From: Streptomyces formicae
Lineage (GTDB): Bacteria > Actinomycetota > Actinomycetes > Streptomycetales > Streptomycetaceae
Reading direction: 5' to 3'
Length of the DNA: 64,000 nucleotides
NCBI RefSeq assembly: GCF_022647665.1
Contig: NZ_CP071872.1
Coordinates: forward strand, 1-64,000
In this document: positions 1 to 64,000 of the stretch, piece by piece
How the letters are laid out: every line of letters starts with the position of its first letter
Position numbering within the stretch: the stretch's first letter is position 1
The notes under the pieces: generated by a model
Told to the model about the DNA's origin: nothing
The model's database searches: none
What the model saw: only the letters and a program-made list of their open reading frames with translations
Position numbers and translations under genes: made by a program

Positions 1-58
1 CCTGACCGACCCGTCCCGAGAACAACACATTCGTGGGACCTGTGAGAGAGCGTGCCTT

Positions 59-1834
59 GTGGCTGACGTACCTGCCGATCTTGCCGCAGTGTGGCCACGA
101 GTGCTGGAACAGCTCCTCGGGGAGGGCCAGCAGGGCATCGAGCCGAAGGACAAGCAGTGGATCGAGCGCTGCCAGCCGCTCGCGCTGGTGGCCGACACCG
201 CTCTCCTCGCCGTCCCCAATGAGTGGGGCAAGCGCGTCCTCGAGGGCCGGCTGGCCCCGCTGATCAGCGACACCCTCAGCCGCGAGTGCGGCCGTCCGAT
301 CCGCATCGCGATCACCGTCGACGACTCGGCAGCGGAGCCGGCCACCCCGTCGGCCCCCATGCAGCAGCAGCCGCGCTACCAGGGGCCGCAGCATGACGAG
401 CCGCGCCAGAGCGACACGTACGACGGCTACGGACACCGGCCCGCGAACGACGACGGGATGCCCACCGTCCGCCCCGCGTACCCCGAGTACCAGCAGCGCC
501 CCGAGCCCGGCGCCTGGCCGCGCACCGCGGAGGACCTGTCCTGGCAGCAGCCCCGGCTCGGCGGGTACCAGGAGCGCGATCCGTACGCGACCCGCCCCCA
601 GCAGCACGACTACCGGTCGCCGCTGCCCGACCGCGGGCAGTACGACCAGCAGCGACCCGAGCGCCACGATCGCCACGACCTGCCGGAGCGCGGCGGCCCA
701 CGGCATGGCGGTCCGGGCGGACCGTCCGCCGGGGGAGTCCCCGGCGGCGGGCCCGGCCCGCTCGGCGCGCAGCCGTCGCCGGCGCCGGGACCCGGTGAGC
801 CGCATGCCCGGCTGAACCCCAAGTACCTCTTCGACACCTTTGTCATCGGCGCCTCCAACCGCTTCGCACACGCCGCCGCCGTGGCGGTCGCCGAGGCGCC
901 GGCGAAGGCTTACAACCCCCTCTTCATCTATGGGGAGTCGGGGCTCGGCAAGACCCATCTGCTGCATGCCATCGGGCACTACGCGCGAAGCCTCTACCCG
1001 GGAACGCGCGTTCGGTACGTGAGCTCCGAGGAGTTCACGAACGAGTTCATCAACTCGATCCGAGACGGCAAGGGCGACGCGTTCCGCAAGCGCTACCGGG
1101 ATGTGGACATCCTGCTGGTCGACGACATCCAGTTCCTCGCGAGCAAGGAGTCGACGCAGGAGGAGTTCTTCCACACCTTCAACACGCTCCACAACGCGAA
1201 CAAGCAGATCGTGCTGTCCTCGGACCGGCCGCCCAAGCAGCTGATGACCCTCGAGGACCGGCTGCGCAACCGCTTCGAGTGGGGTCTGACCACCGATGTG
1301 CAGCCGCCGGAGCTGGAGACGCGGATCGCGATCCTCCGTAAGAAGGCGGTGCAGGAGCAGCTCAACGCCCCGCCGGAGGTACTGGAGTTCATCGCCTCCC
1401 GGATCTCGCGGAACATCCGTGAGCTGGAAGGCGCCCTCATCCGGGTCACGGCCTTCGCCAGCCTCAACAGGCAGCCGGTCGACCTCGGACTCACCGAGAT
1501 CGTCCTCAAGGACCTGATCCCGGGCGGGGAGGACACCTCCCCGGAGATCACAGCGACCGCGATCATGGCGGCGACCGCCGACTACTTCGGGCTGACGGTG
1601 GAGGATCTCTGCGGGTCCTCACGCAGCCGGGTGCTGGTCACTGCCCGGCAGATCGCGATGTACCTCTGCCGGGAGCTCACGGATCTGTCGCTGCCGAAGA
1701 TCGGTGCGCAGTTCGGCGGCCGTGATCACACGACAGTGATGCACGCGGACCGGAAGATCCGTGCGCTCATGGCCGAGCGGCGCTCGATCTACAACCAGGT
1801 CACCGAGCTGACGAACCGCATCAAGAACGGCTGA
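59..1834 (+). CDS. dnaA: Chromosomal replication initiator protein DnaA
   Basis: DnaA binds 9-bp DnaA boxes at oriC, opens the duplex and loads the helicase. The 591-residue protein shows domain I (about residues 1–85), a very long Gly/Pro/Gln-rich linker (about 90–245) typical of Streptomyces DnaA, and an AAA+ core with Walker A GESGLGKT near residue 290 and Walker [10 protein letters not shown]. The C-terminal box-binding domain carries the signature [15 protein letters not shown]. The GTG start at 59 follows a GAGAGAG ribosome site and gives the expected N-terminus ([12 protein letters not shown]). A strong hairpin lies downstream, and the origin spacer separates it from dnaN. The identity is certain. 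Confidence 0.98.
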
Positions 1835-1911
1835 CACCGCCACACCGACGCACCGCCACGCCGCCGGCCAGCCCAGGGCAGGGCAGGGCGGCACTGGCTC
1901 TCATACGGCTC

Positions 1912-1950
1912 CGAAGGGCGCCCCGGGACGGACTCCCGGGGCGCCCTTCG
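1912..1950 (+). terminator. Strong hairpin terminator downstream of dnaA
   Basis: A perfect 17-bp GC-rich inverted repeat (cgaagggcgccccggga and its complement) with a 5-base loop lies about 80 bp after the dnaA stop. There is no T tract, which is usual for Streptomyces terminators. It probably separates dnaA transcription from the origin spacer. Confidence 0.7.
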
Positions 1951-1989
1951 CGGCTTCGGTCGCAGCCATCGGCCATCGGCACGCCACCG

Positions 1990-2730
1990 CGCCGCCATCA
2001 CCCCGCCACGGCGCTGTTCGAATACGTGCCGCCGCCGGTCCGTTCTCCACAGAAGTGCGGACGATCTTCCGTCCACAGCCTGGGGACTCCCGAGTTGTCC
2101 AGATTGCATCCACAGGCACGGTTGATGAGACTTGATCACGCCAGGTCAGCCGGTTGTGGATTTGTGGCCAGCCGCATTCCACAGACTGTGGACGGATCTT
2201 CCGCCCACAGTCTGTGATTCTTGTTGTCCCCATGCGGCCCACAGGCCGGGCGTTGTTGCCCACAGCTTCGTCCAGCTTCTCCACACCTCTGTCCACTGTT
2301 CGGCAACGAAACGCCCGAGCTCACCGGACCGAGTGAAAGGCGTCACACCAAGGTGCTGGATTGGGCTGTGGGGAACGTGGGTAAAGCTGGGGACAGCACT
2401 GGGGAGAAGTCCGTGTGCCCTGTGCACCGGATGTGCAGAACTTCGAGGCGTCCACAGACAGCCGGGGTTGTCCACCGCTCCCGCCCACAGGGCCAGTGGA
2501 CAAAAAATCGCATCTGACCTGCGTAGATGGCGTTATCCACGGTTTCCACAGGCCCTACTACTACTCCCACTTAGAGTTACCGGGGAATCTGCTTCGAAGG
2601 GGGCCCTGTGCACAACTCGGCGCCGGAGCTCCGGCTGCCTCTTGTCTCGACTTGACCCCGAGCCGCACCGACTGTCGGTGCTGTGCGTCAGACTGGTCTC
2701 CGGCATCGGCCCCCGGCTCCGGCTGGGAGC
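1990..2730. other. oriC: Chromosomal replication origin oriC (DnaA-box cluster)
   Basis: The roughly 950-bp dnaA–dnaN spacer has no convincing gene but is dense in DnaA boxes in both orientations. Examples on + are TTGCCCACA at 2256–2264, TTCTCCACA at 2277–2285, GCGTCCACA at 2449–2457, TTGTCCACC at 2468–2476, TTATCCACG at 2533–2541 and GTTTCCACA at 2542–2550. On the complement there are boxes at 2188–2196, 2367–2375 and 2495–2503. The many GTCCACA/TTCCACA variants match the known preference of Streptomyces DnaA for T(T/C)(G/A/C)TCCACA. Position and composition match the characterised Streptomyces oriC. Short ORFs here are on both strands, mutually overlapping and non-homologous, so I regard them as spurious. 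Confidence 0.93.
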
Positions 2731-2787
2731 CCCATGCCGGTGACGAAGGCCAGCAGGGCGAGCGAGCAACAGCAGGAGGCGGTTCCG

Positions 2788-3918
2788 GTGAAGATCCGGG
2801 TGGAGCGCGATGTACTCGCGGAGGCGGTGGCGTGGGTGGCCAGGAGCCTCCCGGCCCGTCCGCCGGCGCCCGTTCTCGCGGGCCTTCTTCTGAAGGCGGA
2901 GGACGGCGCTCTCAGCTTCTCCAGCTTCGACTACGAGGTCTCGGCGAAGGTCTCGGTCGACGCCGAGGTCGAGGAGGAAGGGACGGTGCTCGTCTCCGGC
3001 CGCCTCCTCGCCGACATCAGCCGCGCCCTCCCCAACCGGCCGGTGGAGATTTCCACAGACGGTGTACGGGCGACCGTGGTCTGCGGATCCTCCCGCTTCA
3101 CCCTCCACACACTGCCTGTGGAGGAGTACCCGGCGCTGCCGCAGATGCCGACCGCGACCGGCACGGTCCCCGGCGAGGTCTTCGCCTCGGCCGCCGCCCA
3201 GGTCGCCATCGCCGCGGGCCGCGACGACACCCTGCCCGTCCTGACCGGCGTACGGATCGAGATCGAGGGCGACACGGTCACCCTGGCCTCCACCGACCGC
3301 TACCGCTTCGCGGTGCGCGAGTTCCTGTGGAAGCCGGAGTCGCCGGATGCCTCCGCGGTCGCCCTGGTGCCCGCGAAGACGCTGCTGGACACAGCCAAAG
3401 CGCTGACCAGCGGTGACACGGTCACCCTGGCGCTCTCCGGCTCCGGTGCCGGCGAGGGCCTGATCGGCTTCGAGGGCGCGGGCCGGCGCACGACCACCCG
3501 CCTGCTCGAGGGCGACCTGCCGAAGTACCGGACGCTGTTCCCGACCGAGTTCAACTCGGTCGCGGTGATCGAGACCGCCCCGTTCGTCGAGGCCGTCAAG
3601 CGTGTCGCCCTCGTCGCCGAGCGGAACACCCCGGTGCGGCTCAGCTTCGAGCAGGGTGTGCTGATCCTGGAGGCCGGTTCCAGCGACGATGCACAGGCTG
3701 TGGAGCGTGTGGACGCGCAGCTTGAGGGCGACGACATCTCCATCGCCTTCAACCCGACGTTCCTGCTGGACGGCCTGAGCGCCATCGACTCCCCGGTGGC
3801 GCAGCTCTCCTTCACCACGTCCACCAAGCCCGCGCTGCTCAGCGGCAAGCCCGCAGTGGACGCGGAGGCGGACGAGGCCTACAAGTACCTGATCATGCCG
3901 GTGCGGCTCTCGGGCTGA
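2788..3918 (+). CDS. dnaN: DNA polymerase III subunit beta (sliding clamp)
   Basis: The ring-shaped clamp tethers DNA polymerase III to the template. The product is 376 residues, the normal length, and has three repeated clamp folds; the start MKIRVERDVLAEAVAWVARSLPARPP and the end YKYLIMPVRLSG are characteristic. The frame is open further upstream (to 2683), but the GTG at 2788 has a good AGGAGG site at 2774–2779 and gives the canonical N-terminus, so I chose it. It follows oriC directly, and a DnaA-like box occurs inside the gene near 3050. Confidence 0.97.
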   Translation: MKIRVERDVLAEAVAWVARSLPARPPAPVLAGLLLKAEDGALSFSSFDYEVSAKVSVDAEVEEEGTVLVSGRLLADISRALPNRPVEISTDGVRATVVCGSSRFTLHTLPVEEYPALPQMPTATGTVPGEVFASAAAQVAIAAGRDDTLPVLTGVRIEIEGDTVTLASTDRYRFAVREFLWKPESPDASAVALVPAKTLLDTAKALTSGDTVTLALSGSGAGEGLIGFEGAGRRTTTRLLEGDLPKYRTLFPTEFNSVAVIETAPFVEAVKRVALVAERNTPVRLSFEQGVLILEAGSSDDAQAVERVDAQLEGDDISIAFNPTFLLDGLSAIDSPVAQLSFTTSTKPALLSGKPAVDAEADEAYKYLIMPVRLSG

Positions 3919-4052
3919 CCGGTCGTAAGCACCGGTCGGCCGCCTTCGTACAGGCGTACGCCTGAGCGGCTGACCCCACAGGTGTGCACCAGCGTCCCGG
4001 CGTAGGCTCGGACGCGGGTACCAGACTGCACACGACGCTAAGGAAATCTCTG

Positions 4053-4931
4053 ATGGAGCTCGGTCTCGTCGGCCTCGGCAAGATGGGCGGCAACATGCGC
4101 GAGCGCATCCGCCGCGCAGGCCACACCGTCATCGGCTACGACCGCAACCCGGAACTCTCCGATGTCCACAGCCTCGAGGAGCTTGTGGCCAAGCTCAAGG
4201 GACCGCGCGTCGTGTGGGTGATGGTCCCGGCCGGCGCCGCGACGCAGGCCACCATCGACGAGCTGGCCGCGTTGCTCTCCCCCGACGACATCGTCGTGGA
4301 CGGCGGCAACTCGCGGTGGACGGACGACGAGAAGCACGCCGTCGAGCTGGGCATCAAGGGCATCGGCTTCGTCGACTGCGGTGTGTCGGGCGGTGTCTGG
4401 GGCCTGGAGAACGGCTATGCGCTGATGTACGGCGGCCGCGAGGAGCACGTCGCCAGGGTGCAGCCGATCTTCGACGCGCTGAAGCCCGAGGGCGAGTTCG
4501 GCTCGGTGCACGCGGGCAAGGTCGGTGCCGGCCACTTCGCGAAGATGGTCCACAACGGCATCGAGTACGCCATGATGCAGGCCTATGCCGAGGGCTGGGA
4601 GCTGCTGGAGAAGGTCGACTCGGTCACGGACGTCCGTGAGGTCTTCCGCTCCTGGCAGGAGGGCACGGTCATCCGCTCCTGGCTGCTCGACCTGGCGGTG
4701 AACGCCCTGGACGAGGACGAGCACCTGGAGAAGCTGCGCGGTTATGCACAGGACTCCGGCGAGGGCCGGTGGACTGTGGAAGCCGCGATCGACAACGCGG
4801 TGCCGCTGCCGGCGATCACCGCATCGCTCTTCGCGCGGTTCGCGTCGCGCCAGGAGGACTCCCCGCAGATGAAGATGATCGCTGCCCTGCGGAACCAGTT
4901 CGGCGGGCACGCGGTCGAGAGCAAGAAGTAA
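4053..4931 (+). CDS. gnd: 6-phosphogluconate dehydrogenase, decarboxylating (short, NAD-type)
   Basis: It oxidatively decarboxylates 6-phosphogluconate to ribulose 5-phosphate in the pentose phosphate pathway. At 292 residues it belongs to the short Gnd class, not the about 470-residue NADP enzymes. The N-terminal Rossmann motif GLVGLGKMGGNM, the substrate segment VDCGVSGGVWGLENGY and the catalytic GAGHFAKMVHNGIEY are all visible. The ATG at 4053 follows AAGGAAA. It lies between dnaN and recF, as in other Streptomyces. Confidence 0.95.
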   Translation: MELGLVGLGKMGGNMRERIRRAGHTVIGYDRNPELSDVHSLEELVAKLKGPRVVWVMVPAGAATQATIDELAALLSPDDIVVDGGNSRWTDDEKHAVELGIKGIGFVDCGVSGGVWGLENGYALMYGGREEHVARVQPIFDALKPEGEFGSVHAGKVGAGHFAKMVHNGIEYAMMQAYAEGWELLEKVDSVTDVREVFRSWQEGTVIRSWLLDLAVNALDEDEHLEKLRGYAQDSGEGRWTVEAAIDNAVPLPAITASLFARFASRQEDSPQMKMIAALRNQFGGHAVESKK

Positions 4932-5012
4932 TCCACAGGCTGTTGGCAACGCCCTGTCGCCAACAGCCCGTCGGTGAGCAGTGAGCAGCAGCCGGGGGAG
5001 GTCGGCTTCCAC

Positions 5013-6134
5013 ATGCATGTCACGCATCTGTCGCTGGCCGACTTCCGCTCGTACGCCCGGGTCGAGGTCCCGCTCGACCCGGGCGTCAGCGTGTTCGTGG
5101 GGGCGAACGGCCAGGGCAAGACGAATCTGGTCGAGGCCGTCGGCTATCTCGCGACCCTCGGCAGCCACCGGGTCGCGTCCGACGCTCCGCTGGTGCGGAT
5201 GGGGGCGGACCGGGCCGTCATCCGCGCGGCCGTCACACAGGGCGAGCGCTCCCAGCTGATCGAGCTGGAGCTCAATCCCGGCAGGGCGAACCGGGCGCGA
5301 ATCAACCGGTCGTCGCAGGTCAGGCCGCGCGACGTGCTCGGGATCGTACGGACCGTGCTGTTCGCGCCGGAGGATCTGGCGCTGGTCAAGGGCGATCCGG
5401 GCGAGCGGCGGCGCTTCCTGGACGAGCTGATCACGGCGCGCTCGCCGCGGATGGCGGGGGTGCGGTCGGACTACGAGCGAGTGCTCAAGCAGCGCAACAC
5501 GCTGCTGAAGTCGGCGGCGATGGCCCGGCGGCACGGCGGCCGCTCGATGGATCTGTCCACGCTCGACGTGTGGGACCAGCATCTGGCGCACGCGGGCGCG
5601 GAGCTGCTGGCGCGGCGGCTCGACCTGATCGCGGCGCTGCGGCCGCTGACCGACAAGGCGTACGAGCAGCTGGCGCCGGGCGGCGGGCCGGTCGCGCTGG
5701 AGTACCGCGGATCGGCCGGCGGTGACGGGCACACGCGCGACGAGCTGTACGAGCAGCTCATCGCCGCGCTCGCGGAGGCGCGCAAGCAGGAGATCGAGCG
5801 GGGCGTCACGCTCGTCGGGCCGCACCGCGACGAGCTGCTGCTGAAGCTGGGCGAGCTGCCGGCGAAGGGGTACGCGAGCCATGGCGAGTCCTGGTCGTAC
5901 GCGCTGGCGCTGCGGCTGGCCTCGTACGACCTGCTCAGGGCCGAGGGCAACGAGCCGGTGCTCGTCCTCGACGACGTCTTCGCCGAGCTGGACGCCCGTC
6001 GCCGGGAACGGCTCGCGGAACTGGTGGCTCCGGGCGAGCAGGTGCTGGTGACGGCGGCGGTGGACGACGACGTTCCGGGAGTGCTCGCGGGCACGCGGTA
6101 CGCCGTGGCGGACGGGGCGGTGGAGCGCGTATGA
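5013..6134 (+). CDS. recF: DNA replication and repair protein RecF
   Basis: RecF is an SMC-like ATPase that helps load RecA at gaps through RecOR. The 373-residue protein starts [19 protein letters not shown] and shows Walker [10 protein letters not shown] near residue 31. The ABC-type signature lies in the segment around [13 protein letters not shown], and Walker B is [12 protein letters not shown]. The frame is open from 4974, but the ATG at 5013 gives the family N-terminus and normal length. It overlaps the next gene by 4 bp (ATGA), implying translational coupling. Confidence 0.95.
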
Positions 6135-6670
6135 GCGAGGACGGGACGACGTCCAAGGCGCCGGAGCCGTCCGGGGTGGATCTGGCGCGTGTGGCGCTGC
6201 GCGCGGCCAAGGAGCAGGCGCGGGCGCGAGGCGCGGCCGCGCAGGAGAAGCGCCAGGCCAGGCGGGGCGGCGGACTGCGCTCCGGCGCCCGGGCGGACGG
6301 GCGCGACCCGCTGCCGCTGGGCGCCGCGATCAACCGGCTGATCACCGAGCGGGGCTGGGAGACGCCCGCGGCGGTGGGCGGGGTGATGGGCCGCTGGCCG
6401 CAGATCGTGGGCGAGGACCTGGCGAAGCACTGCGTGCCGCTGCGGTACGACGAGGACCCGGACGAGCGCGTCCTGACGGTGCAGTGCGACTCGACGGCGT
6501 GGGCGACACAGCTGCGGCTGCTGGCCCCGCGGCTGGTGGCGCGGTTGAACGAGGACCTCGGCCAGGGGACGGTCCGCCTGATCAAGGTCCTCGGCCCGGG
6601 CGGTCCTGCGCGGCGCTTCGGCCCGCTCCGGGCGCCCGGCAGCACGGGCCCTGGCGACACCTACGGCTGA
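6131..6670 (+). CDS. DUF721 family protein
   Basis: A 179-residue member of the DUF721 (DciA-like) family found between recF and gyrB in actinobacteria. Family relatives outside Enterobacteria act with the replicative helicase, so a DNA-replication link is plausible but is not shown by this sequence. The N-terminus is charged and disordered ([25 protein letters not shown]). The conserved core begins near [16 protein letters not shown] and continues with [21 protein letters not shown]. Its start overlaps the recF stop by 4 bp. Confidence 0.9.
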
Positions 6671-9078
<2,408 letters not shown>

Positions 9079-9119
9079 GTCGGTCTCAGCTGACCGCACG
9101 AAAGGACTGAAGACCAGCA

Positions 9120-11744
9120 ATGGCCGACGAGAACACCCCCGTGACCACCGAGTCCGAAGAGGAAGACCAGCAGCTGCGGATCGAGCCCGTCGGGCTCGAG
9201 ACCGAGATGCAGCGCTCGTACCTCGACTACGCGATGTCCGTCATCGTCTCGCGTGCGCTGCCGGATGTACGGGACGGCCTCAAGCCGGTCCACCGCCGTG
9301 TGCTCTACGCGATGTACGACGGCGGCTACCGGCCCGAGAAGGGCTTCTACAAGTGCGCCCGTGTCGTCGGCGACGTCATGGGTACGTACCACCCGCACGG
9401 CGACTCCTCGATCTACGACGCGCTCGTCCGTCTCGCACAGCCGTGGTCGATGCGGATGCCGCTGGTCGACTCCAACGGCAACTTCGGTTCCCCGGGCAAC
9501 GACCCGGCCGCCGCCATGCGGTACACCGAGTGCAAGATGATGCCGCTGTCCATGGAGATGCTCCGGGACATCGACGAGGAGACCGTCGACTTCCAGGACA
9601 ACTACGACGGCCGCAACCAGGAGCCGACGGTCCTGCCGGCGCGCTTCCCGAACCTGCTGGTCAACGGCAGCGCCGGTATCGCCGTCGGTATGGCCACCAA
9701 CATCCCGCCGCACAATCTGCGCGAGGTCGCTGCCGGAGCCCAGTGGGCGCTGGAGCACCCGGACGCCAGCCACGAGGAGCTCCTCGACGCGCTGATCGAG
9801 CGGATCAAGGGACCGGACTTCCCGACCGGCGCGCTCGTCGTCGGCCGCAAGGGCATCGAGGAGGCGTACCGGACCGGCCGCGGCTCCATCACGATGCGCG
9901 CGGTCGTCGAGGTCGAGGAGATCCAGAACCGCCAGTGCCTGGTGGTCACGGAGCTGCCGTACCAGGTCAACCCGGACAACCTCGCGCAGAAGATCGCCGA
10001 CCTGGTCAAGGACGGCAAGATCGGCGGCATCGCCGACGTCCGCGACGAGACGTCGTCCCGTACCGGCCAGCGGCTCGTCATCGTGCTCAAGCGCGACGCC
10101 GTCGCCAAGGTCGTGCTCAACAACCTCTACAAGCACACCGACCTCCAGACGAACTTCGGCGCCAACATGCTGGCGCTGGTCGACGGTGTGCCGCGCACGC
10201 TCTCCCTCGACGCGTTCATCCGTCACTGGGTGACGCACCAGATCGAGGTCATCGTCCGCAGGACGAAGTTCCGGCTGCGCAAGGCCGAGGAGCGGGCGCA
10301 CATCCTGCGCGGTCTGCTCAAGGCGCTCGACGCGATCGACGAGGTCATCGCGCTGATCCGGCGCAGTGACACGGTCGAGGTCGCGCGTGGGGGCCTGATG
10401 GGCCTGCTGCAGATCGACGAGATCCAGGCGAACGCGATCCTGGAGATGCAGCTGCGCCGGCTGGCCGCCCTGGAGCGCCAGAAGATCGTGCAGGAGCACG
10501 ACGAACTGCAGGCGAAGATCAACGAGTACAACGCGATCCTCGCCTCGCCCGAGAAGCAGCGCGGCATCGTCAGCGAGGAGCTGGCCGTCATCGTCGAGAA
10601 GTTCGGCGACGACCGGCGTTCCAAGCTGGTGCCCTTCGACGGTGACATGTCCATCGAGGACCTGATCGCCGAGGAGGACATCGTCGTCACCATCACGCGT
10701 GGTGGCTACATCAAGCGGACCAAGACCGAGGACTACCGCTCGCAGAAGCGCGGCGGTAAGGGCGTGCGCGGCACGAAGCTGAAGCAGGACGACATCGTCG
10801 ACCACTTCTTCGTCTCGACCACGCACCACTGGCTGTTGTTCTTCACGAACAAGGGCCGGGTGTACCGGGCCAAGGCGTACGAGCTGCCGGACGCCGGCCG
10901 GGACGCCCGCGGCCAGCACGTCGCCAACCTGCTGGCCTTCCAGCCGGACGAGCAGATCGCCGAGATCCTCGCCATCCGCGACTACGACGCAGTGCCCTAT
11001 CTGGTGCTCGCCACCAAGGCCGGTCTGGTGAAGAAGACCCCGCTGAAGGACTACGACTCGCCCCGCTCCGGCGGTGTCATCGCGATCAACCTCCGGGAGA
11101 CGGAGGACGGCGGCGACGACGAGCTGATCGGTGCCGAGCTGGTGTCGGCCGAGGACGATCTGCTGCTCATCAGCAAGAAGGCGCAGTCGATCCGGTTCAC
11201 CGCGACGGACGAGGCCCTTCGCCCGATGGGCCGTGCCACTTCGGGCGTCAAGGGCATGAGTTTCCGCGAGGGCGACGAGCTCCTGTCGATGAATGTGGTC
11301 AGGCCCGGTACCTTCGTGTTCACTGCCACCGACGGCGGGTACGCGAAGCGGACCGCTGTCGACGAGTACCGCGTCCAGGGCCGCGGCGGCCTCGGTATCA
11401 AGGCCGCCAAGATCGTGGAGGACCGCGGTTCGCTCGTCGGCGCGCTGGTGGTCGAGGAGAGCGACGAGATCCTCGCCATCACGTTGTCTGGTGGTGTGAT
11501 TCGTACGCGAGTCAACGAAGTCAGGGAGACGGGCCGTGACACCATGGGCGTCCAACTGATCAATCTCGGCAAGCGCGATGCTGTGGTCGGTATCGCCCGC
11601 AACGCCGAGGCCGGCCGCGAGGCCGAGGAGGTCGACGGGCCCGAGGACACCGAGAGCGGTGTCACGGCCGGGACCGCCGAGGCTGGTGTGGCCGCTGAGG
11701 TCACCGAGGGCACGGAGCTCTCGGCTGGGGAGCACGAGGAGTAA
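9120..11744 (+). CDS. gyrA: DNA gyrase subunit A
   Basis: The DNA-cleaving subunit of gyrase, 874 residues. The catalytic tyrosine lies in [11 protein letters not shown], near residue 135. The quinolone-resistance region reads [21 protein letters not shown], with the usual serine and acidic positions. The C-terminal beta-pinwheel has the GyrA-box variant QKRGGKG near residue 541. The last 50 or so residues are an acidic Glu/Ala/Gly tail. It forms an operon with gyrB and is followed after 3 bp by the DUF3566 gene. Confidence 0.97.
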
Positions 11745-11747
11745 AGC

Positions 11748-12446
11748 GTGAGTGGAGCCACCGGCGCCGGACCGGCTGCTGCCGGAGCTGCCGGAGCTGC
11801 CCCTGGGGCGGACGGTGCCGGTGGCTCCGCCACGGACTCCCAGGGGGTTACGGTGACGGACACCCGGGGGCCGCAGCCCCCGTACGAAACGCATGGTGGG
11901 GAGCAGCCGGTGCAGCAGGGAACGCAGCCGTACCACCCGCCCCAGGCGTACCCCTCACCCCATGGGGGCGCGGGGACGCAGGGCGGCCAGCAGCACGGTG
12001 CCGCGCAGCAGTCGCATGCCGGCGCGGCCGGCAGCGCAGTGCGGCGGCCGCGCACGGGGGCGAGCACACAGCCACGAACACGGAAGGCGCGGCTCCGGGT
12101 GGCCAAGGCCGATCCGTGGTCGGTGATGAAGGTCAGCTTCCTTCTCTCCATCGCGCTGGGCATCTGCACCGTCGTCGCATCCGCGGTGCTGTGGATGGTC
12201 ATGGACGCCATGGGCGTCTTCTCGACGGTCGGAGGCACGATCAGCGAGGCGACCGGGTCGAACGAGAGCAATGGCTTCGACCTCCAGTCGTTCCTGTCAC
12301 TGCCGCGCGTGCTGCTCTTCACCTCGGTGATCGCGGTGATCGACGTGGTGCTCGCCACGGCCCTCGCGACGCTGGGCGCCTTCATCTACAACCTCTCCGC
12401 AGGGTTCGTGGGCGGAGTCGAGCTGACTCTCGCCGAGGACGAATAG
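11748..12446 (+). CDS. DUF3566 domain membrane protein
   Basis: A 232-residue protein encoded just after gyrA in actinobacteria. The first ~110 residues are Ala/Gly/Pro/Gln-rich and disordered. The DUF3566 domain follows (ARLRVAKADPWSVMKVSFLLS) with two membrane spans: one after SVMKVSFLLSIALGICTVVASAVLW, and a second around VLLFTSVIAVIDVVLATALATLGAFIYN. The function is not established, though relatives in mycobacteria are linked to growth and division. The GTG start is 3 bp after the gyrA stop, so it is probably co-transcribed with gyrase. Confidence 0.92.
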   Translation: MSGATGAGPAAAGAAGAAPGADGAGGSATDSQGVTVTDTRGPQPPYETHGGEQPVQQGTQPYHPPQAYPSPHGGAGTQGGQQHGAAQQSHAGAAGSAVRRPRTGASTQPRTRKARLRVAKADPWSVMKVSFLLSIALGICTVVASAVLWMVMDAMGVFSTVGGTISEATGSNESNGFDLQSFLSLPRVLLFTSVIAVIDVVLATALATLGAFIYNLSAGFVGGVELTLAEDE

Positions 12447-12531
12447 GCGGAGGTCGCGGGGGGCAGAGAACCGATTTTGGGACTGCCCCCCACGTGCGCT
12501 AATCTTCAGGGGTCAGCGCGCGAAGCGCGGC

Positions 12532-12605
12532 GGGGCTATAGCTCAGTTGGTTAGAGCGCATCCCTGATAAGGATGAGGCCACAGGTTCAAATCCTGTTAG
12601 CCCCA
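12532..12605 (+). tRNA. tRNA-Ile (GAT)
   Basis: A complete cloverleaf: acceptor GGGGCTA pairs with TAGCCCC, the anticodon stem is CATCC/GGATG with loop CTGATAA, and the anticodon GAT is at 12566–12568. The T arm is ACAGG-TTCAAAT-CCTGT with discriminator A. CCA is not encoded. Confidence 0.97.
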
Positions 12606-12611
12606 CACTGA

Positions 12612-12649
12612 CGAAAGGCCCGGACGGAATCCTCCGCCCGGGCCTTTCG
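12612..12649 (+). terminator. Terminator after tRNA-Ile
   Basis: A long GC hairpin (cgaaaggcccgg … ccgggcctttcg) begins 7 bp after the tRNA end. It is a typical tRNA-operon terminator without a T tract. Confidence 0.75.
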
Positions 12650-12772
12650 CGCGTTCACGGGGCCATTTCGGGGCGGGAGTCGGCCGGGACGCAGGTCACC
12701 GAACGGTATCGATCGGTGTGTATAGTCGGGCGCCAGAGGTCCTCAAACGTCAAGGAAAGACGAGGTCGCGCG

Positions 12773-12907
12773 GTGAAGAAGCTTCTCCTGGTCGCACTGG
12801 CCGCCATCGGCGGGCTCCTCGTGTACCGCCAGATCCAGGCGGATCGCGCCGAGCAGGATCTGTGGACGGAGGCGACCGACTCCGTGCCCGCAGGTTCGGG
12901 TGTGTGA
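12773..12907 (+). CDS. DLW-39 family small membrane protein
   Basis: A 44-residue protein (MKKLLLVALAAIGG… QADRAEQDLWTEATDSV) with one N-terminal hydrophobic segment and the conserved DLW motif of the DLW-39 family. This small gene is regularly found downstream of gyrA and tRNA-Ile in Streptomyces and relatives. The GTG start at 12773 lies after an AAGGAAAGACGAGG purine stretch; an upstream in-frame ATG-like extension to 12716 is not supported. The function is unknown. A strong hairpin follows at 12930–12960. Confidence 0.8.
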   Translation: MKKLLLVALAAIGGLLVYRQIQADRAEQDLWTEATDSVPAGSGV

Positions 12908-12929
12908 GACGCACGCAAGTCTGAGTGAC

Positions 12930-12960
12930 AGAGCCCCGGCCGCCGAGCGGCCGGGGCTCT
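12930..12960 (+). terminator. Terminator after the DLW-39 gene
   Basis: A perfect 14-bp inverted repeat (agagccccggccgc) with a 3-base loop starts 22 bp after the stop codon. Confidence 0.8.
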
Positions 12961-13332
12961 GTGCTGCTCGCGGGCCCGGGCCGGGTGGTTGCTGCCCGTT
13001 GCCGGACCGTAACGCAAAGCCCTTGAGTTCGCTTGAGTGAATAAATAGCTTGCATAGGCAAAGTCGCGGCTGTGGCGACGTGGACCGGCCGCTCCACAGC
13101 ACAACGCCCCGCGGTGGCGAAGAACGCGGGCAACGCGTCGGACAAGCCGGGTGATTCGGCCACGCGCACAGACAACGGTGGGACCGGCGGGGCAGGATGG
13201 ACCGGCACTGCGACCGCCCTGACCGCGGGCGGTGCGGCCGCACTGCCGGCCGTGCTCGTGATCGCGCGCGTACGTGTACGGGCGGCGCGGCGCAGGGCGG
13301 GCGGCCACGGACACGACAAGGGGAAGCGCGTG
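12961..13332 (+). other. Spacer with possible C-terminal relic
   Basis: No confident gene. The frame of the next CDS is open back to 13072 and encodes a Gly/Ala-rich hydrophobic stretch followed by basic residues (LPAVLVIARVRVRAARRR), which looks like the end of a membrane protein rather than a start. It could be a decayed gene end or a spurious extension. Confidence 0.3.
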
Positions 13333-14670
13333 ATGAGGCAGCGCAGCAGGGGCCGGGTGGCGCTGGCCGGGATGGCGGCGATGTGCGCGGTGGTGGCGCT
13401 GCCGGGCCAGGTGGCCCGGGCCGCCGGTGAACCGAGCCCGTACGCCTTCGACGGCGGGGCCGAGCGCGTCAGGGGTGCCGTCACCAGCAGCGAGGCCGAG
13501 AGCCTGAAGCCCGGGTCCACGTACCGGGACACGATCAAGAAGGACGGCAAGCTGTACTACCGCGTCGACCTCGATGCGAAGACGAACGCGTACGTGTCGG
13601 TGGTGGTCGTGCCCAGGCAGGGCGCCAAGGCCGAGTACGGCGACGGCGTCAAGGTGGTGCTCGAGGACGGCTCGTCCGCCCAGTGCAGCTCCGAGAACGC
13701 GCAGTTCGAGTCGGCCGGGTTCACCCGCCCGATCGCGGCGTACGCCCACCGGACCATCGAGCCGGACAGTTCGACCTGCCAGGAGCGGGGCGCCTACTAC
13801 GTGGTGGTCGAGCGCACCACCAAGGCCACCTCCGCGGCCGACGACTGGGACCTGGAGATCCGCTACGACGCGGAGCCGGGGCTCAAGGCCGCAGGCCCGA
13901 GCGAAGCGCCCGAGGACTGGCCCTCCGCCTCCCCGGCGCCGCCTGTGGGCGGCCCGCAGAAGCGCGCGGGCGGCACGAGCTACACCGACGCCATGAGCCT
14001 CGGCACGGGCGAGTGGCGCGACGACATCAAGCCGGGGCAGACGCGGTTCTACCGGGTGCCCGTCGACTGGGGCCAGCAGCTCTTCGTCCGGGCCGACCTC
14101 GGGTCGAGTACGGCGAGCGACGAGTACGTCGGCAACGCCTTCGTTCTGTCGCTGGACAATCCGGCCCGCGGACACGTCGACCAGAACACCCTGTCGTACC
14201 AGGGCAAGCAGGCGACGATGGCACTGGATCCGCTGCCGCCCGTGGCCTACGAGAACCGCTACGCCTCGGACGGCACCGTCAGCGCGGTGCGGTTCGCCGG
14301 CTGGTACTACCTGTCGGCCTCGGTCAGCCCGGAGGTCGCGGAGGAGTACGGGGACACGGCCGTGCCGCTGACGCTGCGGGTGAGCCTGACGGGCACGGCG
14401 AAGGCCGGTCCCGGGTACGACGGGGACGCCGGGATCTTCGCGGTCACGGACGACGACCAGGAGGCGGCGGCCGACGGGCAGAGCGGGCCCGGGGCGGCCA
14501 AGAGCGACACGATGAAGGTGGTCGCGACGGCCGGGATCGGGGGCGGGACGGTACTGGTGCTCGCTCTGGGGGTGTGGACGCTGCTGGCGCGGCGGGCTGC
14601 CGACAGAAGCGGGGGCCGGACGGTGGCTGCGCAGTACGGCCCGCCGCCGGGCGGGCCGCATGGCTGGTGA
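13333..14670 (+). CDS. Secreted, C-terminally membrane-anchored protein of unknown function
   Basis: A 445-residue protein exported and held by its C-terminus. A signal peptide starts MRQRSRGRVALAGMAAMCAVV and ends near ARAAG. The ectodomain, about 380 residues, contains two beta-rich stretches of similar character (YRDTIKKDGKLYYRVDLDA and WRDDIKPGQTRFYRVPVDWG), suggesting a duplicated pre-peptidase-type or carbohydrate-like domain. A single membrane span lies near the end (GGGTVLVLALGVWTLLARRA). I do not recognise an enzyme. The ATG at 13333 (or the GTG just before it) follows AAGGGGA, so I prefer it over the open frame upstream. The stop codon lies inside a 16-bp tandem repeat. Confidence 0.75.
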   Translation: MRQRSRGRVALAGMAAMCAVVALPGQVARAAGEPSPYAFDGGAERVRGAVTSSEAESLKPGSTYRDTIKKDGKLYYRVDLDAKTNAYVSVVVVPRQGAKAEYGDGVKVVLEDGSSAQCSSENAQFESAGFTRPIAAYAHRTIEPDSSTCQERGAYYVVVERTTKATSAADDWDLEIRYDAEPGLKAAGPSEAPEDWPSASPAPPVGGPQKRAGGTSYTDAMSLGTGEWRDDIKPGQTRFYRVPVDWGQQLFVRADLGSSTASDEYVGNAFVLSLDNPARGHVDQNTLSYQGKQATMALDPLPPVAYENRYASDGTVSAVRFAGWYYLSASVSPEVAEEYGDTAVPLTLRVSLTGTAKAGPGYDGDAGIFAVTDDDQEAAADGQSGPGAAKSDTMKVVATAGIGGGTVLVLALGVWTLLARRAADRSGGRTVAAQYGPPPGGPHGW

Positions 14671-14723
14671 CGCGGATGGCTGGTGACGCGGATGGCTGGT
14701 GACGCGGATGGCTGGTGACGCGG
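14660..14723. repeat. Four perfect tandem copies of a 16-bp unit
   Basis: The unit atggctggtgacgcgg occurs four times without a mismatch. The first copy contains the stop codon of the secreted-protein gene (Gly-Trp-stop). The array ends 12 bp before the convergently transcribed kinase gene. Confidence 0.95.
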
Positions 14724-14735
14724 AAGCGGACGGTG

Positions 14736-16208
<1,473 letters not shown>

Positions 16209-16311
16209 TGCGCTGCGCTCGCTCCCCGTTCCCAGTTCCGGCGTCGTGCCTCGTTCCGGCGATGTGCGTCGTTGCGTGCGGCCGCCCCGTCCGGCCGCAT
16301 CGCCGCTGCGT

Positions 16312-16860
16312 TCAGCTCTGGTGCGACTCGTAGTGGGCGACCGCCTCCGCGGTGCGCCCGGCGCCGTACACCCGGAGGAACTCTGCCAGTTCCGGGTGGC
16401 TCGGGGCGAGCGTGTCCGCCGCATCGATGATGTCGCCGGCCGCGGCGACCGACCGGAGCAAGGACTGGACCTCGCGGACCACCCGGCGCACCGTCGGCGC
16501 GCCCGAGCTGGCAGTCGTCTGACTGCTCCCGGTGAGCACGGAGCCCCCCTGCGACTTCTTGATCACGTCCATCCGGTCCGTGGCCTCGGCGGCGCTGACG
16601 CTGCCGTCGGCGACCTGCCCGGCCAGTTCCTGGAGGGCCTGCACACGCTGGACCACGGCCGGGTTGCCGATCTTGGCCCGCTGGCCGCTCATCAGCTGGG
16701 AGAGCATCGGAGCCGACAGCCCGAGCACCGCCGCGAGCCGCGCCTGGTTGAGCCCCAGGTCGTCGATCAGCCGACGGAAGAGCGCCCCCAGTGGCTCCCC
16801 GTACCAGCTGCGCTGAAGCTCTCTGGCTCTGGCAGTCGTGTCCTGCTGTGCTGCATCCAT
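16312..16860 (-). CDS. XRE-type helix-turn-helix DNA-binding protein
   Basis: A 182-residue cytoplasmic protein. The helix-turn-helix lies near residues 32–60 (LGLNQARLAAVLGLSAPMLSQLMSGQRAKIGN). The C-terminal half is helical (VVREVQSLLRSVAAAGDIIDAADTLAPSHPELAEFLRVYG) and probably mediates dimerisation. It is paired with the kinase gene; such pairs are conserved next to tRNA-Ala in Streptomyces, so it may be a kinase substrate or co-regulator. That is inference. Confidence 0.85.
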   Translation of the reverse strand: MDAAQQDTTARARELQRSWYGEPLGALFRRLIDDLGLNQARLAAVLGLSAPMLSQLMSGQRAKIGNPAVVQRVQALQELAGQVADGSVSAAEATDRMDVIKKSQGGSVLTGSSQTTASSGAPTVRRVVREVQSLLRSVAAAGDIIDAADTLAPSHPELAEFLRVYGAGRTAEAVAHYESHQS

Positions 16861-17001
16861 GTGCGTCTCCCCATCGCTTCCCCATGCGTCGGCTTCGCTG
16901 CTGCGAACCCGACGAGCATCCTACGGAGCGTGCTCGAATACCGGGAGCCCCAATCCTTTTGCGAGATCCCGGGGGTGACCGGGTACTCTGGTCTGCGTTC
17001 C

Positions 17002-17074
17002 GGGGCCTTAGCTCAGTTGGTAGAGCGCTGTCTTTGCATGGCAGATGTCAGGGGTTCGACTCCCCTAGGCTCCA
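17002..17074 (+). tRNA. tRNA-Ala (TGC)
   Basis: Acceptor GGGGCCT pairs with AGGCTCC (one G·T), the anticodon loop is TTTGCAT with TGC at 17035–17037, and the T arm is AGGGG-TTCGACT-CCCCT. The discriminator is A and CCA is not encoded. The 3' end of this gene is duplicated further downstream (see the repeats), marking it as an integration site. Confidence 0.97.
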
Positions 17075-17144
17075 CCCGGTAAATGCCCTCTGGCCTGCGA
17101 AAACGCGGGTTCAGGGGGCATTTTTCGTGCCCGTCGGTGGGCGC
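17052..17144 (+). repeat. tRNA-Ala 3' end + terminator, copy 1 (candidate attL)
   Basis: This 93-bp stretch covers the T arm and acceptor of tRNA-Ala plus the downstream hairpin (atgccctctgg … tcagggggcat followed by TTTTT). It recurs at 24793–24885 with a single mismatch and in decayed form near 28840–28920. Weaker similarity to copy 2 continues to about 17,225. Copies that include a tRNA 3' end are typical of site-specific integration by tyrosine recombinases. Confidence 0.85.
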
Positions 17145-17280
17145 GGCGGTGCCCACCGGGAGTGGGGGAGCCCAGTGATCCCAAGGGGTTTGCTTGATCG
17201 TGTCTCCCCCGATGTTCCCCTAGGCCCCCAGCGAGAGTATTTGGGTTTCTGGTTTCCTACTTGTTTGACACACTGGGGGT

Positions 17281-17565
17281 ATGTCCGAGACGACGTACAA
17301 CATCGGTGAGGGGCCGGCGACGCGGGTCAGCCTCTCCCTGCCCGAGGGGACCGCGGAGGCCATCCGCGCCCGGGTTGGTAAGCGGGAGTTCTCCGCGTTC
17401 ATCGCCGCAGCCGTTGAACGGGAGCTGCGTGGCCAGGTGTTGGATGAGTACCTGGCGGACTACGAGAGCCGTAAGGGACCGGTCTCCGAGCAGGCGAGGC
17501 AGCGGGCGCGGCAGGTGTTCGACGAGGTGTTCGCGGAGGAAGCCCAGTGGCCCGCCGCAAGCTGA
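17281..17565 (+). CDS. Antitoxin-like protein (ribbon-helix-helix/CopG type)
   Basis: A 94-residue protein. The segment ATRVSLSLPEGTAEAIRARVGKREFSAFIAAAVERELR fits a ribbon-helix-helix DNA-binding fold (a beta strand followed by two helices). The charged helical tail (LDEYLADYESRKGPVSEQARQRARQVFDEVF) is where VapB-type antitoxins contact their toxin. It overlaps the PIN-domain gene by 19 bp, the usual arrangement of VapBC pairs. It is the first gene inside the island, next to tRNA-Ala. Confidence 0.8.
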   Translation: MSETTYNIGEGPATRVSLSLPEGTAEAIRARVGKREFSAFIAAAVERELRGQVLDEYLADYESRKGPVSEQARQRARQVFDEVFAEEAQWPAAS

Positions 17566-17960
17566 GTCACGAGGGAACGCTCGTCCTCGACAGCGAGGGA
17601 CTCTCCAAGCTGCTCGGCGATGACGAGACGGTGGTGGCCCTAGTCGCGGAGGCCCGGTCCCGTGGCATGGAGGTAGTGATCTGCGCGCTCACCATCATCG
17701 AGGCCGTGCACGCACGCACGAACAAGGCCCGCCTCAACTGGGTGCTGTCCGGCCTGCGCGCCGTCCCAGTGGGCGACGAGGAGGCGAAGGCGGCCTCGGC
17801 GCTGTTGATGGGGGCCGGGCTGCACGGTCACAAGTACGCCATCGACGCGGCTGTGGCCGAGGCTGCCCTGCGGCAGCAGCGCCCGGTGGTCATGCTGACC
17901 TCTGACATCGACGACATGGTCAAGCTGTGTGGTGGCCGGGTCCGGCTCGTTGCCGTGTGA
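17547..17960 (+). CDS. PIN-domain ribonuclease toxin (VapC-like)
   Basis: A 137-residue PIN-domain protein that would cleave RNA unless held by its antitoxin. Metal-binding acidic residues are visible in LVLDSEGLSKLL, in ALTIIEAVHAR, in YAIDAAVAEAAL and in LTSDIDDMVKLC. The GTG start at 17547 lies inside the end of the antitoxin gene, so the two are translationally coupled. The pair probably stabilises the element or acts in stress. Confidence 0.82.
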   Translation: MARRKLSHEGTLVLDSEGLSKLLGDDETVVALVAEARSRGMEVVICALTIIEAVHARTNKARLNWVLSGLRAVPVGDEEAKAASALLMGAGLHGHKYAIDAAVAEAALRQQRPVVMLTSDIDDMVKLCGGRVRLVAV

Positions 17961-18295
17961 TCCCCAGCCAGCAGGAGCTCCTGGCGGCGTGGGTCTCGCG
18001 GTGATACTCCTGCCGTCTGATGTCCCGCTTGAGCGGCCGCCGGGCCTTGTGCTCGCCGATGGCGCGCTCGACTCGGATGTGGCAGGAGGGCCGGCGCCGG
18101 CGCGTCTTGCGCCAGGCGTACCGGTCGCCGAGTGGCGGGCGTTCTTCGGTTTCTTCGGCGAGGCACTGATCTGGCCGGGGAAGTCGTTCGCCAGCTCCTG
18201 GTAGCGCTCGTCGACCTCGGCCTTCACCGTCGAGTGCAGGTACAGCTGCTAGGCGATGCCCTCGAACATCTCACGTACCAAGTCATTATTCGCCG
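17955..18295 (-). pseudogene. C-terminal relic of a DDE transposase (IS5-like group)
   Basis: On the complement, YLHSTVKAEVDERYQELANDF and ICVEH-like RVERAIGEHKARRPLKRDIR are recognisable as the tail of a Streptomyces DDE transposase. The reading is broken by a TAG in front of QLYLHST and by a frameshift near 18,135 (…KKPKNA, then PLGDRYAWRKTRRR in another frame). The N-terminal domain is absent. It starts right after the toxin gene and marks an old insertion in the island. Confidence 0.6.
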
Positions 18296-18299
18296 TGCC

Positions 18300-18689
18300 G
18301 GCGCAGGGGGTGGCATTCGACGGGCAAGCATGCGCTCCTGAGCGGTCAGCGGTTTTGCGCCCTGCTCAAGACATACCCCCGCATCACTGGTGATGTAGGC
18401 ACGCCGGACCGATCCGCTTCACACAAAGCCCCTGAACACTCCCCTGACACCCCTTCGGAAAGGTTCCGTAGGGCGGAAATCGGCCAGATTGATATGCAGT
18501 TCGGGCATGCGTGCGAGCGGAACGAGCCGGGTGAGTGTGCGCGCATGCGTTCCGTGTCTCAAGTCGTCCGTGATGTGGTCGATTTGGCATGTCATGTCAG
18601 GTGATGTCAAGAGGGCGAAATGAGTCGCGGTGACTGCGTTGGATTTCCGTCATTGATCCGCATGCCGAGGCTCCGAGAGTGCCGCCTGG
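18300..18689. other. Low-information accessory spacer
   Basis: No gene I can support. The composition is visibly less GC-rich than the flanks. Short frames exist on the complement (18384–18610) but have no recognisable domain. Confidence 0.3.
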
Positions 18690-18986
18690 GTGTATCTGCA
18701 TCGCGTGAGTGGTAGACCATCACGTGTGAATATGGGATTGCGATACGTGTTGGCTCCGCGCTCGGCGCGCAGGATTTCCTTATGGATTCAAGGGAATCCA
18801 GAACTTTCCTATAGGGATGCGCTTCTTTGGGATTCCATATGGATTCATCGGCGTCATCAAATGCGGGATACGTATGGGCGGTGGTGGCGTTTGACGGCTC
18901 CCGTCGGGGAGCGTGAAGCGATGAGGGTTGAGGGATTCCGGCCGACCAAGGCGCAACTCACACGCTGGTCGATCATCGGTGACTGA
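18690..18986 (+). CDS. Unrecognised small ORF upstream of the Pycsar-effector-like gene
   Basis: Up to 98 residues, possibly starting at the internal ATG about 45 bp in (MGLRYVLAPRSARRISLWI). It is rich in Trp, Arg and Tyr (DALLWDSIWIHRRHQMRDTYGRWWRL). Codon use is unlike its neighbours: many A/T-ending codons and a TTA leucine codon, rare in Streptomyces and dependent on the bldA tRNA. It ends 17 bp before the effector-like gene in the same direction, so it may belong to that operon, or it may be chance. No function is proposed. Confidence 0.35.
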   Translation: MYLHRVSGRPSRVNMGLRYVLAPRSARRISLWIQGNPELSYRDALLWDSIWIHRRHQMRDTYGRWWRLTAPVGEREAMRVEGFRPTKAQLTRWSIIGD

Positions 18987-19003
18987 CGCTGCGGGGGTGT
19001 GAG

Positions 19004-19507
19004 ATGACAGCCGATCCTTTGGATACGGCCTGGCGGGTGCACGGCGCGTTGGTTGAGTGGACGGGGAAGGCGGATAGCAAAGCCGCGTTCGCCTTGACTC
19101 TGCAGTCGACGGGATTGGCGGTCGTCGCGGTGCTCGTGAGCACTCAGCGTGGCTTGAACCCGTCGGGCGGGGTAGCAGCGGTTGCGTTCCTGGTGATTGG
19201 GGCTGCCCTGCTCGCACTCGGCGCCGGGTTCGCCGTCGCCGCGGTGTCCCCGAGTCTCGGCATGGGGCAGGGAGGGCAGCGGCCTGTCGCTCGCGACGCG
19301 TTTCTGTACTTCGGGCATCTGCGCCTATGGGATCCCGGGGAGCTTGAGGCGACGCTGCGTCAGACGGATCCTCTGCCGTCGCTAACACGGCAGTTGGTAG
19401 TGATGAGTTCCATCGCGTGGGCTAAACATCGCCGGGTCCAGTGGTCCCTTACCTGCGGTGCGGCCGGGGTCGTATTCGTGGTGGTCTCTGTCGCTGCCGG
19501 GCAATGA
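19004..19507 (+). CDS. Pycsar effector-like transmembrane protein (PycTM / DUF5706-like)
   Basis: A 167-residue membrane protein. It begins with a helix ending ADSKAAFALTLQSTG, followed by membrane helices (LAVVAVLVS; VAAVAFLVIGAALLALGAGFAVAAV), a conserved loop RDAFLYFGHLRLWDP and a helix LTRQLVVMSSIAWAKHRRVQW, with a last span GAAGVVFVVVSVAAG. This pattern (DxKA-type start, YFGHL loop, QLxxMSxIAxxKHR before the last span) is that of the PycTM effector of Pycsar anti-phage systems, where a cyclic pyrimidine nucleotide triggers membrane damage. The family call comes from motif memory, not a search. Its neighbours, a cNMP-binding regulator and a nucleotide cyclase, fit this reading. Confidence 0.75.
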   Translation: MTADPLDTAWRVHGALVEWTGKADSKAAFALTLQSTGLAVVAVLVSTQRGLNPSGGVAAVAFLVIGAALLALGAGFAVAAVSPSLGMGQGGQRPVARDAFLYFGHLRLWDPGELEATLRQTDPLPSLTRQLVVMSSIAWAKHRRVQWSLTCGAAGVVFVVVSVAAGQ

Positions 19508-19558
19508 AATCCGGGCGGCCCGTGTACGGCTGACATCTTGCGAATTCGGGGGGGAGAC

Positions 19559-20254
19559 TTGAATTTTCGTGACATGGTTCCGGAGCAGGCGTGGCGCGCA
19601 CTGGTGGAACGCGGCAGAAGAGCTTTCTACAGGCGTGGCAGCGTCATTTACCGACAGGGGGAGGATGCCTCGTCCGTCGTTCTCCTTGAGGACGGGACCG
19701 TAAAGGTCCTGCAGGTGACCGAGGGTGGTTCCACTCTCACCCTGACGTTGCGAGGCCCAGGAGAGGTGCTCGGTGAGATGGGCGTCATCCTCGACCGCCC
19801 TCGCTCCGCGACGCTCAAGGCGGTCAGCCACTGCAGCGGGTCCGTGCTGGGGGCGCGTGTCTTCCTTGCCAGCCTTGACCGACTCGACCTGGTCCCTGCG
19901 GTCTACCGCCTCGCCGTCGACCGCATGCAGCACGTCGAGCAGTTGCGTACTGACCTTGTCAGCCTGCCCCCAGCCGCGCGCGTGGCACGCGTCATCCAGC
20001 ACCTCGCACTGGAGGTCGGGCGCCTGACGGCGGACGGAATCCTGGTCGAACTGGGCATGTCCCGCGAGGAATTGGCCGCCATGGCCGCGGTCGGGCGTTC
20101 GACAGCCGCGCCGGCACTAAAGCAGTTCCACGAACAAGGCGTACTCGACCTCGCCCGGACCCGGCTCGTCATCAGGGACATGGAGGCGTTGGAGGGCGCA
20201 GCTCGTGCGGTGGACGTCGATGGACCGGCAACGGCCGACAGACCGGACACGTGA
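19559..20254 (+). CDS. Crp/Fnr-family cyclic-nucleotide-binding transcriptional regulator
   Basis: A 231-residue protein with an N-terminal cNMP-binding barrel (FYRRGSVIYRQGEDASSVVLLEDGTVKV), a phosphate-binding-cassette-like GEMGVILDRPRSATLKA, and a C-terminal winged helix (LGMSREELAAMAAVGRSTAAPALKQF). The Glu and Arg expected to hold the ribose-phosphate are present. The start is not obvious: TTG at 19559 sits just behind a GGGGGGGAG site, and ATG at 19574 is a poorer choice. It lies 51 bp after the effector-like gene and 123 bp before the cyclase, so it probably senses the cyclase product. Confidence 0.85.
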   Translation: MNFRDMVPEQAWRALVERGRRAFYRRGSVIYRQGEDASSVVLLEDGTVKVLQVTEGGSTLTLTLRGPGEVLGEMGVILDRPRSATLKAVSHCSGSVLGARVFLASLDRLDLVPAVYRLAVDRMQHVEQLRTDLVSLPPAARVARVIQHLALEVGRLTADGILVELGMSREELAAMAAVGRSTAAPALKQFHEQGVLDLARTRLVIRDMEALEGAARAVDVDGPATADRPDT

Positions 20255-20377
20255 GGTACGCCACGCCGGAACCGTCCGCTCTCGGACGGTTCCATCGCGC
20301 GCGCAGCCCGACCGTGGTGTCCGGTCACTTCGACCTCCATCGACGGACCTCGCGACAGAGAATCGAGGCAGCAGGAC

Positions 20378-21181
20378 ATGAATCCATCCACTTCCGCTTC
20401 CGACTCCGCGGCTTATGCACCATGGGGCCGACTGTGGCCCTATCGGGCTGTCCTTGCAGTGGACGCACGAAACTTCAGCAGCCATACCAGCACGGTCATG
20501 CAACAGATCAACGCCGACGTCCAGGAGGTGCTGGACCGATCACTCGCCGCCATCGGCCTGAGCGGGCATTGGGAGCGCCGCCACTTCCCACAGCACACGG
20601 GTGACGGCTATGTCGCGGGAATGAACGCCGAGGTGCTTCCCGCGCTGGTCGGAAGCTTCCCCGAGGCTGTGCGAGCCGAGCTGTGGCAGTGGCGGCGTGC
20701 GAACCCAAGGCTTCAGCCGCTGCAGCTTCGCGTGAGTGTCCACGTGGGGCCGCTGCCCGCGGACGGGCTCGGTGTGCCGATGGTGCACACTCACCGCCTA
20801 CTGGACGACCAGGCGTTGCGGGACCTACTAGCTCGGGCCGACCCCGAGGTCACCAATACGGCAGTGATCGTCTCCGAGCGCGTGTATGAGGACGTCTTCG
20901 AGAGTGGCCTCGCGACCGGGGCCACGGTAGCCAGTCAGTTCGCCCAACGGTTCGTACGGGTCAAGACGTTCGCCCGGCCCGCCCGGCTCCACGTACCCGG
21001 CCTGGACTGGGGCCTCGCGGACCCGAGCATCTTCGAGGTGCCCGAGGGGCCGCACCCGGGCCCGGCTCGCCCGCCACAGCCGACCGCGGGCGGCGCGTCA
21101 TTTCACCAGTACGGCCCTGGTGGAACGCAGGGAATCACCAACAACGTTCGTAACGAGTTCGGGGGAGGACAGGGGGCATGA
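20378..21181 (+). CDS. Class III nucleotide cyclase-like protein
   Basis: A 267-residue cytosolic protein with a single cyclase homology domain (about residues 20–205). The likely metal-binding aspartates are D29 in VLAVDARNFSS and D76 in HTGDGYVAGM. LRVSVHVGPL is the family's LRxGIHxGP strand, and R140 in HTHRLLDD sits at the transition-state arginine position. The substrate-choosing positions do not look like a standard adenylate cyclase, so ATP, GTP or a pyrimidine nucleotide are all possible. The last ~27 residues form a Gly/Asn-rich tail (SFHQYGPGGTQGITNNVRN) that resembles a stretch in the next protein. The stop overlaps that gene by 4 bp. Confidence 0.75.
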   Translation: MNPSTSASDSAAYAPWGRLWPYRAVLAVDARNFSSHTSTVMQQINADVQEVLDRSLAAIGLSGHWERRHFPQHTGDGYVAGMNAEVLPALVGSFPEAVRAELWQWRRANPRLQPLQLRVSVHVGPLPADGLGVPMVHTHRLLDDQALRDLLARADPEVTNTAVIVSERVYEDVFESGLATGATVASQFAQRFVRVKTFARPARLHVPGLDWGLADPSIFEVPEGPHPGPARPPQPTAGGASFHQYGPGGTQGITNNVRNEFGGGQGA

Positions 21182-23528
21182 GCGAGGCTACGACACCGAA
21201 GGGACAGGGATCCTGGGACCGAAGTGGGGCGGACCAGAGGCCTGCGCCTTGGAAGGGGCGCGAGGAGATGGAGTCCCGGCGGGCGGCAGGTACGTCCGAC
21301 GACAGGACGGTCGTTACCGTCTCGGCGGACATGCCGGGCCCCCGCTCGGCACCCCTGGATATCAACGGGGGCAGCTCTGAGGCCGAGAATCCCCCAGCCG
21401 AACGCGAGCCCAATAGCTCGTCGATCGGGCCCGTGACCGTGATGCCGGCGCCGGACAACGATGCCGGACACGCGAACGGCGAACGGTCTCACACCACGCG
21501 CGAGAACGCCATCACACCGCCCGGCACGGATCCGGTCCGCGACGAGCCGCCCACGATCGTAGGAGCAGCCTCCGGTGAAGCGCCGCGATACGACCAGCAC
21601 AACCACGGACCGGGCCAGGCCTACCAGGCCGCCTATCTCTACGTCACCAACTCCTATAACGGGGAGTGCGTGCGTGAACACCCCGTTCCGGAAGCCGACT
21701 TGATCGTCAGCACGGACGCCCGGTACGTTCCCCCGCGCGACAACGACCGGCTGAAGCAGGCCGAGCGGTGCCTGGCCGCATACGGCGTCGTAGTCTTGAG
21801 CGCCGCGCCGGGAAGCGGGCGCAGGACCACGGCACTGCGGCTGCTTTCCACCGCAGCCGTCGAACCGTTCGGACCACCACTCGAACTGGTCGATCTGGAA
21901 CCGGAGTGGTCCGAGGTCAGGGTCGGTCAGCTGCCCAAGCTAACGGGCCGGGGCTACGTCCTCGACCTGACGGAGCTCCCGACCGAGGAGCCGCACGAGC
22001 GGATGCGTGCGTTGCTCAGCGACTACGGCCGCGAGGGTGTGAGCAAGGGATGGCGCCTCGTCATCCTGGCCGCCCCCCAGACGTGGCGCGGGCGTTGGCT
22101 CGACGCCGCCGCAGACTTCGTCGTACCACTTCCATCGCCCGACGCCCGAAACTTGGCAAAGCGGGAACTGGCGGCGCACGACGCCACCGACCGCGTGGCG
22201 TGGGTCGACCACGAGGTGTTCTCTGACATCTGGGCCTCAAATCCGCCGGCGCACGAAGCCTGCCGCCTCGCTAGGATCGTGGTGGACGCGAAACATCCGT
22301 TCGGCCGTGTACCCGACCGAGAGTTCCTGGCACGAATCCTCGACGAGTTCCAGGGCTGGCGCGACCACATCGAGCGCTTGCTGAACGAGGAACCCCGAGG
22401 CCAGGGGCAGCCTAGTCTCCTCGCCAACCGAGCCACCGTGTGGGCGGGCGCGCTGCTGCACGGCGGCGAACCCCGCTCGGTGCTGAAAGCTGCGGACACG
22501 TTGATGGGCACCCTGGAAATCCCGCGCGCACCCAGGGACGTCCTGGGTGACGCGACCTCGTCCCAGCGACTCGACGCGGCGAGCCTAACCCCGCGCGGCG
22601 GCCACATTTTCCACGACGAGGACAAGCACGCCCTGGCGCCCGCCATTCTGGACAACCTCTGGACGGAGTTCCCCACCCAGCGCTCGCTGTGCAACACCTG
22701 GGCCGTGTCAGTCGCCGCCGACCCGGACATCCCCGAGGATGACGCGCGGATCGTCACGCACCGCCTCCTCCACCTGGCCACGACCCGCCACGACGGCGCC
22801 ATCCTCGACGCCCTGGCAACCGGACTCGAGGGCTCACGGCGTCAGCTGGCCACCGACGCCCTGACCACGGCGGCACTCGACCCGAACATCGGCGCATACG
22901 TGCGGCAGCGCCTCTACACCTGGTCCCGCAAGGCCTCGTCATCCCATACGCTGCAACTCGTCATCGCCGTCTGCGGCGGCCCCCTGGGGCGTGCCGAGCC
23001 CGGCATTGCCCTGACCAGGCTTCGCTGGGCCACCGAACGCAGTCCTCTGGGAACCCCATCCGCGGTCCGAGCCTTCAAGACGCTCATCATCGAACATCCA
23101 ACCGAGGTCCGCGCTGCGACAAGATCCTGGTTCGACAAAGTCGACCTCAACGAGACACTGTCCGTCTTCTTCGCGATCGCGTCCAGCGACGAGGGCGCAG
23201 CACTCCTGCTGAACGAGGTCGATGACGACACCGGACGCGACCGGTTCGTACGTGCCTGGCAACAGTTGCTCCTAAAGGAGGACTCTCGAGAAGTAGTGGA
23301 CCAGCAGATCACCCGGTGGGGCGAGCTCGCCGACCAGGACTTCCTCCCCGGGAGAAGTTGGTCGACTTGCTCGCCGATGTGTACGAGCCGGACGTCCAGC
23401 GGAGAGGCCTCAACCGGTTCTACGACGACAGCCCTGGCTTTCTGGACTCCTTCTGGGGACACGTGCTCGGCGAGGCGATCCAGCGCCGCAAGCAGCGCCG
23501 CGAAGGGGAACTGGCGCGCCGGCCATGA
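21178..23528 (+). CDS. STAND-like P-loop protein, carries a one-base frameshift
   Basis: A large protein of about 783 residues if the frame is repaired. Residues 1–135 are disordered; about 136–160 hold a short motif (YDQHNHGPGQAYQAAYLYV) like the cyclase tail. A P-loop follows near 208–217 (SAAPGSGRRTT) with Arg where Walker A has Lys, then YVLDLTELP and RLVILAAP strands. The rest is helical and repeat-like. As read, the frame shifts near 23,345 (…DQDFLP then GRSWSTC). Adding one C in the CCCC run restores REKLVDLLADVYEPDVQRRG to a stop at 23,528 that overlaps the next gene's ATG. Unrepaired, it runs to 23,736 through the next gene. This is either a sequencing error or a real lesion. The role is probably signal sensing or scaffolding. 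Confidence 0.7.
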
Positions 23529-24226
23529 GACGACTTCCCTGGCGGTATCAGCGCACCCGCATCACATGCACGTGGCCCTCAGCGATACCGGGCATCCGGT
23601 TCACCGCGGTGGGCAAGGTCATGTACGTGCCGTCCGCCGAGCTGCGGGCCAGGGGCCGGGCGGCCGGGAACGCCGCGGCCCGGCTCGCGCTCGACACGCT
23701 CGCAGAGTCCGTCACCAGTCGACACCGTCCGGTTGACCTATTGGCAGCACAGGAACAAATGTCCTTGCGCACTGCGGAGTTGACCGAAGCGGAGGGACAC
23801 GAGCACGTGCACGTCAGGGCACGATTGATCCTCACCCTGGCACCGGAGGACCAAGCCCGCGCGCAGGCGTACGAGGACGCCCTGCGCGCTGAGCGTCTAC
23901 GCCACGCACAGGAACGCGACCGCCTCGCGTATCTGCGCGCCACGGTTTTGGCCGAACCGACGATGGCGCGTACATGGTGGCTTGACCGTCAGCGTGATCA
24001 GCTGGCCGAACTCACCTGGAAGGAGTTCAACGAGAAGGTACTGCCCACAGTCGCCGACCCCGACGACGCCCATGCCCGCGCCCTGAGTGTCGCCCAGGTC
24101 CTCGCAGAGGTTGTCGAACAGCTCGGAGACGACACGGACCGCCACAAGCAGTTCGTCGCGACGGCGCGTTGGGTGCTGCGGGAGATGGGATGGGACGCGA
24201 CGGCGGAGCGACTATCTGAGTTCTAA
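23525..24226 (+). CDS. Unknown helical protein coupled to the P-loop gene
   Basis: A 233-residue protein with no signal peptide. A short beta-rich N-terminus (RYQRTRITCTW … FTAVGKVMYVPS) is followed by long charged helices (LLAAQEQMSLRTAELTEAEG; ARAQAYEDALRAERLRHAQERDRLAYLRATVL). The layout, a beta-containing head, an alternating strand such as VHVRARLILTL and a coiled coil, is faintly reminiscent of SPFH/band-7 proteins, but I cannot confirm it. Its ATG overlaps the repaired stop of the P-loop gene (ATGA), so the two are probably made in fixed proportion. It is the last gene of the five-gene locus. Confidence 0.7.
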   Translation: MRRLPWRYQRTRITCTWPSAIPGIRFTAVGKVMYVPSAELRARGRAAGNAAARLALDTLAESVTSRHRPVDLLAAQEQMSLRTAELTEAEGHEHVHVRARLILTLAPEDQARAQAYEDALRAERLRHAQERDRLAYLRATVLAEPTMARTWWLDRQRDQLAELTWKEFNEKVLPTVADPDDAHARALSVAQVLAEVVEQLGDDTDRHKQFVATARWVLREMGWDATAERLSEF

Positions 24227-24792
24227 GCGCGCATCCGTAAGTTCTGCGTGAAAAGGGAGGCGAGGCCGTCCGGGCGGGAGGCATTGACATGGCCCTCGCC
24301 AGGCGTTCGATCAGGTGTCAGCATCGTCCGCCCGCCCGGCGAGGTTGTGGTCAGTGTGCGCGCGCCCACCGTGTTCGCCAATCCGTCCGCCTGCGAGTGC
24401 GCGAGGTTACGTCGGGGCAGAGCACGGGGACTGGTTCTACGGCCGGGACCAGATGATCCACACGGTCTTGGAGCGGATGGACGCCCGGGCCGCACCGCCA
24501 CGTATACGTCGTCCCCTCTCGCTGCTGGGGGCCTCGAACGGAACACGTCGTGACCGAGAGAGCGAGGATCCAGCGGCGTTTGCTTGTTTGGCCGGGCAAG
24601 AGAAGGTAAGAAGCCTATGATTCCGCGATGTGTAGCCTGCGGAGATTGCAGGAGCAATCCAGGATGAGGGTGTGCCCATCAGTGGGCACATCGAGTCGGG
24701 ACAGCCGGATCGAGCAGGAGTGAAACGGGTAGGAAAGTCCGATTCTCGCGCAAAGACTAGGTAAAGATGCAGGTCAGGGCGGTGCCCTACTC
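24227..24792 (+). other. Decayed end of the first island segment, with a STAND-protein relic
   Basis: No intact gene. In one frame (about 24,400–24,480) the sequence EHGDWFYGRDQMIHTVLERM is recognisable. It is the conserved lead-in (…WFxGRdxl…L) that precedes the P-loop of large Streptomyces STAND/NACHT-type proteins. The P-loop itself is missing. A short perfect inverted repeat, tgtgccca…tgggcaca, lies at 24671–24690. Confidence 0.45.
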
Positions 24793-24885
24793 GGGTTCGA
24801 CTCCCCTAGGCTCCACCCGGTAAATGCCCCCTGGCCTGCGAAAACGCGGGTTCAGGGGGCATTTTTCGTGCCCGTCGGTGGGCGC
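24793..24885 (+). repeat. tRNA-Ala 3' end + terminator, copy 2 (candidate attR)
   Basis: It starts exactly like tRNA-Ala from the T loop (gggttcgactcccctaggct) and includes the terminator hairpin. It matches 17052–17144 with one difference (ccc for ctc), and weaker similarity runs another ~80 bp. No tRNA 5' half precedes it, so it cannot be a functional tRNA gene. It fits the far attachment site of an element occupying about 17.1–24.8 kb. Confidence 0.85.
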
Positions 24886-24990
24886 ATCGGTGCCCACCGA
24901 GAGTGGGAGGGAGGCCCGTGATCTCGGGGGTTTGCTTGATCGTGTGATCCCCTGTGGATCCCCTAGGCTCTTGGCTTCGGAGGCAGCCTC

Positions 24991-25215
24991 GTGATGTCCC
25001 CCACCCTGCGTGGCAAGCATGCGGGCACGATCCGGCGCCTGCGTGTCCAGATCGAACCCCGCCTGCCCGAGGGGCTGGCGCCGTATGAGATGTCGTCGGT
25101 GGCGATACCGGAGGACCCGCACGACTATGCCACCCCCGATCTGACGGTGTTGCCGGTGCAGTGGGACGAGGATGACTCCTGGCTGACAGACCCTCGTGAT
25201 GTCGTCGCCGATCGA
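24991..25215 (+). pseudogene. Uma2-family nuclease-fold gene fragment
   Basis: MSPTLRGKHAG, LPEGLAPYEMSSVAIPED and DYATPDLTVLPVQWDEDDSWL are the N-terminal half of a Streptomyces Uma2 (DUF820) protein, a PD-(D/E)XK-like family. Similarity ends abruptly after TDPRDV near 25,200, where an insertion-sequence relic begins. The start codon and first residues of the family are also missing. Confidence 0.55.
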
Positions 25216-25349
25216 CACCGGGGTTCTCCCACGCTACGGATCCTGATCTCTGCCCCTGTCGCGGCCTGCCTCGGAGTCGGTTCAAGCGTTGGACGTTGTG
25301 TCGGCGCAGGTCTGTGGGCGGGCTACGGTGTCGTCCCCTCCGCGGACTG

Positions 25350-25520
25350 GGACCGAGCAGCGGACCGATTCGACCGAGATCGTCGACCTGCGGAATGTGG
25401 CGTCCAGGACCGCGGTGACGCTCGGCAGCGTCTTGTCCCAGATCGGGATGACGACACGGAAACGCGACCAAGCCGTCGCCGAAGTCGTACTGCAGCCACA
25501 GCCCGGGCTCAGTCACCCAT
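25350..25520 (-). pseudogene. IS21-family transposase (IstA) fragment
   Basis: On the complement from 25,516 the sequence reads MTEPGLWLQYDFGDG and, after a frameshift, RVVIPIWDKTLPSVTAVLDAT. These are the catalytic-domain lead-in and following strand of IstA proteins common in Streptomyces. Nothing of the rest of IstA or of IstB is present. Confidence 0.6.
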
Positions 25521-25648
25521 GGCCGACAGACTCGCCGCCGACCGGCCTTGAACTGGGATTTCGCCTCGGTGTCCGCGTACTCGTCTGAGTGGCCCTGGCA
25601 AGATTTCCGTGAAGTTGGGGTGTGCCACCGTGCGCCTGTGACGCTCCG

Positions 25649-26040
25649 TCATGGGAAACGGCGTCGGAGCAGGGTCATGAGGATTATGCGGTGGCGGAGC
25701 AGCGGGACCTCTGCGTGGCCGGCCATGATCCGCTTCTGGAGTACCAGGTCGGTGATGCGGCCTTCGTTGACGCCGGAGTTGAACGGGGTGGTGATGCCTT
25801 GCACGACCGCGGGCTGGTCCTCGCGGATAGCGTTGGCCAGGTGGCCAGGTGGCCAGGTGGCCAGGTGGCCAGGTGGCCAGGTGGCCAGGTGGCCACCTGG
25901 CCAGGGCGGGGAGGCGGGAGGTCGCGAGTTGCTCGAGCCAGTGCGCAAGCAAGGTGAGGGTCTGTCCAATCAACGGCTGATCTTGGTTGTTGAGGTGTCA
26001 GTGGGTGGGGGGGTGAGAGGCGTCCTTCGAAGGCGATCTG
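25649..26040 (-). pseudogene. ISL3-type transposase C-terminal relic interrupted by a tandem repeat
   Basis: The complement encodes WLEQLATSRLPALA and, beyond a repeat array, NAIREDQPAVVQGITTPFNS and VNEGRITDLVLQKRIMAG, ending LLRRRFP-stop at 25,649. This is the C-terminal end of an ISL3-like transposase with its typical FNSGxNEGxxxxxxLxKR motif. The two halves are in different frames because an 8-bp repeat has expanded between them. The N-terminal domain is absent. Confidence 0.6.
25835..25890. repeat. Seven tandem copies of the 8-bp unit GGCCAGGT
   Basis: Seven perfect, uninterrupted copies are followed by GGCCACCTGGCC, which is the unit meeting its own inverse. Each junction creates the palindrome TGGCCA. 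It lies within the ISL3 transposase relic and has the look of slippage expansion. Confidence 0.95.
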
Positions 26041-26048
26041 GAAGGCGT

Positions 26049-26519
26049 TCACACCTCGGCAAGGTGGGCGGATATCTCCCCATGGGTCAGTTCCTTCGCG
26101 GAGAGCGAGAGCACCATCTCGTCGACGCCGGTCAGGCGCTTCCGCCGCTTCTTGACGATCTTCGGTTCGAAGGAGCCGCCACGGTCACAGGGCACTGTTA
26201 TCTCCACCGGGCCGACGTCGGTCAGCACCGTCTTGGAACCTTTGCCATTGCGGGAGTCGCCGCCGTTCTTGCCAGCCGCATCGTGCTTGTCATAGCCAAG
26301 ATGGTCGGTGATCTTGCCCTCCAGGGCGGACTCCAGCAGCCGCTTGGTCAGCTGCCGCGGCAGCCCGCCTTCACCGGTCAGCCGCAGACGTTCGGCCTGA
26401 GCGCGGCTCACCAGCTCGTCGATCAACTGATCGTCCACGGCCTTCTCCGACGCGGCTTTCTTGGACTCAATGGCCCCGGACTCCGACACGTTCTCACTGG
26501 TCATCGACGCATCTTCCAT
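26049..26519 (-). pseudogene. IS256-family (Mutator-type) transposase, N-terminal fragment
   Basis: About 156 residues: RLLESALEGKITDHLGYDKHD, the linker GGDSRNGKGSKTV, GPVEITVPCDRGGSFEPKIV, and LSLSAKELTHGEISAHLAEV, which is where IS256 transposases normally continue with YGAEVS… Here a stop follows at once and the sequence joins the ISL3 relic. The catalytic DDE domain is missing, so it cannot transpose. Confidence 0.75.
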
Positions 26520-26591
26520 GATCGAGAGTTACACCGAACGTCTTACAGTCCCAACAGGCCACGTCACGAGTCTCGATCAACCCGGAATGGT

Positions 26592-27662
26592 TCAGTGTAG
26601 GTACCTGTCGAAGAACTCGGTCGTGTACCGGATCGCGATCTGGCGCTGTTCGGCGGGCTTGAGCTGCTGGGGCGTACCGCTGTCGCTCGTACTCTGGCAC
26701 CGGCCGCCGGAGAGGTTCCGCTTCTCGACGGCGACATCGTCCGTCGCGAAGGCCGGTCCGGTGCCGGGTGTCCAGACCGTGTTGAAGAAGTTGTGGTTGC
26801 CACCGGTCACGTCGTGGTGTTCAACATGGGGATTGCCGGCGGCCATGGCGAGAGGGATCTTGCTGTCCTCCCACATGGCGTCACAGGTTCCGGCGATGAC
26901 CGAGAGCGGGAGGTGAGTGAGGTGATCCTTGGCGGCGTCGATGCCGTTCATGGCGGGTGCGAAAGCCATCACGGCCCGGAGGTGAACGCCGGTCGGGTTC
27001 TCGTGGCTGTCCAGCGCCTGCGCCAGCACCCCGCCGCCGCCACGCGAGTGCCCGAGCGTACCGACCCGGTTCAGGTCTACATGGCCGCTGAACTGCTTGA
27101 GCTTGGCCAGCGGCCCCTTCTCGGTGGAGAGTTTCTTCCACATTTCCAGGTGCTTGTCGAGTAGAGCCGCGCGGGCGACGGTCCCTTGGTTCTTTTCCTG
27201 CGCCTGGATGCCGTTGGCCGACACCGACACCACGATGTAGCCCTTCTCGGCCAGAGCCTGGGCGAGATAGGAGTACCCCAGGTAGTTGTCGACGGGCTTG
27301 GCGTCCTTGGCGCACGGCCATCCCTGCGCACGTACAGGTTTGTCGCCCGACTGACAGGTGTCGCCCCAGCCGTGCAGCATCAGCACCATCGGATGCCTGC
27401 CCTCGTCCAGCTTGCGAGGGTAAGTGACCGCGGCCTTGAGTTCGACGGACTTGCCGTCCAGGCCCGGTGGAGCGAAGGCAGTGTCGCCGAGGTCGTAGTT
27501 CACCTCCGCCGCCTTGGCAGTGCCGGGCTTGGTGGAGATGTCGGCCGAACCGGCGGGCGTGGGCTTCGGCTGGGAACTGCTGCACGAGGTGGCAAGAGTC
27601 ATGGCCGTGACAGCTGCTGCGGCCAGAACACTGTGGCGCATTGCATGAGAGGGCTTACGCAT
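26592..27662 (-). CDS. Lipoprotein-like alpha/beta hydrolase (dienelactone hydrolase/PET-hydrolase-like fold)
   Basis: A secreted hydrolase of about 356 residues. The N-terminus has a basic stretch, a hydrophobic segment (VLAAAAVTAMTLATSC) and a lipobox-like cysteine, so it is probably lipid-anchored outside the membrane. The fold shows HPMVLMLHGWGD (oxyanion strand), a long insertion, the nucleophile elbow LGHSRGGGG, an acid in VIAGTCD and the histidine in TGGNHNFF. The substrate is unknown; an esterase or lipase role is likely. The start is uncertain: ATG at 27662 or 27641, while the frame is open to 27734. It is the only intact gene in the second island segment, surrounded by relics. Confidence 0.8.
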   Translation of the reverse strand: MRKPSHAMRHSVLAAAAVTAMTLATSCSSSQPKPTPAGSADISTKPGTAKAAEVNYDLGDTAFAPPGLDGKSVELKAAVTYPRKLDEGRHPMVLMLHGWGDTCQSGDKPVRAQGWPCAKDAKPVDNYLGYSYLAQALAEKGYIVVSVSANGIQAQEKNQGTVARAALLDKHLEMWKKLSTEKGPLAKLKQFSGHVDLNRVGTLGHSRGGGGVLAQALDSHENPTGVHLRAVMAFAPAMNGIDAAKDHLTHLPLSVIAGTCDAMWEDSKIPLAMAAGNPHVEHHDVTGGNHNFFNTVWTPGTGPAFATDDVAVEKRNLSGGRCQSTSDSGTPQQLKPAEQRQIAIRYTTEFFDRYLH

Positions 27663-27777
27663 GGAATGGAGGCTCTTTCGACGCGCGGTTCTGAAACTGG
27701 GGCCTGCGAGGAATGAATGTCGTAGCGGCATCAAGACCCTAGGTGCACTTCTTGTCTGACATGCATGTGTTTGTGTT

Positions 27778-28175
27778 TCAGCCTGTATCAGTGTTGCCGG
27801 CAGGCCGGTGGCCGTTGTCAGGGGCGCCGTCGGCCGCGTTCGAGGGAAGCCGGAGTGTGGCCAACGCGCCGCCCTGTGGGCTGTTGGTGAAGTGCAGTAC
27901 GGCGTCGATGACGCGGGCTTGGCCCTGCGCGATGGTCAGGCCCAGTCCATGAGCGGTGCCGCGCTCGGGTGCGCCCGTACGGAAGCGCTGGGGCCGTCAT
28001 CCAGGAGGTCCTTCGGGTAGCCGGCTCCGCGGTCCCGCACGGTGACGGTGAAGTCGTCGAGATGGACTTCGATCGGCGGCCGGCTGTGGCGGCGCGCGTT
28101 GGCCACCAGGTTGGTGACGATGCGCTCCAGGCGTCGTGGATCGGTGTCGACTTCCGTGTCGTGGGCGTGCGTCAC
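27778..28175 (-). pseudogene. Sensor histidine kinase C-terminal (ATPase) relic
   Basis: The complement reads VDTDPRRLERIVTNLVANAR (N box), VTVRDRGAGYPKDLLDDG (G1) and, after a one-base frameshift near 27,990, RFRTGAPERGTAHGLGLTI (G2), ending at 27,778. It closely parallels the intact kinase at 30071–31384 (TDPRRLERIVSNLLVNAHRH; GAAERGSGHGLGLTI), so it is a decayed paralogue. The sensor and histidine-bearing parts are gone. Confidence 0.7.
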
Positions 28176-28357
28176 GGTGAGTTGGGAGGGCTCGGCCCGA
28201 GGGCGCGGGCGAGCCCACCGCCAAGGAATGGGCCGGATGGGCCGGAACCCTCGCGCACGACGTATTCACCTCTCTCGGTGCCGCCCATCGCATCACCCGC
28301 CGCCCGACCTGCACCGACAACCGTCCGATCCCTCAAGCCTGTTCTGGAGACCAGCAC

Positions 28358-28660
28358 ATGACCACGTCTGCCTTAACCGTCCGCTGCGCGTCGCCGTGAT
28401 CGGTGGAGGCCAGAACTGCGAACACGAGGTCTCACTGGCCACCGCCGCCGCGATCTGTGACGCCCTTCCGCATGGATACGAGGCTCTCGCCCTGACCATC
28501 GGCCGGGACGGGACCTGGCACGACGCCGAGGGCCGGCCCTTCCCCGACGGGTTGAGCAGTGCCGTGCGCCTGCTGGCCTCGTCCGACGTGGCCTTCCCGC
28601 TGTGCACGGCCCGCGCGGTGAGGATCGAGCCGTGGCCGTCACCCACGCCGACAGTCCCTG
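28358..28660 (+). pseudogene. D-alanine–D-alanine ligase N-terminal relic
   Basis: After an ATG with a weak ribosome site, the frame shifts into LRVAVIGGGQNCEHEVSLAT, the glycine-rich start of a D-Ala–D-Ala (or D-Ala–X) ligase. It continues to LLASSDVAFPL and, after a second frameshift, VHGPRGEDR, the family's FPxxHGxxGED motif. The ATP-grasp central and C-terminal parts are missing. It lies next to the sensor kinase relic on the opposite strand. Confidence 0.6.
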
Positions 28661-28839
28661 ATCCCCCTATTTTTGCGGGCGGCGGGCCAGCCTCCTTGCT
28701 TCTGCAAGTGCTCGGATGCAGTTGTCCACGAGTGGGTACCTCGTCATGACAGAGGGGGATCGAACCGGATCGAGAAGGGTGGCAAAAGCCGCGTTACGGC
28801 AAAACTGCAGCTCAGAACGGTAACGGTTTTGGGTTGGGA

Positions 28840-28920
28840 TCCCCTGGCTCCACTTGCTAAAAGCCCTCTGGCCTGCGGAACGCGGGTTCAGGGGGCATTT
28901 TCGTGCCCATCGGTGGGCGG
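28840..28920 (+). repeat. tRNA-Ala 3' end + terminator, decayed copy 3
   Basis: cccctggctccac followed by the hairpin (agccctctggcctgcgg … gttcagggggcatttt) and cgtgcccatcggtgggcg match copies 1 and 2 with several substitutions and small deletions. It bounds a second segment of about 4 kb (24.8–28.8 kb). Confidence 0.75.
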
Positions 28921-29324
28921 ATCTGTGTCCACGGGGACCAGGGAGCCCTCGCCTTGCGGTGCCGATGCCGGTGACCGTGACGGCACCGCCGCTCGGCCAG
29001 GTCGTGGCGTATTGACCTCTCGGGTTTGTATCGGGCGGGTATCAGGGAGGGCTTTGTTGTCCATCGAACGGTGCGCTGGGCCACGGCGAAGTAAAGCCAC
29101 AGGGAGCTGGAGTGCTGCGGATCCGGCACCTGCCCGAGCCATTCCACCCGTCTGGCCTGGGCGTTTACGGAGGGAAGAGGTCGGTGGGGCGTACTCGTGT
29201 CCGCTGTGTGACGCAGTCGCCGTGTCCGGTGTCTGGCATATCGTTCCTTTCGGGTCGTCGGCTGTGCGTCCGTGCACACGGGCCGATGCGTCAACTGAAG
29301 CGCCCGAACAGGAGTGATCCGCCC
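28921..29324. other. Spacer after the third tRNA repeat
   Basis: I see no supportable gene. Two overlapping frames on the complement (28,857–29,294) encode Arg/His/Pro-rich sequence with no domain. The regulator's frame is open to 29112, but its real start is at 29325. Confidence 0.3.
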
Positions 29325-30065
29325 GTGTCCTCGTCAGCCCCGGCTCCGGCTTCTCCGCGGCCTGTTCGCGTGTTGCTGGTGGAGGACGACGATCTGATGC
29401 GCCGGTCCTTCGCCGTCGCCCTGGAGCGCTACGGCTACGAGATGGCGGCCGCGGCTGACGGTCTTGCGGGGCTTGAGCTCTTCCGCGAGGAGAGCTTCGA
29501 CCTGCTGATTCTGGACGTGATGCTGCCCGGTCTGGACGGGATCGGCCTGTGCCGCCGAGTCAGGGAGACCAGCCTGGTGCCGGTCCTGATGATGTCCGCT
29601 CGCGGTGACGGGCTCGACGTCGTCGCCGGCCTGGAGGCCGGGGCGGACGACTATGTGGTCAAACCCGTGGACACCTACGTGCTCGTGGCACGCATCCGCT
29701 CGCTGCTGCGGAGGGCGACCTACGCGCCCGCCCCGGGGCCCGAGCGGGCCGAGGGCGACGGGCCGTCACCGTCCGGGGCGGAGTTGCTGGTCTTCGGGGA
29801 CCTGGCCATCGACACCGGCGGCATGGAGGTGTCCGTCTCCGGAAGCCCGGTGGCGCTGACCCCGACCGAACTCAAGGTGCTGCTGGAATTCGCCGCCCAC
29901 CCGGGCATCGTGCTGCAGCGGCACACGCTGCTCCGCAACGTCTGGGAGTACGGCTGGGACGGCGACAGCCGGGTCGTGGACCTGTGTGTGCAGCGGCTGC
30001 GCAGGAAACTGGGCCGGGACCGGATCGAGACGGTCCGTGGTTTCGGCTACAAGCTCAGGCGCTGA
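29325..30065 (+). CDS. OmpR-family response regulator
   Basis: A 246-residue two-component regulator. The receiver domain has acidic residues in VEDDD, phosphoacceptor D64 in LILDVMLPGLDG and lysine in DDYVVKPVD. The C-terminal winged helix is intact (LTPTELKVLLEFAAHPGIV … VVDLCVQRLRRKLG … VRGFGYKL). The GTG at 29325 follows AGGAG by 10 bp, so I prefer it to the long upstream extension. The partner kinase starts 5 bp after its stop, and an ABC exporter follows. The design resembles CseB- and VanR-type cell-envelope regulators, which is only an analogy. Confidence 0.92.
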   Translation: MSSSAPAPASPRPVRVLLVEDDDLMRRSFAVALERYGYEMAAAADGLAGLELFREESFDLLILDVMLPGLDGIGLCRRVRETSLVPVLMMSARGDGLDVVAGLEAGADDYVVKPVDTYVLVARIRSLLRRATYAPAPGPERAEGDGPSPSGAELLVFGDLAIDTGGMEVSVSGSPVALTPTELKVLLEFAAHPGIVLQRHTLLRNVWEYGWDGDSRVVDLCVQRLRRKLGRDRIETVRGFGYKLRR

Positions 30066-30070
30066 GGCCG

Positions 30071-31384
30071 GTGCATCCATTCTCTCCCCTACAGCCGGCC
30101 CGGGTGTCCCTGCGCTGGAAGATCGCCGCGCTGGCCGCGACCACGGCTTGCCTGGTCGTGGCGGCGGTAGGCGTGCTGGTGCACGTGTGGACCGCGAAGG
30201 ACATCCGTTCCCGAGCCGAAGCACAGGCCTTCAACAGCGTGTACTCGGCCGTGGACACCTATCGGCGCACTGGAACCCTTTCGGATGGTGCGGAACTTGA
30301 TCCGGCGGGGCTGCCCGTCACCCTGCGGCACCCGGCCGACGGCCTCCGGCACACGGCCTACGACGGGCGCGTCAACGGGAATGTGGGGCCGAGCGTCTGG
30401 GCCGCACAGCGCGTCGCCGGTCCGGGGAGTCCGGTGCTGGCCATCCAGGTCAACATGAGCACGGAACTCCACGACCTGCGCCGGCTCGACGCGAGCATGG
30501 CGGTGGCCTCGCTGGTCGCCCTCGCGGCGGCCGTGCCCCTGGCGGTCTACGGAGCCGGGCTGCTGGGCCGCCGGCTGCAGCGGGTCTCCGAGACCGCGCG
30601 CCGGATCTCCGCCGGGGACCTGGATGCCCGGACCGGGCCCACCAAAGGCCGCGACGAGGTGGCTGGGATCGCCGCCACCGTCGATCTCATGGCCGACAGT
30701 CTCGGCCGACGGCTGCGTACCGAGCGTCAGTTCACTGCGGACGTTGCCCACGAGCTGCGCACCCCTGTCGGTGGTCTGCTGGCCACCGCCGACCTGCTGC
30801 CGCCCGGTGAGACGGAGGATCTGCTCCGGGCCCGGGTGCGCGATCTGCGCGGCCTGGTCGAGGACCTCCTGGAGATTTCCCGCCTCGACGCCGGAGCCGA
30901 ACAGCCGGTCCGCGCCCGTGTCCCGCTCGACGCGGTCGTCTCCGAGGCCGTGGCGCGCACCGGCCTCGACACCGAGGTCACCGTCACGACGTGCGATGAG
31001 GCCGTACAGACCGTGGAGACCGACCCGCGCCGCCTCGAACGGATCGTCAGCAACCTTCTCGTCAACGCCCATCGGCACGGAAACACCCCGGTGCGGGTCA
31101 CTGTCGAGGACCGTAAGGTCGTCGTGCGCGACCACGGCCCCGGCTTTCCCCCGGACCTGCTGCGCCACGGGCCGCGTCGCTTCCACACGGGTGCGGCGGA
31201 GCGCGGCTCGGGCCACGGCCTGGGCCTGACCATCGCCCTGGGCCAGGCCCGGCTCCTCGGCGCCGAACTGCGCCTGGACAACGCCCCGGACGGCGGCGCC
31301 GTCGCCACCCTGCGCCTGCCGAACCGACCGCCCGCACTGCAGAACTGCTACGAAGCAGAGCGGACACCGATGCACGGCGGCTGA
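30071..31384 (+). CDS. Sensor histidine kinase (HAMP)
   Basis: A 437-residue membrane kinase with a first span at about residues 15–37 (IAALAATTACLVVAAVGVLV), an extracytoplasmic sensor of ~110 residues and a second span (MAVASLVALAAAVPLAVYGAG). A HAMP segment follows, then H~226 in FTADVAHELRTPVGG and the ATPase N, G1 and G2 boxes (RIVSNLLVNAHRH; VVRDHGPGFP; GSGHGLGL). The GTG at 30071 is close behind the regulator; a second GTG at 30101 is possible. A decayed relative of its ATPase domain lies 2 kb upstream. It probably senses an envelope signal and controls the adjacent exporter. Confidence 0.9.
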   Translation: MHPFSPLQPARVSLRWKIAALAATTACLVVAAVGVLVHVWTAKDIRSRAEAQAFNSVYSAVDTYRRTGTLSDGAELDPAGLPVTLRHPADGLRHTAYDGRVNGNVGPSVWAAQRVAGPGSPVLAIQVNMSTELHDLRRLDASMAVASLVALAAAVPLAVYGAGLLGRRLQRVSETARRISAGDLDARTGPTKGRDEVAGIAATVDLMADSLGRRLRTERQFTADVAHELRTPVGGLLATADLLPPGETEDLLRARVRDLRGLVEDLLEISRLDAGAEQPVRARVPLDAVVSEAVARTGLDTEVTVTTCDEAVQTVETDPRRLERIVSNLLVNAHRHGNTPVRVTVEDRKVVVRDHGPGFPPDLLRHGPRRFHTGAAERGSGHGLGLTIALGQARLLGAELRLDNAPDGGAVATLRLPNRPPALQNCYEAERTPMHGG

Positions 31385-31450
31385 GGACCCGATACGTCCC
31401 CCGGACACCCTTCAAAGTGCACCCTTCCGCACCCGAAGAGGAGTCCCCCT

Positions 31451-32242
31451 GTGACCGCCCACCCCCTTGACGCGCCCGACACGCTCGCGCCGTACGCGAC
31501 GCCCGGGATTGCCGCCGCCATCACCGGCTTGTCGAAGGTCTACGGCCGCGGCGACACCCGTGTCGTCGCCCTGGACCAGGTCAGCATCGCCTTCCGGGAG
31601 GGCGAGTTCACCGCGATCATGGGCCCCTCCGGCTCCGGCAAGTCCACCCTGATGCACTGCGCAGCCGGGCTCGACTCGATCAGCTCCGGCTCCGTCCGCA
31701 TCGGCACCACCGAACTGAGCACGCTGAACGACCGGCAGCTGACCCAGCTGCGCCGCGACCGGATCGGCTTCATCTTCCAGGCGTTCAACCTGCTGCCCAC
31801 GCTGACCGCCCTTGAGAACATCACGCTGCCGCTGACCATCGCCGGCCGCCGCCCCGACCGGCAGTGGCTGGACCGCGTGGTCTCCATGGTCGGCCTCTCC
31901 CAGCGCCTTGACCACCGCCCCAGCCAGTTGTCCGGCGGGCAGCAGCAGCGCGTCGCGGTGGCCCGCGCCCTGGTCTCTCGGCCCGCGATCGTCTTCGGCG
32001 ACGAACCCACCGGCAACCTCGACTCCCGCGCCGGGGCTGAGGTCCTCGGCTTCCTGCGCGACTCGGTGCGCGAGCTGGGCCAGACCGTGGTCATGGTCAC
32101 CCACGACCCCGTCGCCGCCGGATACGCGGACCGCGTGGTCTTCCTTGCCGACGGCCGCCTGGTCGACGAGATGGCGCATCCCACCCCGGACCGGGTCCTG
32201 GACCTGATGAAGAGCCTCGACACCCGCCCACGCACCAGCTGA
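31451..32242 (+). CDS. ABC transporter ATP-binding protein (MacB/LolD type)
   Basis: A 263-residue ATPase with Walker A GPSGSGKST, Q-loop FQAFNLLPTLTALEN, signature LSGGQQQRVA, Walker B AIVFGDEPTGNLDS and the switch histidine in VMVTHD. The subfamily pairs with FtsX-like permeases and drives export or lipoprotein/peptide removal rather than import. The next gene, 116 bp downstream, encodes that permease. It follows the two-component system in the same direction, a common layout for antimicrobial-peptide or envelope-stress modules. Confidence 0.93.
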   Translation: MTAHPLDAPDTLAPYATPGIAAAITGLSKVYGRGDTRVVALDQVSIAFREGEFTAIMGPSGSGKSTLMHCAAGLDSISSGSVRIGTTELSTLNDRQLTQLRRDRIGFIFQAFNLLPTLTALENITLPLTIAGRRPDRQWLDRVVSMVGLSQRLDHRPSQLSGGQQQRVAVARALVSRPAIVFGDEPTGNLDSRAGAEVLGFLRDSVRELGQTVVMVTHDPVAAGYADRVVFLADGRLVDEMAHPTPDRVLDLMKSLDTRPRTS

Positions 32243-32358
32243 CCGTCCCCCACCTCAGCCGAACCGCTGTCGCGCCGAGGTAGGCCGCCGTCTCCTCCTG
32301 TACCGAACCAGCCATCCGCTCGCGCCCGTCGAGCCCTCCTCCCAGGATTCGCATCCCC

Positions 32359-34938
32359 ATGTTCCGTACCGCCCTGCGCAACGTCCTCGCGCACAAGGCC
32401 CGTCTGGCCATGACCGTTCTCGCGGTCTGCCTGGGTGTCGCGTTCGTCTGCGGCACCCTCGTCTTCGCCGATTCCTCTGCCGCGGCGTACCGCGCCGCCG
32501 CGTCGAAGAACTTCGCGGACATCGCGGTCACCGTGATGCCGAAGGACCCCCCACCGGGGGCCGTCGCGGACCAAAACACCACCGTGCTCGACGACGCACT
32601 CGCGAGGAAACTGGCCGACGTACCCCGTGTGGCCGCCGTGCGTCCGTCGGTCGACGGCTCGGCCGTCATGAACGCGGCGGACGGGGCTCCGCTACGGGCC
32701 GACAAGGCGTGGACGAACCTGGGCGCCGCCTACGTACCTGGCAAGGACGGCAAGGACGACCGCTACCCGCTGGTCAAGGGCCACGCTCCACTGAACGGCG
32801 ATGAGCTCGCCGTGGACAGCGGCACCGCCGCCGCCGGCCACTTCAGCATCGGCGACATGATCACGCTGGCCACCGACGGCCCGGTCATGACCAAGCGACT
32901 CGTCGGCATCGTCACCACCGGGGACACCCGGGTGACCGCCGGCGGCACCCTCGCCCTGTTCGGCAAGGAGACCGCCCAGCGGCTGTTCGCGTCCCCCGGC
33001 CACTACACCAGCATCGACCTGTCTGCCGCGCCCGGAACCGACCAGTTCGAGCTGTCCCGCCAGGTGACCGACGTACTCCCGGCCGACCGGGCCGAGGCCG
33101 TCACGGGTACCGCCCAGGCCAACCAGCAGGCCGTGTACGTAGACACTCTGACCAGGGGCTACGAGAAGCTGCCGATGGTCTTCGCCGGCGTCTCGCTGTT
33201 CATCGGCTCGTTCCTCGTCGTGAACACCTTCACCATGCTCGTGACGCGGCGCACCCGCGAGATCGCGCTGTTGCGGGCGATCGGCGCCGCTCGTCGCCAG
33301 GTGGTCCGTTCCGTCCTTCTGGAGGCCCTCCTCATCGGCCTCGCCGCATCGGCGGCCGGGTTCCTGGTCGGCCTCGGTATCGCCTCCGTACTGCCCTACG
33401 TCCTGAGCACCGCCGGGGACGGACTGCCCACCGGGCCCCTGGTGATCGGCCTGCGTCCCGTCGTGGCGGCGTTCGGCGTGGGCGTGGGTGTCACGGTGCT
33501 CGCCGCGTGGCTGCCGTCCCGCAGGGCGGCGAAGGTCGCGCCCATCGAGGCGATGCGCTCGGTCGAGCAGCAGCCCTCCGCCACCCGGTCTCGGTGGCGC
33601 GGTGTGGCGGGGCTTGCCCTCCTCGTCCTCGGCGCCGGTCTGCTGGTGTCGCTCACGGGGGCCAAGGACGCCTCGGTGGAGAACCTGCAGAGCGCCATGC
33701 TCGGCTGCGGCGTCCTCGTCGTCGCGATGATCGTGCTGGCGCCACTGCTCGCCGCCCCCGTGATCCGGCTGACCGGACGCCTCACCGGCCGCTTCGGGGT
33801 CATCGGTCATCTCGCGAGGGAGAACGCGCTGCGTGACCCGCGGCGCACCGCGGCCACCGCCGCCACCTTGATGATCAGCACGGCTCTGGTCGCGGGGCTC
33901 GCCGTCATCGGGAACTCCACCGGGCAGGCCCTCGACCGCCAGGCCGCGGCCGGCCTCGGCGCCGACTACGTGATCAGCACCCGCACCCCCACGACCGGCA
34001 TCGACGCGGCCGCCGTACAGCGGGTGGCCGACATCCCTGGGGTGCGGACCGCCGCCGCCGTCACGGACTCCACGCTGTTCGTCGGCGGCAATGTCCGGCA
34101 GGTCTCCGGCGTCGACCCCGATGCCGTGGACGCCACCATGAAGCTCGACTTCGTCAGCGGCTCCCTGAGGGACCTCGGGCCGGGCCGGATCGCCGTCTCC
34201 AGCACCATCGCCCGGGAACACGGCGCGAGCGCGGGCGGCAGGCTCAACGCCCGCATGGGCCGGAACCAGGAGTTCAAGCAGTACACCGTCGTGGGCGTCT
34301 ACAAGGACAACCCGACTGCCCACGACGCGCTGGGCGCCCGCAGCGAGGTGCAGCAGAACAGCTTCAAGCCCGGCTCCGTCCAGCGGATCCTCGTCCGCAC
34401 CGAAGGCGGCCGCACCGACGGTGGCGCGACCTCGCAGACCACCGAGGAGCAGTTGCGCAATGCCGTGGGAAACAGCCCGCTGCTGAAGGTGCAGGACCGG
34501 AAGGAACTCGTTCGCGAGGCCGCCGGCACCGTGAGCGACCTGCTGACCCTGATGTACGGGCTGCTCGCCATCGGCATCGTGATCGCCTCGCTCGGCATTG
34601 TGAACACCCTGGCCATGTCGGTCTCGGAACGCACTCGCGAGATCGGCGTGCTGCGTGCCATCGGTATGGACAGCGCCGCCATCCGCAGGATGATCCGGCT
34701 GGAGTCGGTGACCGTCGCCGCGTTCGGCACACTCCTTGGCCTGGCGGGCGGGCTGTTCGGCGCCTGGGCGGTCGGTGCGCTGGCCAACGGCGCGGTGGAG
34801 CAGTACTCGCTGGCGCTGCCCTGGGGGACGCTGCTCCTGGTGTGCCTGCTGTCTCTCGCGATCGGCGCGGTCGCGGCTGCCCTCCCGGCCCGCCGGGCGG
34901 CCGCACTGAGCCCGCTCGAAGCCGTCGCGGAGGCGTGA
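32359..34938 (+). CDS. FtsX-like ABC transporter permease (two FtsX domains)
   Basis: An 859-residue membrane protein. An N-terminal span (ARLAMTVLAVCLGVAFVCGTLVF) is followed by a MacB-type periplasmic domain and a three-helix FtsX block (FAGVSLFIGSFLVVNTFTML … LLRAIGAARRQVVRSV … PLVIGLRP). A second copy of the arrangement starts near 33,820 and ends with LGIVNTLAMSVSERTREIGVLRAIG and a last span before ARRAAALSPLEAVAEA. The duplicated form is typical of actinobacterial exporters. It works with the ATPase encoded just upstream. Confidence 0.92.
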   Translation: MFRTALRNVLAHKARLAMTVLAVCLGVAFVCGTLVFADSSAAAYRAAASKNFADIAVTVMPKDPPPGAVADQNTTVLDDALARKLADVPRVAAVRPSVDGSAVMNAADGAPLRADKAWTNLGAAYVPGKDGKDDRYPLVKGHAPLNGDELAVDSGTAAAGHFSIGDMITLATDGPVMTKRLVGIVTTGDTRVTAGGTLALFGKETAQRLFASPGHYTSIDLSAAPGTDQFELSRQVTDVLPADRAEAVTGTAQANQQAVYVDTLTRGYEKLPMVFAGVSLFIGSFLVVNTFTMLVTRRTREIALLRAIGAARRQVVRSVLLEALLIGLAASAAGFLVGLGIASVLPYVLSTAGDGLPTGPLVIGLRPVVAAFGVGVGVTVLAAWLPSRRAAKVAPIEAMRSVEQQPSATRSRWRGVAGLALLVLGAGLLVSLTGAKDASVENLQSAMLGCGVLVVAMIVLAPLLAAPVIRLTGRLTGRFGVIGHLARENALRDPRRTAATAATLMISTALVAGLAVIGNSTGQALDRQAAAGLGADYVISTRTPTTGIDAAAVQRVADIPGVRTAAAVTDSTLFVGGNVRQVSGVDPDAVDATMKLDFVSGSLRDLGPGRIAVSSTIAREHGASAGGRLNARMGRNQEFKQYTVVGVYKDNPTAHDALGARSEVQQNSFKPGSVQRILVRTEGGRTDGGATSQTTEEQLRNAVGNSPLLKVQDRKELVREAAGTVSDLLTLMYGLLAIGIVIASLGIVNTLAMSVSERTREIGVLRAIGMDSAAIRRMIRLESVTVAAFGTLLGLAGGLFGAWAVGALANGAVEQYSLALPWGTLLLVCLLSLAIGAVAAALPARRAAALSPLEAVAEA

Positions 34939-35035
34939 TGCACGGCGAGAACGGTCGCTGCGCCATCGAGGTTGCCCGCTGACACCGCCTGCTGTGCGCT
35001 CGGGCATTGGCCGTCGAGGTCCTCATGCCGAGCGC

Positions 35036-35974
35036 TCATGGCAACAGGTCGTCTGACGCCGCGGTCGCGTTGTGGTGGGCGCGGATGAGCGCGATCACGG
35101 TGCCGGCGGTGCGGTCGAGGTAGCTGCGGCCATCGGGCGGCCACGCCTTCGGGCTGATGTAGCTGCGCGGTCCGACGTGGGTGGCCGGATCGAGCCGATG
35201 CACGGTGATCTTCCCGGCGCGGCAGGCCCGGTTCCATGCGCTGCTGCGGAACAGCCGCCAGCGCTGGGGGAAGATCCAGGTGCCGACCCGTTCGATCCGG
35301 TCGCTCGCACTGGTCAGCCGGTGCAAGTGCTCGGCATGGGTGAGGTCGTTGGCGCCGTTGTGGAACCCGCCGAGCGTGATCAGCAGCAGCGGGGAGCGCA
35401 GCTGTGCGTGCAGTCCGTCAACCGCGCCGGTGGCGACCTGCGCGCCGCCGCTGTAGCTGAGCAGCACGACGGGGATACCGCTGTCGGGCCGGTAGCCGGC
35501 GAGCCGGAGCTGAGTGGCGATCTGGGAGCCGACGGCCCGGTTGTACAGGGGGCGGTACCGGTGGTCGGCGGCGACGAAGATCTGCATGACGTTGTGCAGG
35601 AACAGCACCAGCCCGGCGTGGCGGCGCAGCCAAGCCCACACCGGCCGATCGGCGAGCGGGTCGGCGAGCGGTGAGTAGGGCTGCACCTGACCCAGCACGC
35701 GCAGCTCCGGTGCTCCGGCGATCAGGGCCTTGACCAGCGCGCCACCGTCGCGGCTGTCGTGGACGCGACGTTTCCCGATGCCGTCCAGGTAGACCAGGTA
35801 GGCATCCGGGGGACTGTCAGGGGCCGCGCCCCGGGCATAAGGCACGCCCTTCGGGAGCTCGGTGGCAGGGGCCCGCCAGCCGGCGCCGTAGGCCAGCACT
35901 TCGTAGCGGGCCAGCAGAGCTTCGGCGAGCAGGGCCGGCCCGAGCCCGCCGGCCCAGAGCAGGAAACCGTTCAT
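35036..35974 (-). CDS. Alpha/beta-hydrolase-like protein of the patatin/glycosyltransferase operon
   Basis: A 312-residue protein. The strand-elbow IPVVLLSYSGGAQVATGAV looks like the nucleophile region of an alpha/beta hydrolase (S-x-SGG), and PLLLITLGGFHNG and LDPATHVGPRSYI follow in the places of acid and histidine. The N-terminus (MNGFLLWAGGLGPALLAEALL) is hydrophobic but not a clear signal peptide; one membrane segment (LRRHAGLVLFLHNVMQIF) may exist. The substrate is unknown. Its ATG overlaps the stop of the membrane-protein gene by 4 bp. It is the last gene of a four-gene operon. Confidence 0.6.
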   Translation of the reverse strand: MNGFLLWAGGLGPALLAEALLARYEVLAYGAGWRAPATELPKGVPYARGAAPDSPPDAYLVYLDGIGKRRVHDSRDGGALVKALIAGAPELRVLGQVQPYSPLADPLADRPVWAWLRRHAGLVLFLHNVMQIFVAADHRYRPLYNRAVGSQIATQLRLAGYRPDSGIPVVLLSYSGGAQVATGAVDGLHAQLRSPLLLITLGGFHNGANDLTHAEHLHRLTSASDRIERVGTWIFPQRWRLFRSSAWNRACRAGKITVHRLDPATHVGPRSYISPKAWPPDGRSYLDRTAGTVIALIRAHHNATAASDDLLP

Positions 35975-36456
35975 GCGACCGCCTCCGGCGCCCCGGTCGC
36001 ACCGATCCTCCCGACCAGACGCCGAACGCCCTCCACGGTGACACCGAGCCCGGTCCCGGCGACGGCCAGACAACCGGCGGCGCCCCACCATCCCAGCCCG
36101 CTCGCCGCGGCGAGCGGTCCGGCCAGGCCGGCCCCGACCCCCACGAAGAGCAGCAGGTGGAGCAGGGGCCCGAGCAGCGGGAACGCGAGGACGGCAGAGA
36201 GCGCCAGCGGGGCGAGCAGGCCCGGTGTCCACGCCAAGCCGTCGCCCGGCGGCGGAGAGGACAGCAGCAGCTCGGCCAGGGTCCATGAGGTCAGCGGCCA
36301 CAGCGCGAGCACGGCAGCCTCGACGAGGCCACCGGTCAGCAGCAGCGCGACCGCGGATCTCCGCGACACCCCGGGCCGGCGTGCCACCACAGGCAGGATG
36401 CGCCCGACGGCCTCCGACAGCCCGGCGAGCAGCAGCAGGACGGCGACGGATGACAT
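35971..36456 (-). CDS. Integral membrane protein of unknown function
   Basis: About 161 residues with four hydrophobic segments (VAVLLLLAGLSEAVGRI; AVALLLTGGLVEAAVLALWPL; LLAPLALSAVLAFPLLGPLLHLLLF; WGAAGCLAVAGTGLGV). No family recognised. The start is ATG 36456 or the GTG just before it, which abuts the glycosyltransferase stop. Its end overlaps the hydrolase gene by 4 bp, so all are translationally coupled. Confidence 0.7.
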   Translation of the reverse strand: MSSVAVLLLLAGLSEAVGRILPVVARRPGVSRRSAVALLLTGGLVEAAVLALWPLTSWTLAELLLSSPPPGDGLAWTPGLLAPLALSAVLAFPLLGPLLHLLLFVGVGAGLAGPLAAASGLGWWGAAGCLAVAGTGLGVTVEGVRRLVGRIGATGAPEAVA

Positions 36457-36459
36457 CAC

Positions 36460-37683
36460 TCAGCCTCGCTGTGACGGGTCGACGGGAGCCGACCGGCCGA
36501 CCGGGCCGGACGCACTCAGGTACTGCTCGACCTCGTCGGCGGCGCGCCGGTATCCACCCGCCTCGTGCTGGGCGGCTCGCAAAGTGGTCGCGGCTGCCCG
36601 GAACCGGGGCTCGTCGAGCAGGCGCCGGGCGAGGGCACGCACGGAGCCCTCGGCGACGTCCTGGGTACGGATCGACAGACCGGCGCCGAGCTCGACGACG
36701 CGGCGGGCCACCATCGGCTGGTCAGCGCCCTGCGGGACCACCAGCACCGGAACCCCGGCGTACATGGCCTCGTTGACGCTGTTCATCCCGCCGTGGGTGA
36801 CGAACAGCGCAGTGCGGGCCAGTACTTCCGGTTGCGGTACGAAGCGGCGGGCGAGCACGTTGGCCGGCAGTGGACCCAGTGCGGCGGGGTCGGTCTGTCC
36901 GGTGGAGACGACCACGGTGCCGCCCAGCGGGGCGAGCGCGGTGGCGAAGCTGCGCAACAGCTGCGGGACGGCGGTGAACACCGTGCCCAGCGAGGCGTAC
37001 AGCACCGGGCCCTGCAGCCGGTCGGCCGGGAACGACGGGTCGACCCGACGGGCGCCGATGCTGGGCCCGACGAACCGGTAGGACTGGTCGAAGTCCTCGA
37101 CGGCGGGCTGGAACGCCCGTGACGTGTAAACCAGATTGAGCGGCTGGCGGATGTTCCCCAGGTCGAGCGGGGGCAGCCCACGCGTGTCGAACCGGCGGTG
37201 CAGCCCCCAGCGTGCCCGCAGATATCCCTGGAGGCTGCGGGGCCGGGCCGTCGCCGCGGCCAGCAGTTCCCACGAGCCGCGGGTGGGGCTGGGCACATGC
37301 CGGTTGAACGCAAACGTGGTGAAGGAGGCGGCCGCCGGCACGCCGAGTTCGCGGGCGGCGACCGCGCCCCACGGACAGGCGTTGTCGTGGACGATCAGGT
37401 CGGGCCGGACGCGGCGCAGGTCGGTGAGCACAGCGGGCAGCAAGCGGACGGTGGTGCGCGCGAGCCCCTCCACCAGCGTGACCGGCGTCGGCGGATCGGG
37501 GAGCGGTTGCTCGCCCCCGGGGTAGAGGCACACCGTCGCGCCGGTGGCCGCGATCTGCTCGCGGAACGCGGGCGAGGTGTAGTACGTGACGGAGTGGCCA
37601 CGCCGGACGAGCTCGGCCACGATCGGCAGCGTCGGGTTGACGCGTCCGTGCATGGCGATGTTGAGGAACGCGATGGTGCTCAC
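36460..37683 (-). CDS. Macrolide/MGT-type glycosyltransferase (GT1, GT-B fold)
   Basis: A 407-residue glycosyltransferase. The N-terminal acceptor domain starts MSTIAFLNIAMHGRVNPTLPIVAELVRRGHSV. The C-terminal nucleotide-sugar domain has VVVSTGQTDP, FVPQPEVLARTALFVTHGGMNSVNEAMYAGVPVLVVPQGADQ and LGAGL. The HGGMNS…P…DQ stretch is the UDP/TDP-sugar signature of the macrolide, flavonoid and glycolipid transferase family. The GTG start overlaps the patatin stop by 4 bp. An acceptor that is a lipid or small molecule is likely; the sequence does not say which. Confidence 0.88.
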   Translation of the reverse strand: MSTIAFLNIAMHGRVNPTLPIVAELVRRGHSVTYYTSPAFREQIAATGATVCLYPGGEQPLPDPPTPVTLVEGLARTTVRLLPAVLTDLRRVRPDLIVHDNACPWGAVAARELGVPAAASFTTFAFNRHVPSPTRGSWELLAAATARPRSLQGYLRARWGLHRRFDTRGLPPLDLGNIRQPLNLVYTSRAFQPAVEDFDQSYRFVGPSIGARRVDPSFPADRLQGPVLYASLGTVFTAVPQLLRSFATALAPLGGTVVVSTGQTDPAALGPLPANVLARRFVPQPEVLARTALFVTHGGMNSVNEAMYAGVPVLVVPQGADQPMVARRVVELGAGLSIRTQDVAEGSVRALARRLLDEPRFRAAATTLRAAQHEAGGYRRAADEVEQYLSASGPVGRSAPVDPSQRG

Positions 37684-38654
37684 AGGGTGACTCCCGTTAC
37701 GGAAGAGGACGAGGAAGCCGATGCGCCGCACGGACCGGTCGCCGACGCCGGAGGATCGTCGACCCGGTACAGGCCCGGTCCGTTGATGCGCAGTCCGTCG
37801 AGAAAGCGCCCCGCCGTGAGGGAGGCGGTGCTGATCAGCCGCTGCGAATGGCCGAAGTCCCACGGGGAGGGCCAGGCGTCGATGCCGGTCGGCAGCACGA
37901 CGGTCGGGATGTGCTCGGACACCTCGCGAAGGTCGCGCTCGATCTGGTGGCGCAACAGCAGCAGCCCGGCCCTGGAGGCGATCTCCCTGGCACGTCGGCG
38001 CGGGACGACCGGGCTCAGCGGCGAGCTCTCCGGCCCGCTCGACACGACCACCACGCTGGCTGCCCCGGCGTGCAGGGCTGCCAGTACCGGGACGTAGGCG
38101 ATCACCCCGCCGTCGACGAGCGTCCGGCCCTCGCGTTCCACCGGGGGCAGCATCCCGGGAATGGCCGCGCTGGCCAGCAGCGCGGCCTCGAGGTCCCCGT
38201 GGTCGAGCAACGCCGGAGCCCCGGTGACCAGGTCCATGGCCACCGCGGTGAACGGGACCGCCAACTGCTCGATCCGCGACGGCAGTCCGGCCCGGGCGAT
38301 CAGCCGACGCAGGCCGCGATCGGTGAAGATGCTGGCACGTGAGGAGAGGTAGCCGAGCGGATACACCTCACGGCGACGCAACCTGGTCCACACGTGGTCC
38401 AGCCACGGCGCGGCCCTGTCGGGGTGGGCGGCCGCGATTGCCCCGTTGAGGGCGCCCACTGACGTTCCGATGATCATGTCCGGGACGAATCGGCGCTGCT
38501 CCAGCGCGTACCCGACACCGACATGCGCCGCACCGAGCACACCACCGGCGCCCACCACGACGGCCACGGGACGGGGCAGGGCGTGCAAGCCCACCGACGT
38601 CAGATCGTCGGGCGACTGGCTCGAGACTGATCGCCGGCGATGAGCAACCATCAT
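37680..38654 (-). CDS. Patatin-like phospholipase
   Basis: A 324-residue enzyme with a Ser–Asp dyad. The oxyanion loop is GAGGVLGAAHVG, the nucleophile motif MIIGTSVGALNGAIA and the aspartate in LVDGGVIAYVPV. The family hydrolyses acyl chains from phospholipids or other esters. The ATG at 38654 follows a very good AAGGAGGTGG site, and this is the first gene of the operon patatin–glycosyltransferase–membrane protein–hydrolase. There is no signal peptide. Confidence 0.88.
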   Translation of the reverse strand: MMVAHRRRSVSSQSPDDLTSVGLHALPRPVAVVVGAGGVLGAAHVGVGYALEQRRFVPDMIIGTSVGALNGAIAAAHPDRAAPWLDHVWTRLRRREVYPLGYLSSRASIFTDRGLRRLIARAGLPSRIEQLAVPFTAVAMDLVTGAPALLDHGDLEAALLASAAIPGMLPPVEREGRTLVDGGVIAYVPVLAALHAGAASVVVVSSGPESSPLSPVVPRRRAREIASRAGLLLLRHQIERDLREVSEHIPTVVLPTGIDAWPSPWDFGHSQRLISTASLTAGRFLDGLRINGPGLYRVDDPPASATGPCGASASSSSSVTGVTL

Positions 38655-38896
38655 GGTCCACCTCCTTCACCACGGCGCCGAACGGGAGTGGTTCTCGTAC
38701 TAGGACCGGGCGGCCCCCCGATCTGTGACAGCGCCGACCAGGTGTCACGCCTCATCCGGTGGGCGTTCCGGCACGGGAGTCCGCGCACGCGCGCGTCTCG
38801 GTGCGACTGTCACTCATGAGGTGCTGGAGCTTTGTCACGTTTTCCAGCTCTAAATTGACGAATGGGTAGCTTTGAGGAGATAGGAGACTGGCGCCA

Positions 38897-39562
38897 ATGG
38901 ACGTCTATGAGGCGGTCACGAGCCGGCGGGCGGTGCGCGGATTCACCGACCGGCCCGTTTCGAGGGAGGTGCTGGAGCGCGTGCTGTCCGCCGCGGCCTG
39001 GGCGCCGTCCGGATCGAACCTCCAGCCCTGGCACGCCTACGTGCTGACCGGTGCGCCGCTGGCCGAGCTCAAGGAGCGCGTCGGCGAGCGCGTGGCCGCG
39101 TGCGACCCCTGGGACGAGCGGGAGTACGAGATGTACCCGCCCGAACTGAGGTCGCCGTACCGCGAGCGCCGGTCCGCCTTCGGCAAGGAGCGCTACAGCG
39201 CACTCGGTGTTCCGCGCGAGGACTGGGAGGCGCGCCAGCGGGCCGCCTCCGCGAACTGGCAGTGTTTCGGCGCGCCCGCCGCCCTCTTCTGCTACATCGA
39301 CCGCGGCCTGGGCGGGCCCCAGTGGTCCGACGTCGGCATGTATCTGCAGACCATCATGCTGCTGCTCCGCGCCGAAGGGCTGCACAGCTGCCCGCAGATG
39401 GCGTGGTCGGTGTATCGCAAGACCGTCGCGGAGATCCTGTCACCCCCGGACGAACTCATGCTCTTCTGCGGCATGTCGATCGGGTTCGAGGACACCGCGG
39501 TGGACTACACCCGTACGGGCCGGGCGCCGCTCGACGAGACGGTCACGTTCGTCGAGAGCTAG
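38897..39562 (+). CDS. Nitroreductase family protein
   Basis: A 221-residue FMN oxidoreductase. The N-terminus SRRAVRGFTDRPVSREVLERVLSAAAWAPSGSNLQPWHAYV holds the FMN-phosphate arginines and the SGSNLQPW loop. FGAPAALFCYIDR and MYLQTIMLLLRAEGLHSCPQ follow, and the end FCGMSIGFED is typical. It would reduce nitro- or quinone-type compounds with NAD(P)H. It is divergent from the patatin operon with a 242-bp spacer. Confidence 0.9.
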   Translation: MDVYEAVTSRRAVRGFTDRPVSREVLERVLSAAAWAPSGSNLQPWHAYVLTGAPLAELKERVGERVAACDPWDEREYEMYPPELRSPYRERRSAFGKERYSALGVPREDWEARQRAASANWQCFGAPAALFCYIDRGLGGPQWSDVGMYLQTIMLLLRAEGLHSCPQMAWSVYRKTVAEILSPPDELMLFCGMSIGFEDTAVDYTRTGRAPLDETVTFVES

Positions 39563-40022
39563 GGGGTGCCCCCCCCCGCGCCTCGCGGCGCAGCTCTGCT
39601 CCGGTGGCGGGCCTGCCGCTCGGCGCGGCCTCGACGTGCGGGTGCCAGAACAGACGCGTGGAGAGCTGGAGCAACTGGCGACGCAGGGGCGACGTCCTGC
39701 ACACGGCCTTCGCCCCTGAGGAGCACCTCGGCTACGACCTGGCCGTTGCGTCGGCTTGTCCTGGCGTTGCCCGGATGAGGAGCAGGGCGATGTCGTCGTT
39801 GCCGCTCGGTCCGCGTCGACTGCACGGATCTGCCGGCTGGTCATTCGCCCGTCACCTTGGGCCGGTTCGAGGCGTTCGTACCGAGTCGGGGACTGGTCGA
39901 GACCACCTGATGTTCTCCCTGGCGTCGCCAACGCCCTCTGGCAGGGGGCCATATGCACGGCAATGCTGAATCGCTGATGAGTGCGCAACAGGCGCACATT
40001 GTCCGCCTTCACCGGAGTTTCC
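39563..40022. other. Spacer between nitroreductase and glycosidase genes
   Basis: No intact gene. The only recognisable item is a phosphatase C-terminal relic (see the pseudogene entry). The ribosome site of the next gene (GGAG at 40014) lies at its end. Confidence 0.4.
39732..39803 (-). pseudogene. C-terminal relic of a PP2C/SpoIIE-type phosphatase
   Basis: On the complement the sequence reads SGNDDIALLLIRATPGQADATARS and then a stop. NDDIALLLIR is the hallmark C-terminal motif of Streptomyces SpoIIE-family phosphatases (metal-binding Asp-Asp). The sequence in front does not continue the fold, so only the end of the gene remains. Confidence 0.45.
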
Positions 40023-43000
40023 GTGCTTTCACCTGGCCTCATAAGACCCGCGGTTGTCGTGGCGGCGTGTTCGGCTCTGGCGCTCGGCGTCGCCGGGCCC
40101 GCTGCCGCCGGGACCGCGCCGCCGCCCGAGCCCCTTCCGCGGTCCGCAGCAGAAATGCTGCGGGCCGTTTCGCCGCCCGCCGCGAGCAACGCGGGTGACG
40201 GAAGCGGCCTCGAGAGCTTCTCCGTCGCCGACGGGGACGGGCTCGAGACCGCCCGGAACACCCGTCCCCTCGCCCCCGGCGTGGAGCTGACCTCGTACGA
40301 CCGGCTGGAGTCCGACAAGTGGCTGCGGGTCGACGCGCTCTCCGTCGACCTCGCCGGCGGCACCAAGGTCGACTACCTCTACCCCGGCGAGGTCGCCGTC
40401 CGGAAGACCGTCTCGCAGCTCGCCGCGGAGCACGATCCCGGTCCGGGGCGCCGCACCGTGGCCGCGATCAACGGTGACTTCTTCGACATCAACCAGACCG
40501 GCGCCCCCAACGGCGTCGCCATCGACGACGGACAGCTCGTCAACTCGCCCGCCAACGGCTACCACCGCGCCATCGGGCTCGGCCCGGCCGACGCCGGCCG
40601 CATCCTCCAGCTCTACTTCGACGGCACGCTGACCCTCCCCGCCGGCCCCCGCCCGCTCGCCGCGCTCAACGCCGCCAACGTCCCGGCGAACGGCATCGGC
40701 GCGTACAACGCCCAGTGGGGCGAGGCGGACCGCGCCCTCACCGTCGACGGAGCCCAGCGCACCGCCGAAGTGACCGTCGTGGACGGGAAGGTGGCCACCG
40801 CGGCCGCCGCCCCCGGCAAGGGACCGGTCCCGGCCGGTACGACCGTGCTGGTCGGCCGCGACGCGGGCGCCGACGCGCTCGCGCAACTGGCCGTCGGCGA
40901 CCCGGTCACCCTGGAGTACCGCCCGCGCGCCAACACCGGAGACGTGCCGCAGACCGCCATCGGCGCCAACGAACTGCTCGTCGTCGACGGCAAGCCCGTC
41001 AACCACGAGGGCGGCGGCAACAACACCACGGCCCCGCGCACCGCCGTCGGCTTCTCGCAGGACGGCAGCCGGATGCACGTCCTCAGTGTGGACGGCCGCC
41101 AGGCCGACAGCGGGGGCGCCACCCTCACCGAACTCGCCCTGATGATGCAGCGCGCCGGCGCGTACAACGCCATCAACCTGGACGGCGGTGGCTCCTCCAC
41201 GCTCGTCGCCCGCGAGCCGGGCAGCGACACGACGCAGGTCGAGAACAGCCCGTCCGACGGCACCGAGCGGACGGTCCCCAACGGCCTCGCCTTCACCGCC
41301 CCGGACGGCAGCGGCAAGCTCAGGGGCTACTGGGTCGAGACGGCCGTGAACCCCGGCTCCGCGCCCACCGTCGATCCGGTCAGGGGCGGCCACACCGAGC
41401 GCGTCTTCCCCGGACTGACCCGCCGCCTCACCGCGGCCGGGTACGACGAGACGTACGGCCCGGCGCAGGGTGCGCCGCGCTGGTACGCGGAGAACCCCCT
41501 GGCCGGACGCGCCGGCCCGGACGGTGTCTTCACCGCAGGGCACAGCGGCAGCACGACGGTCACCGCGCAGCGCGGAAGCGCCCGCGGCAGCATCAGGCTG
41601 ACCGTCCTGGACGATCTGGACCGGATCCAGCCCACCACCCGGCGGGTCGGTCTCGCCGACGCACAGGCGACTGGGCGCTTCGGCATCGTCGGCCTCGACG
41701 CGCACGGCACCAGCGCGCCCATCGAGCCGTCCGACGTGAAGCTCGACTACGACCGCGCCCTCTTCGACATCACCCCGAACGCCGCCGAGGGCGGCTTCAC
41801 CGTCAAGGCCCGCACCACGCAGTCCGCGGCCGGCCAGGTCAAGGCCACCGCCGGCGGCAGGACCACCGTCCTGGCCATCACCGTCGGCCTCGCCGACCAG
41901 CAGGAGGCGTCCTTCGACGACGCCGACCGCTGGACCTTCAGCGCCGCCCGCGCCTCCGGCTCGGTCGCCCCGACGGCCGACGGCCACACCGGCACCGGCC
42001 TGGAGATGAGCTACGACTTCACCCAGTCCACCGCCACCCGCGCCGCCTACGCCAACCCGCCGGGGCAGCTGATCCCGGTCGACGGGCAGCCGCAGTCGTT
42101 CGGCCTGTGGATCAAGGGCGACGGCAACGGCGCCTGGCCGACCCTGCACCTGAAGGACTCCGCGGGCTCCGACCAGCTGCTGCGCGGGCCGTACATCACG
42201 TGGACCGGCTGGAAGTACGTCGAATTCGCCGTCCCCGCCGGGGTCTCGTACCCGTTGACGGGCTACCGCTTCTACATCGCGGAGACCGGTGCCGCCCGCT
42301 CGTACACCGGAAAGATCGTCATCGACGACCTCACCGCGAAGGTCCCGCCGGCCGTCGAGCTGCCCGACGAGCCGGTCCACCGTGACCCGCTCATCGACCC
42401 GGCGGCCCAGGTCGAGGGCCGGGACTGGCAGTTCGCGGTGATGTCGGACGCGCAGTTCGTGGCCCGCACCCCCGACAGCCCGATCGTCGCGCAGGCCAGG
42501 CGCACCCTGCGGGAGATCAAGGCCGCCCGGCCGGACTTCCTGGTCATCAACGGCGACCTGGTCGACGAGGGCTCGCCCGAGGACCTCGCCTTCGCCCGCA
42601 CCATCCTGGAGGAGGAGCTGGGCGACGACCTGCCCTGGTACTACGTGCCGGGCAACCACGAGGTCATGGGCGGAAAGATCGACAACTTCGTGGCCGAGTT
42701 CGGGCCCGCCCAGCGGACCTTCGACCACGAGGGCACCCGCGTCATCACCCTCGACACCTCCAGCCTGGGGCTGCGGGGCGGCGGCTTCGCCCAGATCAAG
42801 GAGCTGCGCCGGCAGCTGGACCTGGCCGCCACCGATCCGCGGATCGGCTCGGTCATGGTGATCCAGCACGTGCCGCCGCGTGACCCCACGCCGCAGAAGG
42901 GCAGCCAGCTCGGCGACCGCAAGGAGGCCGCGCTGCTGGAGAGCTGGCTCGCCGACTTCCGCCGTACGACGGGCAAGGGCGCGGGGCTCATCGGCGGCCA

Positions 43001-43547
43001 CGTCGGCACCTTCCACGCCGCGCACGTGGACGGCGTCCCCTACCTGGTCAACGGCAACTCCGGGAAGAACCCGGCCACGCCGGCGGACGAGGGCGGCTTC
43101 ACCGGCTGGTCGCTGGTCGGCGTCGACCAGGTGTCGAAGACCCAGCAGGCCGTCGCGCGGTGGCAGCCGTGGAACGGCGGCCCCGACTGGATCTCCGTCC
43201 AGACCAGGGCGCACGTCGACGGCCTGACCCTCACCGCCCCGGCGGCGCTGCCGACCGGGCACGACACGGGCGTCGAGGCGACGGTGATCCAGGGCGAGGG
43301 CGCCGGCGCGCGTGAGGTGCCGGTCGGCTTCCCGCTGAGCGCCGACTGGACGGGCTCGCCGAACGTGTACATCGGCGATCCGGACCGGGCCCGGCCGTGG
43401 CATGTCGCCGCGTACGACCCGGCGACGGGCCGGCTCACCGGCCTGCGGCCCGGTACGGGCACGCTCGCCGTGACCGTCAACGGAGCCGAGGCCGAGGCCC
43501 GCTTCACCGTGGCCCGCCCGCACCACGGGCAGGCCCCGGCGGCGTAA
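40023..43547 (+). CDS. Secreted phosphodiester glycosidase fused to a calcineurin-like metallophosphatase
   Basis: A very large exported protein (about 1174 residues). It has a signal peptide (AVVVAACSALALGVAGPAAA). An NAGPA-type phosphodiester glycosidase domain (about 100–450) shows AAINGDFFDINQTGAPNGV, the central SVDGRQADSGGATLTELALMM and INLDGGGSSTLV. Beta-sandwich and carbohydrate-binding-like modules follow (about 470–790; SFGLWIKGDGNGAWPTLHL). Next is a metallophosphoesterase (about 800–1070) with VMSDAQF, INGDLVDEG, PGNHE, IQHVPP and GGHVGTFH. A short beta domain ends it. It probably processes sugar-phosphate polymers or teichoic-acid-like material outside the cell. The frame is open to GTG 39981, but GTG 40023 has GGAG at proper spacing. 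Confidence 0.85.
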   Translation: MLSPGLIRPAVVVAACSALALGVAGPAAAGTAPPPEPLPRSAAEMLRAVSPPAASNAGDGSGLESFSVADGDGLETARNTRPLAPGVELTSYDRLESDKWLRVDALSVDLAGGTKVDYLYPGEVAVRKTVSQLAAEHDPGPGRRTVAAINGDFFDINQTGAPNGVAIDDGQLVNSPANGYHRAIGLGPADAGRILQLYFDGTLTLPAGPRPLAALNAANVPANGIGAYNAQWGEADRALTVDGAQRTAEVTVVDGKVATAAAAPGKGPVPAGTTVLVGRDAGADALAQLAVGDPVTLEYRPRANTGDVPQTAIGANELLVVDGKPVNHEGGGNNTTAPRTAVGFSQDGSRMHVLSVDGRQADSGGATLTELALMMQRAGAYNAINLDGGGSSTLVAREPGSDTTQVENSPSDGTERTVPNGLAFTAPDGSGKLRGYWVETAVNPGSAPTVDPVRGGHTERVFPGLTRRLTAAGYDETYGPAQGAPRWYAENPLAGRAGPDGVFTAGHSGSTTVTAQRGSARGSIRLTVLDDLDRIQPTTRRVGLADAQATGRFGIVGLDAHGTSAPIEPSDVKLDYDRALFDITPNAAEGGFTVKARTTQSAAGQVKATAGGRTTVLAITVGLADQQEASFDDADRWTFSAARASGSVAPTADGHTGTGLEMSYDFTQSTATRAAYANPPGQLIPVDGQPQSFGLWIKGDGNGAWPTLHLKDSAGSDQLLRGPYITWTGWKYVEFAVPAGVSYPLTGYRFYIAETGAARSYTGKIVIDDLTAKVPPAVELPDEPVHRDPLIDPAAQVEGRDWQFAVMSDAQFVARTPDSPIVAQARRTLREIKAARPDFLVINGDLVDEGSPEDLAFARTILEEELGDDLPWYYVPGNHEVMGGKIDNFVAEFGPAQRTFDHEGTRVITLDTSSLGLRGGGFAQIKELRRQLDLAATDPRIGSVMVIQHVPPRDPTPQKGSQLGDRKEAALLESWLADFRRTTGKGAGLIGGHVGTFHAAHVDGVPYLVNGNSGKNPATPADEGGFTGWSLVGVDQVSKTQQAVARWQPWNGGPDWISVQTRAHVDGLTLTAPAALPTGHDTGVEATVIQGEGAGAREVPVGFPLSADWTGSPNVYIGDPDRARPWHVAAYDPATGRLTGLRPGTGTLAVTVNGAEAEARFTVARPHHGQAPAA

Positions 43548-43567
43548 CCGCGCCGCGCACATCCGGC

Positions 43568-43607
43568 AGGGCCCGGGACCCGCCACAGCAGGCGGGGCCC
43601 GGGCCCT
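43568..43607 (+). terminator. Hairpin terminator after the glycosidase gene
   Basis: A 17-bp stem (agggcccgggacccgcc with its partner, one G·T) and a 6-base loop lie 20 bp after the stop codon. Confidence 0.75.
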
Positions 43608-43983
43608 GGAGCGTTCCCCTCAGCGTCCGCGTCCGCATCCGGCCGATGTGCATGTGCGAGTCCGGCACCCGTCCACCTGGGCCGTGGGCACGTCCGGGCC
43701 GTGCGCACGTCCGGGCCGTGTGCACGTCCGGCCTACGCGGCCGCAGCCGCTCCGAGTTGCGCCACCTGTCCTCCGGCGCTAGGAGGGCTCCTTGCCGTAC
43801 GGCACAAGGGCTCCGCGGCCCGTCCGAGGCCGTCCGCAGCCACGGGGCCGGCACCGGCCGTGGGCCGTACGGGTGGTGTTCATCCGAAGATCTACCGACC
43901 CGTCGCGTAGGTCCTGGAATTCCCGAGATGCACCCACATCATGAGGAAGGTATGTAAAGCGCCCTACCTGAAAGCGAGGGGCC
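43608..43983. other. Spacer upstream of the DUF6344-like gene
   Basis: About 375 bp with no supportable gene. It contains short near-repeats of 'cgtccgggccgtg' around 43,690–43,730. The next gene's leader is more AT-rich (from about 43,920), where its promoter probably lies. Confidence 0.35.
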
Positions 43984-44520
43984 ATGGCCGCCGTCAAGGT
44001 CAAGATGTTGTGGACCGCCTTCTTCTCTCTGCTTGTCGCACTGCTCGCCCAGCTGGGGTTCGCCACCCCCGCCGCCTCCGCCGCCCAGCAGCCCGCCACC
44101 CGGCGCCCGGAGGAGCCCGCCGCACGGAAGGCGCCGAAGAGCGCGGACACCCGGCACGGCCAACGACACGACAGGCATCAGGCGGTGATCGGGCGCCAAC
44201 GGAGCCCGCGGGACCGGTCACTGCCGCCGACGATCAAGCAGCGCATCAGGGCGGAGGCCCACGGCGCGACACCGTCGGTACGCCATCTGCCCGCCGCGCC
44301 CGAAACCGCCGACGACCTCCTCGGCACCTGGGCGCACGCCACCGACACGGCGCTCGCCACCGCGCCGGGGACCCCGCGCACCGGCGACAGGACGCTCGCC
44401 ACGGTGCCGCACGCCGGTGACAGGACGCACTCCACCGCGCCGCGCACCGGTGACAGGACGCTCGCCACCGCGCCGCGCACCAGCGACACAGCGGTCGCGC
44501 CGGCAAACACGGCAGCATGA
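43984..44520 (+). CDS. Secreted low-complexity protein (DUF6344-like)
   Basis: A 178-residue protein with an N-terminal signal or anchor (KMLWTAFFSLLVALLAQLGFATPAASA). The mature part is rich in Arg, Pro, Ala and Thr, with a conserved-looking centre DRSLPPTIKQRIRAEAHGATPS. The C-terminus has an imperfect internal repeat (TPRTGDRTLATVP, APRTGDRTLATAP). The central motif reminds me of the Streptomyces DUF6344 family; the function is unknown. Confidence 0.65.
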   Translation: MAAVKVKMLWTAFFSLLVALLAQLGFATPAASAAQQPATRRPEEPAARKAPKSADTRHGQRHDRHQAVIGRQRSPRDRSLPPTIKQRIRAEAHGATPSVRHLPAAPETADDLLGTWAHATDTALATAPGTPRTGDRTLATVPHAGDRTHSTAPRTGDRTLATAPRTSDTAVAPANTAA

Positions 44521-44563
44521 GGCGCCGGGAAGCACTCGGCTCTCCCGGCGCCCACTGGCCAGG

Positions 44564-45265
44564 TCAGCGACGGTCCTCGCGGTCCGCCTCGGACTCGTTC
44601 TCCTGCTTCGCCCGAACCTCCGGGTCCAGCACCGACTGGCCATCCCCGTCGACCGACGTCAGCGGAGTGCTGGTGCCCGTGCCGGTGTCGGAGTCACGGA
44701 CCTCGGTGGGAGCGGGCGGTTCGACCAGCCAGTCGGGATTTGCCTGCTTGTCCCACCACCGCCAGGCGGCGAAGAGCCCTGCGGCCAGCACGCCGAAGAC
44801 GGCCACGCCCTTGGCGGCACGCCCGTAGCGAGCCCGCCGCTCTCGCCTCCTGACCAGCTTCTGAATGTCGTTCGCCGAAACCTGACCGCGCAGCGCGGCC
44901 AGGGCGGCTGTGGATCGGGCCACGGCCTCTTCCCCTACGGGTTGAGCCACCGCGACCGCCTGCTCGATCCGTGGCACCGTGTAGTCCGCCGCCTGACGTG
45001 CGGCACGGCGGGTCGTGACGGCGGCCCGTTGAGCAGCGTCCGGAACATACGGCGCGACGAGCGATTCGTACTGAACACGAGCCTGGCGACGGGCCTGGTG
45101 CGCAGCCCGGGACACATGCGGTGCGAGGCGCACGCGGGCCTCGTGCGCGTATTGCGCCGCCTGGTCCATTGCCGTGTCGGCGTAGGGCGCCACCACTTCC
45201 GCGGCGTGCAGCACGCTGTCCTTCGCCGTGCCGGTCGCGGCGCGCACGCTGTCCATGCGGGTCAC
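44564..45265 (-). CDS. DUF5324 family membrane-associated protein
   Basis: A 233-residue protein. A long helical, Ala/Arg/Gln-rich part (HVSRAAHQARRQARVQYESL … AAQRAAVTTRRAARQAA) is followed by one membrane span (AVFGVLAAGLFAAWRWW) and an acidic tail. This order matches the DUF5324 family near the cyclophilin gene in Streptomyces. The GTG at 45265 follows GAGGAGGATCC, so I chose it over the open frame to 45403. The function is unknown. It is divergent from the cyclophilin gene. Confidence 0.8.
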   Translation of the reverse strand: MTRMDSVRAATGTAKDSVLHAAEVVAPYADTAMDQAAQYAHEARVRLAPHVSRAAHQARRQARVQYESLVAPYVPDAAQRAAVTTRRAARQAADYTVPRIEQAVAVAQPVGEEAVARSTAALAALRGQVSANDIQKLVRRRERRARYGRAAKGVAVFGVLAAGLFAAWRWWDKQANPDWLVEPPAPTEVRDSDTGTGTSTPLTSVDGDGQSVLDPEVRAKQENESEADREDRR

Positions 45266-45473
45266 GGGATCCTCCTCATCGGTGGCGTTCGCGGGGGTCT
45301 GGGGGGTTGTCGTCCCAGGCAAGGCACAGTTCGCCTTTCCACCCTTTTCGAAATCATGCCCGCTGTGCGCTGCCTCGGCATGCGCTACGGGCATCCGGGT
45401 CACGCTTTCTGTGCCGACGCCTGTTCCGTGCGAGGATCGGTAGTCGTCAGAGCAGACTCAAGGAAGGCAGATC

Positions 45474-46007
45474 GTGGCCGAGCAGCTTTACGCCACCCTG
45501 AAGACCAACCACGGCGACATCAATGTCCGGCTTCTGCCGAACCATGCGCCCAAGACGGTCAAGAACTTCACCGAGCTCGCCACCGGCGAGCGTGAGTGGA
45601 CCCACCCGGCGACCGGTAAGAAGTCCACGGACAGGCTGTACGACGGCACGGTCTTCCACCGGGTGATCAGCGGCTTCATGATCCAGGGCGGCGACCCGCT
45701 GGGCAACGGCACGGGCGGCCCGGGGTACGAGTTCGCGGACGAGTTCCACCCGGACCTGGCCTTCGACAAGCCGTACCTGCTGGCCATGGCCAACGCCGGC
45801 CCGGGCACCAACGGCTCGCAGTTCTTCATCACCGTCTCGCCGACCGCCTGGCTGACCCGCAAGCACACCATCTTCGGTGAGGTCGCCGACGAGGCCAGCA
45901 AGAAGGTCGTGGACGCCATCGCGACCGCCCAGACCAACCCGCGCACCGACCGCCCCGTCAGCGACGTGGTGATCGAGACCGTCGTCGTGGAGACCCGCGA
46001 GGGCTGA
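45474..46007 (+). CDS. Peptidyl-prolyl cis-trans isomerase (cyclophilin type)
   Basis: A 177-residue cytoplasmic cyclophilin that speeds proline isomerisation during folding. Motifs: NHGDINVRLLPNHAPKTVKNF, the catalytic-pocket sequence VFHRVISGFMIQGGDP, GGPGYEFADEF, LAMANAGPGTNGSQFFIT and HTIFGEV. The GTG start follows an AAGGCAG-type site. The identity is clear from almost complete family conservation. Confidence 0.95.
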   Translation: MAEQLYATLKTNHGDINVRLLPNHAPKTVKNFTELATGEREWTHPATGKKSTDRLYDGTVFHRVISGFMIQGGDPLGNGTGGPGYEFADEFHPDLAFDKPYLLAMANAGPGTNGSQFFITVSPTAWLTRKHTIFGEVADEASKKVVDAIATAQTNPRTDRPVSDVVIETVVVETREG

Positions 46008-46057
46008 CCCCCGCGGGGGCACTCTGTGGAGGCCGGTTCCCGTGCGGGAACCTTTAC

Positions 46058-46086
46058 GCCCCGCTCGTCCGTAAGACGAGCGGGGC
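46058..46086 (+). terminator. Terminator after the cyclophilin gene
   Basis: A perfect 12-bp stem (gccccgctcgtc) with loop cgtaa. A smaller perfect hairpin (ggttcccg-tg-cgggaacc) sits just upstream at 46035–46052. Confidence 0.75.
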
Positions 46087-46147
46087 GAAGCATTGTGCGC
46101 GAGCCCGCGCCGACGACGCGGAAGACGCGGGAAGACGAGGGGACCTC

Positions 46148-47044
46148 ATGGATCAGGCGCCAGGAAGCCCGGACCAGTCCCGGGCGGCACACGGGCTGCC
46201 GAGCTGCTACCGCCACCCGGGCCGGGAGACGGGCATCAGCTGTACCCGCTGTGAGCGGCCGATCTGCCCCGAATGCATGGTCAGCGCCTCGGTCGGCTTC
46301 CAGTGCCCGGAGTGCGTGCGCGCCGGTTCCGGTACGGGACACACGGCGGCCGCGAGCGCGCCCCGCACGATCGCGGGCGCGACGCTCACGTCCGGTGACC
46401 CGCGGCTCGTCACCAAGATCCTGCTGGGGATCAACCTCCTGGTCTTCTTCGCCGCGCTCTCCAGCAAGTCTCTCGTCAACCAGCTCGATCTGATCGGGCT
46501 GGCGATCAACCCCCAGACGGTCCAGGTGGTCGGCGTCGCCGACGGTGAGTGGTACCGGCTGGTCACCGCGATGTTCCTGCACCAGGAGATCTGGCACATC
46601 GCTTTCAACATGCTGGGGCTGTGGTGGCTCGGCGGCCCGCTCGAAGCCGCGCTCGGCCGGGCGCGCTACCTGGCGCTGTACCTGATCTCGGGACTGGCCG
46701 GCAGTGCCATGACCTATCTCCTCGCGGCGCCGAACCAGCCCTCGCTGGGTGCCTCCGGAGCGATCTTCGGCCTTCTCGGTGCCACCGTTGTCCTGATGCG
46801 CCGGCTCAACTACGACCTGCGCCCCGTGATCGCGCTCCTCGCGCTGAACCTGCTCTTCACCTTCACCTGGAGCGGCATCGCCTGGCAGGCACACGTCGGC
46901 GGCCTCATTGCGGGCACGGTCATCGCCTTCGGCATGGTGCACGCTCCGCGCGAGCGGCGGGCGCTCGTGCAGTACGGGACCTGTGCGGTCGTCCTGCTCG
47001 CCGTGATCGTGACTGTCGTCCTGAGGACCCTGTCGCTCAGCTGA
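46148..47044 (+). CDS. Rhomboid-family intramembrane serine protease with N-terminal zinc-binding motif
   Basis: A 298-residue polytopic protease. The N-terminus has a B-box-like cysteine/histidine cluster (CYRHPGRETGISCTRCERPICPECM … CPEC), then six or seven membrane helices. Rhomboid hallmarks are HQEIWHIAFNMLGLWWLGGPLE, catalytic serine in LGASGAIFGLLGA and histidine in WQAHVGGLIAG. It cleaves membrane proteins within or near the bilayer. The spacer to the next gene is rich in DnaA boxes. Confidence 0.93.
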   Translation: MDQAPGSPDQSRAAHGLPSCYRHPGRETGISCTRCERPICPECMVSASVGFQCPECVRAGSGTGHTAAASAPRTIAGATLTSGDPRLVTKILLGINLLVFFAALSSKSLVNQLDLIGLAINPQTVQVVGVADGEWYRLVTAMFLHQEIWHIAFNMLGLWWLGGPLEAALGRARYLALYLISGLAGSAMTYLLAAPNQPSLGASGAIFGLLGATVVLMRRLNYDLRPVIALLALNLLFTFTWSGIAWQAHVGGLIAGTVIAFGMVHAPRERRALVQYGTCAVVLLAVIVTVVLRTLSLS

Positions 47045-47059
47045 GCGCGAGCTTTCCCC

Positions 47060-47280
47060 AGAGTTGTCCACAGCGTGTGGTGGATCTTGTGCATCCCGTG
47101 GAGAACAACTGTGCCCCCTGTCGCTGAGCTGGGTTTTTCCAGCAGGGACAAGGGGCGGACAGAGGTGGCGGATGTCGCTGGATTGGCCCCCGCAGTCACA
47201 TCGGCGTCAACTCTCCCTGAGTTATCCACAGATCGTCAGACCTTTTCCCACGACTGTGGACAACGCTGTGGATAACCTTG
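47060..47280. promoter_or_regulatory. Second DnaA-box cluster, rhomboid–crgA spacer
   Basis: Four boxes match Streptomyces consensus exactly or nearly: TTGTCCACA at 47064–47072 (+), TTATCCACA at 47222–47230 (+), and complement TTGTCCACA at 47255–47263 and TTATCCACA at 47267–47275. The last two are 3 bp apart. They lie between convergent genes, so a promoter role is less obvious than a DnaA-binding or titration site. Confidence 0.75.
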
Positions 47281-47299
47281 GGGCAGAGCTTGACAGCCG

Positions 47300-47557
47300 C
47301 TATTTCCACTGTGTGGAGACGGCGAAACCACCGGCGATGAAGCCGAAGCCGACCACGATGTTCCAGTTGCCGAGGGCGTCGATGGGCAGCTTGCCGTCAG
47401 TGACGTAGAAGACGACGATCCAGGCCAGTCCGATGAGGAACAGTGCCAGCATCACCGGTGCGACCCAGCTGCGGTTCGTCAGCTTGATGTTGGTCGCCTG
47501 CTTCGTGGCGGGCGGCGGCGTGAAGTCGGCCTTCTTGCGGATACGTGACTTCGGCAC
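47300..47557 (-). CDS. crgA: Cell division protein CrgA
   Basis: An 85-residue membrane protein that controls FtsZ-ring assembly and sporulation septation in Streptomyces. The N-terminus [15 protein letters not shown] is characteristic. There are two spans ([37 protein letters not shown]). The GTG start has AGGAGAG in front of it. The gene is monocistronic and convergent with the rhomboid gene. Confidence 0.95.
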
Positions 47558-47697
47558 GAGGAACTCTCCTGTCGATGCGCTGCGTGACCGCGCAGGGAAA
47601 CTGTGGCTGGCGCCGGGGCGGGGCGAGGGGGATCACTGCCTCCCCCGGGCGTCCGTTAGCGTAGTGCTTCCGCGGCCACCGTAGGAGTAAGGGTACG

Positions 47698-48465
47698 TTG
47701 AGCAATTCCGTCGGCACCCCCCAAGGGCCGGTCCGCCGCTTCGACAGGCGACCGGTCCGGCTGCTGACGGCTGCCGTTTTCGCGCTCGCCGGACTGATCT
47801 TCGTCACCAGCTTCAACACGGCCAAGGGCACCAACCTCCGCACCGACGACTCGTTGCTGAAGCTCTCCGACCTGATCGAGCAGCGCAGCCACAGGAACGC
47901 CGAGCTCGACGAGTCCACGGCGGCGGTCCGCGAGGACGTCGACGCCCTCGCCGGCCGCGACGACGGCTCCACCAAGGCCGAGGACGAGAAGCTCCGGGCG
48001 CTGGAGGGGGCCGCCGGGACCAGGAAGCTCAGCGGCCGGGCCGTATCCGTCACCCTCAACGATGCGCCGCCGAACGCCCAGGCAGCCCCCGGTTACCCGG
48101 AGCCGCAGGCCAACGATCTGGTGATCCACCAGCAGGACCTGCAGGCCGTCGTGAACGCGCTCTGGCAGGGCGGCGCCGAGGGCATCCAGGTCATGGACCA
48201 GCGGCTGATCTCCACCAGTGCCGTGCGCTGCGTGGGCAACACCCTGATCCTCCAGGGTCGCGTCTACTCGCCGCCGTACAAGATCACGGCCGTCGGTGAC
48301 CCCGGCAGGCTCAAGCGCGCGCTGACCGCATCGCCCGCGATCCAGAACTACCAGCTGTACGTGCAGGCGTACGGGCTGGGCTGGAAAGTCGAGGAGCGCG
48401 AGGCGGTGACTCTCCCCGGCTACTCGGGCACAGTGGATCTCCACTACGCGAAGCCCGTGCAGTAG
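47698..48465 (+). CDS. DUF881 family protein
   Basis: A 255-residue protein with one N-terminal span (VRLLTAAVFALAGLIFVTSFN), a coiled-coil part (LIEQRSHRNAELDESTAAV) and the DUF881 domain (SGRAVSVTLNDAPP … DLQAVVNALWQGGAEGIQVMDQRLISTSAVRCVGNTLIL). It is exposed outside the membrane. Family members cluster with division and sortase genes; the function is unknown. The TTG start at 47698 lies 10 bp behind AGGAG. Confidence 0.9.
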   Translation: MSNSVGTPQGPVRRFDRRPVRLLTAAVFALAGLIFVTSFNTAKGTNLRTDDSLLKLSDLIEQRSHRNAELDESTAAVREDVDALAGRDDGSTKAEDEKLRALEGAAGTRKLSGRAVSVTLNDAPPNAQAAPGYPEPQANDLVIHQQDLQAVVNALWQGGAEGIQVMDQRLISTSAVRCVGNTLILQGRVYSPPYKITAVGDPGRLKRALTASPAIQNYQLYVQAYGLGWKVEEREAVTLPGYSGTVDLHYAKPVQ

Positions 48466-48484
48466 CCCCCGGGGAGGCCGACCG

Positions 48485-49252
48485 GTGTCGGTGCGACAGG
48501 TGCAAGGTGCGCGACATGTGCGACTGATCGTCAGGACCTTCAGCGAGATCTGCATCACCGTCGGCACCGTGATCGTGCTCTTCGTGGTGTACGTGCTGTT
48601 CTGGACCGGTGTGAAGGCCGCCGACGCGGCGGACGGCGAGATCGTCAGGCTCCAGGAGGAGTGGGTGCGGCTCCCTGTCGAGCCCTCGACTCCGGCACCG
48701 GACACCGGTGGGTCCGATGCGGAGTCACCGGAGTCGCCGGGGCCGGCGCCCCCGCCAGCGCCGCCGGCCCCGAAGGCGTACACGGCCGGCAAGCCCTTCG
48801 CCGTGATGTACATCCCACGCTTCGGTGCGGGCTGGGACTGGCCGGTCCTGGAGGGCACGTCGGCCAGGACCCTGAAGAAGGGCCTCGGCCACTACACGGG
48901 GACCGCCCGGCTCGGTGAGACGGGCAACTTCTCGGTGGCCGGGCACCGGCGCACGTACGGCGACCCGTTCAAGGACTTCCCGAGGCTGCGCCCCGGGGAC
49001 GCGGTGATCCTGAACGACGGGACGACCTGGTTCACGTACCGCATCAAGCAGCGGCCCTACCGCACGGTCCCCGGTGACGTCGCCGTGATCGACCCCGTCC
49101 CCGGCCGGTCCGGCTTCGACGGGCCGGGCCGCTATCTGACGCTGACCACGTGCGAACCCGAGTGGGGCAGCAGCCACCGGCTCATCGTCTGGGCGCACCT
49201 CGATGCCACCCAGCCTGTGACGGAAGGCAAGCCGGAAGCTTTCCACAGCTGA
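48485..49252 (+). CDS. Class E sortase
   Basis: A 255-residue transpeptidase with an N-terminal membrane anchor (ICITVGTVIVLFVVYVLFWTGV), a Pro/Glu-rich stalk and the catalytic domain. Histidine is in SVAGHRRTYGDPF, cysteine in YLTLTTCEPEW, arginine in SSHRLIVWAHL. Class E sortases attach proteins with LAXTG-type signals to the cell wall, for example chaplins. It follows the DUF881 gene by 19 bp and is the first of three class E sortase genes here. Confidence 0.9.
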   Translation: MSVRQVQGARHVRLIVRTFSEICITVGTVIVLFVVYVLFWTGVKAADAADGEIVRLQEEWVRLPVEPSTPAPDTGGSDAESPESPGPAPPPAPPAPKAYTAGKPFAVMYIPRFGAGWDWPVLEGTSARTLKKGLGHYTGTARLGETGNFSVAGHRRTYGDPFKDFPRLRPGDAVILNDGTTWFTYRIKQRPYRTVPGDVAVIDPVPGRSGFDGPGRYLTLTTCEPEWGSSHRLIVWAHLDATQPVTEGKPEAFHS

Positions 49253-49307
49253 CCCACGGGCCCCCGGCGCCCTTTAGTCTGGTCTCGTACCGAACGAAAG
49301 GGACGGC

Positions 49308-49466
49308 ATGTACGGCTGGATCTGGCGGCATCTGCCGGGCAACGCATGGGTGCGGGCGTTCATCTCGCTCGTGCTGGCCCTCGCGGTCGTCTATGTGCTG
49401 TTCCAGTACGTCTTCCCCTGGGCGGAGCCGCTGCTTCCGTTCAATGATGTGACGGTGGACCAGTGA
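49308..49466 (+). CDS. Small single-span membrane protein (52 residues)
   Basis: It starts MYGWIWRHLPGNAWVRAFISL and has one membrane helix (FISLVLALAVVYVLFQYVF), ending in LLPFNDVTVDQ. The ATG at 49308 follows GAAAGGGACGG. The stop overlaps the GTG of the amidotransferase gene by 4 bp (GTGA), which argues strongly that it is a real, coupled gene. The function is unknown. It lies between the first sortase and the TrpG-like gene. Confidence 0.8.
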   Translation: MYGWIWRHLPGNAWVRAFISLVLALAVVYVLFQYVFPWAEPLLPFNDVTVDQ

Positions 49467-50101
49467 GCGCGCGGATTCTCGTCGTCGACAACTACGACAG
49501 CTTCGTCTTCAACCTCGTCCAGTACCTGTACCAGCTGGGTGCGGAGTGCGAAGTCGTGCGCAACGACGAGGTGTCCACCGCACACGCGCAGGACGGCTTC
49601 GACGGTGTGCTCCTGTCGCCCGGCCCCGGCGCTCCCGAACAGGCGGGTGTGTGCATCGAGATGGTCCGCCACTGCGCCTCGACCCGTGTGCCCGTCTTCG
49701 GTGTCTGCCTCGGCATGCAGTCGATGGCCGTGGCCTACGGCGGCGTCGTGGACCGGGCGCCCGAGCTGCTGCACGGCAAGACCTCGCTCGTGCTCCACGA
49801 GGGCAAGGGTGTCTTCGCGGGGCTGCCCTCCCCCTTCACGGCGACCCGCTATCACTCGCTGGCCGCCGAGCCGCAGACGGTTCCGGACGAGCTGGAGGTC
49901 ACCGCGCGCACGGAGGACGGCATCATCATGGGGCTGCGCCACCGTGAATCCGCCGTCGAGGGCGTGCAGTTCCACCCCGAGTCCGTCCTCACCGAGCACG
50001 GCCATCTGATGCTTGCGAACTGGCTGGAGCAGTGCGGGGACACGGGCGCGGTCGGCCGCTCGGCAGGGCTGGCGCCGGTGGTGGGCAAGGCTCTGGCGTG
50101 A
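49463..50101 (+). CDS. Glutamine amidotransferase, anthranilate/aminodeoxychorismate synthase component II
   Basis: A 212-residue class I glutamine amidotransferase that supplies ammonia for anthranilate or 4-amino-4-deoxychorismate synthesis. Motifs: RILVVDNYDSFVFNLVQYLYQLG, LLSPGPGAPEQAG, the nucleophile in VFGVCLGMQ, and the His/Glu pair in VEGVQFHPESVLTEHG. No component I lies nearby, so TrpG versus PabA cannot be decided. It overlaps both neighbours by 4 bp. Confidence 0.92.
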   Translation: MSARILVVDNYDSFVFNLVQYLYQLGAECEVVRNDEVSTAHAQDGFDGVLLSPGPGAPEQAGVCIEMVRHCASTRVPVFGVCLGMQSMAVAYGGVVDRAPELLHGKTSLVLHEGKGVFAGLPSPFTATRYHSLAAEPQTVPDELEVTARTEDGIIMGLRHRESAVEGVQFHPESVLTEHGHLMLANWLEQCGDTGAVGRSAGLAPVVGKALA

Positions 50102-51270
50102 GCGGCGAGGGGGGATCGCCGTGGTTCCGGGCCGAGCCTGTGCCTGAGCAGCCGCCGGAGCCGCACGACCGGTACGCGCCGTACGAGCCCCAGGAGTGGT
50201 ACGACCCCGAGGGGTACCGGCGGGACTGGTACGGGCAGCAGCCGCAGCCCTCGTACGTGCCCGGCCCCGGGCCTGTGCCTCAGGGCGGCTACGTACCCGC
50301 GCCGGAGCCCTATGCGCCCGCACAGGAGCCGTATGTGCCGGCACAGGAGCCGCGGGCGGCTTACGTGCCTCCGCCTGCGCCCGTGCCCGACGAAGAGACC
50401 GTCGCGCTGCCGACCGAAGAGACCCGCGAGGCTGCCTCGACCGTGCCCGAGCAGTCGACCGGGGGCCGTGCGGAGCGCAGGCGCGCCGCCAAGGGCCGTG
50501 GCCGACGGCGGGCCGCACCGGCGACCGCCGCACCGCCGACGCGGCCCGCCGGCACCCCGATGTCCCGTGCCGAGGCCCGCAGGGCCGCCCGCTCCCAGAA
50601 GGACAGCCCGGCGGTGATCGCCAGCCGGGTCTTCGGTGAGCTCTTCATCACCATCGGCGTGCTGATGCTGCTGTTCGTCACCTACCAGCTGTGGTGGACG
50701 AACATCCTCGCGGGCCAGCAGGCCAACGCGGCCACCAACAAGATCCAGGACGACTGGGCGAAGGGCCGCGCGCCCGGCGCCTTCGAGCCGGGCCAGGGCT
50801 TCGCCATCATGCACATCCCCAAGCTCGACGTGGTCGTCCCCATCGCCGAGGGCATCGACAAACACCAGGTGCTCGACCGCGGCATGGTCGGCCACTACGC
50901 CGAGGGTGCGCTCAAGACCGCCATGCCCTCGGACAAGCAGGGCAACTTCGCGGTCGCGGGCCACCGCAACACCCACGGGGAGCCGTTCCGCTACATCAAC
51001 CGGCTCACGCCCGGCGATCCGATCGTCGTCGAGACGCGGGACGCGTACTACACGTACGAGATGGCGAGCATCCTTCCGCAGACCGCGCCGTCGAACGTCG
51101 GCGTGATCGGGCCGGTGCCGCCCGGCTCGGGCTTCACCGAGCCCGGCCGGTACATCACACTGACCACGTGCACCCCTGAATTCACGAGTACGTATCGAAT
51201 GATCGTGTGGGGCAAGATGGTCGACGAACGCCCGCGCAGCAAGGGCAAGCCCGACGCGCTCGTCGGCTGA
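50098..51270 (+). CDS. Class E sortase with long proline-rich N-terminus
   Basis: A 390-residue protein. The cytoplasmic N-terminus of ~175 residues is Pro/Tyr/Glu-rich with repeated short blocks (EPYAPAQEPYVPAQEP). It is followed by a membrane span (VFGELFITIGVLMLLFVTYQLWW) and the sortase domain: FAVAGHRNTHGEPFRY, YITLTTCTPEFTSTYRMIVWG with the Cys and Arg. The GTG at 50098 overlaps the amidotransferase stop (GTGA), and the third sortase starts 59 bp later. Confidence 0.9.
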   Translation: MSGEGGSPWFRAEPVPEQPPEPHDRYAPYEPQEWYDPEGYRRDWYGQQPQPSYVPGPGPVPQGGYVPAPEPYAPAQEPYVPAQEPRAAYVPPPAPVPDEETVALPTEETREAASTVPEQSTGGRAERRRAAKGRGRRRAAPATAAPPTRPAGTPMSRAEARRAARSQKDSPAVIASRVFGELFITIGVLMLLFVTYQLWWTNILAGQQANAATNKIQDDWAKGRAPGAFEPGQGFAIMHIPKLDVVVPIAEGIDKHQVLDRGMVGHYAEGALKTAMPSDKQGNFAVAGHRNTHGEPFRYINRLTPGDPIVVETRDAYYTYEMASILPQTAPSNVGVIGPVPPGSGFTEPGRYITLTTCTPEFTSTYRMIVWGKMVDERPRSKGKPDALVG

Positions 51271-51329
51271 CGGATGTACGAACGCACTCCAGGACGACAA
51301 GAAACAAGAACAGGACAGGGACAGGTGCA

Positions 51330-52004
51330 GTGGCACGTGCGCGCAGCCGGATCGCCGGCGTCATCAGTGTCTTCGGCGAGCTGCTGATCACCGCGGGGGT
51401 GCTGCTGGCTCTCTTCGTCGTCTACTCGCTCTGGTGGACGAACGTCCTCGCCGACCGCGCGGCCGCCGAGGACAGCAACACCGTCCGCGACCGCTGGGCG
51501 GGCGGCCCGGGCGCCCTGGACACCAAGGACGGCATCGGCTTCCTCCACGTACCCGCCATGAAGAACGGCGAGGTGCTGGTCAAGAAGGGCACCGACGCCA
51601 AGACCCTCAACGACGGAGTCGCGGGCTACTACACCGACCCCATCACGTCGGCGCTCCCCTCCGACAGGCAGGGCAACTTCGCACTGGCCGCGCACCGCGA
51701 CGGGCACGGCGCCAAGTTCCACAACATCCACAAGCTCAAGACGGGTGACTCGATCGTCTTCGAGACGAAGGACACCTGGTACGTCTACAAGGTCTTCAAG
51801 GACCTCAAGGAGACGTCCAAGTACAACGTCGACGTGCTCCAGCCGGTCCCGAAGGAGTCGGGCAGGACCAAGCCCGGCCGCTACATCACGCTGACGACCT
51901 GCACGCCCATCTACACCTCGGACTACCGCTACATCGTCTGGGGCGAGCTGGAGCGCACGGAGAAGGTCGACAAGGACCGTACGAAGCCGGCGGAGCTGAG
52001 CTAG
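51330..52004 (+). CDS. Class E sortase (SrtE-type)
   Basis: A 224-residue sortase with a short N-terminus, a membrane span (VFGELLITAGVLLALFVVYSLWW) and the catalytic residues in FALAAHRDGHGAKFH, YITLTTCTPIY and SDYRYIVWGEL. It is closely similar to the second sortase, so they probably arose by tandem duplication. The GTG at 51330 is the most sensible start; the frame is open upstream. In other Streptomyces such paired enzymes anchor chaplins. A bidirectional terminator separates it from pknB. Confidence 0.9.
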   Translation: MARARSRIAGVISVFGELLITAGVLLALFVVYSLWWTNVLADRAAAEDSNTVRDRWAGGPGALDTKDGIGFLHVPAMKNGEVLVKKGTDAKTLNDGVAGYYTDPITSALPSDRQGNFALAAHRDGHGAKFHNIHKLKTGDSIVFETKDTWYVYKVFKDLKETSKYNVDVLQPVPKESGRTKPGRYITLTTCTPIYTSDYRYIVWGELERTEKVDKDRTKPAELS

Positions 52005-52047
52005 AGCTGTCGTTCGGGCCGTACGGACGTACGCACGGACGGACGGC

Positions 52048-52083
52048 AGAAGCCCCGGCACCCTCAAGGGTGCCGGGGCTTCT
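52048..52083. terminator. Bidirectional terminator between sortase and pknB genes
   Basis: A near-perfect inverted repeat (agaagccccggcaccc … gggtgccggggcttct) with a 4-base loop lies between the converging genes. TTCTTG follows on one side, and CAAGAA-like sequence is absent on the other. Confidence 0.8.
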
Positions 52084-52118
52084 TGCGTTCCGGTCGGTGC
52101 CGGGGCGGGGCCGAGCGG

Positions 52119-54125
52119 CTAGTCGCCGTTGCGTCCGCCGAAGATGCCGCCGTCGTTGCCGTTCTGACCGTTCCCGGGGGTCGTCTGGAGCACGATCGGC
52201 GTGGACGCCGGGTCGGCCGCGGTACCGGGCTGCGGACTCATGCCCACGACGAGCGCGTTGTCGTCGGTGGGGCTGCCCTGCGCGAACTGGATGTTCGTGT
52301 AGCCGGACTGGGCCAGGATCTGCTTGGCCTCGCCGACCTTCTTGAGCCTGACCTCAGGCACCTGCGTCTGCGGCGTCTGCGGCCCCTTCGAGACCTGCAG
52401 GGTCACCGTCGCGCCCTTCGCCTGCTTGGAGTTGCCCTCCGGGGTCTGGGCGACGACCTCGCCCGCGGGCTTGTCCGAGTCGACGGGCTGCTCGACGACG
52501 TTGAAGCCGAGCTTCGACAGCTGGTCCCGCGCGGCGGCGATCTGCGACCCCACCACGGACGGAACTGTCTCCTGCTCCTGCTTGGCGATCTTCAGGTTGA
52601 CGGCCGACCCCTTCTCGACCTTCGTGCCGCCCTCGGGGTCCTGGCTGACGACCGTGCCCGGTTCCTGCTCGGACTCGACCGACTCGGTCTCGACGTCGAA
52701 GCCCTTGTCCTCGAGGATCTTGGTGGCGTTCTCCTCGGACTTCTCCGTGACGTCGGGCACCTCCTCCAACGGCGCGCCTTCCGAGACGACGACCTGGATG
52801 GTCTCGCCCTCGTTCATCTTGGCGCCCTCGGTGGCCGCGGGCGTCTGGCTGCAGATGCTGCCTTTGGGCTCGTCGCAGCGCGTGGTCCCCGCGCGTTCGA
52901 TCTCGACCTTCGCGTTGGTCGCCAGCCGCTTGGCCTCGTTGAACGGCTGGCCGACGAGGTTCGGGACGGCGATCGCGCCGGTGCCGCCGCCCCCGCCGAA
53001 GACCGACTTGCCGATGAGGATCGCGCCGACGAGCACGAGGATGCCCGCGAGCACCAACAGGATCGTCGACGTGTTCGACTTCTTCTGGCGGCGGCGGTCC
53101 GGGCGGTCGTCGTAGCCGTAGCCGCCGTCGTCCGGGTTCATGGGCGGCAGCATCGACGTCTGGCCGGCCGGGTCGGCCTGGCGCAGCGCCGTCGTCGGCT
53201 GGTCGTCGCCGTGTCCGTGGCCGTGCTGGGAGCCGTATCCGGCGCCGTAGCCGACCGAGCCCATCGCCGCCGTCGCCGCGACCGGCTGGCCGTCGAGGCA
53301 CGCCTCGATGTCGGCGCGCATCTCGTCGGCGGACTGGTAGCGGTAGTCGGGGTCCTTGACCAGTGCCTTGAGGACGATCGCGTCCATCTCGGGCGTGATC
53401 TCGGGGTCGAAGACGCTCGGCGGCTGCGGCTCTTCCCGTACGTGCTGGTAGGCGACCGCGACCGGGGAGTCCCCGACGAACGGCGGCCGCACCGTCAGCA
53501 GCTCGTAGAGCAGACAGCCGGAGGAGTAGAGGTCGGACCGGGCGTCGACCTGCTCGCCCTTGGCCTGTTCCGGGGAGAGGTACTGTGCGGTGCCGATGAC
53601 AGCAGCGGTCTGGGTCATGGTCATGCCCGCGTCGCCCATGGCGCGCGCGATGCCGAAGTCCATGACCTTGACCTGGCCGGTGCGCGTCAGCATGACGTTC
53701 GCCGGCTTGATGTCGCGGTGGACGATGCCGTTGCGGTGCGAGTACTCGAGCGCCTGGAGGATGCCGATGGTCATCTCCAGCGTGCGCTCGGGCAGCAGCT
53801 TGCGCCCGGAGTGCAGCAGCTCTCTGAGCGTGGAGCCGTCGACGTACTCCATCACGATGTACGGAATGGAGACGCCGTCCACGTAGTCCTCGCCGGTGTC
53901 GTACACGGCGACGATCGCAGGATGATTCAGCGAGGCGGCCGACTGGGCCTCACGGCGGAACCGGGCCTGGAAGGACGGGTCGCGGGCGAGATCGGCCCGC
54001 AGCGTCTTCACGGCGACGGTGCGGCCGAGCCGGGTGTCGTGGGCGAGGTAGACCTCGGCCATTCCACCACGGCCGAGCACCGAGCCCAGCTCGTACCGGC
54101 CGCCGAGGCGACGCGGCTCTTCCAT
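52119..54125 (-). CDS. pknB: PASTA-domain serine/threonine protein kinase PknB
   Basis: A 668-residue membrane kinase that senses peptidoglycan fragments and controls growth and division. The kinase domain (about residues 10–275) shows LGRGGMAEVYLAHDTRLGRTVAVK, HRDIKPANVML, MDFGIARA and GTAQYLSPEQ. A linker, one membrane span (STILLVLAGILVLVGAILIG) and four extracellular PASTA domains follow, each with a VPxVxG- or VPxV-type start (AVPNLVGQPF; EVPDVTEKS; TVPSVVGSQ; QVPEVRLKK). The ATG at 54125 gives MEEPRRLGGRYELGSVLG. It is the last gene of a six-gene block. Confidence 0.96.
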   Translation of the reverse strand: MEEPRRLGGRYELGSVLGRGGMAEVYLAHDTRLGRTVAVKTLRADLARDPSFQARFRREAQSAASLNHPAIVAVYDTGEDYVDGVSIPYIVMEYVDGSTLRELLHSGRKLLPERTLEMTIGILQALEYSHRNGIVHRDIKPANVMLTRTGQVKVMDFGIARAMGDAGMTMTQTAAVIGTAQYLSPEQAKGEQVDARSDLYSSGCLLYELLTVRPPFVGDSPVAVAYQHVREEPQPPSVFDPEITPEMDAIVLKALVKDPDYRYQSADEMRADIEACLDGQPVAATAAMGSVGYGAGYGSQHGHGHGDDQPTTALRQADPAGQTSMLPPMNPDDGGYGYDDRPDRRRQKKSNTSTILLVLAGILVLVGAILIGKSVFGGGGGTGAIAVPNLVGQPFNEAKRLATNAKVEIERAGTTRCDEPKGSICSQTPAATEGAKMNEGETIQVVVSEGAPLEEVPDVTEKSEENATKILEDKGFDVETESVESEQEPGTVVSQDPEGGTKVEKGSAVNLKIAKQEQETVPSVVGSQIAAARDQLSKLGFNVVEQPVDSDKPAGEVVAQTPEGNSKQAKGATVTLQVSKGPQTPQTQVPEVRLKKVGEAKQILAQSGYTNIQFAQGSPTDDNALVVGMSPQPGTAADPASTPIVLQTTPGNGQNGNDGGIFGGRNGD

Positions 54126-54306
54126 AACTGTTCCAGCCCTCTCCGTCAGTCCCGACCGCACCCGTGTGTGTGCTCCGGCGGTGTGCTGCTCGCGCATACG
54201 CTACCGGCCACGCCGCACCTGATCCGCCCATGGCCGGGACCTGATATGGGACCGGTATCGCATTGTGCGGTTATGAGGCGGCATGAAGCCAGGGCAGTGA
54301 CATGCG

Positions 54307-55770
54307 TCACTCCTTGCTGTCGAGCACCGCCTGCATCACCTTCTTGGCGATGGGCGCGGCGAGGCCGCCACCGCTGATGTCGTCGCGGGCAGTGCCGCTG
54401 GAGTCCTCGACCACGACGGCCACCGCGACCGGCGAGCCCTCGTCGGTCTTGGCGTACGAGATGAACCAGGCGTACGGCCGCTTGCTGTTGCCGACGCCGT
54501 GCTGGGCGGTGCCGGTCTTGCCGCCGACCGCGACGTCTTCGATCGTGGCGTTGCTGCCGGTGCCCTTCTTGACGACGTTCTCCATCATCTGCTGGAGGAG
54601 CTGCGCGTTCTTCTCGGAGAGCGGGCGGCTCATCTCCTCCGGCTCGGTCTTCTGGAGCACGTCCAGGTTGGGCGCCTCGAGCTGGTCGATCATGTACGGC
54701 TTCATGAGCTTGCCGTCGTTGGCGATCGCCGCCGTGACCATGGCCATCTGGAGCGGTGTGGTGGCGGTGTTGAACTGGCCGATCGCCGACTGGGCGTTGC
54801 CGCCCGCATCCATCTTGGTGTCGTAGACGGAGGCGGCGGCGCGCACCGGGGTGTCGATCTCGGGGTTGTTGAAGCCGAACTTCTGGGCCGTCTCGACCAT
54901 CTTGTCCCGGCCGACCTTGTCGCCGAGGTTGGCGAAGACGGAGTTGCAGGAGACCCGCAGGGCCTCGTTCAGGCTCGCCTTCTCACAGCCGCCGTGCTGG
55001 TTCTTCATCGGCGTCCGGGACAGCGGGATGATGTACGGCTCGGGGGTGTCGGTCGGGGCGTCGATGTCCGTGACCACGCCGTGCTCCAGTGCGGCGGCTG
55101 CCGTGAGCACCTTGAACGTGGAGCCGGGCGGGTAGATCTCGCGCAGCGCGCGGTTCAGTTTCGGCTTGTCCTTGTCCTTCTCCAGCGCGACCCAGGACTT
55201 CTCGTCCTTGGCGGAGTAGCCGGCGAAGGTGGACGGGTCGTACGACGGCGTCGAGGCGAGCGCGAGGATCTTGCCGGTGCGCGGGTCTATGGCCGCGACG
55301 GCGCCCTTCTTGTCGCCGAGGCCGTCGAACGCGGCGCGCTGCGCCTTGCCGTTCAGGGTCGTGACGACATTGCCGCCCTTCTTCTTGTCCCCCGTGAACA
55401 TCGCCATCGTGCGGTCGAAGAAGAGCCGGTCGTCGTTGCCGCTGAGGATGCCGTCCTCGAGCTTCTCGATCTGGTTGGCGTCGTACGCCTGCGAGGCGTA
55501 CCCGGTGACGGGCGCCCACATGGGGCCGTCGACGTAGGTGCGCTTGTACTTGAAGTCGGTGTCGTTCGTCAGCACGGAGCCGGTGATGGGCTTGCCGTCG
55601 ACGATGATGTTGCCGCGCTCGTAGGCGTAACGCTCGATCTGGACGCGGCGGTTGAACTTGTGGGTGTTCAGCTCGTCGGCGCGGACGTACTGGAGCCAGT
55701 TGTCCCGGATCATCAGGGCGAGGACGAGGAGTCCGCAGAAGATCGCGATTCGGCGCAGGGGCTTGTTCAC
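54307..55770 (-). CDS. pbpA: Penicillin-binding protein 2 (class B transpeptidase) PbpA
   Basis: A 487-residue peptidoglycan transpeptidase with a short cytoplasmic start and one N-terminal span (IAIFCGLLVLALMIRDNWLQ). The transpeptidase motifs are YPPGSTFKVL (SxxK), VSCNSVFA (SxN) and VGGKTGTAQ (KTG). It works with the SEDS glycosyltransferase encoded next to it, whose stop overlaps its GTG start by 4 bp. Confidence 0.95.
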   Translation of the reverse strand: MNKPLRRIAIFCGLLVLALMIRDNWLQYVRADELNTHKFNRRVQIERYAYERGNIIVDGKPITGSVLTNDTDFKYKRTYVDGPMWAPVTGYASQAYDANQIEKLEDGILSGNDDRLFFDRTMAMFTGDKKKGGNVVTTLNGKAQRAAFDGLGDKKGAVAAIDPRTGKILALASTPSYDPSTFAGYSAKDEKSWVALEKDKDKPKLNRALREIYPPGSTFKVLTAAAALEHGVVTDIDAPTDTPEPYIIPLSRTPMKNQHGGCEKASLNEALRVSCNSVFANLGDKVGRDKMVETAQKFGFNNPEIDTPVRAAASVYDTKMDAGGNAQSAIGQFNTATTPLQMAMVTAAIANDGKLMKPYMIDQLEAPNLDVLQKTEPEEMSRPLSEKNAQLLQQMMENVVKKGTGSNATIEDVAVGGKTGTAQHGVGNSKRPYAWFISYAKTDEGSPVAVAVVVEDSSGTARDDISGGGLAAPIAKKVMQAVLDSKE

Positions 55771-57173
55771 GGTCGGACCACCTGGGTCATCTCGGCGTCG
55801 GGGTTCGGAGCGGGGGCGGGCGCGGGGCGGCGGGCCGTGTCGCTGATCCGGATCAGGATGCCGACCAGTGCCCAGTTCGCGATCACGGAGGAGCCGCCGG
55901 CCGCGAGGAACGGCATGGTCATACCGGTGAGCGGGATGAGGCCCATGACACCGCCGGCGACGACGAAGACCTGGAGGGCGAAGGCGCCGGAGAGGCCGAT
56001 CGCGAACAGCTTGCCGAACGGGTCGCGGGCGGCGAGGGCGGTGCGGATACCGCGCTCGATGATCAGGCCGTACAGCAGCAGGAAGGCCATCACGCCCGCC
56101 AGTCCGAGCTCCTCGCCGACGGTGGCGAAGATGAAGTCGGAGTTGGCGGCGAACTGGATGAGGTCGGAGTTGCCCTGGCCGAGGCCGGTGCCGAGGGTGC
56201 CGCCGGCGCCGAAGGACATCAGGACCTGGGTCATCTGGTCGCAGGCGACGGACGTCTCGCGGCAGACGAACGGGTCGATCCAGGCGTTGACACGGGCCTG
56301 GACGTGACCGGCGAACGACGCGACGACGACCGCGCCGCCCGCGGACATCAGGAGACCGATGACGATCCAGCTGGTCCGCTCGGTGGCGACGTACAGCATG
56401 ATCACGAACATGCCGAAGAACAGCAGCGAGGTGCCGAGGTCGTTCTCGAAGATGAGGACCAGCAGGCTGATCGCCCAGATCGTGAGGATCGGGCCGAGGT
56501 CGCGGCCGCGCGGCAGGTAGAGCCCCATGAACCGGCGACTGGCCAGCGCCAGCGCGTCGCGCTTCACCATCAGGTAGCCGGAGAAGAAGACCGCGATGAC
56601 GATCTTCGCGAACTCACCGGGCTGGATGGAGAAACCGCCGACGCGGATCCAGATCTTGGCGCCGAAGACGTCCGCGCCGAGGCCCGGGACGATCGGGAGG
56701 AGGAGCAGCACCAGCGACGCCACCATCGAGATGTACGTGAAGCGCTGGAGGATGCGGTGGTCCTTCATGATGAGCAGCACGCCCACGAAGAGCGCGATGC
56801 CCAGGGCCGAGTACATCAGCTGGTTGGTGGCCTGCGGCGAGAAGTCGCTGCGCGCCAGCAGCCTCGGGGACTGGTCGAGGCGCCAGATCAGCACCAGGCC
56901 GAGGCCGTTGAGCAGCGTCGCCAGCGGCAGCAGCAGCGGATCGGCGTACTTCGCGAACTTCCGCACCACGATATGGGCGATGCCCGCCATCAGGCCGAGG
57001 CCGAGCCCGTACCCGAGCATGCCCGGGGGCACCGTGCCGTCGAGCGCGAGGCCGACGTTCAGGTACGCGAAGACCGGGATGGCGACGGCGAAGCCCAGCA
57101 GCACCAGCTCGGTGTTGCGGCGGCTCGGCAGCTCGATCGCGCCGATGGTGGTCGTGTTGGTGACAACGCTCAT
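55767..57173 (-). CDS. rodA: SEDS-family peptidoglycan polymerase (FtsW/RodA/SpoVE)
   Basis: A 468-residue polytopic protein with about 12 membrane helices that polymerises lipid II. Landmarks: PLATLLNGLGLVLIWRLDQ, WIRVGGFSIQPGEFAKI, IFENDLGTSLLFFGMFV and LIPLTGMTMPFLAAGGSS. The start MSVVTNTTTIGAIELPSRR at 57173 is well placed 40 bp after the phosphatase stop; the long open frame upstream belongs to the phosphatase region. It sits beside pbpA, the class B transpeptidase partner. Confidence 0.94.
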   Translation of the reverse strand: MSVVTNTTTIGAIELPSRRNTELVLLGFAVAIPVFAYLNVGLALDGTVPPGMLGYGLGLGLMAGIAHIVVRKFAKYADPLLLPLATLLNGLGLVLIWRLDQSPRLLARSDFSPQATNQLMYSALGIALFVGVLLIMKDHRILQRFTYISMVASLVLLLLPIVPGLGADVFGAKIWIRVGGFSIQPGEFAKIVIAVFFSGYLMVKRDALALASRRFMGLYLPRGRDLGPILTIWAISLLVLIFENDLGTSLLFFGMFVIMLYVATERTSWIVIGLLMSAGGAVVVASFAGHVQARVNAWIDPFVCRETSVACDQMTQVLMSFGAGGTLGTGLGQGNSDLIQFAANSDFIFATVGEELGLAGVMAFLLLYGLIIERGIRTALAARDPFGKLFAIGLSGAFALQVFVVAGGVMGLIPLTGMTMPFLAAGGSSVIANWALVGILIRISDTARRPAPAPAPNPDAEMTQVVRP

Positions 57174-57213
57174 GGTGAAGAAAGGCCCCCCTACGGGATT
57201 GCCGCTGTACCGC

Positions 57214-58707
57214 TCACTGCTTGCCGCAGTTCGAGGCCAGCTTCTGCTCCTCTTCCGAGAGGGTGGGGCCCGGAGTGGGAGTCGCTGCGGTCGGCTGGGT
57301 CGTGGTGGACTGGGTGGCGGGCTTGCCGGCCGTACCGCCGGCCTGGCCCTCACCGGGCGGCGCGTCGGACGCACGGTCGGCGGCGGCGCGGCGCTCCTCG
57401 TCCTTCTTGCAGGCGGACGCCTGCGAGGCGAGCTCCTGGATCTTGCCGCGCGCGTCGTCGAGGCTGCCCTCGGTGATGGTGTCCTCGACCTGCTTCTGCT
57501 GGTAGGGCGGCAGGTACTTGAGTTCGATCTCGGGATGGTCCTTTTCGACCTCCGAGAGCGAGAACCAGGCCAGGTCCTGGCTGATGCCCCGGTAGAGCGC
57601 GACGTGCTTGTCCTTGGCCCCGACGTAGTACTGGGTCTGCGTCCAGCGCCAGGCGCCGTACAGACCACCGCCGGCGATGGCGAGCGCGAGGATCGTGAAG
57701 AAGGATCTCTTCAGCCACTTGCGGCCGGTGCGCGGCTTGATGAAGTCGTCGTCGGTGTACGCCCCGAAGCTGCCCTCGGGCGGCATGCCGCCGTATCCGC
57801 CGTCGTCGCCGCTTCCGGGCGGGCCGAAGCCGCCGCGGGGCGGGGAGACGTGGCGGCCGAGGCCGGAGGCGCGGCCCGCGGGGGTCTGCATGGCCCCGCC
57901 GTCGTTGTGCTGCGCTTGGTTCTCGGCGACCGCGCCGACGATGACGGGGGTGTCGTTGAGCTGCCCGGCGAGGGTGTCGCCGCCGTCGACGTCGAGGACG
58001 TCCGCGACGATCACGGTGATGTTGTCCGGGCCGCCGCCGCGCAGCGCGAGCTGGATCAGCTCCTGCACGGTCTCCTGCGGGCCCTGGTAGCTGGCGAGGG
58101 TGTCCTCCATCGTCTGGTGCGACACGACGCCGGACAGTCCGTCGGAGCAGATCAGATAGCGGTCGCCGGCCCTGACCTCGCGGATGGAGAGGTCGGGCTC
58201 GACGTGGTCGCCGCTGCCCAGCGCGCGCATCAGCAGGGAGCGCTGCGGGTGGGTGGTGGCTTCCTCCTCGGTGATCCGGCCTTCGTCGACGAGGCGCTGC
58301 ACCCAGGTGTGGTCCTGGGTGATCTGCGTGAGGACACCGTCACGGAGCAGATAGGCGCGGGAGTCGCCGACGTGGACGAGGCCGAGCCGCTGACCGGTCC
58401 ACAGCAGCGCGGTCAGAGTGGTGCCCATGCCCTCGAGCTGGGGGTCCTCCTCGACCATCGCGCGCAGCTGGTCGTTGGCCCGCTGCACGGCGGTGCCGAG
58501 CGAGGTGAGGATGTCCGAGCCCGGCACGTCGTCGTCGAGCTGGACGAGCGTGGAGATGACCTCGGACGAGGCGACCTCACCCGCGGCCTGGCCGCCCATG
58601 CCGTCCGCGATCGCGAGAAGGCGTGGGCCGGCATAGCCGGAGTCCTCGTTGCCCTCCCGGATCATGCCCTTGTGCGATCCGGCGGCGAAGCGCAGTGACA
58701 GACTCAT
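57214..58707 (-). CDS. pstP: PP2C-family Ser/Thr phosphatase PstP
   Basis: A 497-residue membrane phosphatase that opposes PknB-type kinases. The N-terminal PP2C domain (about 1–240) shows MSLSLRFAAGSHKGMIREGNEDSGYAG, AIADGMGGQAAGEVAS, HVGDSRAYLL, SDGLSGVV and GGGPDNITVIVADV, with the metal-binding aspartates. A disordered linker, one span (SFFTILALAIAGGGLYGAW) and an extracellular C-terminal part rich in Thr/Pro follow. The ATG at 58707 is preferred over the open frame to 58761. Confidence 0.94.
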   Translation of the reverse strand: MSLSLRFAAGSHKGMIREGNEDSGYAGPRLLAIADGMGGQAAGEVASSEVISTLVQLDDDVPGSDILTSLGTAVQRANDQLRAMVEEDPQLEGMGTTLTALLWTGQRLGLVHVGDSRAYLLRDGVLTQITQDHTWVQRLVDEGRITEEEATTHPQRSLLMRALGSGDHVEPDLSIREVRAGDRYLICSDGLSGVVSHQTMEDTLASYQGPQETVQELIQLALRGGGPDNITVIVADVLDVDGGDTLAGQLNDTPVIVGAVAENQAQHNDGGAMQTPAGRASGLGRHVSPPRGGFGPPGSGDDGGYGGMPPEGSFGAYTDDDFIKPRTGRKWLKRSFFTILALAIAGGGLYGAWRWTQTQYYVGAKDKHVALYRGISQDLAWFSLSEVEKDHPEIELKYLPPYQQKQVEDTITEGSLDDARGKIQELASQASACKKDEERRAAADRASDAPPGEGQAGGTAGKPATQSTTTQPTAATPTPGPTLSEEEQKLASNCGKQ

Positions 58708-58863
58708 GCGCACCTCGCCCGTCGGCTCGGGGTACAGCCGGTCTCGAGCCACACTGCCCACCCTCCGGTCGGGAGCCGCCTGGCCCGGCCCACTGCCGGG
58801 ACCGCTGCGGGGTCCGCCGTGCGGACCTCCGCGGCTCGCTCGCTCCGCTCGCTCATTGTCGTA

Positions 58864-59373
58864 CTACTTCCGCAGCTCGATGACGGTCTTGCCGATGCGA
58901 ATCGGCGCGCCCAGCGGAATCGGTGTCGGGGTGGTGAGTCGGGTCCGGTCGAGATAGGTGCCGTTGGTGGACCCGAGGTCCTCGACGATCCACTGGCCGT
59001 CACGGTCCGGGTAGATCCTGGCATGCCTGCTGGACGCGTAGTCGTCGTCCAGCACGATCGTCGAATCGTGCGCGCGGCCCAGCGTGATCGTCTGGCCCTG
59101 GAGGGCGACCGTGGTGCCGGTGAGACTGCCCTCGGAGACGACGAGCTTGGTGGGCGCCCCTCTGCGCTGGCGCCCGGACTGCTGGCGCTGCTGGGGCGGC
59201 GCCGCCTGGCGGGCGGCCTGCTGCGGCCGGGCGGCGTCGCCGCGGCGCGAGCCGCGCTGCGTGACGCGCGTCCCGAACAGGTCGCTGCGAATGACCTGGA
59301 CGGCCACGATGACGAACAGCCACAGAACGGCCAGGAAACCCAGCCGCATGACCGTAAGGGTCAGCTCTGACAT
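58864..59373 (-). CDS. fhaB: FHA-domain membrane protein FhaB
   Basis: A 169-residue protein with one N-terminal span (LTVMRLGFLAVLWLFVIVAVQVI), a basic Gln-rich linker and a C-terminal FHA domain (ITLGRAHDSTIVLDDDYASSRHARIYP … DLGSTNGTYL). FHA domains bind phosphothreonine, and FhaB/FipA links PknB signalling to division. The ATG at 59373 is 10 bp behind the FhaA stop. Confidence 0.93.
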   Translation of the reverse strand: MSELTLTVMRLGFLAVLWLFVIVAVQVIRSDLFGTRVTQRGSRRGDAARPQQAARQAAPPQQRQQSGRQRRGAPTKLVVSEGSLTGTTVALQGQTITLGRAHDSTIVLDDDYASSRHARIYPDRDGQWIVEDLGSTNGTYLDRTRLTTPTPIPLGAPIRIGKTVIELRK

Positions 59374-59383
59374 TGCCCCCGCT

Positions 59384-60271
59384 TCACCCTTCGGCTTGCC
59401 GGTAAACGATGGTGGTGCTGCCCACGACGATCCGCGAGCCGTCGCGGAGCGTAGCGCGGGTGGTGTGCTGCCCGTCCACCACGATGCCGTTGGTGGACCC
59501 GAGATCCTGGATCGTCGAGGGCGTTCCGGTCCGGATCTCGCAGTGCCGGCGGGAAACGCCGGGGTCGTCGATCCGCACGTCGGCGTCGGTGCTGCGGCCC
59601 AGCACCAGCGTCGCGCGGGAGATCTGATGGCGGGTGCCGTTGATCTCGATCCAGCGGCGCACCTGGGCGCCCGGCATCGGGCCGGGGGCCGTGGCGGGCG
59701 GGTGGCCGGCGGGCGCCTGGCCCGGTCGGTTGGTGCCCGGTGGCGGTGCGGACGGCATGGGAGGGGCACCGACGGGCGGGTAGCCGTAGCCGCCGCCCTG
59801 CGGGCCGCCCGCGTAGGAGCCCTGTGGGCCCGCTCCCACGCCGGCTCCGGGGCCTCCGGGGCGGGCGGGTGCGCGGTCGGCGGGCGACTGCGACGTACTC
59901 GAAGCGAGCGTGCGGCTGCGGACCCGGTACAGACCGGTGTCCAGGTCGTCGGCCTTCTCCAGATGGACCTTGATCGGGCCCATGAAGGTGTACCGCTGCT
60001 GCTTGGCGTAGTCCCGGACCAGGCCCGCGAGCTCGTCGCCGAGCTGGCCCGAGTAGGGACTGAGGCGCTCGAAGTCCGGGGCGCTCAGCTCCACGATGAA
60101 GTCGTTGGGGACGACGGTCCGCTCGCGGTTCCAGATCGTCGCGTTGTTGTCGCACTCGCGCTGGAGGGCGCCCGCGATCTCGACCGGCTGGACCTCGGAC
60201 TTGAAGACCTTGGCGAAGGTGCCGTTGACGAGACCTTCGAGTCTTTGTTCGAAACGCTTCAGGACTCCCAT
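59384..60271 (-). CDS. fhaA: DUF3662/FHA-domain protein FhaA
   Basis: A 295-residue cytosolic protein. The N-terminal DUF3662 domain (about 1–125: GVLKRFEQRLEGLVNGTFAKVFKSEVQPVEIAGAL) is followed by a Gly/Pro-rich linker and a C-terminal FHA domain (LVLGRSTDADVRIDDPGVSRRHCEI … DLGSTNGIVV). It recognises phosphothreonine on kinase substrates in cell-wall assembly. It is the first gene of the fhaA–fhaB–pstP–rodA–pbpA–pknB block. Confidence 0.94.
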   Translation of the reverse strand: MGVLKRFEQRLEGLVNGTFAKVFKSEVQPVEIAGALQRECDNNATIWNRERTVVPNDFIVELSAPDFERLSPYSGQLGDELAGLVRDYAKQQRYTFMGPIKVHLEKADDLDTGLYRVRSRTLASSTSQSPADRAPARPGGPGAGVGAGPQGSYAGGPQGGGYGYPPVGAPPMPSAPPPGTNRPGQAPAGHPPATAPGPMPGAQVRRWIEINGTRHQISRATLVLGRSTDADVRIDDPGVSRRHCEIRTGTPSTIQDLGSTNGIVVDGQHTTRATLRDGSRIVVGSTTIVYRQAEG

Positions 60272-60611
60272 GGGGCACCTCCTCCTTCGTTGCTGTCCTG
60301 GTACTGCTTACTGATCGTATCCACGCGTCGGGAAATCGGCTGGTTCCCCTTGTCTGCCCCGTCGATGAGTGTCACCTCTCACACGGATCTCCCCACGGAT
60401 CGTAGAGGCGACCTCCTGACAGTGTCCCGCACCCGCGGAGCACTCCGGAGGAGAGGGGGGAGGCCCCCGCCCTGCCCCTTCTCTTTCCTCCTCAGGGGCG
60501 GGGTCCCCGAAACAAACGGATGTGAATCGACCCTCGGCAGCGTGCTAATGTTCTGCATGTCGCAAGGCGGCCCGCACCGATCGAGTGAGGGAAGCGGCGG
60601 CAACACCCAAT
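60272..60611. other. Spacer between fhaA and tRNA-Leu
   Basis: No gene is visible. It should contain the promoters of the fhaA operon (complement) and of tRNA-Leu (+). I cannot point to a clear −35/−10 pair. Confidence 0.35.
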
Positions 60612-60698
60612 GCGCGGGTGGCGGAATAGGCAGACGCGCTGGATTCAGGTTCCAGTGCCCGCAAGGGCGTGGGGGTTCAACTCCCCCCTCGCGCACCA
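60612..60698 (+). tRNA. tRNA-Leu (CAG)
   Basis: A class II tRNA with long variable arm (tgcccgcaagggcgt). Acceptor GCGCGGG pairs with CTCGCGC. The anticodon loop TTCAGGT has CAG at 60646–60648. The T arm is GGGGG-TTCAACT-CCCCC and CCA is encoded (60696–60698). Confidence 0.96.
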
Positions 60699-60886
60699 GA
60701 GAAACCGGTGAGACGGGCCTCCGTCAGGGCGAAAGTCCTGGTGGGGGCCCGTTTCTCGTTGCGCCCTCTTGTTGTCCCCTTGTTGTCTTCTCGTTGTGTC
60801 CGCGGTGTTCGCGAGGGCGGTGGGCGCTCGGGTGGGGTGGCGTTTCGGGCGGTTCTCGCGTGAATGAACACACACCGTGGCATACG

Positions 60887-62035
60887 TCACGGTGGTCCTG
60901 GTCCGGCCGGAAGCTCCAGGCGCAGCTCGTAGCCGCCGTCGGCGGTCGGGCCCGAGGTGACGGTGCCGCCGAGGAGCGCGGCACGCTGCCGCAGACCGAC
61001 CAGGCCGTAGTGGGCGCTGGGCAGGGGGAGCGGAGGCCGGGTCGGTGCGGTGTTGGTGACCGTGGCGTGGAGGGTGCCGGCCTGGTGGCCGATGCGGACG
61101 GTCGCGGCGGCGCCGGGGGCGTGCTTGCGTACGTTCGTCAGCGCCTCCTGCACGGTGCGGTAGAGGGCGCGCTGGACCGTCGGCGCAAGGCCGTCGGGCA
61201 GATCCGTCTGCAGCTCGGCCTCGATACCGCTGCTGTCGACCAGCCTCTGGAGATCAGCGAGGGACGGCTGGGGGGTGAGCTCGGTGGGCCGGCCGCCGGC
61301 GGCGCGCAGGACGCTGACCATGTGCCGCAGCTCGTCCAGGGTCTGCACGCTCAGCCGCCGGATCGTGGCCGCGGCCTCCTTGACCTCGGAGTCCCGGGTG
61401 CCGACCTGGAGCGCCCCGGCCCGCACCGCGATCAGGCTGACCTGGTGGGAGACCACGTCGTGCATCTCCCGGGCGAGCTGTGCGCGCTCCTTGGCCAGCA
61501 CGGTCTGGGCGGTCAGCAGCCGCTCGTGGTCGCGCGCCTCGGAGATCTCGGCGATCCGCAGGGACAGATCGCGCCGGGTCTGGACGAGCTGGCCGAGGAA
61601 GACGGGGGCGGCCGCCGTCGCCGCCGTGTAGCCGAGTGCGATGAGGGTCGACGGCTGCGACAGGTCGAAGTCCAGCGAGGGCCACGTGGTCAGGTTGCTG
61701 ATGGTGAACGCCAGCGCGCACAGGCCCAGCAGCAGACGGCTGCGGGTGAGCGAGGCGAGCGTGTACAGCCCGGCCAGCGCGGCGAAGATCGCGTCGGAGA
61801 GCAGGACGGCGGGCAGCGTCAGCAGGAAGGTGAGCAGGGGCAGCCGACGGCGCAGGAGCAGGCAGAAGGCGGCGACCAGGGCCGCCGCCATGCGCAGCGA
61901 CTCGTCGGGGTCGACGTTGACCCAGACGTCGAGCAGGGCCGCCACGACGAGGGCGGCGTCCAGCACCGGGGCGGGGACGCGGCGTGGGGTGATCCCCGCT
62001 CCATGGGGCGTCATCCGCTCTCCTCGGGAGGTCAT
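60887..62035 (-). CDS. Sensor histidine kinase (NarL/DesK type, HisKA_3)
   Basis: A 382-residue kinase with several N-terminal membrane helices (about residues 23–150; VLDAALVVAALLDVWV, AALVAAFCLLL, LTFLLTLPAVLLSDAIFAAL). A dimerisation domain has the phosphoacceptor H192 in REMHDVVSHQVSLIAVRAG, and the ATPase domain shows ALYRTVQEALTNVRKHAPG and HYGLVGLRQRAALLGG. The ATG at 62035 overlaps the response-regulator stop by 4 bp. The signal is unknown. Confidence 0.9.
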   Translation of the reverse strand: MTSRGERMTPHGAGITPRRVPAPVLDAALVVAALLDVWVNVDPDESLRMAAALVAAFCLLLRRRLPLLTFLLTLPAVLLSDAIFAALAGLYTLASLTRSRLLLGLCALAFTISNLTTWPSLDFDLSQPSTLIALGYTAATAAAPVFLGQLVQTRRDLSLRIAEISEARDHERLLTAQTVLAKERAQLAREMHDVVSHQVSLIAVRAGALQVGTRDSEVKEAAATIRRLSVQTLDELRHMVSVLRAAGGRPTELTPQPSLADLQRLVDSSGIEAELQTDLPDGLAPTVQRALYRTVQEALTNVRKHAPGAAATVRIGHQAGTLHATVTNTAPTRPPLPLPSAHYGLVGLRQRAALLGGTVTSGPTADGGYELRLELPAGPGPP

Positions 62036-62790
62036 CCTCTCTCCTGGTCCCGCGGTTCCCGTGGGTACGGCGGCTGGTACGGCTGGTCGCCCTGGTACCG
62101 CTGGTCCGCCTGGTTCGGCTGGTTCGGCTGGGGCCGCCGGTCCCGGGGCGGTCTGAGAAGGCCGGCCCGTTCGGCGAGCAGGGCGGCCTGGACGCGGCCG
62201 CCCACCTCCAGCTTGGTGAGAATGGCGCTGACATGGTCCTTGACCGTGCCCGTGCTCAGGTGCATCCGTGCGGCGATGTCGCTGTTCGACAGCCCCTCGG
62301 CGATCAGGGTGAGGACGGCGCGTTCGCGCTCGGTCAGCCGGTCGAGGCAGCGGGTGGCGTCCTCCTGGCAGCCGGCCTCCAGATAGCCGTCCACGATGGT
62401 CCGGGTGACCTTGGACGACAGTACGGTGCCGCCCTCGGCCAAGGCCCGCACCAGGAACGGCAGCCCTTCGGGGTCGGTGTCCTTCAGCAGGAAGCCGGCG
62501 GCGCCCGAGCGGAGGGCCGTCGCCACGTACTCGTCCATGTCGAACGTCGTGAGCATGGCCACGACCGGAGGGTGCGGCAGCTTCCGGAGGCCGTCCAGAA
62601 CGGTCAGTCCGTCCACGTCCGGCATACGGATGTCCAGCAGCACGACGTCGGGACGCATCTCCTCGGCCGTCCGGACGGCCTGGCCGCCCTGTACCGCCGC
62701 CACGACCTCGATGTCTTCCGCCGTGTCGAGGATGTGCTGAAAGCCCGATCGGATCAGGGCCTCGTCGTCGACCACCATCACCCGGATCAC
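62032..62790 (-). CDS. NarL/LuxR-type response regulator
   Basis: A 252-residue regulator. The receiver starts MIRVMVVDDEALIRSGF, with phosphoacceptor D53 in VVLLDIRMPDVDG and Lys in FLLKDTD. The LuxR helix-turn-helix reads LTERERAVLTLIAEGLSNSDIAARMHLSTGTVKDHVSAILTK. A repetitive Gln/Asn/Tyr/Pro-rich tail (QPNQPNQADQRYQGDQPYQ) is an unusual extension. The GTG at 62790 has GGAG close in front and gives the standard N-terminus; the frame is open to 62913. It is coupled to the kinase gene. Confidence 0.92.
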   Translation of the reverse strand: MIRVMVVDDEALIRSGFQHILDTAEDIEVVAAVQGGQAVRTAEEMRPDVVLLDIRMPDVDGLTVLDGLRKLPHPPVVAMLTTFDMDEYVATALRSGAAGFLLKDTDPEGLPFLVRALAEGGTVLSSKVTRTIVDGYLEAGCQEDATRCLDRLTERERAVLTLIAEGLSNSDIAARMHLSTGTVKDHVSAILTKLEVGGRVQAALLAERAGLLRPPRDRRPQPNQPNQADQRYQGDQPYQPPYPREPRDQERG

Positions 62791-63070
62791 GCGTGCTCCA
62801 CTCGCCGTCGGACCACTGGGCCACGGGACCACTGTCCGATTCGTACCACGCGGAGGGGCGCCGTGCAGGTCCCCGAGGCCGGGACCGGCCGGGCGGCGGG
62901 TCGGGGCAGCCACTCGGCGGGGCGAGGTCCGGACATCTGCCGGATGGCCGCGGGAGCACGCTTTCGCGAATTCTGGAACGTGTGACGCACGGCGCGTGTC
63001 AACGGCAGGTGTCAGCGACTCGGCCGTGCCGTCCGGTCAGGGGACCGGATCAGGCGACTGGAGGATGACG

Positions 63071-63892
63071 ATGGACACGTTCAGCTTCCACGGCAGCGAT
63101 GGTTGCTCCCTGCATGCCGCGATGCTCGGGACGGGACCGACCGTCGTCCTGCTGCACGGAGGGGGCCGGGACCACCAGAGCCTTGTCCCCCTGGCCCGTC
63201 GGCTCGCCGAGAGCTACACCGTCGTCCTGCCGGACATCCGCGGTTACGGGCGCTCGGTGTGTGCCGACCCCGCCCGGCACACCTGGGCGCAGTACACCGA
63301 CGACGTCGTGGCACTCCTCAGCCATCTGGGACTCTGCGAGGCGGCCCTGGGCGGTACCGGGATGGGCGGCACCATCACGCTGCGCACTGCTGCCGTCCAT
63401 CCCGAGTACATCCGGGCCGGCGTCGTCATCAATGCCGAGGACATCGAGAACGACGCCGCACACGAGGCCGAGACGGCGCTGCGCGAAAGCTTCGCGGCGC
63501 GCGTGCGCGACGAGGGCATCGACGCCGCCTGGCGGCCCATCCTGCCCCGCCTCGCGCCGGTGGTCGGGAACCTGGTGCGTGACGCCATACCTCGCTCGGA
63601 CCCCGACAGCATCGCCGCGGCCTGTGCGATCGGCCGCGACCGGGCCTTCTCCAGCGTTGCCGACCTGGCTTCCATTCCGGTTCCCACGCTGATCATCCCG
63701 GGCAGCGACCACCGGCACCCGCCGGCCTCGGCCGAGCAGATCGCCCGCGCCCTCCCCCACGGGCACCTCGCCAACGTCGCTCTCTCCGCCGATCTGTGCA
63801 CGGCCGAGGACCTGGCGCAGAGGATGGCGCCGGCCATGTGGGCCTTCCTCACCACGCATCTCACTCTCCGCCCGGCGATGCTTCCGGTCTGA
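63071..63892 (+). CDS. Alpha/beta-hydrolase-fold protein lacking the usual nucleophile
   Basis: A 273-residue alpha/beta fold. The oxyanion strand PTVVLLHGGGRDHQS and the following LPDIRGYGRSV are standard. At the nucleophile elbow, where the family has GHSMGG, this protein has GGTGMGG, with Gly in place of Ser. An acid (PGSDHRHPP) is present, and the expected terminal His is unclear. It may be non-catalytic or work like cofactor-free family members. The second ATG at 63071 sits 6 bp behind GGAGG, better than the ATG at 63065. Confidence 0.78.
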   Translation: MDTFSFHGSDGCSLHAAMLGTGPTVVLLHGGGRDHQSLVPLARRLAESYTVVLPDIRGYGRSVCADPARHTWAQYTDDVVALLSHLGLCEAALGGTGMGGTITLRTAAVHPEYIRAGVVINAEDIENDAAHEAETALRESFAARVRDEGIDAAWRPILPRLAPVVGNLVRDAIPRSDPDSIAAACAIGRDRAFSSVADLASIPVPTLIIPGSDHRHPPASAEQIARALPHGHLANVALSADLCTAEDLAQRMAPAMWAFLTTHLTLRPAMLPV

Positions 63893-63911
63893 ACTCCTGC
63901 GGCCATTCTCT

Positions 63912-64000
63912 TCACACGATGTCGAGGACATCGGGGACCGGGCGGCGCGGCGTCGCCGGTCCCGTGGGGCCGTATCCGAGGCGGATGACCATGTGCACGT
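63912..64000 (-). CDS. C-terminal end of a nitroreductase-like protein (cut by window edge)
   Basis: The complement encodes VHMVIRLGYGPTGPATPRRP … VLDIV and a stop at 63,912. An RLGYG…PRRPV…VL ending is characteristic of nitroreductase-fold proteins, whose last strand and helix wrap the partner subunit. The rest lies outside the window, so the call is tentative. Confidence 0.5.
   Translation of the reverse strand, partial: VHMVIRLGYGPTGPATPRRPVPDVLDIV

Follow-up and report, generated by a model that had tools for sequence, protein, structure and literature searches.

BASS motifs tie NLRs to Bell effectors, less often to CHAT or TIR, in a layout in which the genes overlap and the motif lies at the C-terminus of the effector and at the N-terminus of the sensor (PMC7889193). 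BASS1–10 (Dyrka et al. 2020) are taken here as recounted in PMC7889193 and PMC8086366, and the outcome of bacterial amyloid-NLR signalling is still to be explored (PMC7889193). The EAD conflict systems use homotypic modules to bring effectors, cNMP cyclases among them, to NTPase cores (PMC7159879, PMC8195603).

The window examined in the current study (64,000 nt of Streptomyces formicae) carries a module of five + strand genes that shares features with each of these systems. It comprises a PycTM-type membrane protein, the predicted effector (nt 19004–19507; Pfam PF18967, PADLOC PycTM), a Crp/Fnr-like regulator with a cyclic-nucleotide-binding domain and an HTH (nt 19538–20254; PF00027, PF13545), a class III nucleotidyl cyclase-like protein of 267 aa (nt 20378–21181; AF2, Foldseek, VIA and alignment), a predicted AAA+/STAND-type P-loop NTPase with a helical-repeat C-terminus (nt 21178–23529; AF2, VIA and Foldseek), and a conserved downstream gene of 233 aa (nt 23525–24226); 26 of 80 homologous loci have a homologue of this last gene after the STAND gene. 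The start of the P-loop ORF at nt 21178 overlaps the cyclase stop (4 bp, ATGA), and the gap between the cyclase and STAND genes is likewise −4 in most homologous loci. Upstream of the module, within nt 17002–17960, a tRNA-Ala is followed by a pair of small genes (nt 17281–17960) that look RHH-like and PIN-like by eye, without Pfam support.

Likenesses to BASS systems are the adjacent or overlapping genes, the placing of a motif at the effector C-terminus and the sensor N-terminus, the many sequence-diverse motif families, and the occurrence in filamentous actinobacteria. The difference lies in the effector, which is a nucleotidyl cyclase and not Bell, CHAT or TIR. No cyclase was found as a BASS-type partner in the BASS literature searched, Dyrka et al. 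2020 itself being outside that search, and a cyclase as motif partner is provisionally regarded as new to BASS-type systems. With Pycsar (PMC11224242) the locus shares a class III-type cyclase, a PycTM effector gene and an adjoining cyclic-nucleotide-binding protein, but the cyclase gave no match to the PADLOC PycC models up to E 0.5, a STAND sensor and a paired motif are present, and the conserved receptor is a Crp-like DNA-binding regulator. The EAD systems (Kaur et al. 2020, 2021) are similar in their homotypic recruitment, cyclases, NTPase cores and multicellular bacterial hosts; EADs, however, are small, folded and mostly alpha-helical, and homotypic EAD domains were set aside as a reading of the locus because the stretch that matches here is short, about 20 residues, and disordered. 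RHIM and the fungal PP and sigma motifs are, like those described below, short and G/N/Q-rich, and some of the tails are similar to them, but homology is not established and the receptor and effector types differ.

The cyclase is without a match in Pfam, PADLOC or NCBIfam. Its AF2 model (residues 1–228, pLDDT 87) matches class III cyclases at E 4.8e-8 in Foldseek and at a Z of about 16 in VIA (154–172 residues), and as modelled it has the class III nucleotidyl cyclase fold. Two residues, D29 and D76, corresponding to the two metal-binding aspartates of class III, are invariant in the alignment of homologues, as is an arginine that may be that of the transition-state Asn/Arg pair. The residue four positions before this arginine is Asn in 70 of 101 sequences and Val in 28, the window cyclase having Val. 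The DUF2652 cyclase-like family was also considered and was dropped, as the protein lacks a Pfam match; Streptomyces, moreover, goes unmentioned in PMC4886424.

The AF2 model of the P-loop protein (pLDDT 84) matches AAA+ folds (VIA Z about 9) and the Avs5 filament 9nc9 (Z 8.3 over 20–592, 384 aligned, rmsd 26.5), and NLRP7 and NLRP3 are among its top Foldseek matches (E 1e-3 to 2e-3). Pfam nSTAND3 scores 16.4 bits, below the cut-off of 27.2. The protein can be modelled as an AAA+/STAND-type NTPase fold with helical repeats, and it is to this level, and no further, that the NLR-like partner proposed in the initial annotation is supported. Relative to L032, one of the nearest relatives, the reading frame appears to slip near nt 23340 (23335–23355), because of a sequencing error or because the sensor gene is broken.

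That annotation, made from the window only, had drawn attention to two similar stretches, one in the cyclase tail and one near the N-terminus of the P-loop protein, as a possible homotypic docking pair. Both are present and in frame. The cyclase-side motif, SFHQYGPGGTQGITNNVRNEFGG (nt 21098–21166, +), is given by the in-frame translation and by the motif model; the sensor-side motif, YDQHNHGPGQAYQAAYLYVTN (nt 21589–21651, +), is likewise in the translation, is hit by the cyclase-tail profile and aligns with the motif sites of homologues. The latter stretch is where it was said to be, but slightly offset, at residues 138–158 rather than 137–155. The cyclase does not end with its motif, as had been stated, since ten further residues follow it in the C-terminal sequence (...GGASFHQYGPGGTQGITNNVRNEFGGGQGA). 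Both stretches do lie outside the folded domains: the cyclase model stops at residue 228, short of the motif, and residues 131–158 of the P-loop protein, the first 28 modelled and containing the motif, have a pLDDT below 50 and are disordered.

Taken by itself, the window pair is weak evidence of matching. The last 30 aa of the cyclase align to the P-loop N-terminus with a score of 33 (shuffles 24.1, sd 3.9; P=0.034), best on residues 141–162 of that protein, and with the full cyclase tail the own partner ranks 11 among 29 (Z 1.2). Homologues confirm the site. A profile of the cyclase tails of other clade members picks out residues 142–150 in the window P-loop protein, where none of 200 shuffles did as well, and the best alignments in the nearest relatives, L032 (P=0.14) and L033 (P=0.15), fall at the corresponding place; a profile from the tails of the window, L032 and L033 only was too thin to recover their own sensors. 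When the window genome was scanned with the motif model, the cyclase motif was found with an E of about 5e-6, this copy having been in the training set. The P-loop copy was not recovered at E<5 by the model, which was built from cyclase tails only, and the sensor copy is therefore diverged. The window holds a diverged member of the family, whose sensor gene may be broken (see above).

Relatives of the cyclase were detected in 57 of 150 genomes in a genus-level scan. At the level of species genomes, scanning yielded 80 loci, with flanks of up to 6 kb, from Streptomyces, Kitasatospora, Saccharopolyspora, Micromonospora, Salinispora, Nocardiopsis, Amycolatopsis, Actinoplanes and others. Across about 100 homologous loci in filamentous Actinobacteria, the C-terminal tail of the cyclase and the N-terminal linker of the P-loop protein are mostly motif-matched, and the motif differs strongly among subfamilies while agreeing inside each locus. 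Examples (tail / linker) are L003 (SFSHTGEHGIQAYNHFGG / RFSHSGEHGIQAYNLHLNG), L074 (NSYTFHGSGFVHGGTGNQYN / NSYVFDGPGFVHGGTGDQYN), L058 (NYGQVVGGGTVHGGMHQSF / NVGQLVTGGTVNGGVHQTF), L008 (NRGFLNNGSVEGGQH / NRGFLNISDLVRGGQH), L054 (NDGQVATTVESMTQ / NSGQVASRVGRDMVQ) and L025 (VDARGAVFGFGSA / VDASGAAFGFGAA). The own pairs of L018, L022 and L064 show no clear match.

This agreement was quantified as the sum of own-pair similarity after subtraction of row and column means, with 20,000 permutations. Among 29 representative loci (<75% core identity) own pairs averaged 57.9 and swapped pairs 35.5, and among 13 representatives at <60% identity the values were 57.1 and 35.1; none of the 20,000 permutations was as good in either set. 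Clade B by itself (15 representatives) gave 65.7 for own and 42.0 for swapped pairs (0/20,000, z 6.0), and clade A, to which the window belongs (7 representatives), was borderline (z 1.8, 894/20,000 as good). The representatives are not fully independent, and these numbers therefore show an effect and not an exact probability. Two controls, one pairing the tail with the part of the sensor that follows Walker A and one using the clade A tail minus its last 36 aa, gave no signal (z about 0 in each). The expectation that homologous pairs would keep the motif and co-vary in it is strongly borne out by the permutations and by the genome scans (see below). The cyclase and the STAND-type sensor are joined by a real, co-varying motif pair, and there is good support for the idea that the two stretches form a matched pair for homotypic docking, because the motif is kept and co-varies across homologues.

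In the mechanism favoured here, the cyclase tail and the sensor linker would each supply one half of a motif for matched, homotypic interaction. On detection of a trigger the AAA+/STAND-type sensor would oligomerise, and its clustered N-terminal motifs would seed an amyloid-type, beta-rich (BASS/RHIM-like) assembly into which cyclase tails are drawn. Class III cyclases work as dimers, and the gathered chains could form active ones. The cyclic nucleotide would then have two readers: the neighbouring Crp-like protein, which would regulate genes, and, in loci that have it, the PycTM membrane effector, which would cause growth arrest or cell death. The data suggest a Pycsar-like, immune-type and presumably anti-phage circuit, with a BASS-like homotypic motif allowing a STAND sensor to dock onto the cyclase and switch it on; amyloid-type docking with cyclase activation is the putative leading mechanism. 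The complete chain, from STAND sensor through amyloid-type motif docking and the cyclase to the Crp-like protein and PycTM, is considered somewhat probable. More tentatively, and at a little under even expectation, the loci may represent a widespread and undescribed circuit of filamentous Actinobacteria, with STAND sensor, co-evolving amyloid motif, cyclase and Crp-like/PycTM readout.

Instead of forming an amyloid, the matched motifs might pair as short beta strands in a discrete complex, with no templated fibre. This reading is the less likely one, though it carries some weight: covariation speaks of pairing specificity only and says nothing on structure, and the motifs are short (about 17–25 residues) and highly diverse among types. 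The layout, the composition and the similarity to two aggregating signalling peptides indirectly favour the amyloid kind over a discrete complex. G/N/Q residues make up more of the motif than of the remainder of the tail (0.33 vs 0.17), and charged residues less (0.14 vs 0.27); the motif is also proline-depleted and His-enriched. Tails and linkers, each as a set, were compared with peptides from PMC8086366 using 300 shuffles. For the aggregating archaeal peptide AEB69175, only 4 (tails) and 9 (linkers) of 300 shuffles were as good, and for the aggregating fungal sigma peptide 8 and 1; the window tail (PGGTQGITNNVRNEFGGG) resembles sigma (PGGTQNINKGGNEVSGG) with a Z of 2.9. The non-aggregating RDW70414 showed no resemblance to either set (170 and 167 of 300). 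Nor was there significant similarity to ORT49035, a BASS3 peptide and the one peptide of BASS1–10 with which the window-clade motif was compared (75 and 47 of 300), which lends something to the discrete complex. Since related loci are not independent, the peptide resemblance is suggestive only.

Whole-genome scans bear on a further reading, in which a third factor reads both motifs, or each self-assembles, and the match reflects a common target. The scan models were built from cyclase tails only, so that the cyclase tails found were in or near the training set. The adjacent sensor linker was matched in three clade A genomes (G098, G130 and G045, E about 3e-5) and, in clade B, in G135 (1.5e-4), G113 (1.6e-4), G062 (1.1e-5), G022 (0.015) and G107 (0.45). 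In G062 there is a third site (E 3.4e-9), in a short ORF directly before a second STAND gene, which has its own copy of the motif. A second, again motif-bearing, STAND gene is found in eight loci in total, and the short ORF upstream of it carries the motif where read; the two may possibly represent an adaptor and a second sensor. Such an adaptor could be the third factor in these clade B loci, but none of the other genomes scanned, that of the window included, has a third motif site reaching significance, and a common target seems improbable as the general cause of the match. The second STAND genes lie at 6096–8649 in L128 and at about +4.0 to +6.4 kb in L090, L110, L104, L108, L098, L096 and L086. 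Cyclase tails of clade B (e.g. L072 and L108) have extra G-D-x-V-x-G-N/D-K repeats after the docking motif (AGDYVGGNKSGTVHGNQGDTVHGDK), possibly a second beta-forming element.

Five loci are without a detected STAND gene. In L088 and L106 both the STAND gene and the motif are missing, the next ORF of L069 contains a motif-like match, the tail of L067 retains a RHIM-like core (SVLQVGQARDIGF) although a search of 6 kb revealed no STAND gene, and L077 is cut off by the contig end.

An old duplication or gene conversion might explain why the two stretches resemble each other, without any interaction between the proteins. The same codon is used at 60% of matched residues, slightly above the 52% expected, but this is far below the rate of recent copying, so that recent gene conversion is disfavoured and no recent DNA copying is indicated; the matching also persists over deep divergence and is confined to the motif stretches, and an origin of this kind is very unlikely. 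Chance resemblance of low-complexity linkers, to which the rank and Z of the window pair might point, is refuted for the family by the permutation tests and whole-genome scans and is scarcely credible; for the window pair considered apart from its relatives, it may still hold.

A cyclic nucleotide is the likely output of the favoured circuit, because a Crp-like gene with its phosphate-binding pattern is kept in most loci and PycTM in about half of them. The window Crp-like protein matches PF00027 (E 1.8e-16) and PF13545 (E 1.3e-12), 78 of 80 loci have a homologue just before the cyclase gene, and the GE..R.A phosphate-cassette pattern is present in 73 of the 80 Crp-like ORFs examined. The window PycTM matches PF18967 (E 3e-19; 69.9 bits, cut-off 27.2) and PADLOC PycTM (E 3.1e-34). 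By profile search of the fetched flanks, 43 of 80 homologous loci have a PycTM gene, which lies on the upstream side in the clade of the window and on the downstream side elsewhere; the other 37 have none within these flanks.

If the proposed circuit is correct, it would be an amyloid signalosome with a cyclic-nucleotide output, joining the principles of BASS and Pycsar. The literature searched offered no explanation for the activation of a Pycsar-like cyclase, and the co-evolving motif pair offers a concrete, swappable handle on both this step and the signalling outcome. With their many private types, the motifs would also make up a naturally occurring collection of docking pairs that are orthogonal to one another. 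Downstream of the module, the window carries nine copies of an 8-bp tandem repeat (TGGCCAGG, nt 25834–25905), and these are adjoined by a fragment of a Mutator-family transposase (nt 26049–26519, − strand; PF00872, E 2.3e-23).

Follow-up and report, generated by a model that had tools for sequence, protein, structure and literature searches.

In E. coli, datA is a DnaA-box locus outside oriC that has an accessory factor. In Streptomyces coelicolor, the D78 cluster is said to bind DnaA with high affinity and its deletion to have raised initiation, and D78 is one of the Streptomyces clusters of strong DnaA boxes outside oriC (H69, H24 and D78) that were reportedly described by Smulczyk-Krawczyszyn et al. 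in 2006 (J Bacteriol 188:6184). The boxes of E. coli DARS1 run in the order +,-,-, with start-to-start distances of 14 and 12 bp, while DARS2, read by eye, is similar with degenerate outer boxes. E. coli boxes also lie at conserved high density near oriC, for which the accessible part of one report proposes DnaA titration (PMC12371093).

The locus analysed here is best classed as a variant of this known type, the non-oriC DnaA-box control locus. Since we take crgA to be SCO3854 on cosmid H69, H69 is probably this very locus, and the Streptomyces cluster beside crgA has probably already been published from S. coelicolor under that name. A literature search that reached a minority of subscription journals found no account of an element shared across the class, nor of any group of DnaA boxes associated with crgA.

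Four DnaA boxes between a rhomboid gene and crgA

The window is the whole 64,000-nucleotide stretch of Streptomyces formicae DNA that was analysed. Four boxes span 212 bp (47064-47275) between the convergent rhomboid and crgA genes and, measured from the oriC boxes beside dnaA, lie ~45 kb from oriC, all as the original prediction had described. The pair that it took to face each other 3 bp apart (47255 and 47267) does have that spacing, but both of its boxes are on the minus strand, in tandem; it is 47222(+) and 47255(-), 24 bp apart, that face each other.

Table 1 Features of the candidate locus and its surroundings in the window.
Feature	Coordinates	Strand	Basis or remark
DnaA box 1, TTGTCCACA	47064..47072	+	motif scan
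DnaA box 2, TTATCCACA	47222..47230	+	motif scan, conserved
DnaA box 3, TTGTCCACA	47255..47263	-	motif scan, conserved
DnaA box 4, TTATCCACA	47267..47275	-	start-to-start 12 bp from box 3
Imperfect palindrome, GTCACATCGGCGTCAAC	47195..47211	.	counterpart of class-wide TNACACnnGTGTNA; possible MtrA site
Candidate DnaA-control locus (whole 255-bp intergenic space, rhomboid gene/crgA)	47045..47299	.	
Rhomboid-family protease gene, left neighbour	46148..47044	+	stop 47044; Pfam PF01694, E 2.9e-38
crgA, right neighbour	47300..47557	-	stop 47300; Pfam PF06781, E 5.7e-30
dnaA	59-1834		
oriC boxes adjoining dnaA	~2043-2615		

With a strict box defined as TTRTCCACA and the reversed pattern as control, the whole 8.2-Mb genome contained 71 strict sites against 19 control sites, and this locus, the densest strict-box group, was the only place in the genome with four strict boxes per 212 bp. 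The 64-kb window held 22 sites with at most one mismatch where 6.7 were expected, a number reached in 0 of 100 shuffles. The single four-box stretch and the excess over control and shuffles together argue that the cluster did not arise by chance. Under the same strict definition, the oriC region contained no TTRTCCACA site. The clustering of several strong boxes near the origin but outside oriC by which H69 and D78 are recognised was found at this locus.

Three smaller strict-box groups lie ~33, 75 and 87 kb beyond dnaA if the record is treated as circular. At ~75 kb, a second conserved facing pair was observed (G000:C1 ~8101787-8101821, L183), which we presume may be the D78 or H24 cluster; in a number of other Streptomyces genomes, pairs of 34 bp resembling it recur at distances of about 90-130 kb from crgA. 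Two more groups on the origin side, made up of strict and near-strict boxes, were seen at G000:C1 8090667-8090973 and 8144418-8144506 (L182, L184). Within the window, the spacer between boxes 1 and 2 contains an inverted repeat at 47115-47155, CCCCTGTC...GACAAGGGG, with an inner CTGGG/CCAG stem and no T-run. Rfam gave no match at the locus up to E 1, and a structured RNA was rejected on that ground.

Conservation in the family and across the class

Within 650 bp 3' of crgA, at least two strict boxes were found in 99 of 101 Streptomyces genomes and at least three in 87, the two exceptions (L024, L117) having no rhomboid gene beside their crgA. Among 80 named Streptomyces loci, three or four boxes were present in 77, and 250 of the 261 strict boxes in these loci (784 kb in total) fell inside the 700-bp stretch by crgA. 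Of 44 loci from other genera of the Streptomycetaceae (16 genera drawn), 43 carried two or more strict boxes; g17 had none within 650 bp. The facing-pair pattern was present in 149 of 150 family genomes, part of which were checked for its place by crgA. Retention of the boxes between species, which the original prediction had named as its test, lends good support to a predicted DnaA-binding cluster outside oriC.

The spacing is conserved as well as the boxes. Box 1 and box 2 lie 146-150 bp apart, start to start, in 66 of the 87 Streptomyces loci where both are present. Outside the boxes, conservation extends to GTCACACCGGCGTCAAC, which precedes box 2, and to a TTTTCCC run that follows it, and the palindrome match begins 25-27 bp before box 2 in 63 Streptomyces loci. 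Distances from box 2 to the last box fall at 31-33, 42-45 and 54-56 bp, in steps of ~11 bp. Pure helical phasing was rejected as the explanation of these steps, which in at least some genomes reflect which minus-strand box is strict. For the distances between boxes 1 and 2, a 10.5-bp periodicity (R 0.65, p 0.005 uncorrected, from eight periods tried and 11 modes merged by a 2-bp rule, with relatedness left out of the model) is suggestive only. Two variant arrangements were also observed. Ten Streptomyces loci (L137, L141, L144, L146, L150, L151, L156, L157, L161 and L162) have a short spacer of 122-177 bp without box 1 and keep the facing pair, while one genome (G196, C1 3954759-3975045) carries three copies of the box element in 21 kb, each with its own crgA copy, which is either a repeat or an assembly artefact.

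Sixty-eight genomes from other families of the class had been chosen as a negative control set. In 63 of them, the 300 bp 3' of crgA held boxes with at most one mismatch, versus 7 of 68 for the 5' flank, and for strict boxes the figures were 39 and 0, so that the intended negative set was not negative. Outside the family the element is near-gapless and ~49 bp long, comprising a plus-strand box, a middle box on either strand and a minus-strand box, followed by the palindrome. The box trio is either +,-,- (spacings 10 and 13) or +,+,- (13 and 10). When a profile trained on half the families was searched in the remaining genomes, it detected the element in 34 of 37 and 17 of 31, and the rest of the 178 kb gave no match at E<0.01. 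Misses came mostly from f17, where the palindrome is mostly absent, and f37, which the profile missed, as it did f3 and f32.

Model R1 matched 157 of 197 class genomes at E<=0.01, and 156 of 181 outside the Streptomycetaceae; at this threshold, 15 of 16 Streptomyces genomes gave no match. For 109 genomes both the match and crgA had listed coordinates, and in 98 of these the best genome-wide match lay within 600 bp 3' of crgA, at a median of 39 bp and in one orientation in 92 of the 98. Where dnaA was on the same contig (n=58), the element was 9-71 kb from it in 49 genomes and 104 kb in one; in the other 8 the distances were on the Mb scale with the two toward opposite contig ends, a wrap to ~30 kb having been checked for G413 and G267 only. 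Outside the class, 32 genomes matched at E<=0.001, with 20 matches by crgA, 7 away from it and 5 in genomes without a CrgA match.

What sets the Streptomycetaceae version apart from the class element is that its boxes 2-4 stand between the palindrome and crgA. In L204, L259 and L272 the alignment to the class profile runs on the opposite strand, covers positions 1-48 and contains an insertion. From the box placement and the opposite-strand alignment, the Streptomycetaceae form can be read as inverted and expanded. The window copy scores E 0.51 against the class model, second of 8 matches in its genome and not significant, so it is from place, boxes and palindrome that we infer homology between the Streptomyces form and the class element, with order and spacing rearranged.

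The palindrome and a candidate partner

A single copy of the exact palindrome ATTACACnnGTGTAAT was found in each of 28 genomes among the 197 of the class, and the control pattern in none. Fifteen of these sites are part of the element and 13 lie elsewhere (L367-L379, several families). A WhiB-domain match starts 136-175 bp downstream of 12 of the 13, and the contig of the remaining one ends too soon for a downstream view. This distribution suggests that the palindrome is probably an operator with two main places, the element and a site likely to be the operator of a conserved whiB gene. The window palindrome has one half-site mismatch.

As a lead, MtrA is tentatively put forward as the protein that binds the palindrome, which on one reading consists of half-sites recurring at 11-bp intervals, as in the MtrA motif. 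Pairs of GTNAC-like half-sites with this spacing (6-bp gap, at least 7 of 8 positions), mostly imperfect, were found in 58 of 101 Streptomyces and 17 of 68 class genomes, above other spacings; in other genera of the family this spacing occurred in 10 of 44 and was equalled by another. The conserved ACA...TGT positions extend beyond the MtrA motif. The BldD box consensus is TNACNC-N1-GNGTNA, and BldD was rejected as the binder: the corresponding spacer has a length of 2 in 61 of the 101 Streptomyces genomes, 3 in 14 and 1 in none. In the accessible parts of the published reports, MtrA binds oriC and interacts with DnaA, its motif is a repeat and whiB is among its targets; BldD also controls whiB, and crgA is not named there as an MtrA target.

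Possible functions and relation to known systems

These sequence features are best explained by an ancient DnaA-control locus close to the origin, of which the site would be the Streptomycetaceae form; with a palindrome-bound partner, and by titration or control of the nucleotide state of DnaA, it would limit re-initiation. We regard this reading as fairly probable. DnaA would bind the strong boxes and oligomerise there, and a second, dimeric regulator, tentatively MtrA, would bind the adjacent palindrome and modulate the DnaA complex. Duplicated early after each initiation, the locus would leave less free or active DnaA for oriC, and the lowered DnaA at oriC would limit re-initiation. A wider proposal, held with less confidence and somewhat short of probable, is that a single origin-side locus controlling DnaA, analogous to DARS and datA, is ancestral to the Actinomycetota. 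In it, a cell-cycle regulator bound to the palindrome, perhaps MtrA, which would also serve the whiB promoter, would sit next to a box trio and couple DnaA activity to both division and development; the cluster beside crgA in Streptomyces would be the rearranged descendant of this locus.

Passive DnaA titration alone, with the site belonging to a group of sinks on the origin side (H69, H24 and D78 in S. coelicolor) in which only the boxes matter, seems rather unlikely, if a serious contender. The tight strict-box groups flanking oriC at about -33, -75 and -87 kb, the effect reported for D78 deletion and the titration proposed for the E. coli box excess are all consistent with it. Simple sinks would fit poorly, however, with a palindrome, a fixed 49-bp layout outside the family and a conserved distance of 25-27 bp from palindrome to box 2, or with an exact palindrome that also lies upstream of whiB. 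It is doubtful that the locus is an active nucleotide-state switch of the DARS or datA kind, a sub-case of the DnaA-control reading in which DnaA bound to the trio would swap ADP for ATP or hydrolyse ATP, driven by the palindrome partner. The DARS1 order matches one of the two class trios, the tandem boxes of the window are 12 bp apart, and a three-box core is required for nucleotide exchange in DARS, as far as the accessible text goes. Spacings nevertheless differ between groups, the third, facing weak box is degenerate in the window, and few box arrangements are possible, so that the likeness to DARS may be convergence.

Regulation of crgA or a neighbour by DnaA, which would tie replication timing to division as the original prediction had suggested, is very improbable. 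The site does follow the 3' end of crgA in most class genomes with both coordinates listed, and it stays by crgA even where the rhomboid gene was not found there. Against this, it lies 3' of crgA between convergent genes, a consensus scan of the locus found no promoter-like or terminator-like site, and the element stays when crgA moves away. In f25 it adjoins ppiA-rhomboid (G285, G396, G405) or a gyrB-like gene (G267, G302, G413), with crgA absent there and the neighbours identified by eye from the sequence. In two Streptomyces loci (L050, L063) the genes are ordered as expected if the segment from crgA to sortase had been inverted, with the boxes at the far end of that segment and the palindrome visible in L050; L110 had no strict box within its 10 kb. 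The link to crgA timing was rejected, since the element keeps its origin-side place without crgA. A secondary origin, or a terminator of either transcription or replication, would suit noncoding, box-rich DNA near oriC between convergent genes, yet is most improbable given the lack of an Rfam match and of a terminator-like site.

The means by which actinobacteria keep DnaA in check from one initiation to the next, and tie it to division, are poorly understood. Under the preferred reading, a DnaA-control locus with a palindrome-bound partner, a discrete ~49-bp target, found in most class genomes searched and readily deleted, would open the question to experiment in Streptomyces as well as in mycobacteria and corynebacteria, and the palindrome shared with the whiB upstream region offers a handle toward the partner protein.

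Like H69, H24 and D78, the locus is a cluster of strong boxes around but outside oriC; an element spread over family, class and phylum, its palindrome and the whiB counterpart of the latter are absent from the portion of the literature retrieved. It resembles datA as a non-oriC DnaA-box locus with a presumed accessory factor, but the E. coli stretch examined has sparse boxes over hundreds of bp and no tight trio, and a datA-like layout was rejected because the element is a tight trio. It resembles DARS1 and DARS2 in its tight group of DnaA boxes in noncoding DNA and a putative accessory-protein site, and in one of its class layouts has the DARS1 order +,-,-; its spacings differ, its candidate accessory site is a palindrome rather than an IHF or Fis site, it is near the origin, and its DARS activity is putative. 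The E. coli box excess, in the part of that report accessible, is a regional density, whereas here there is one discrete, conserved element.
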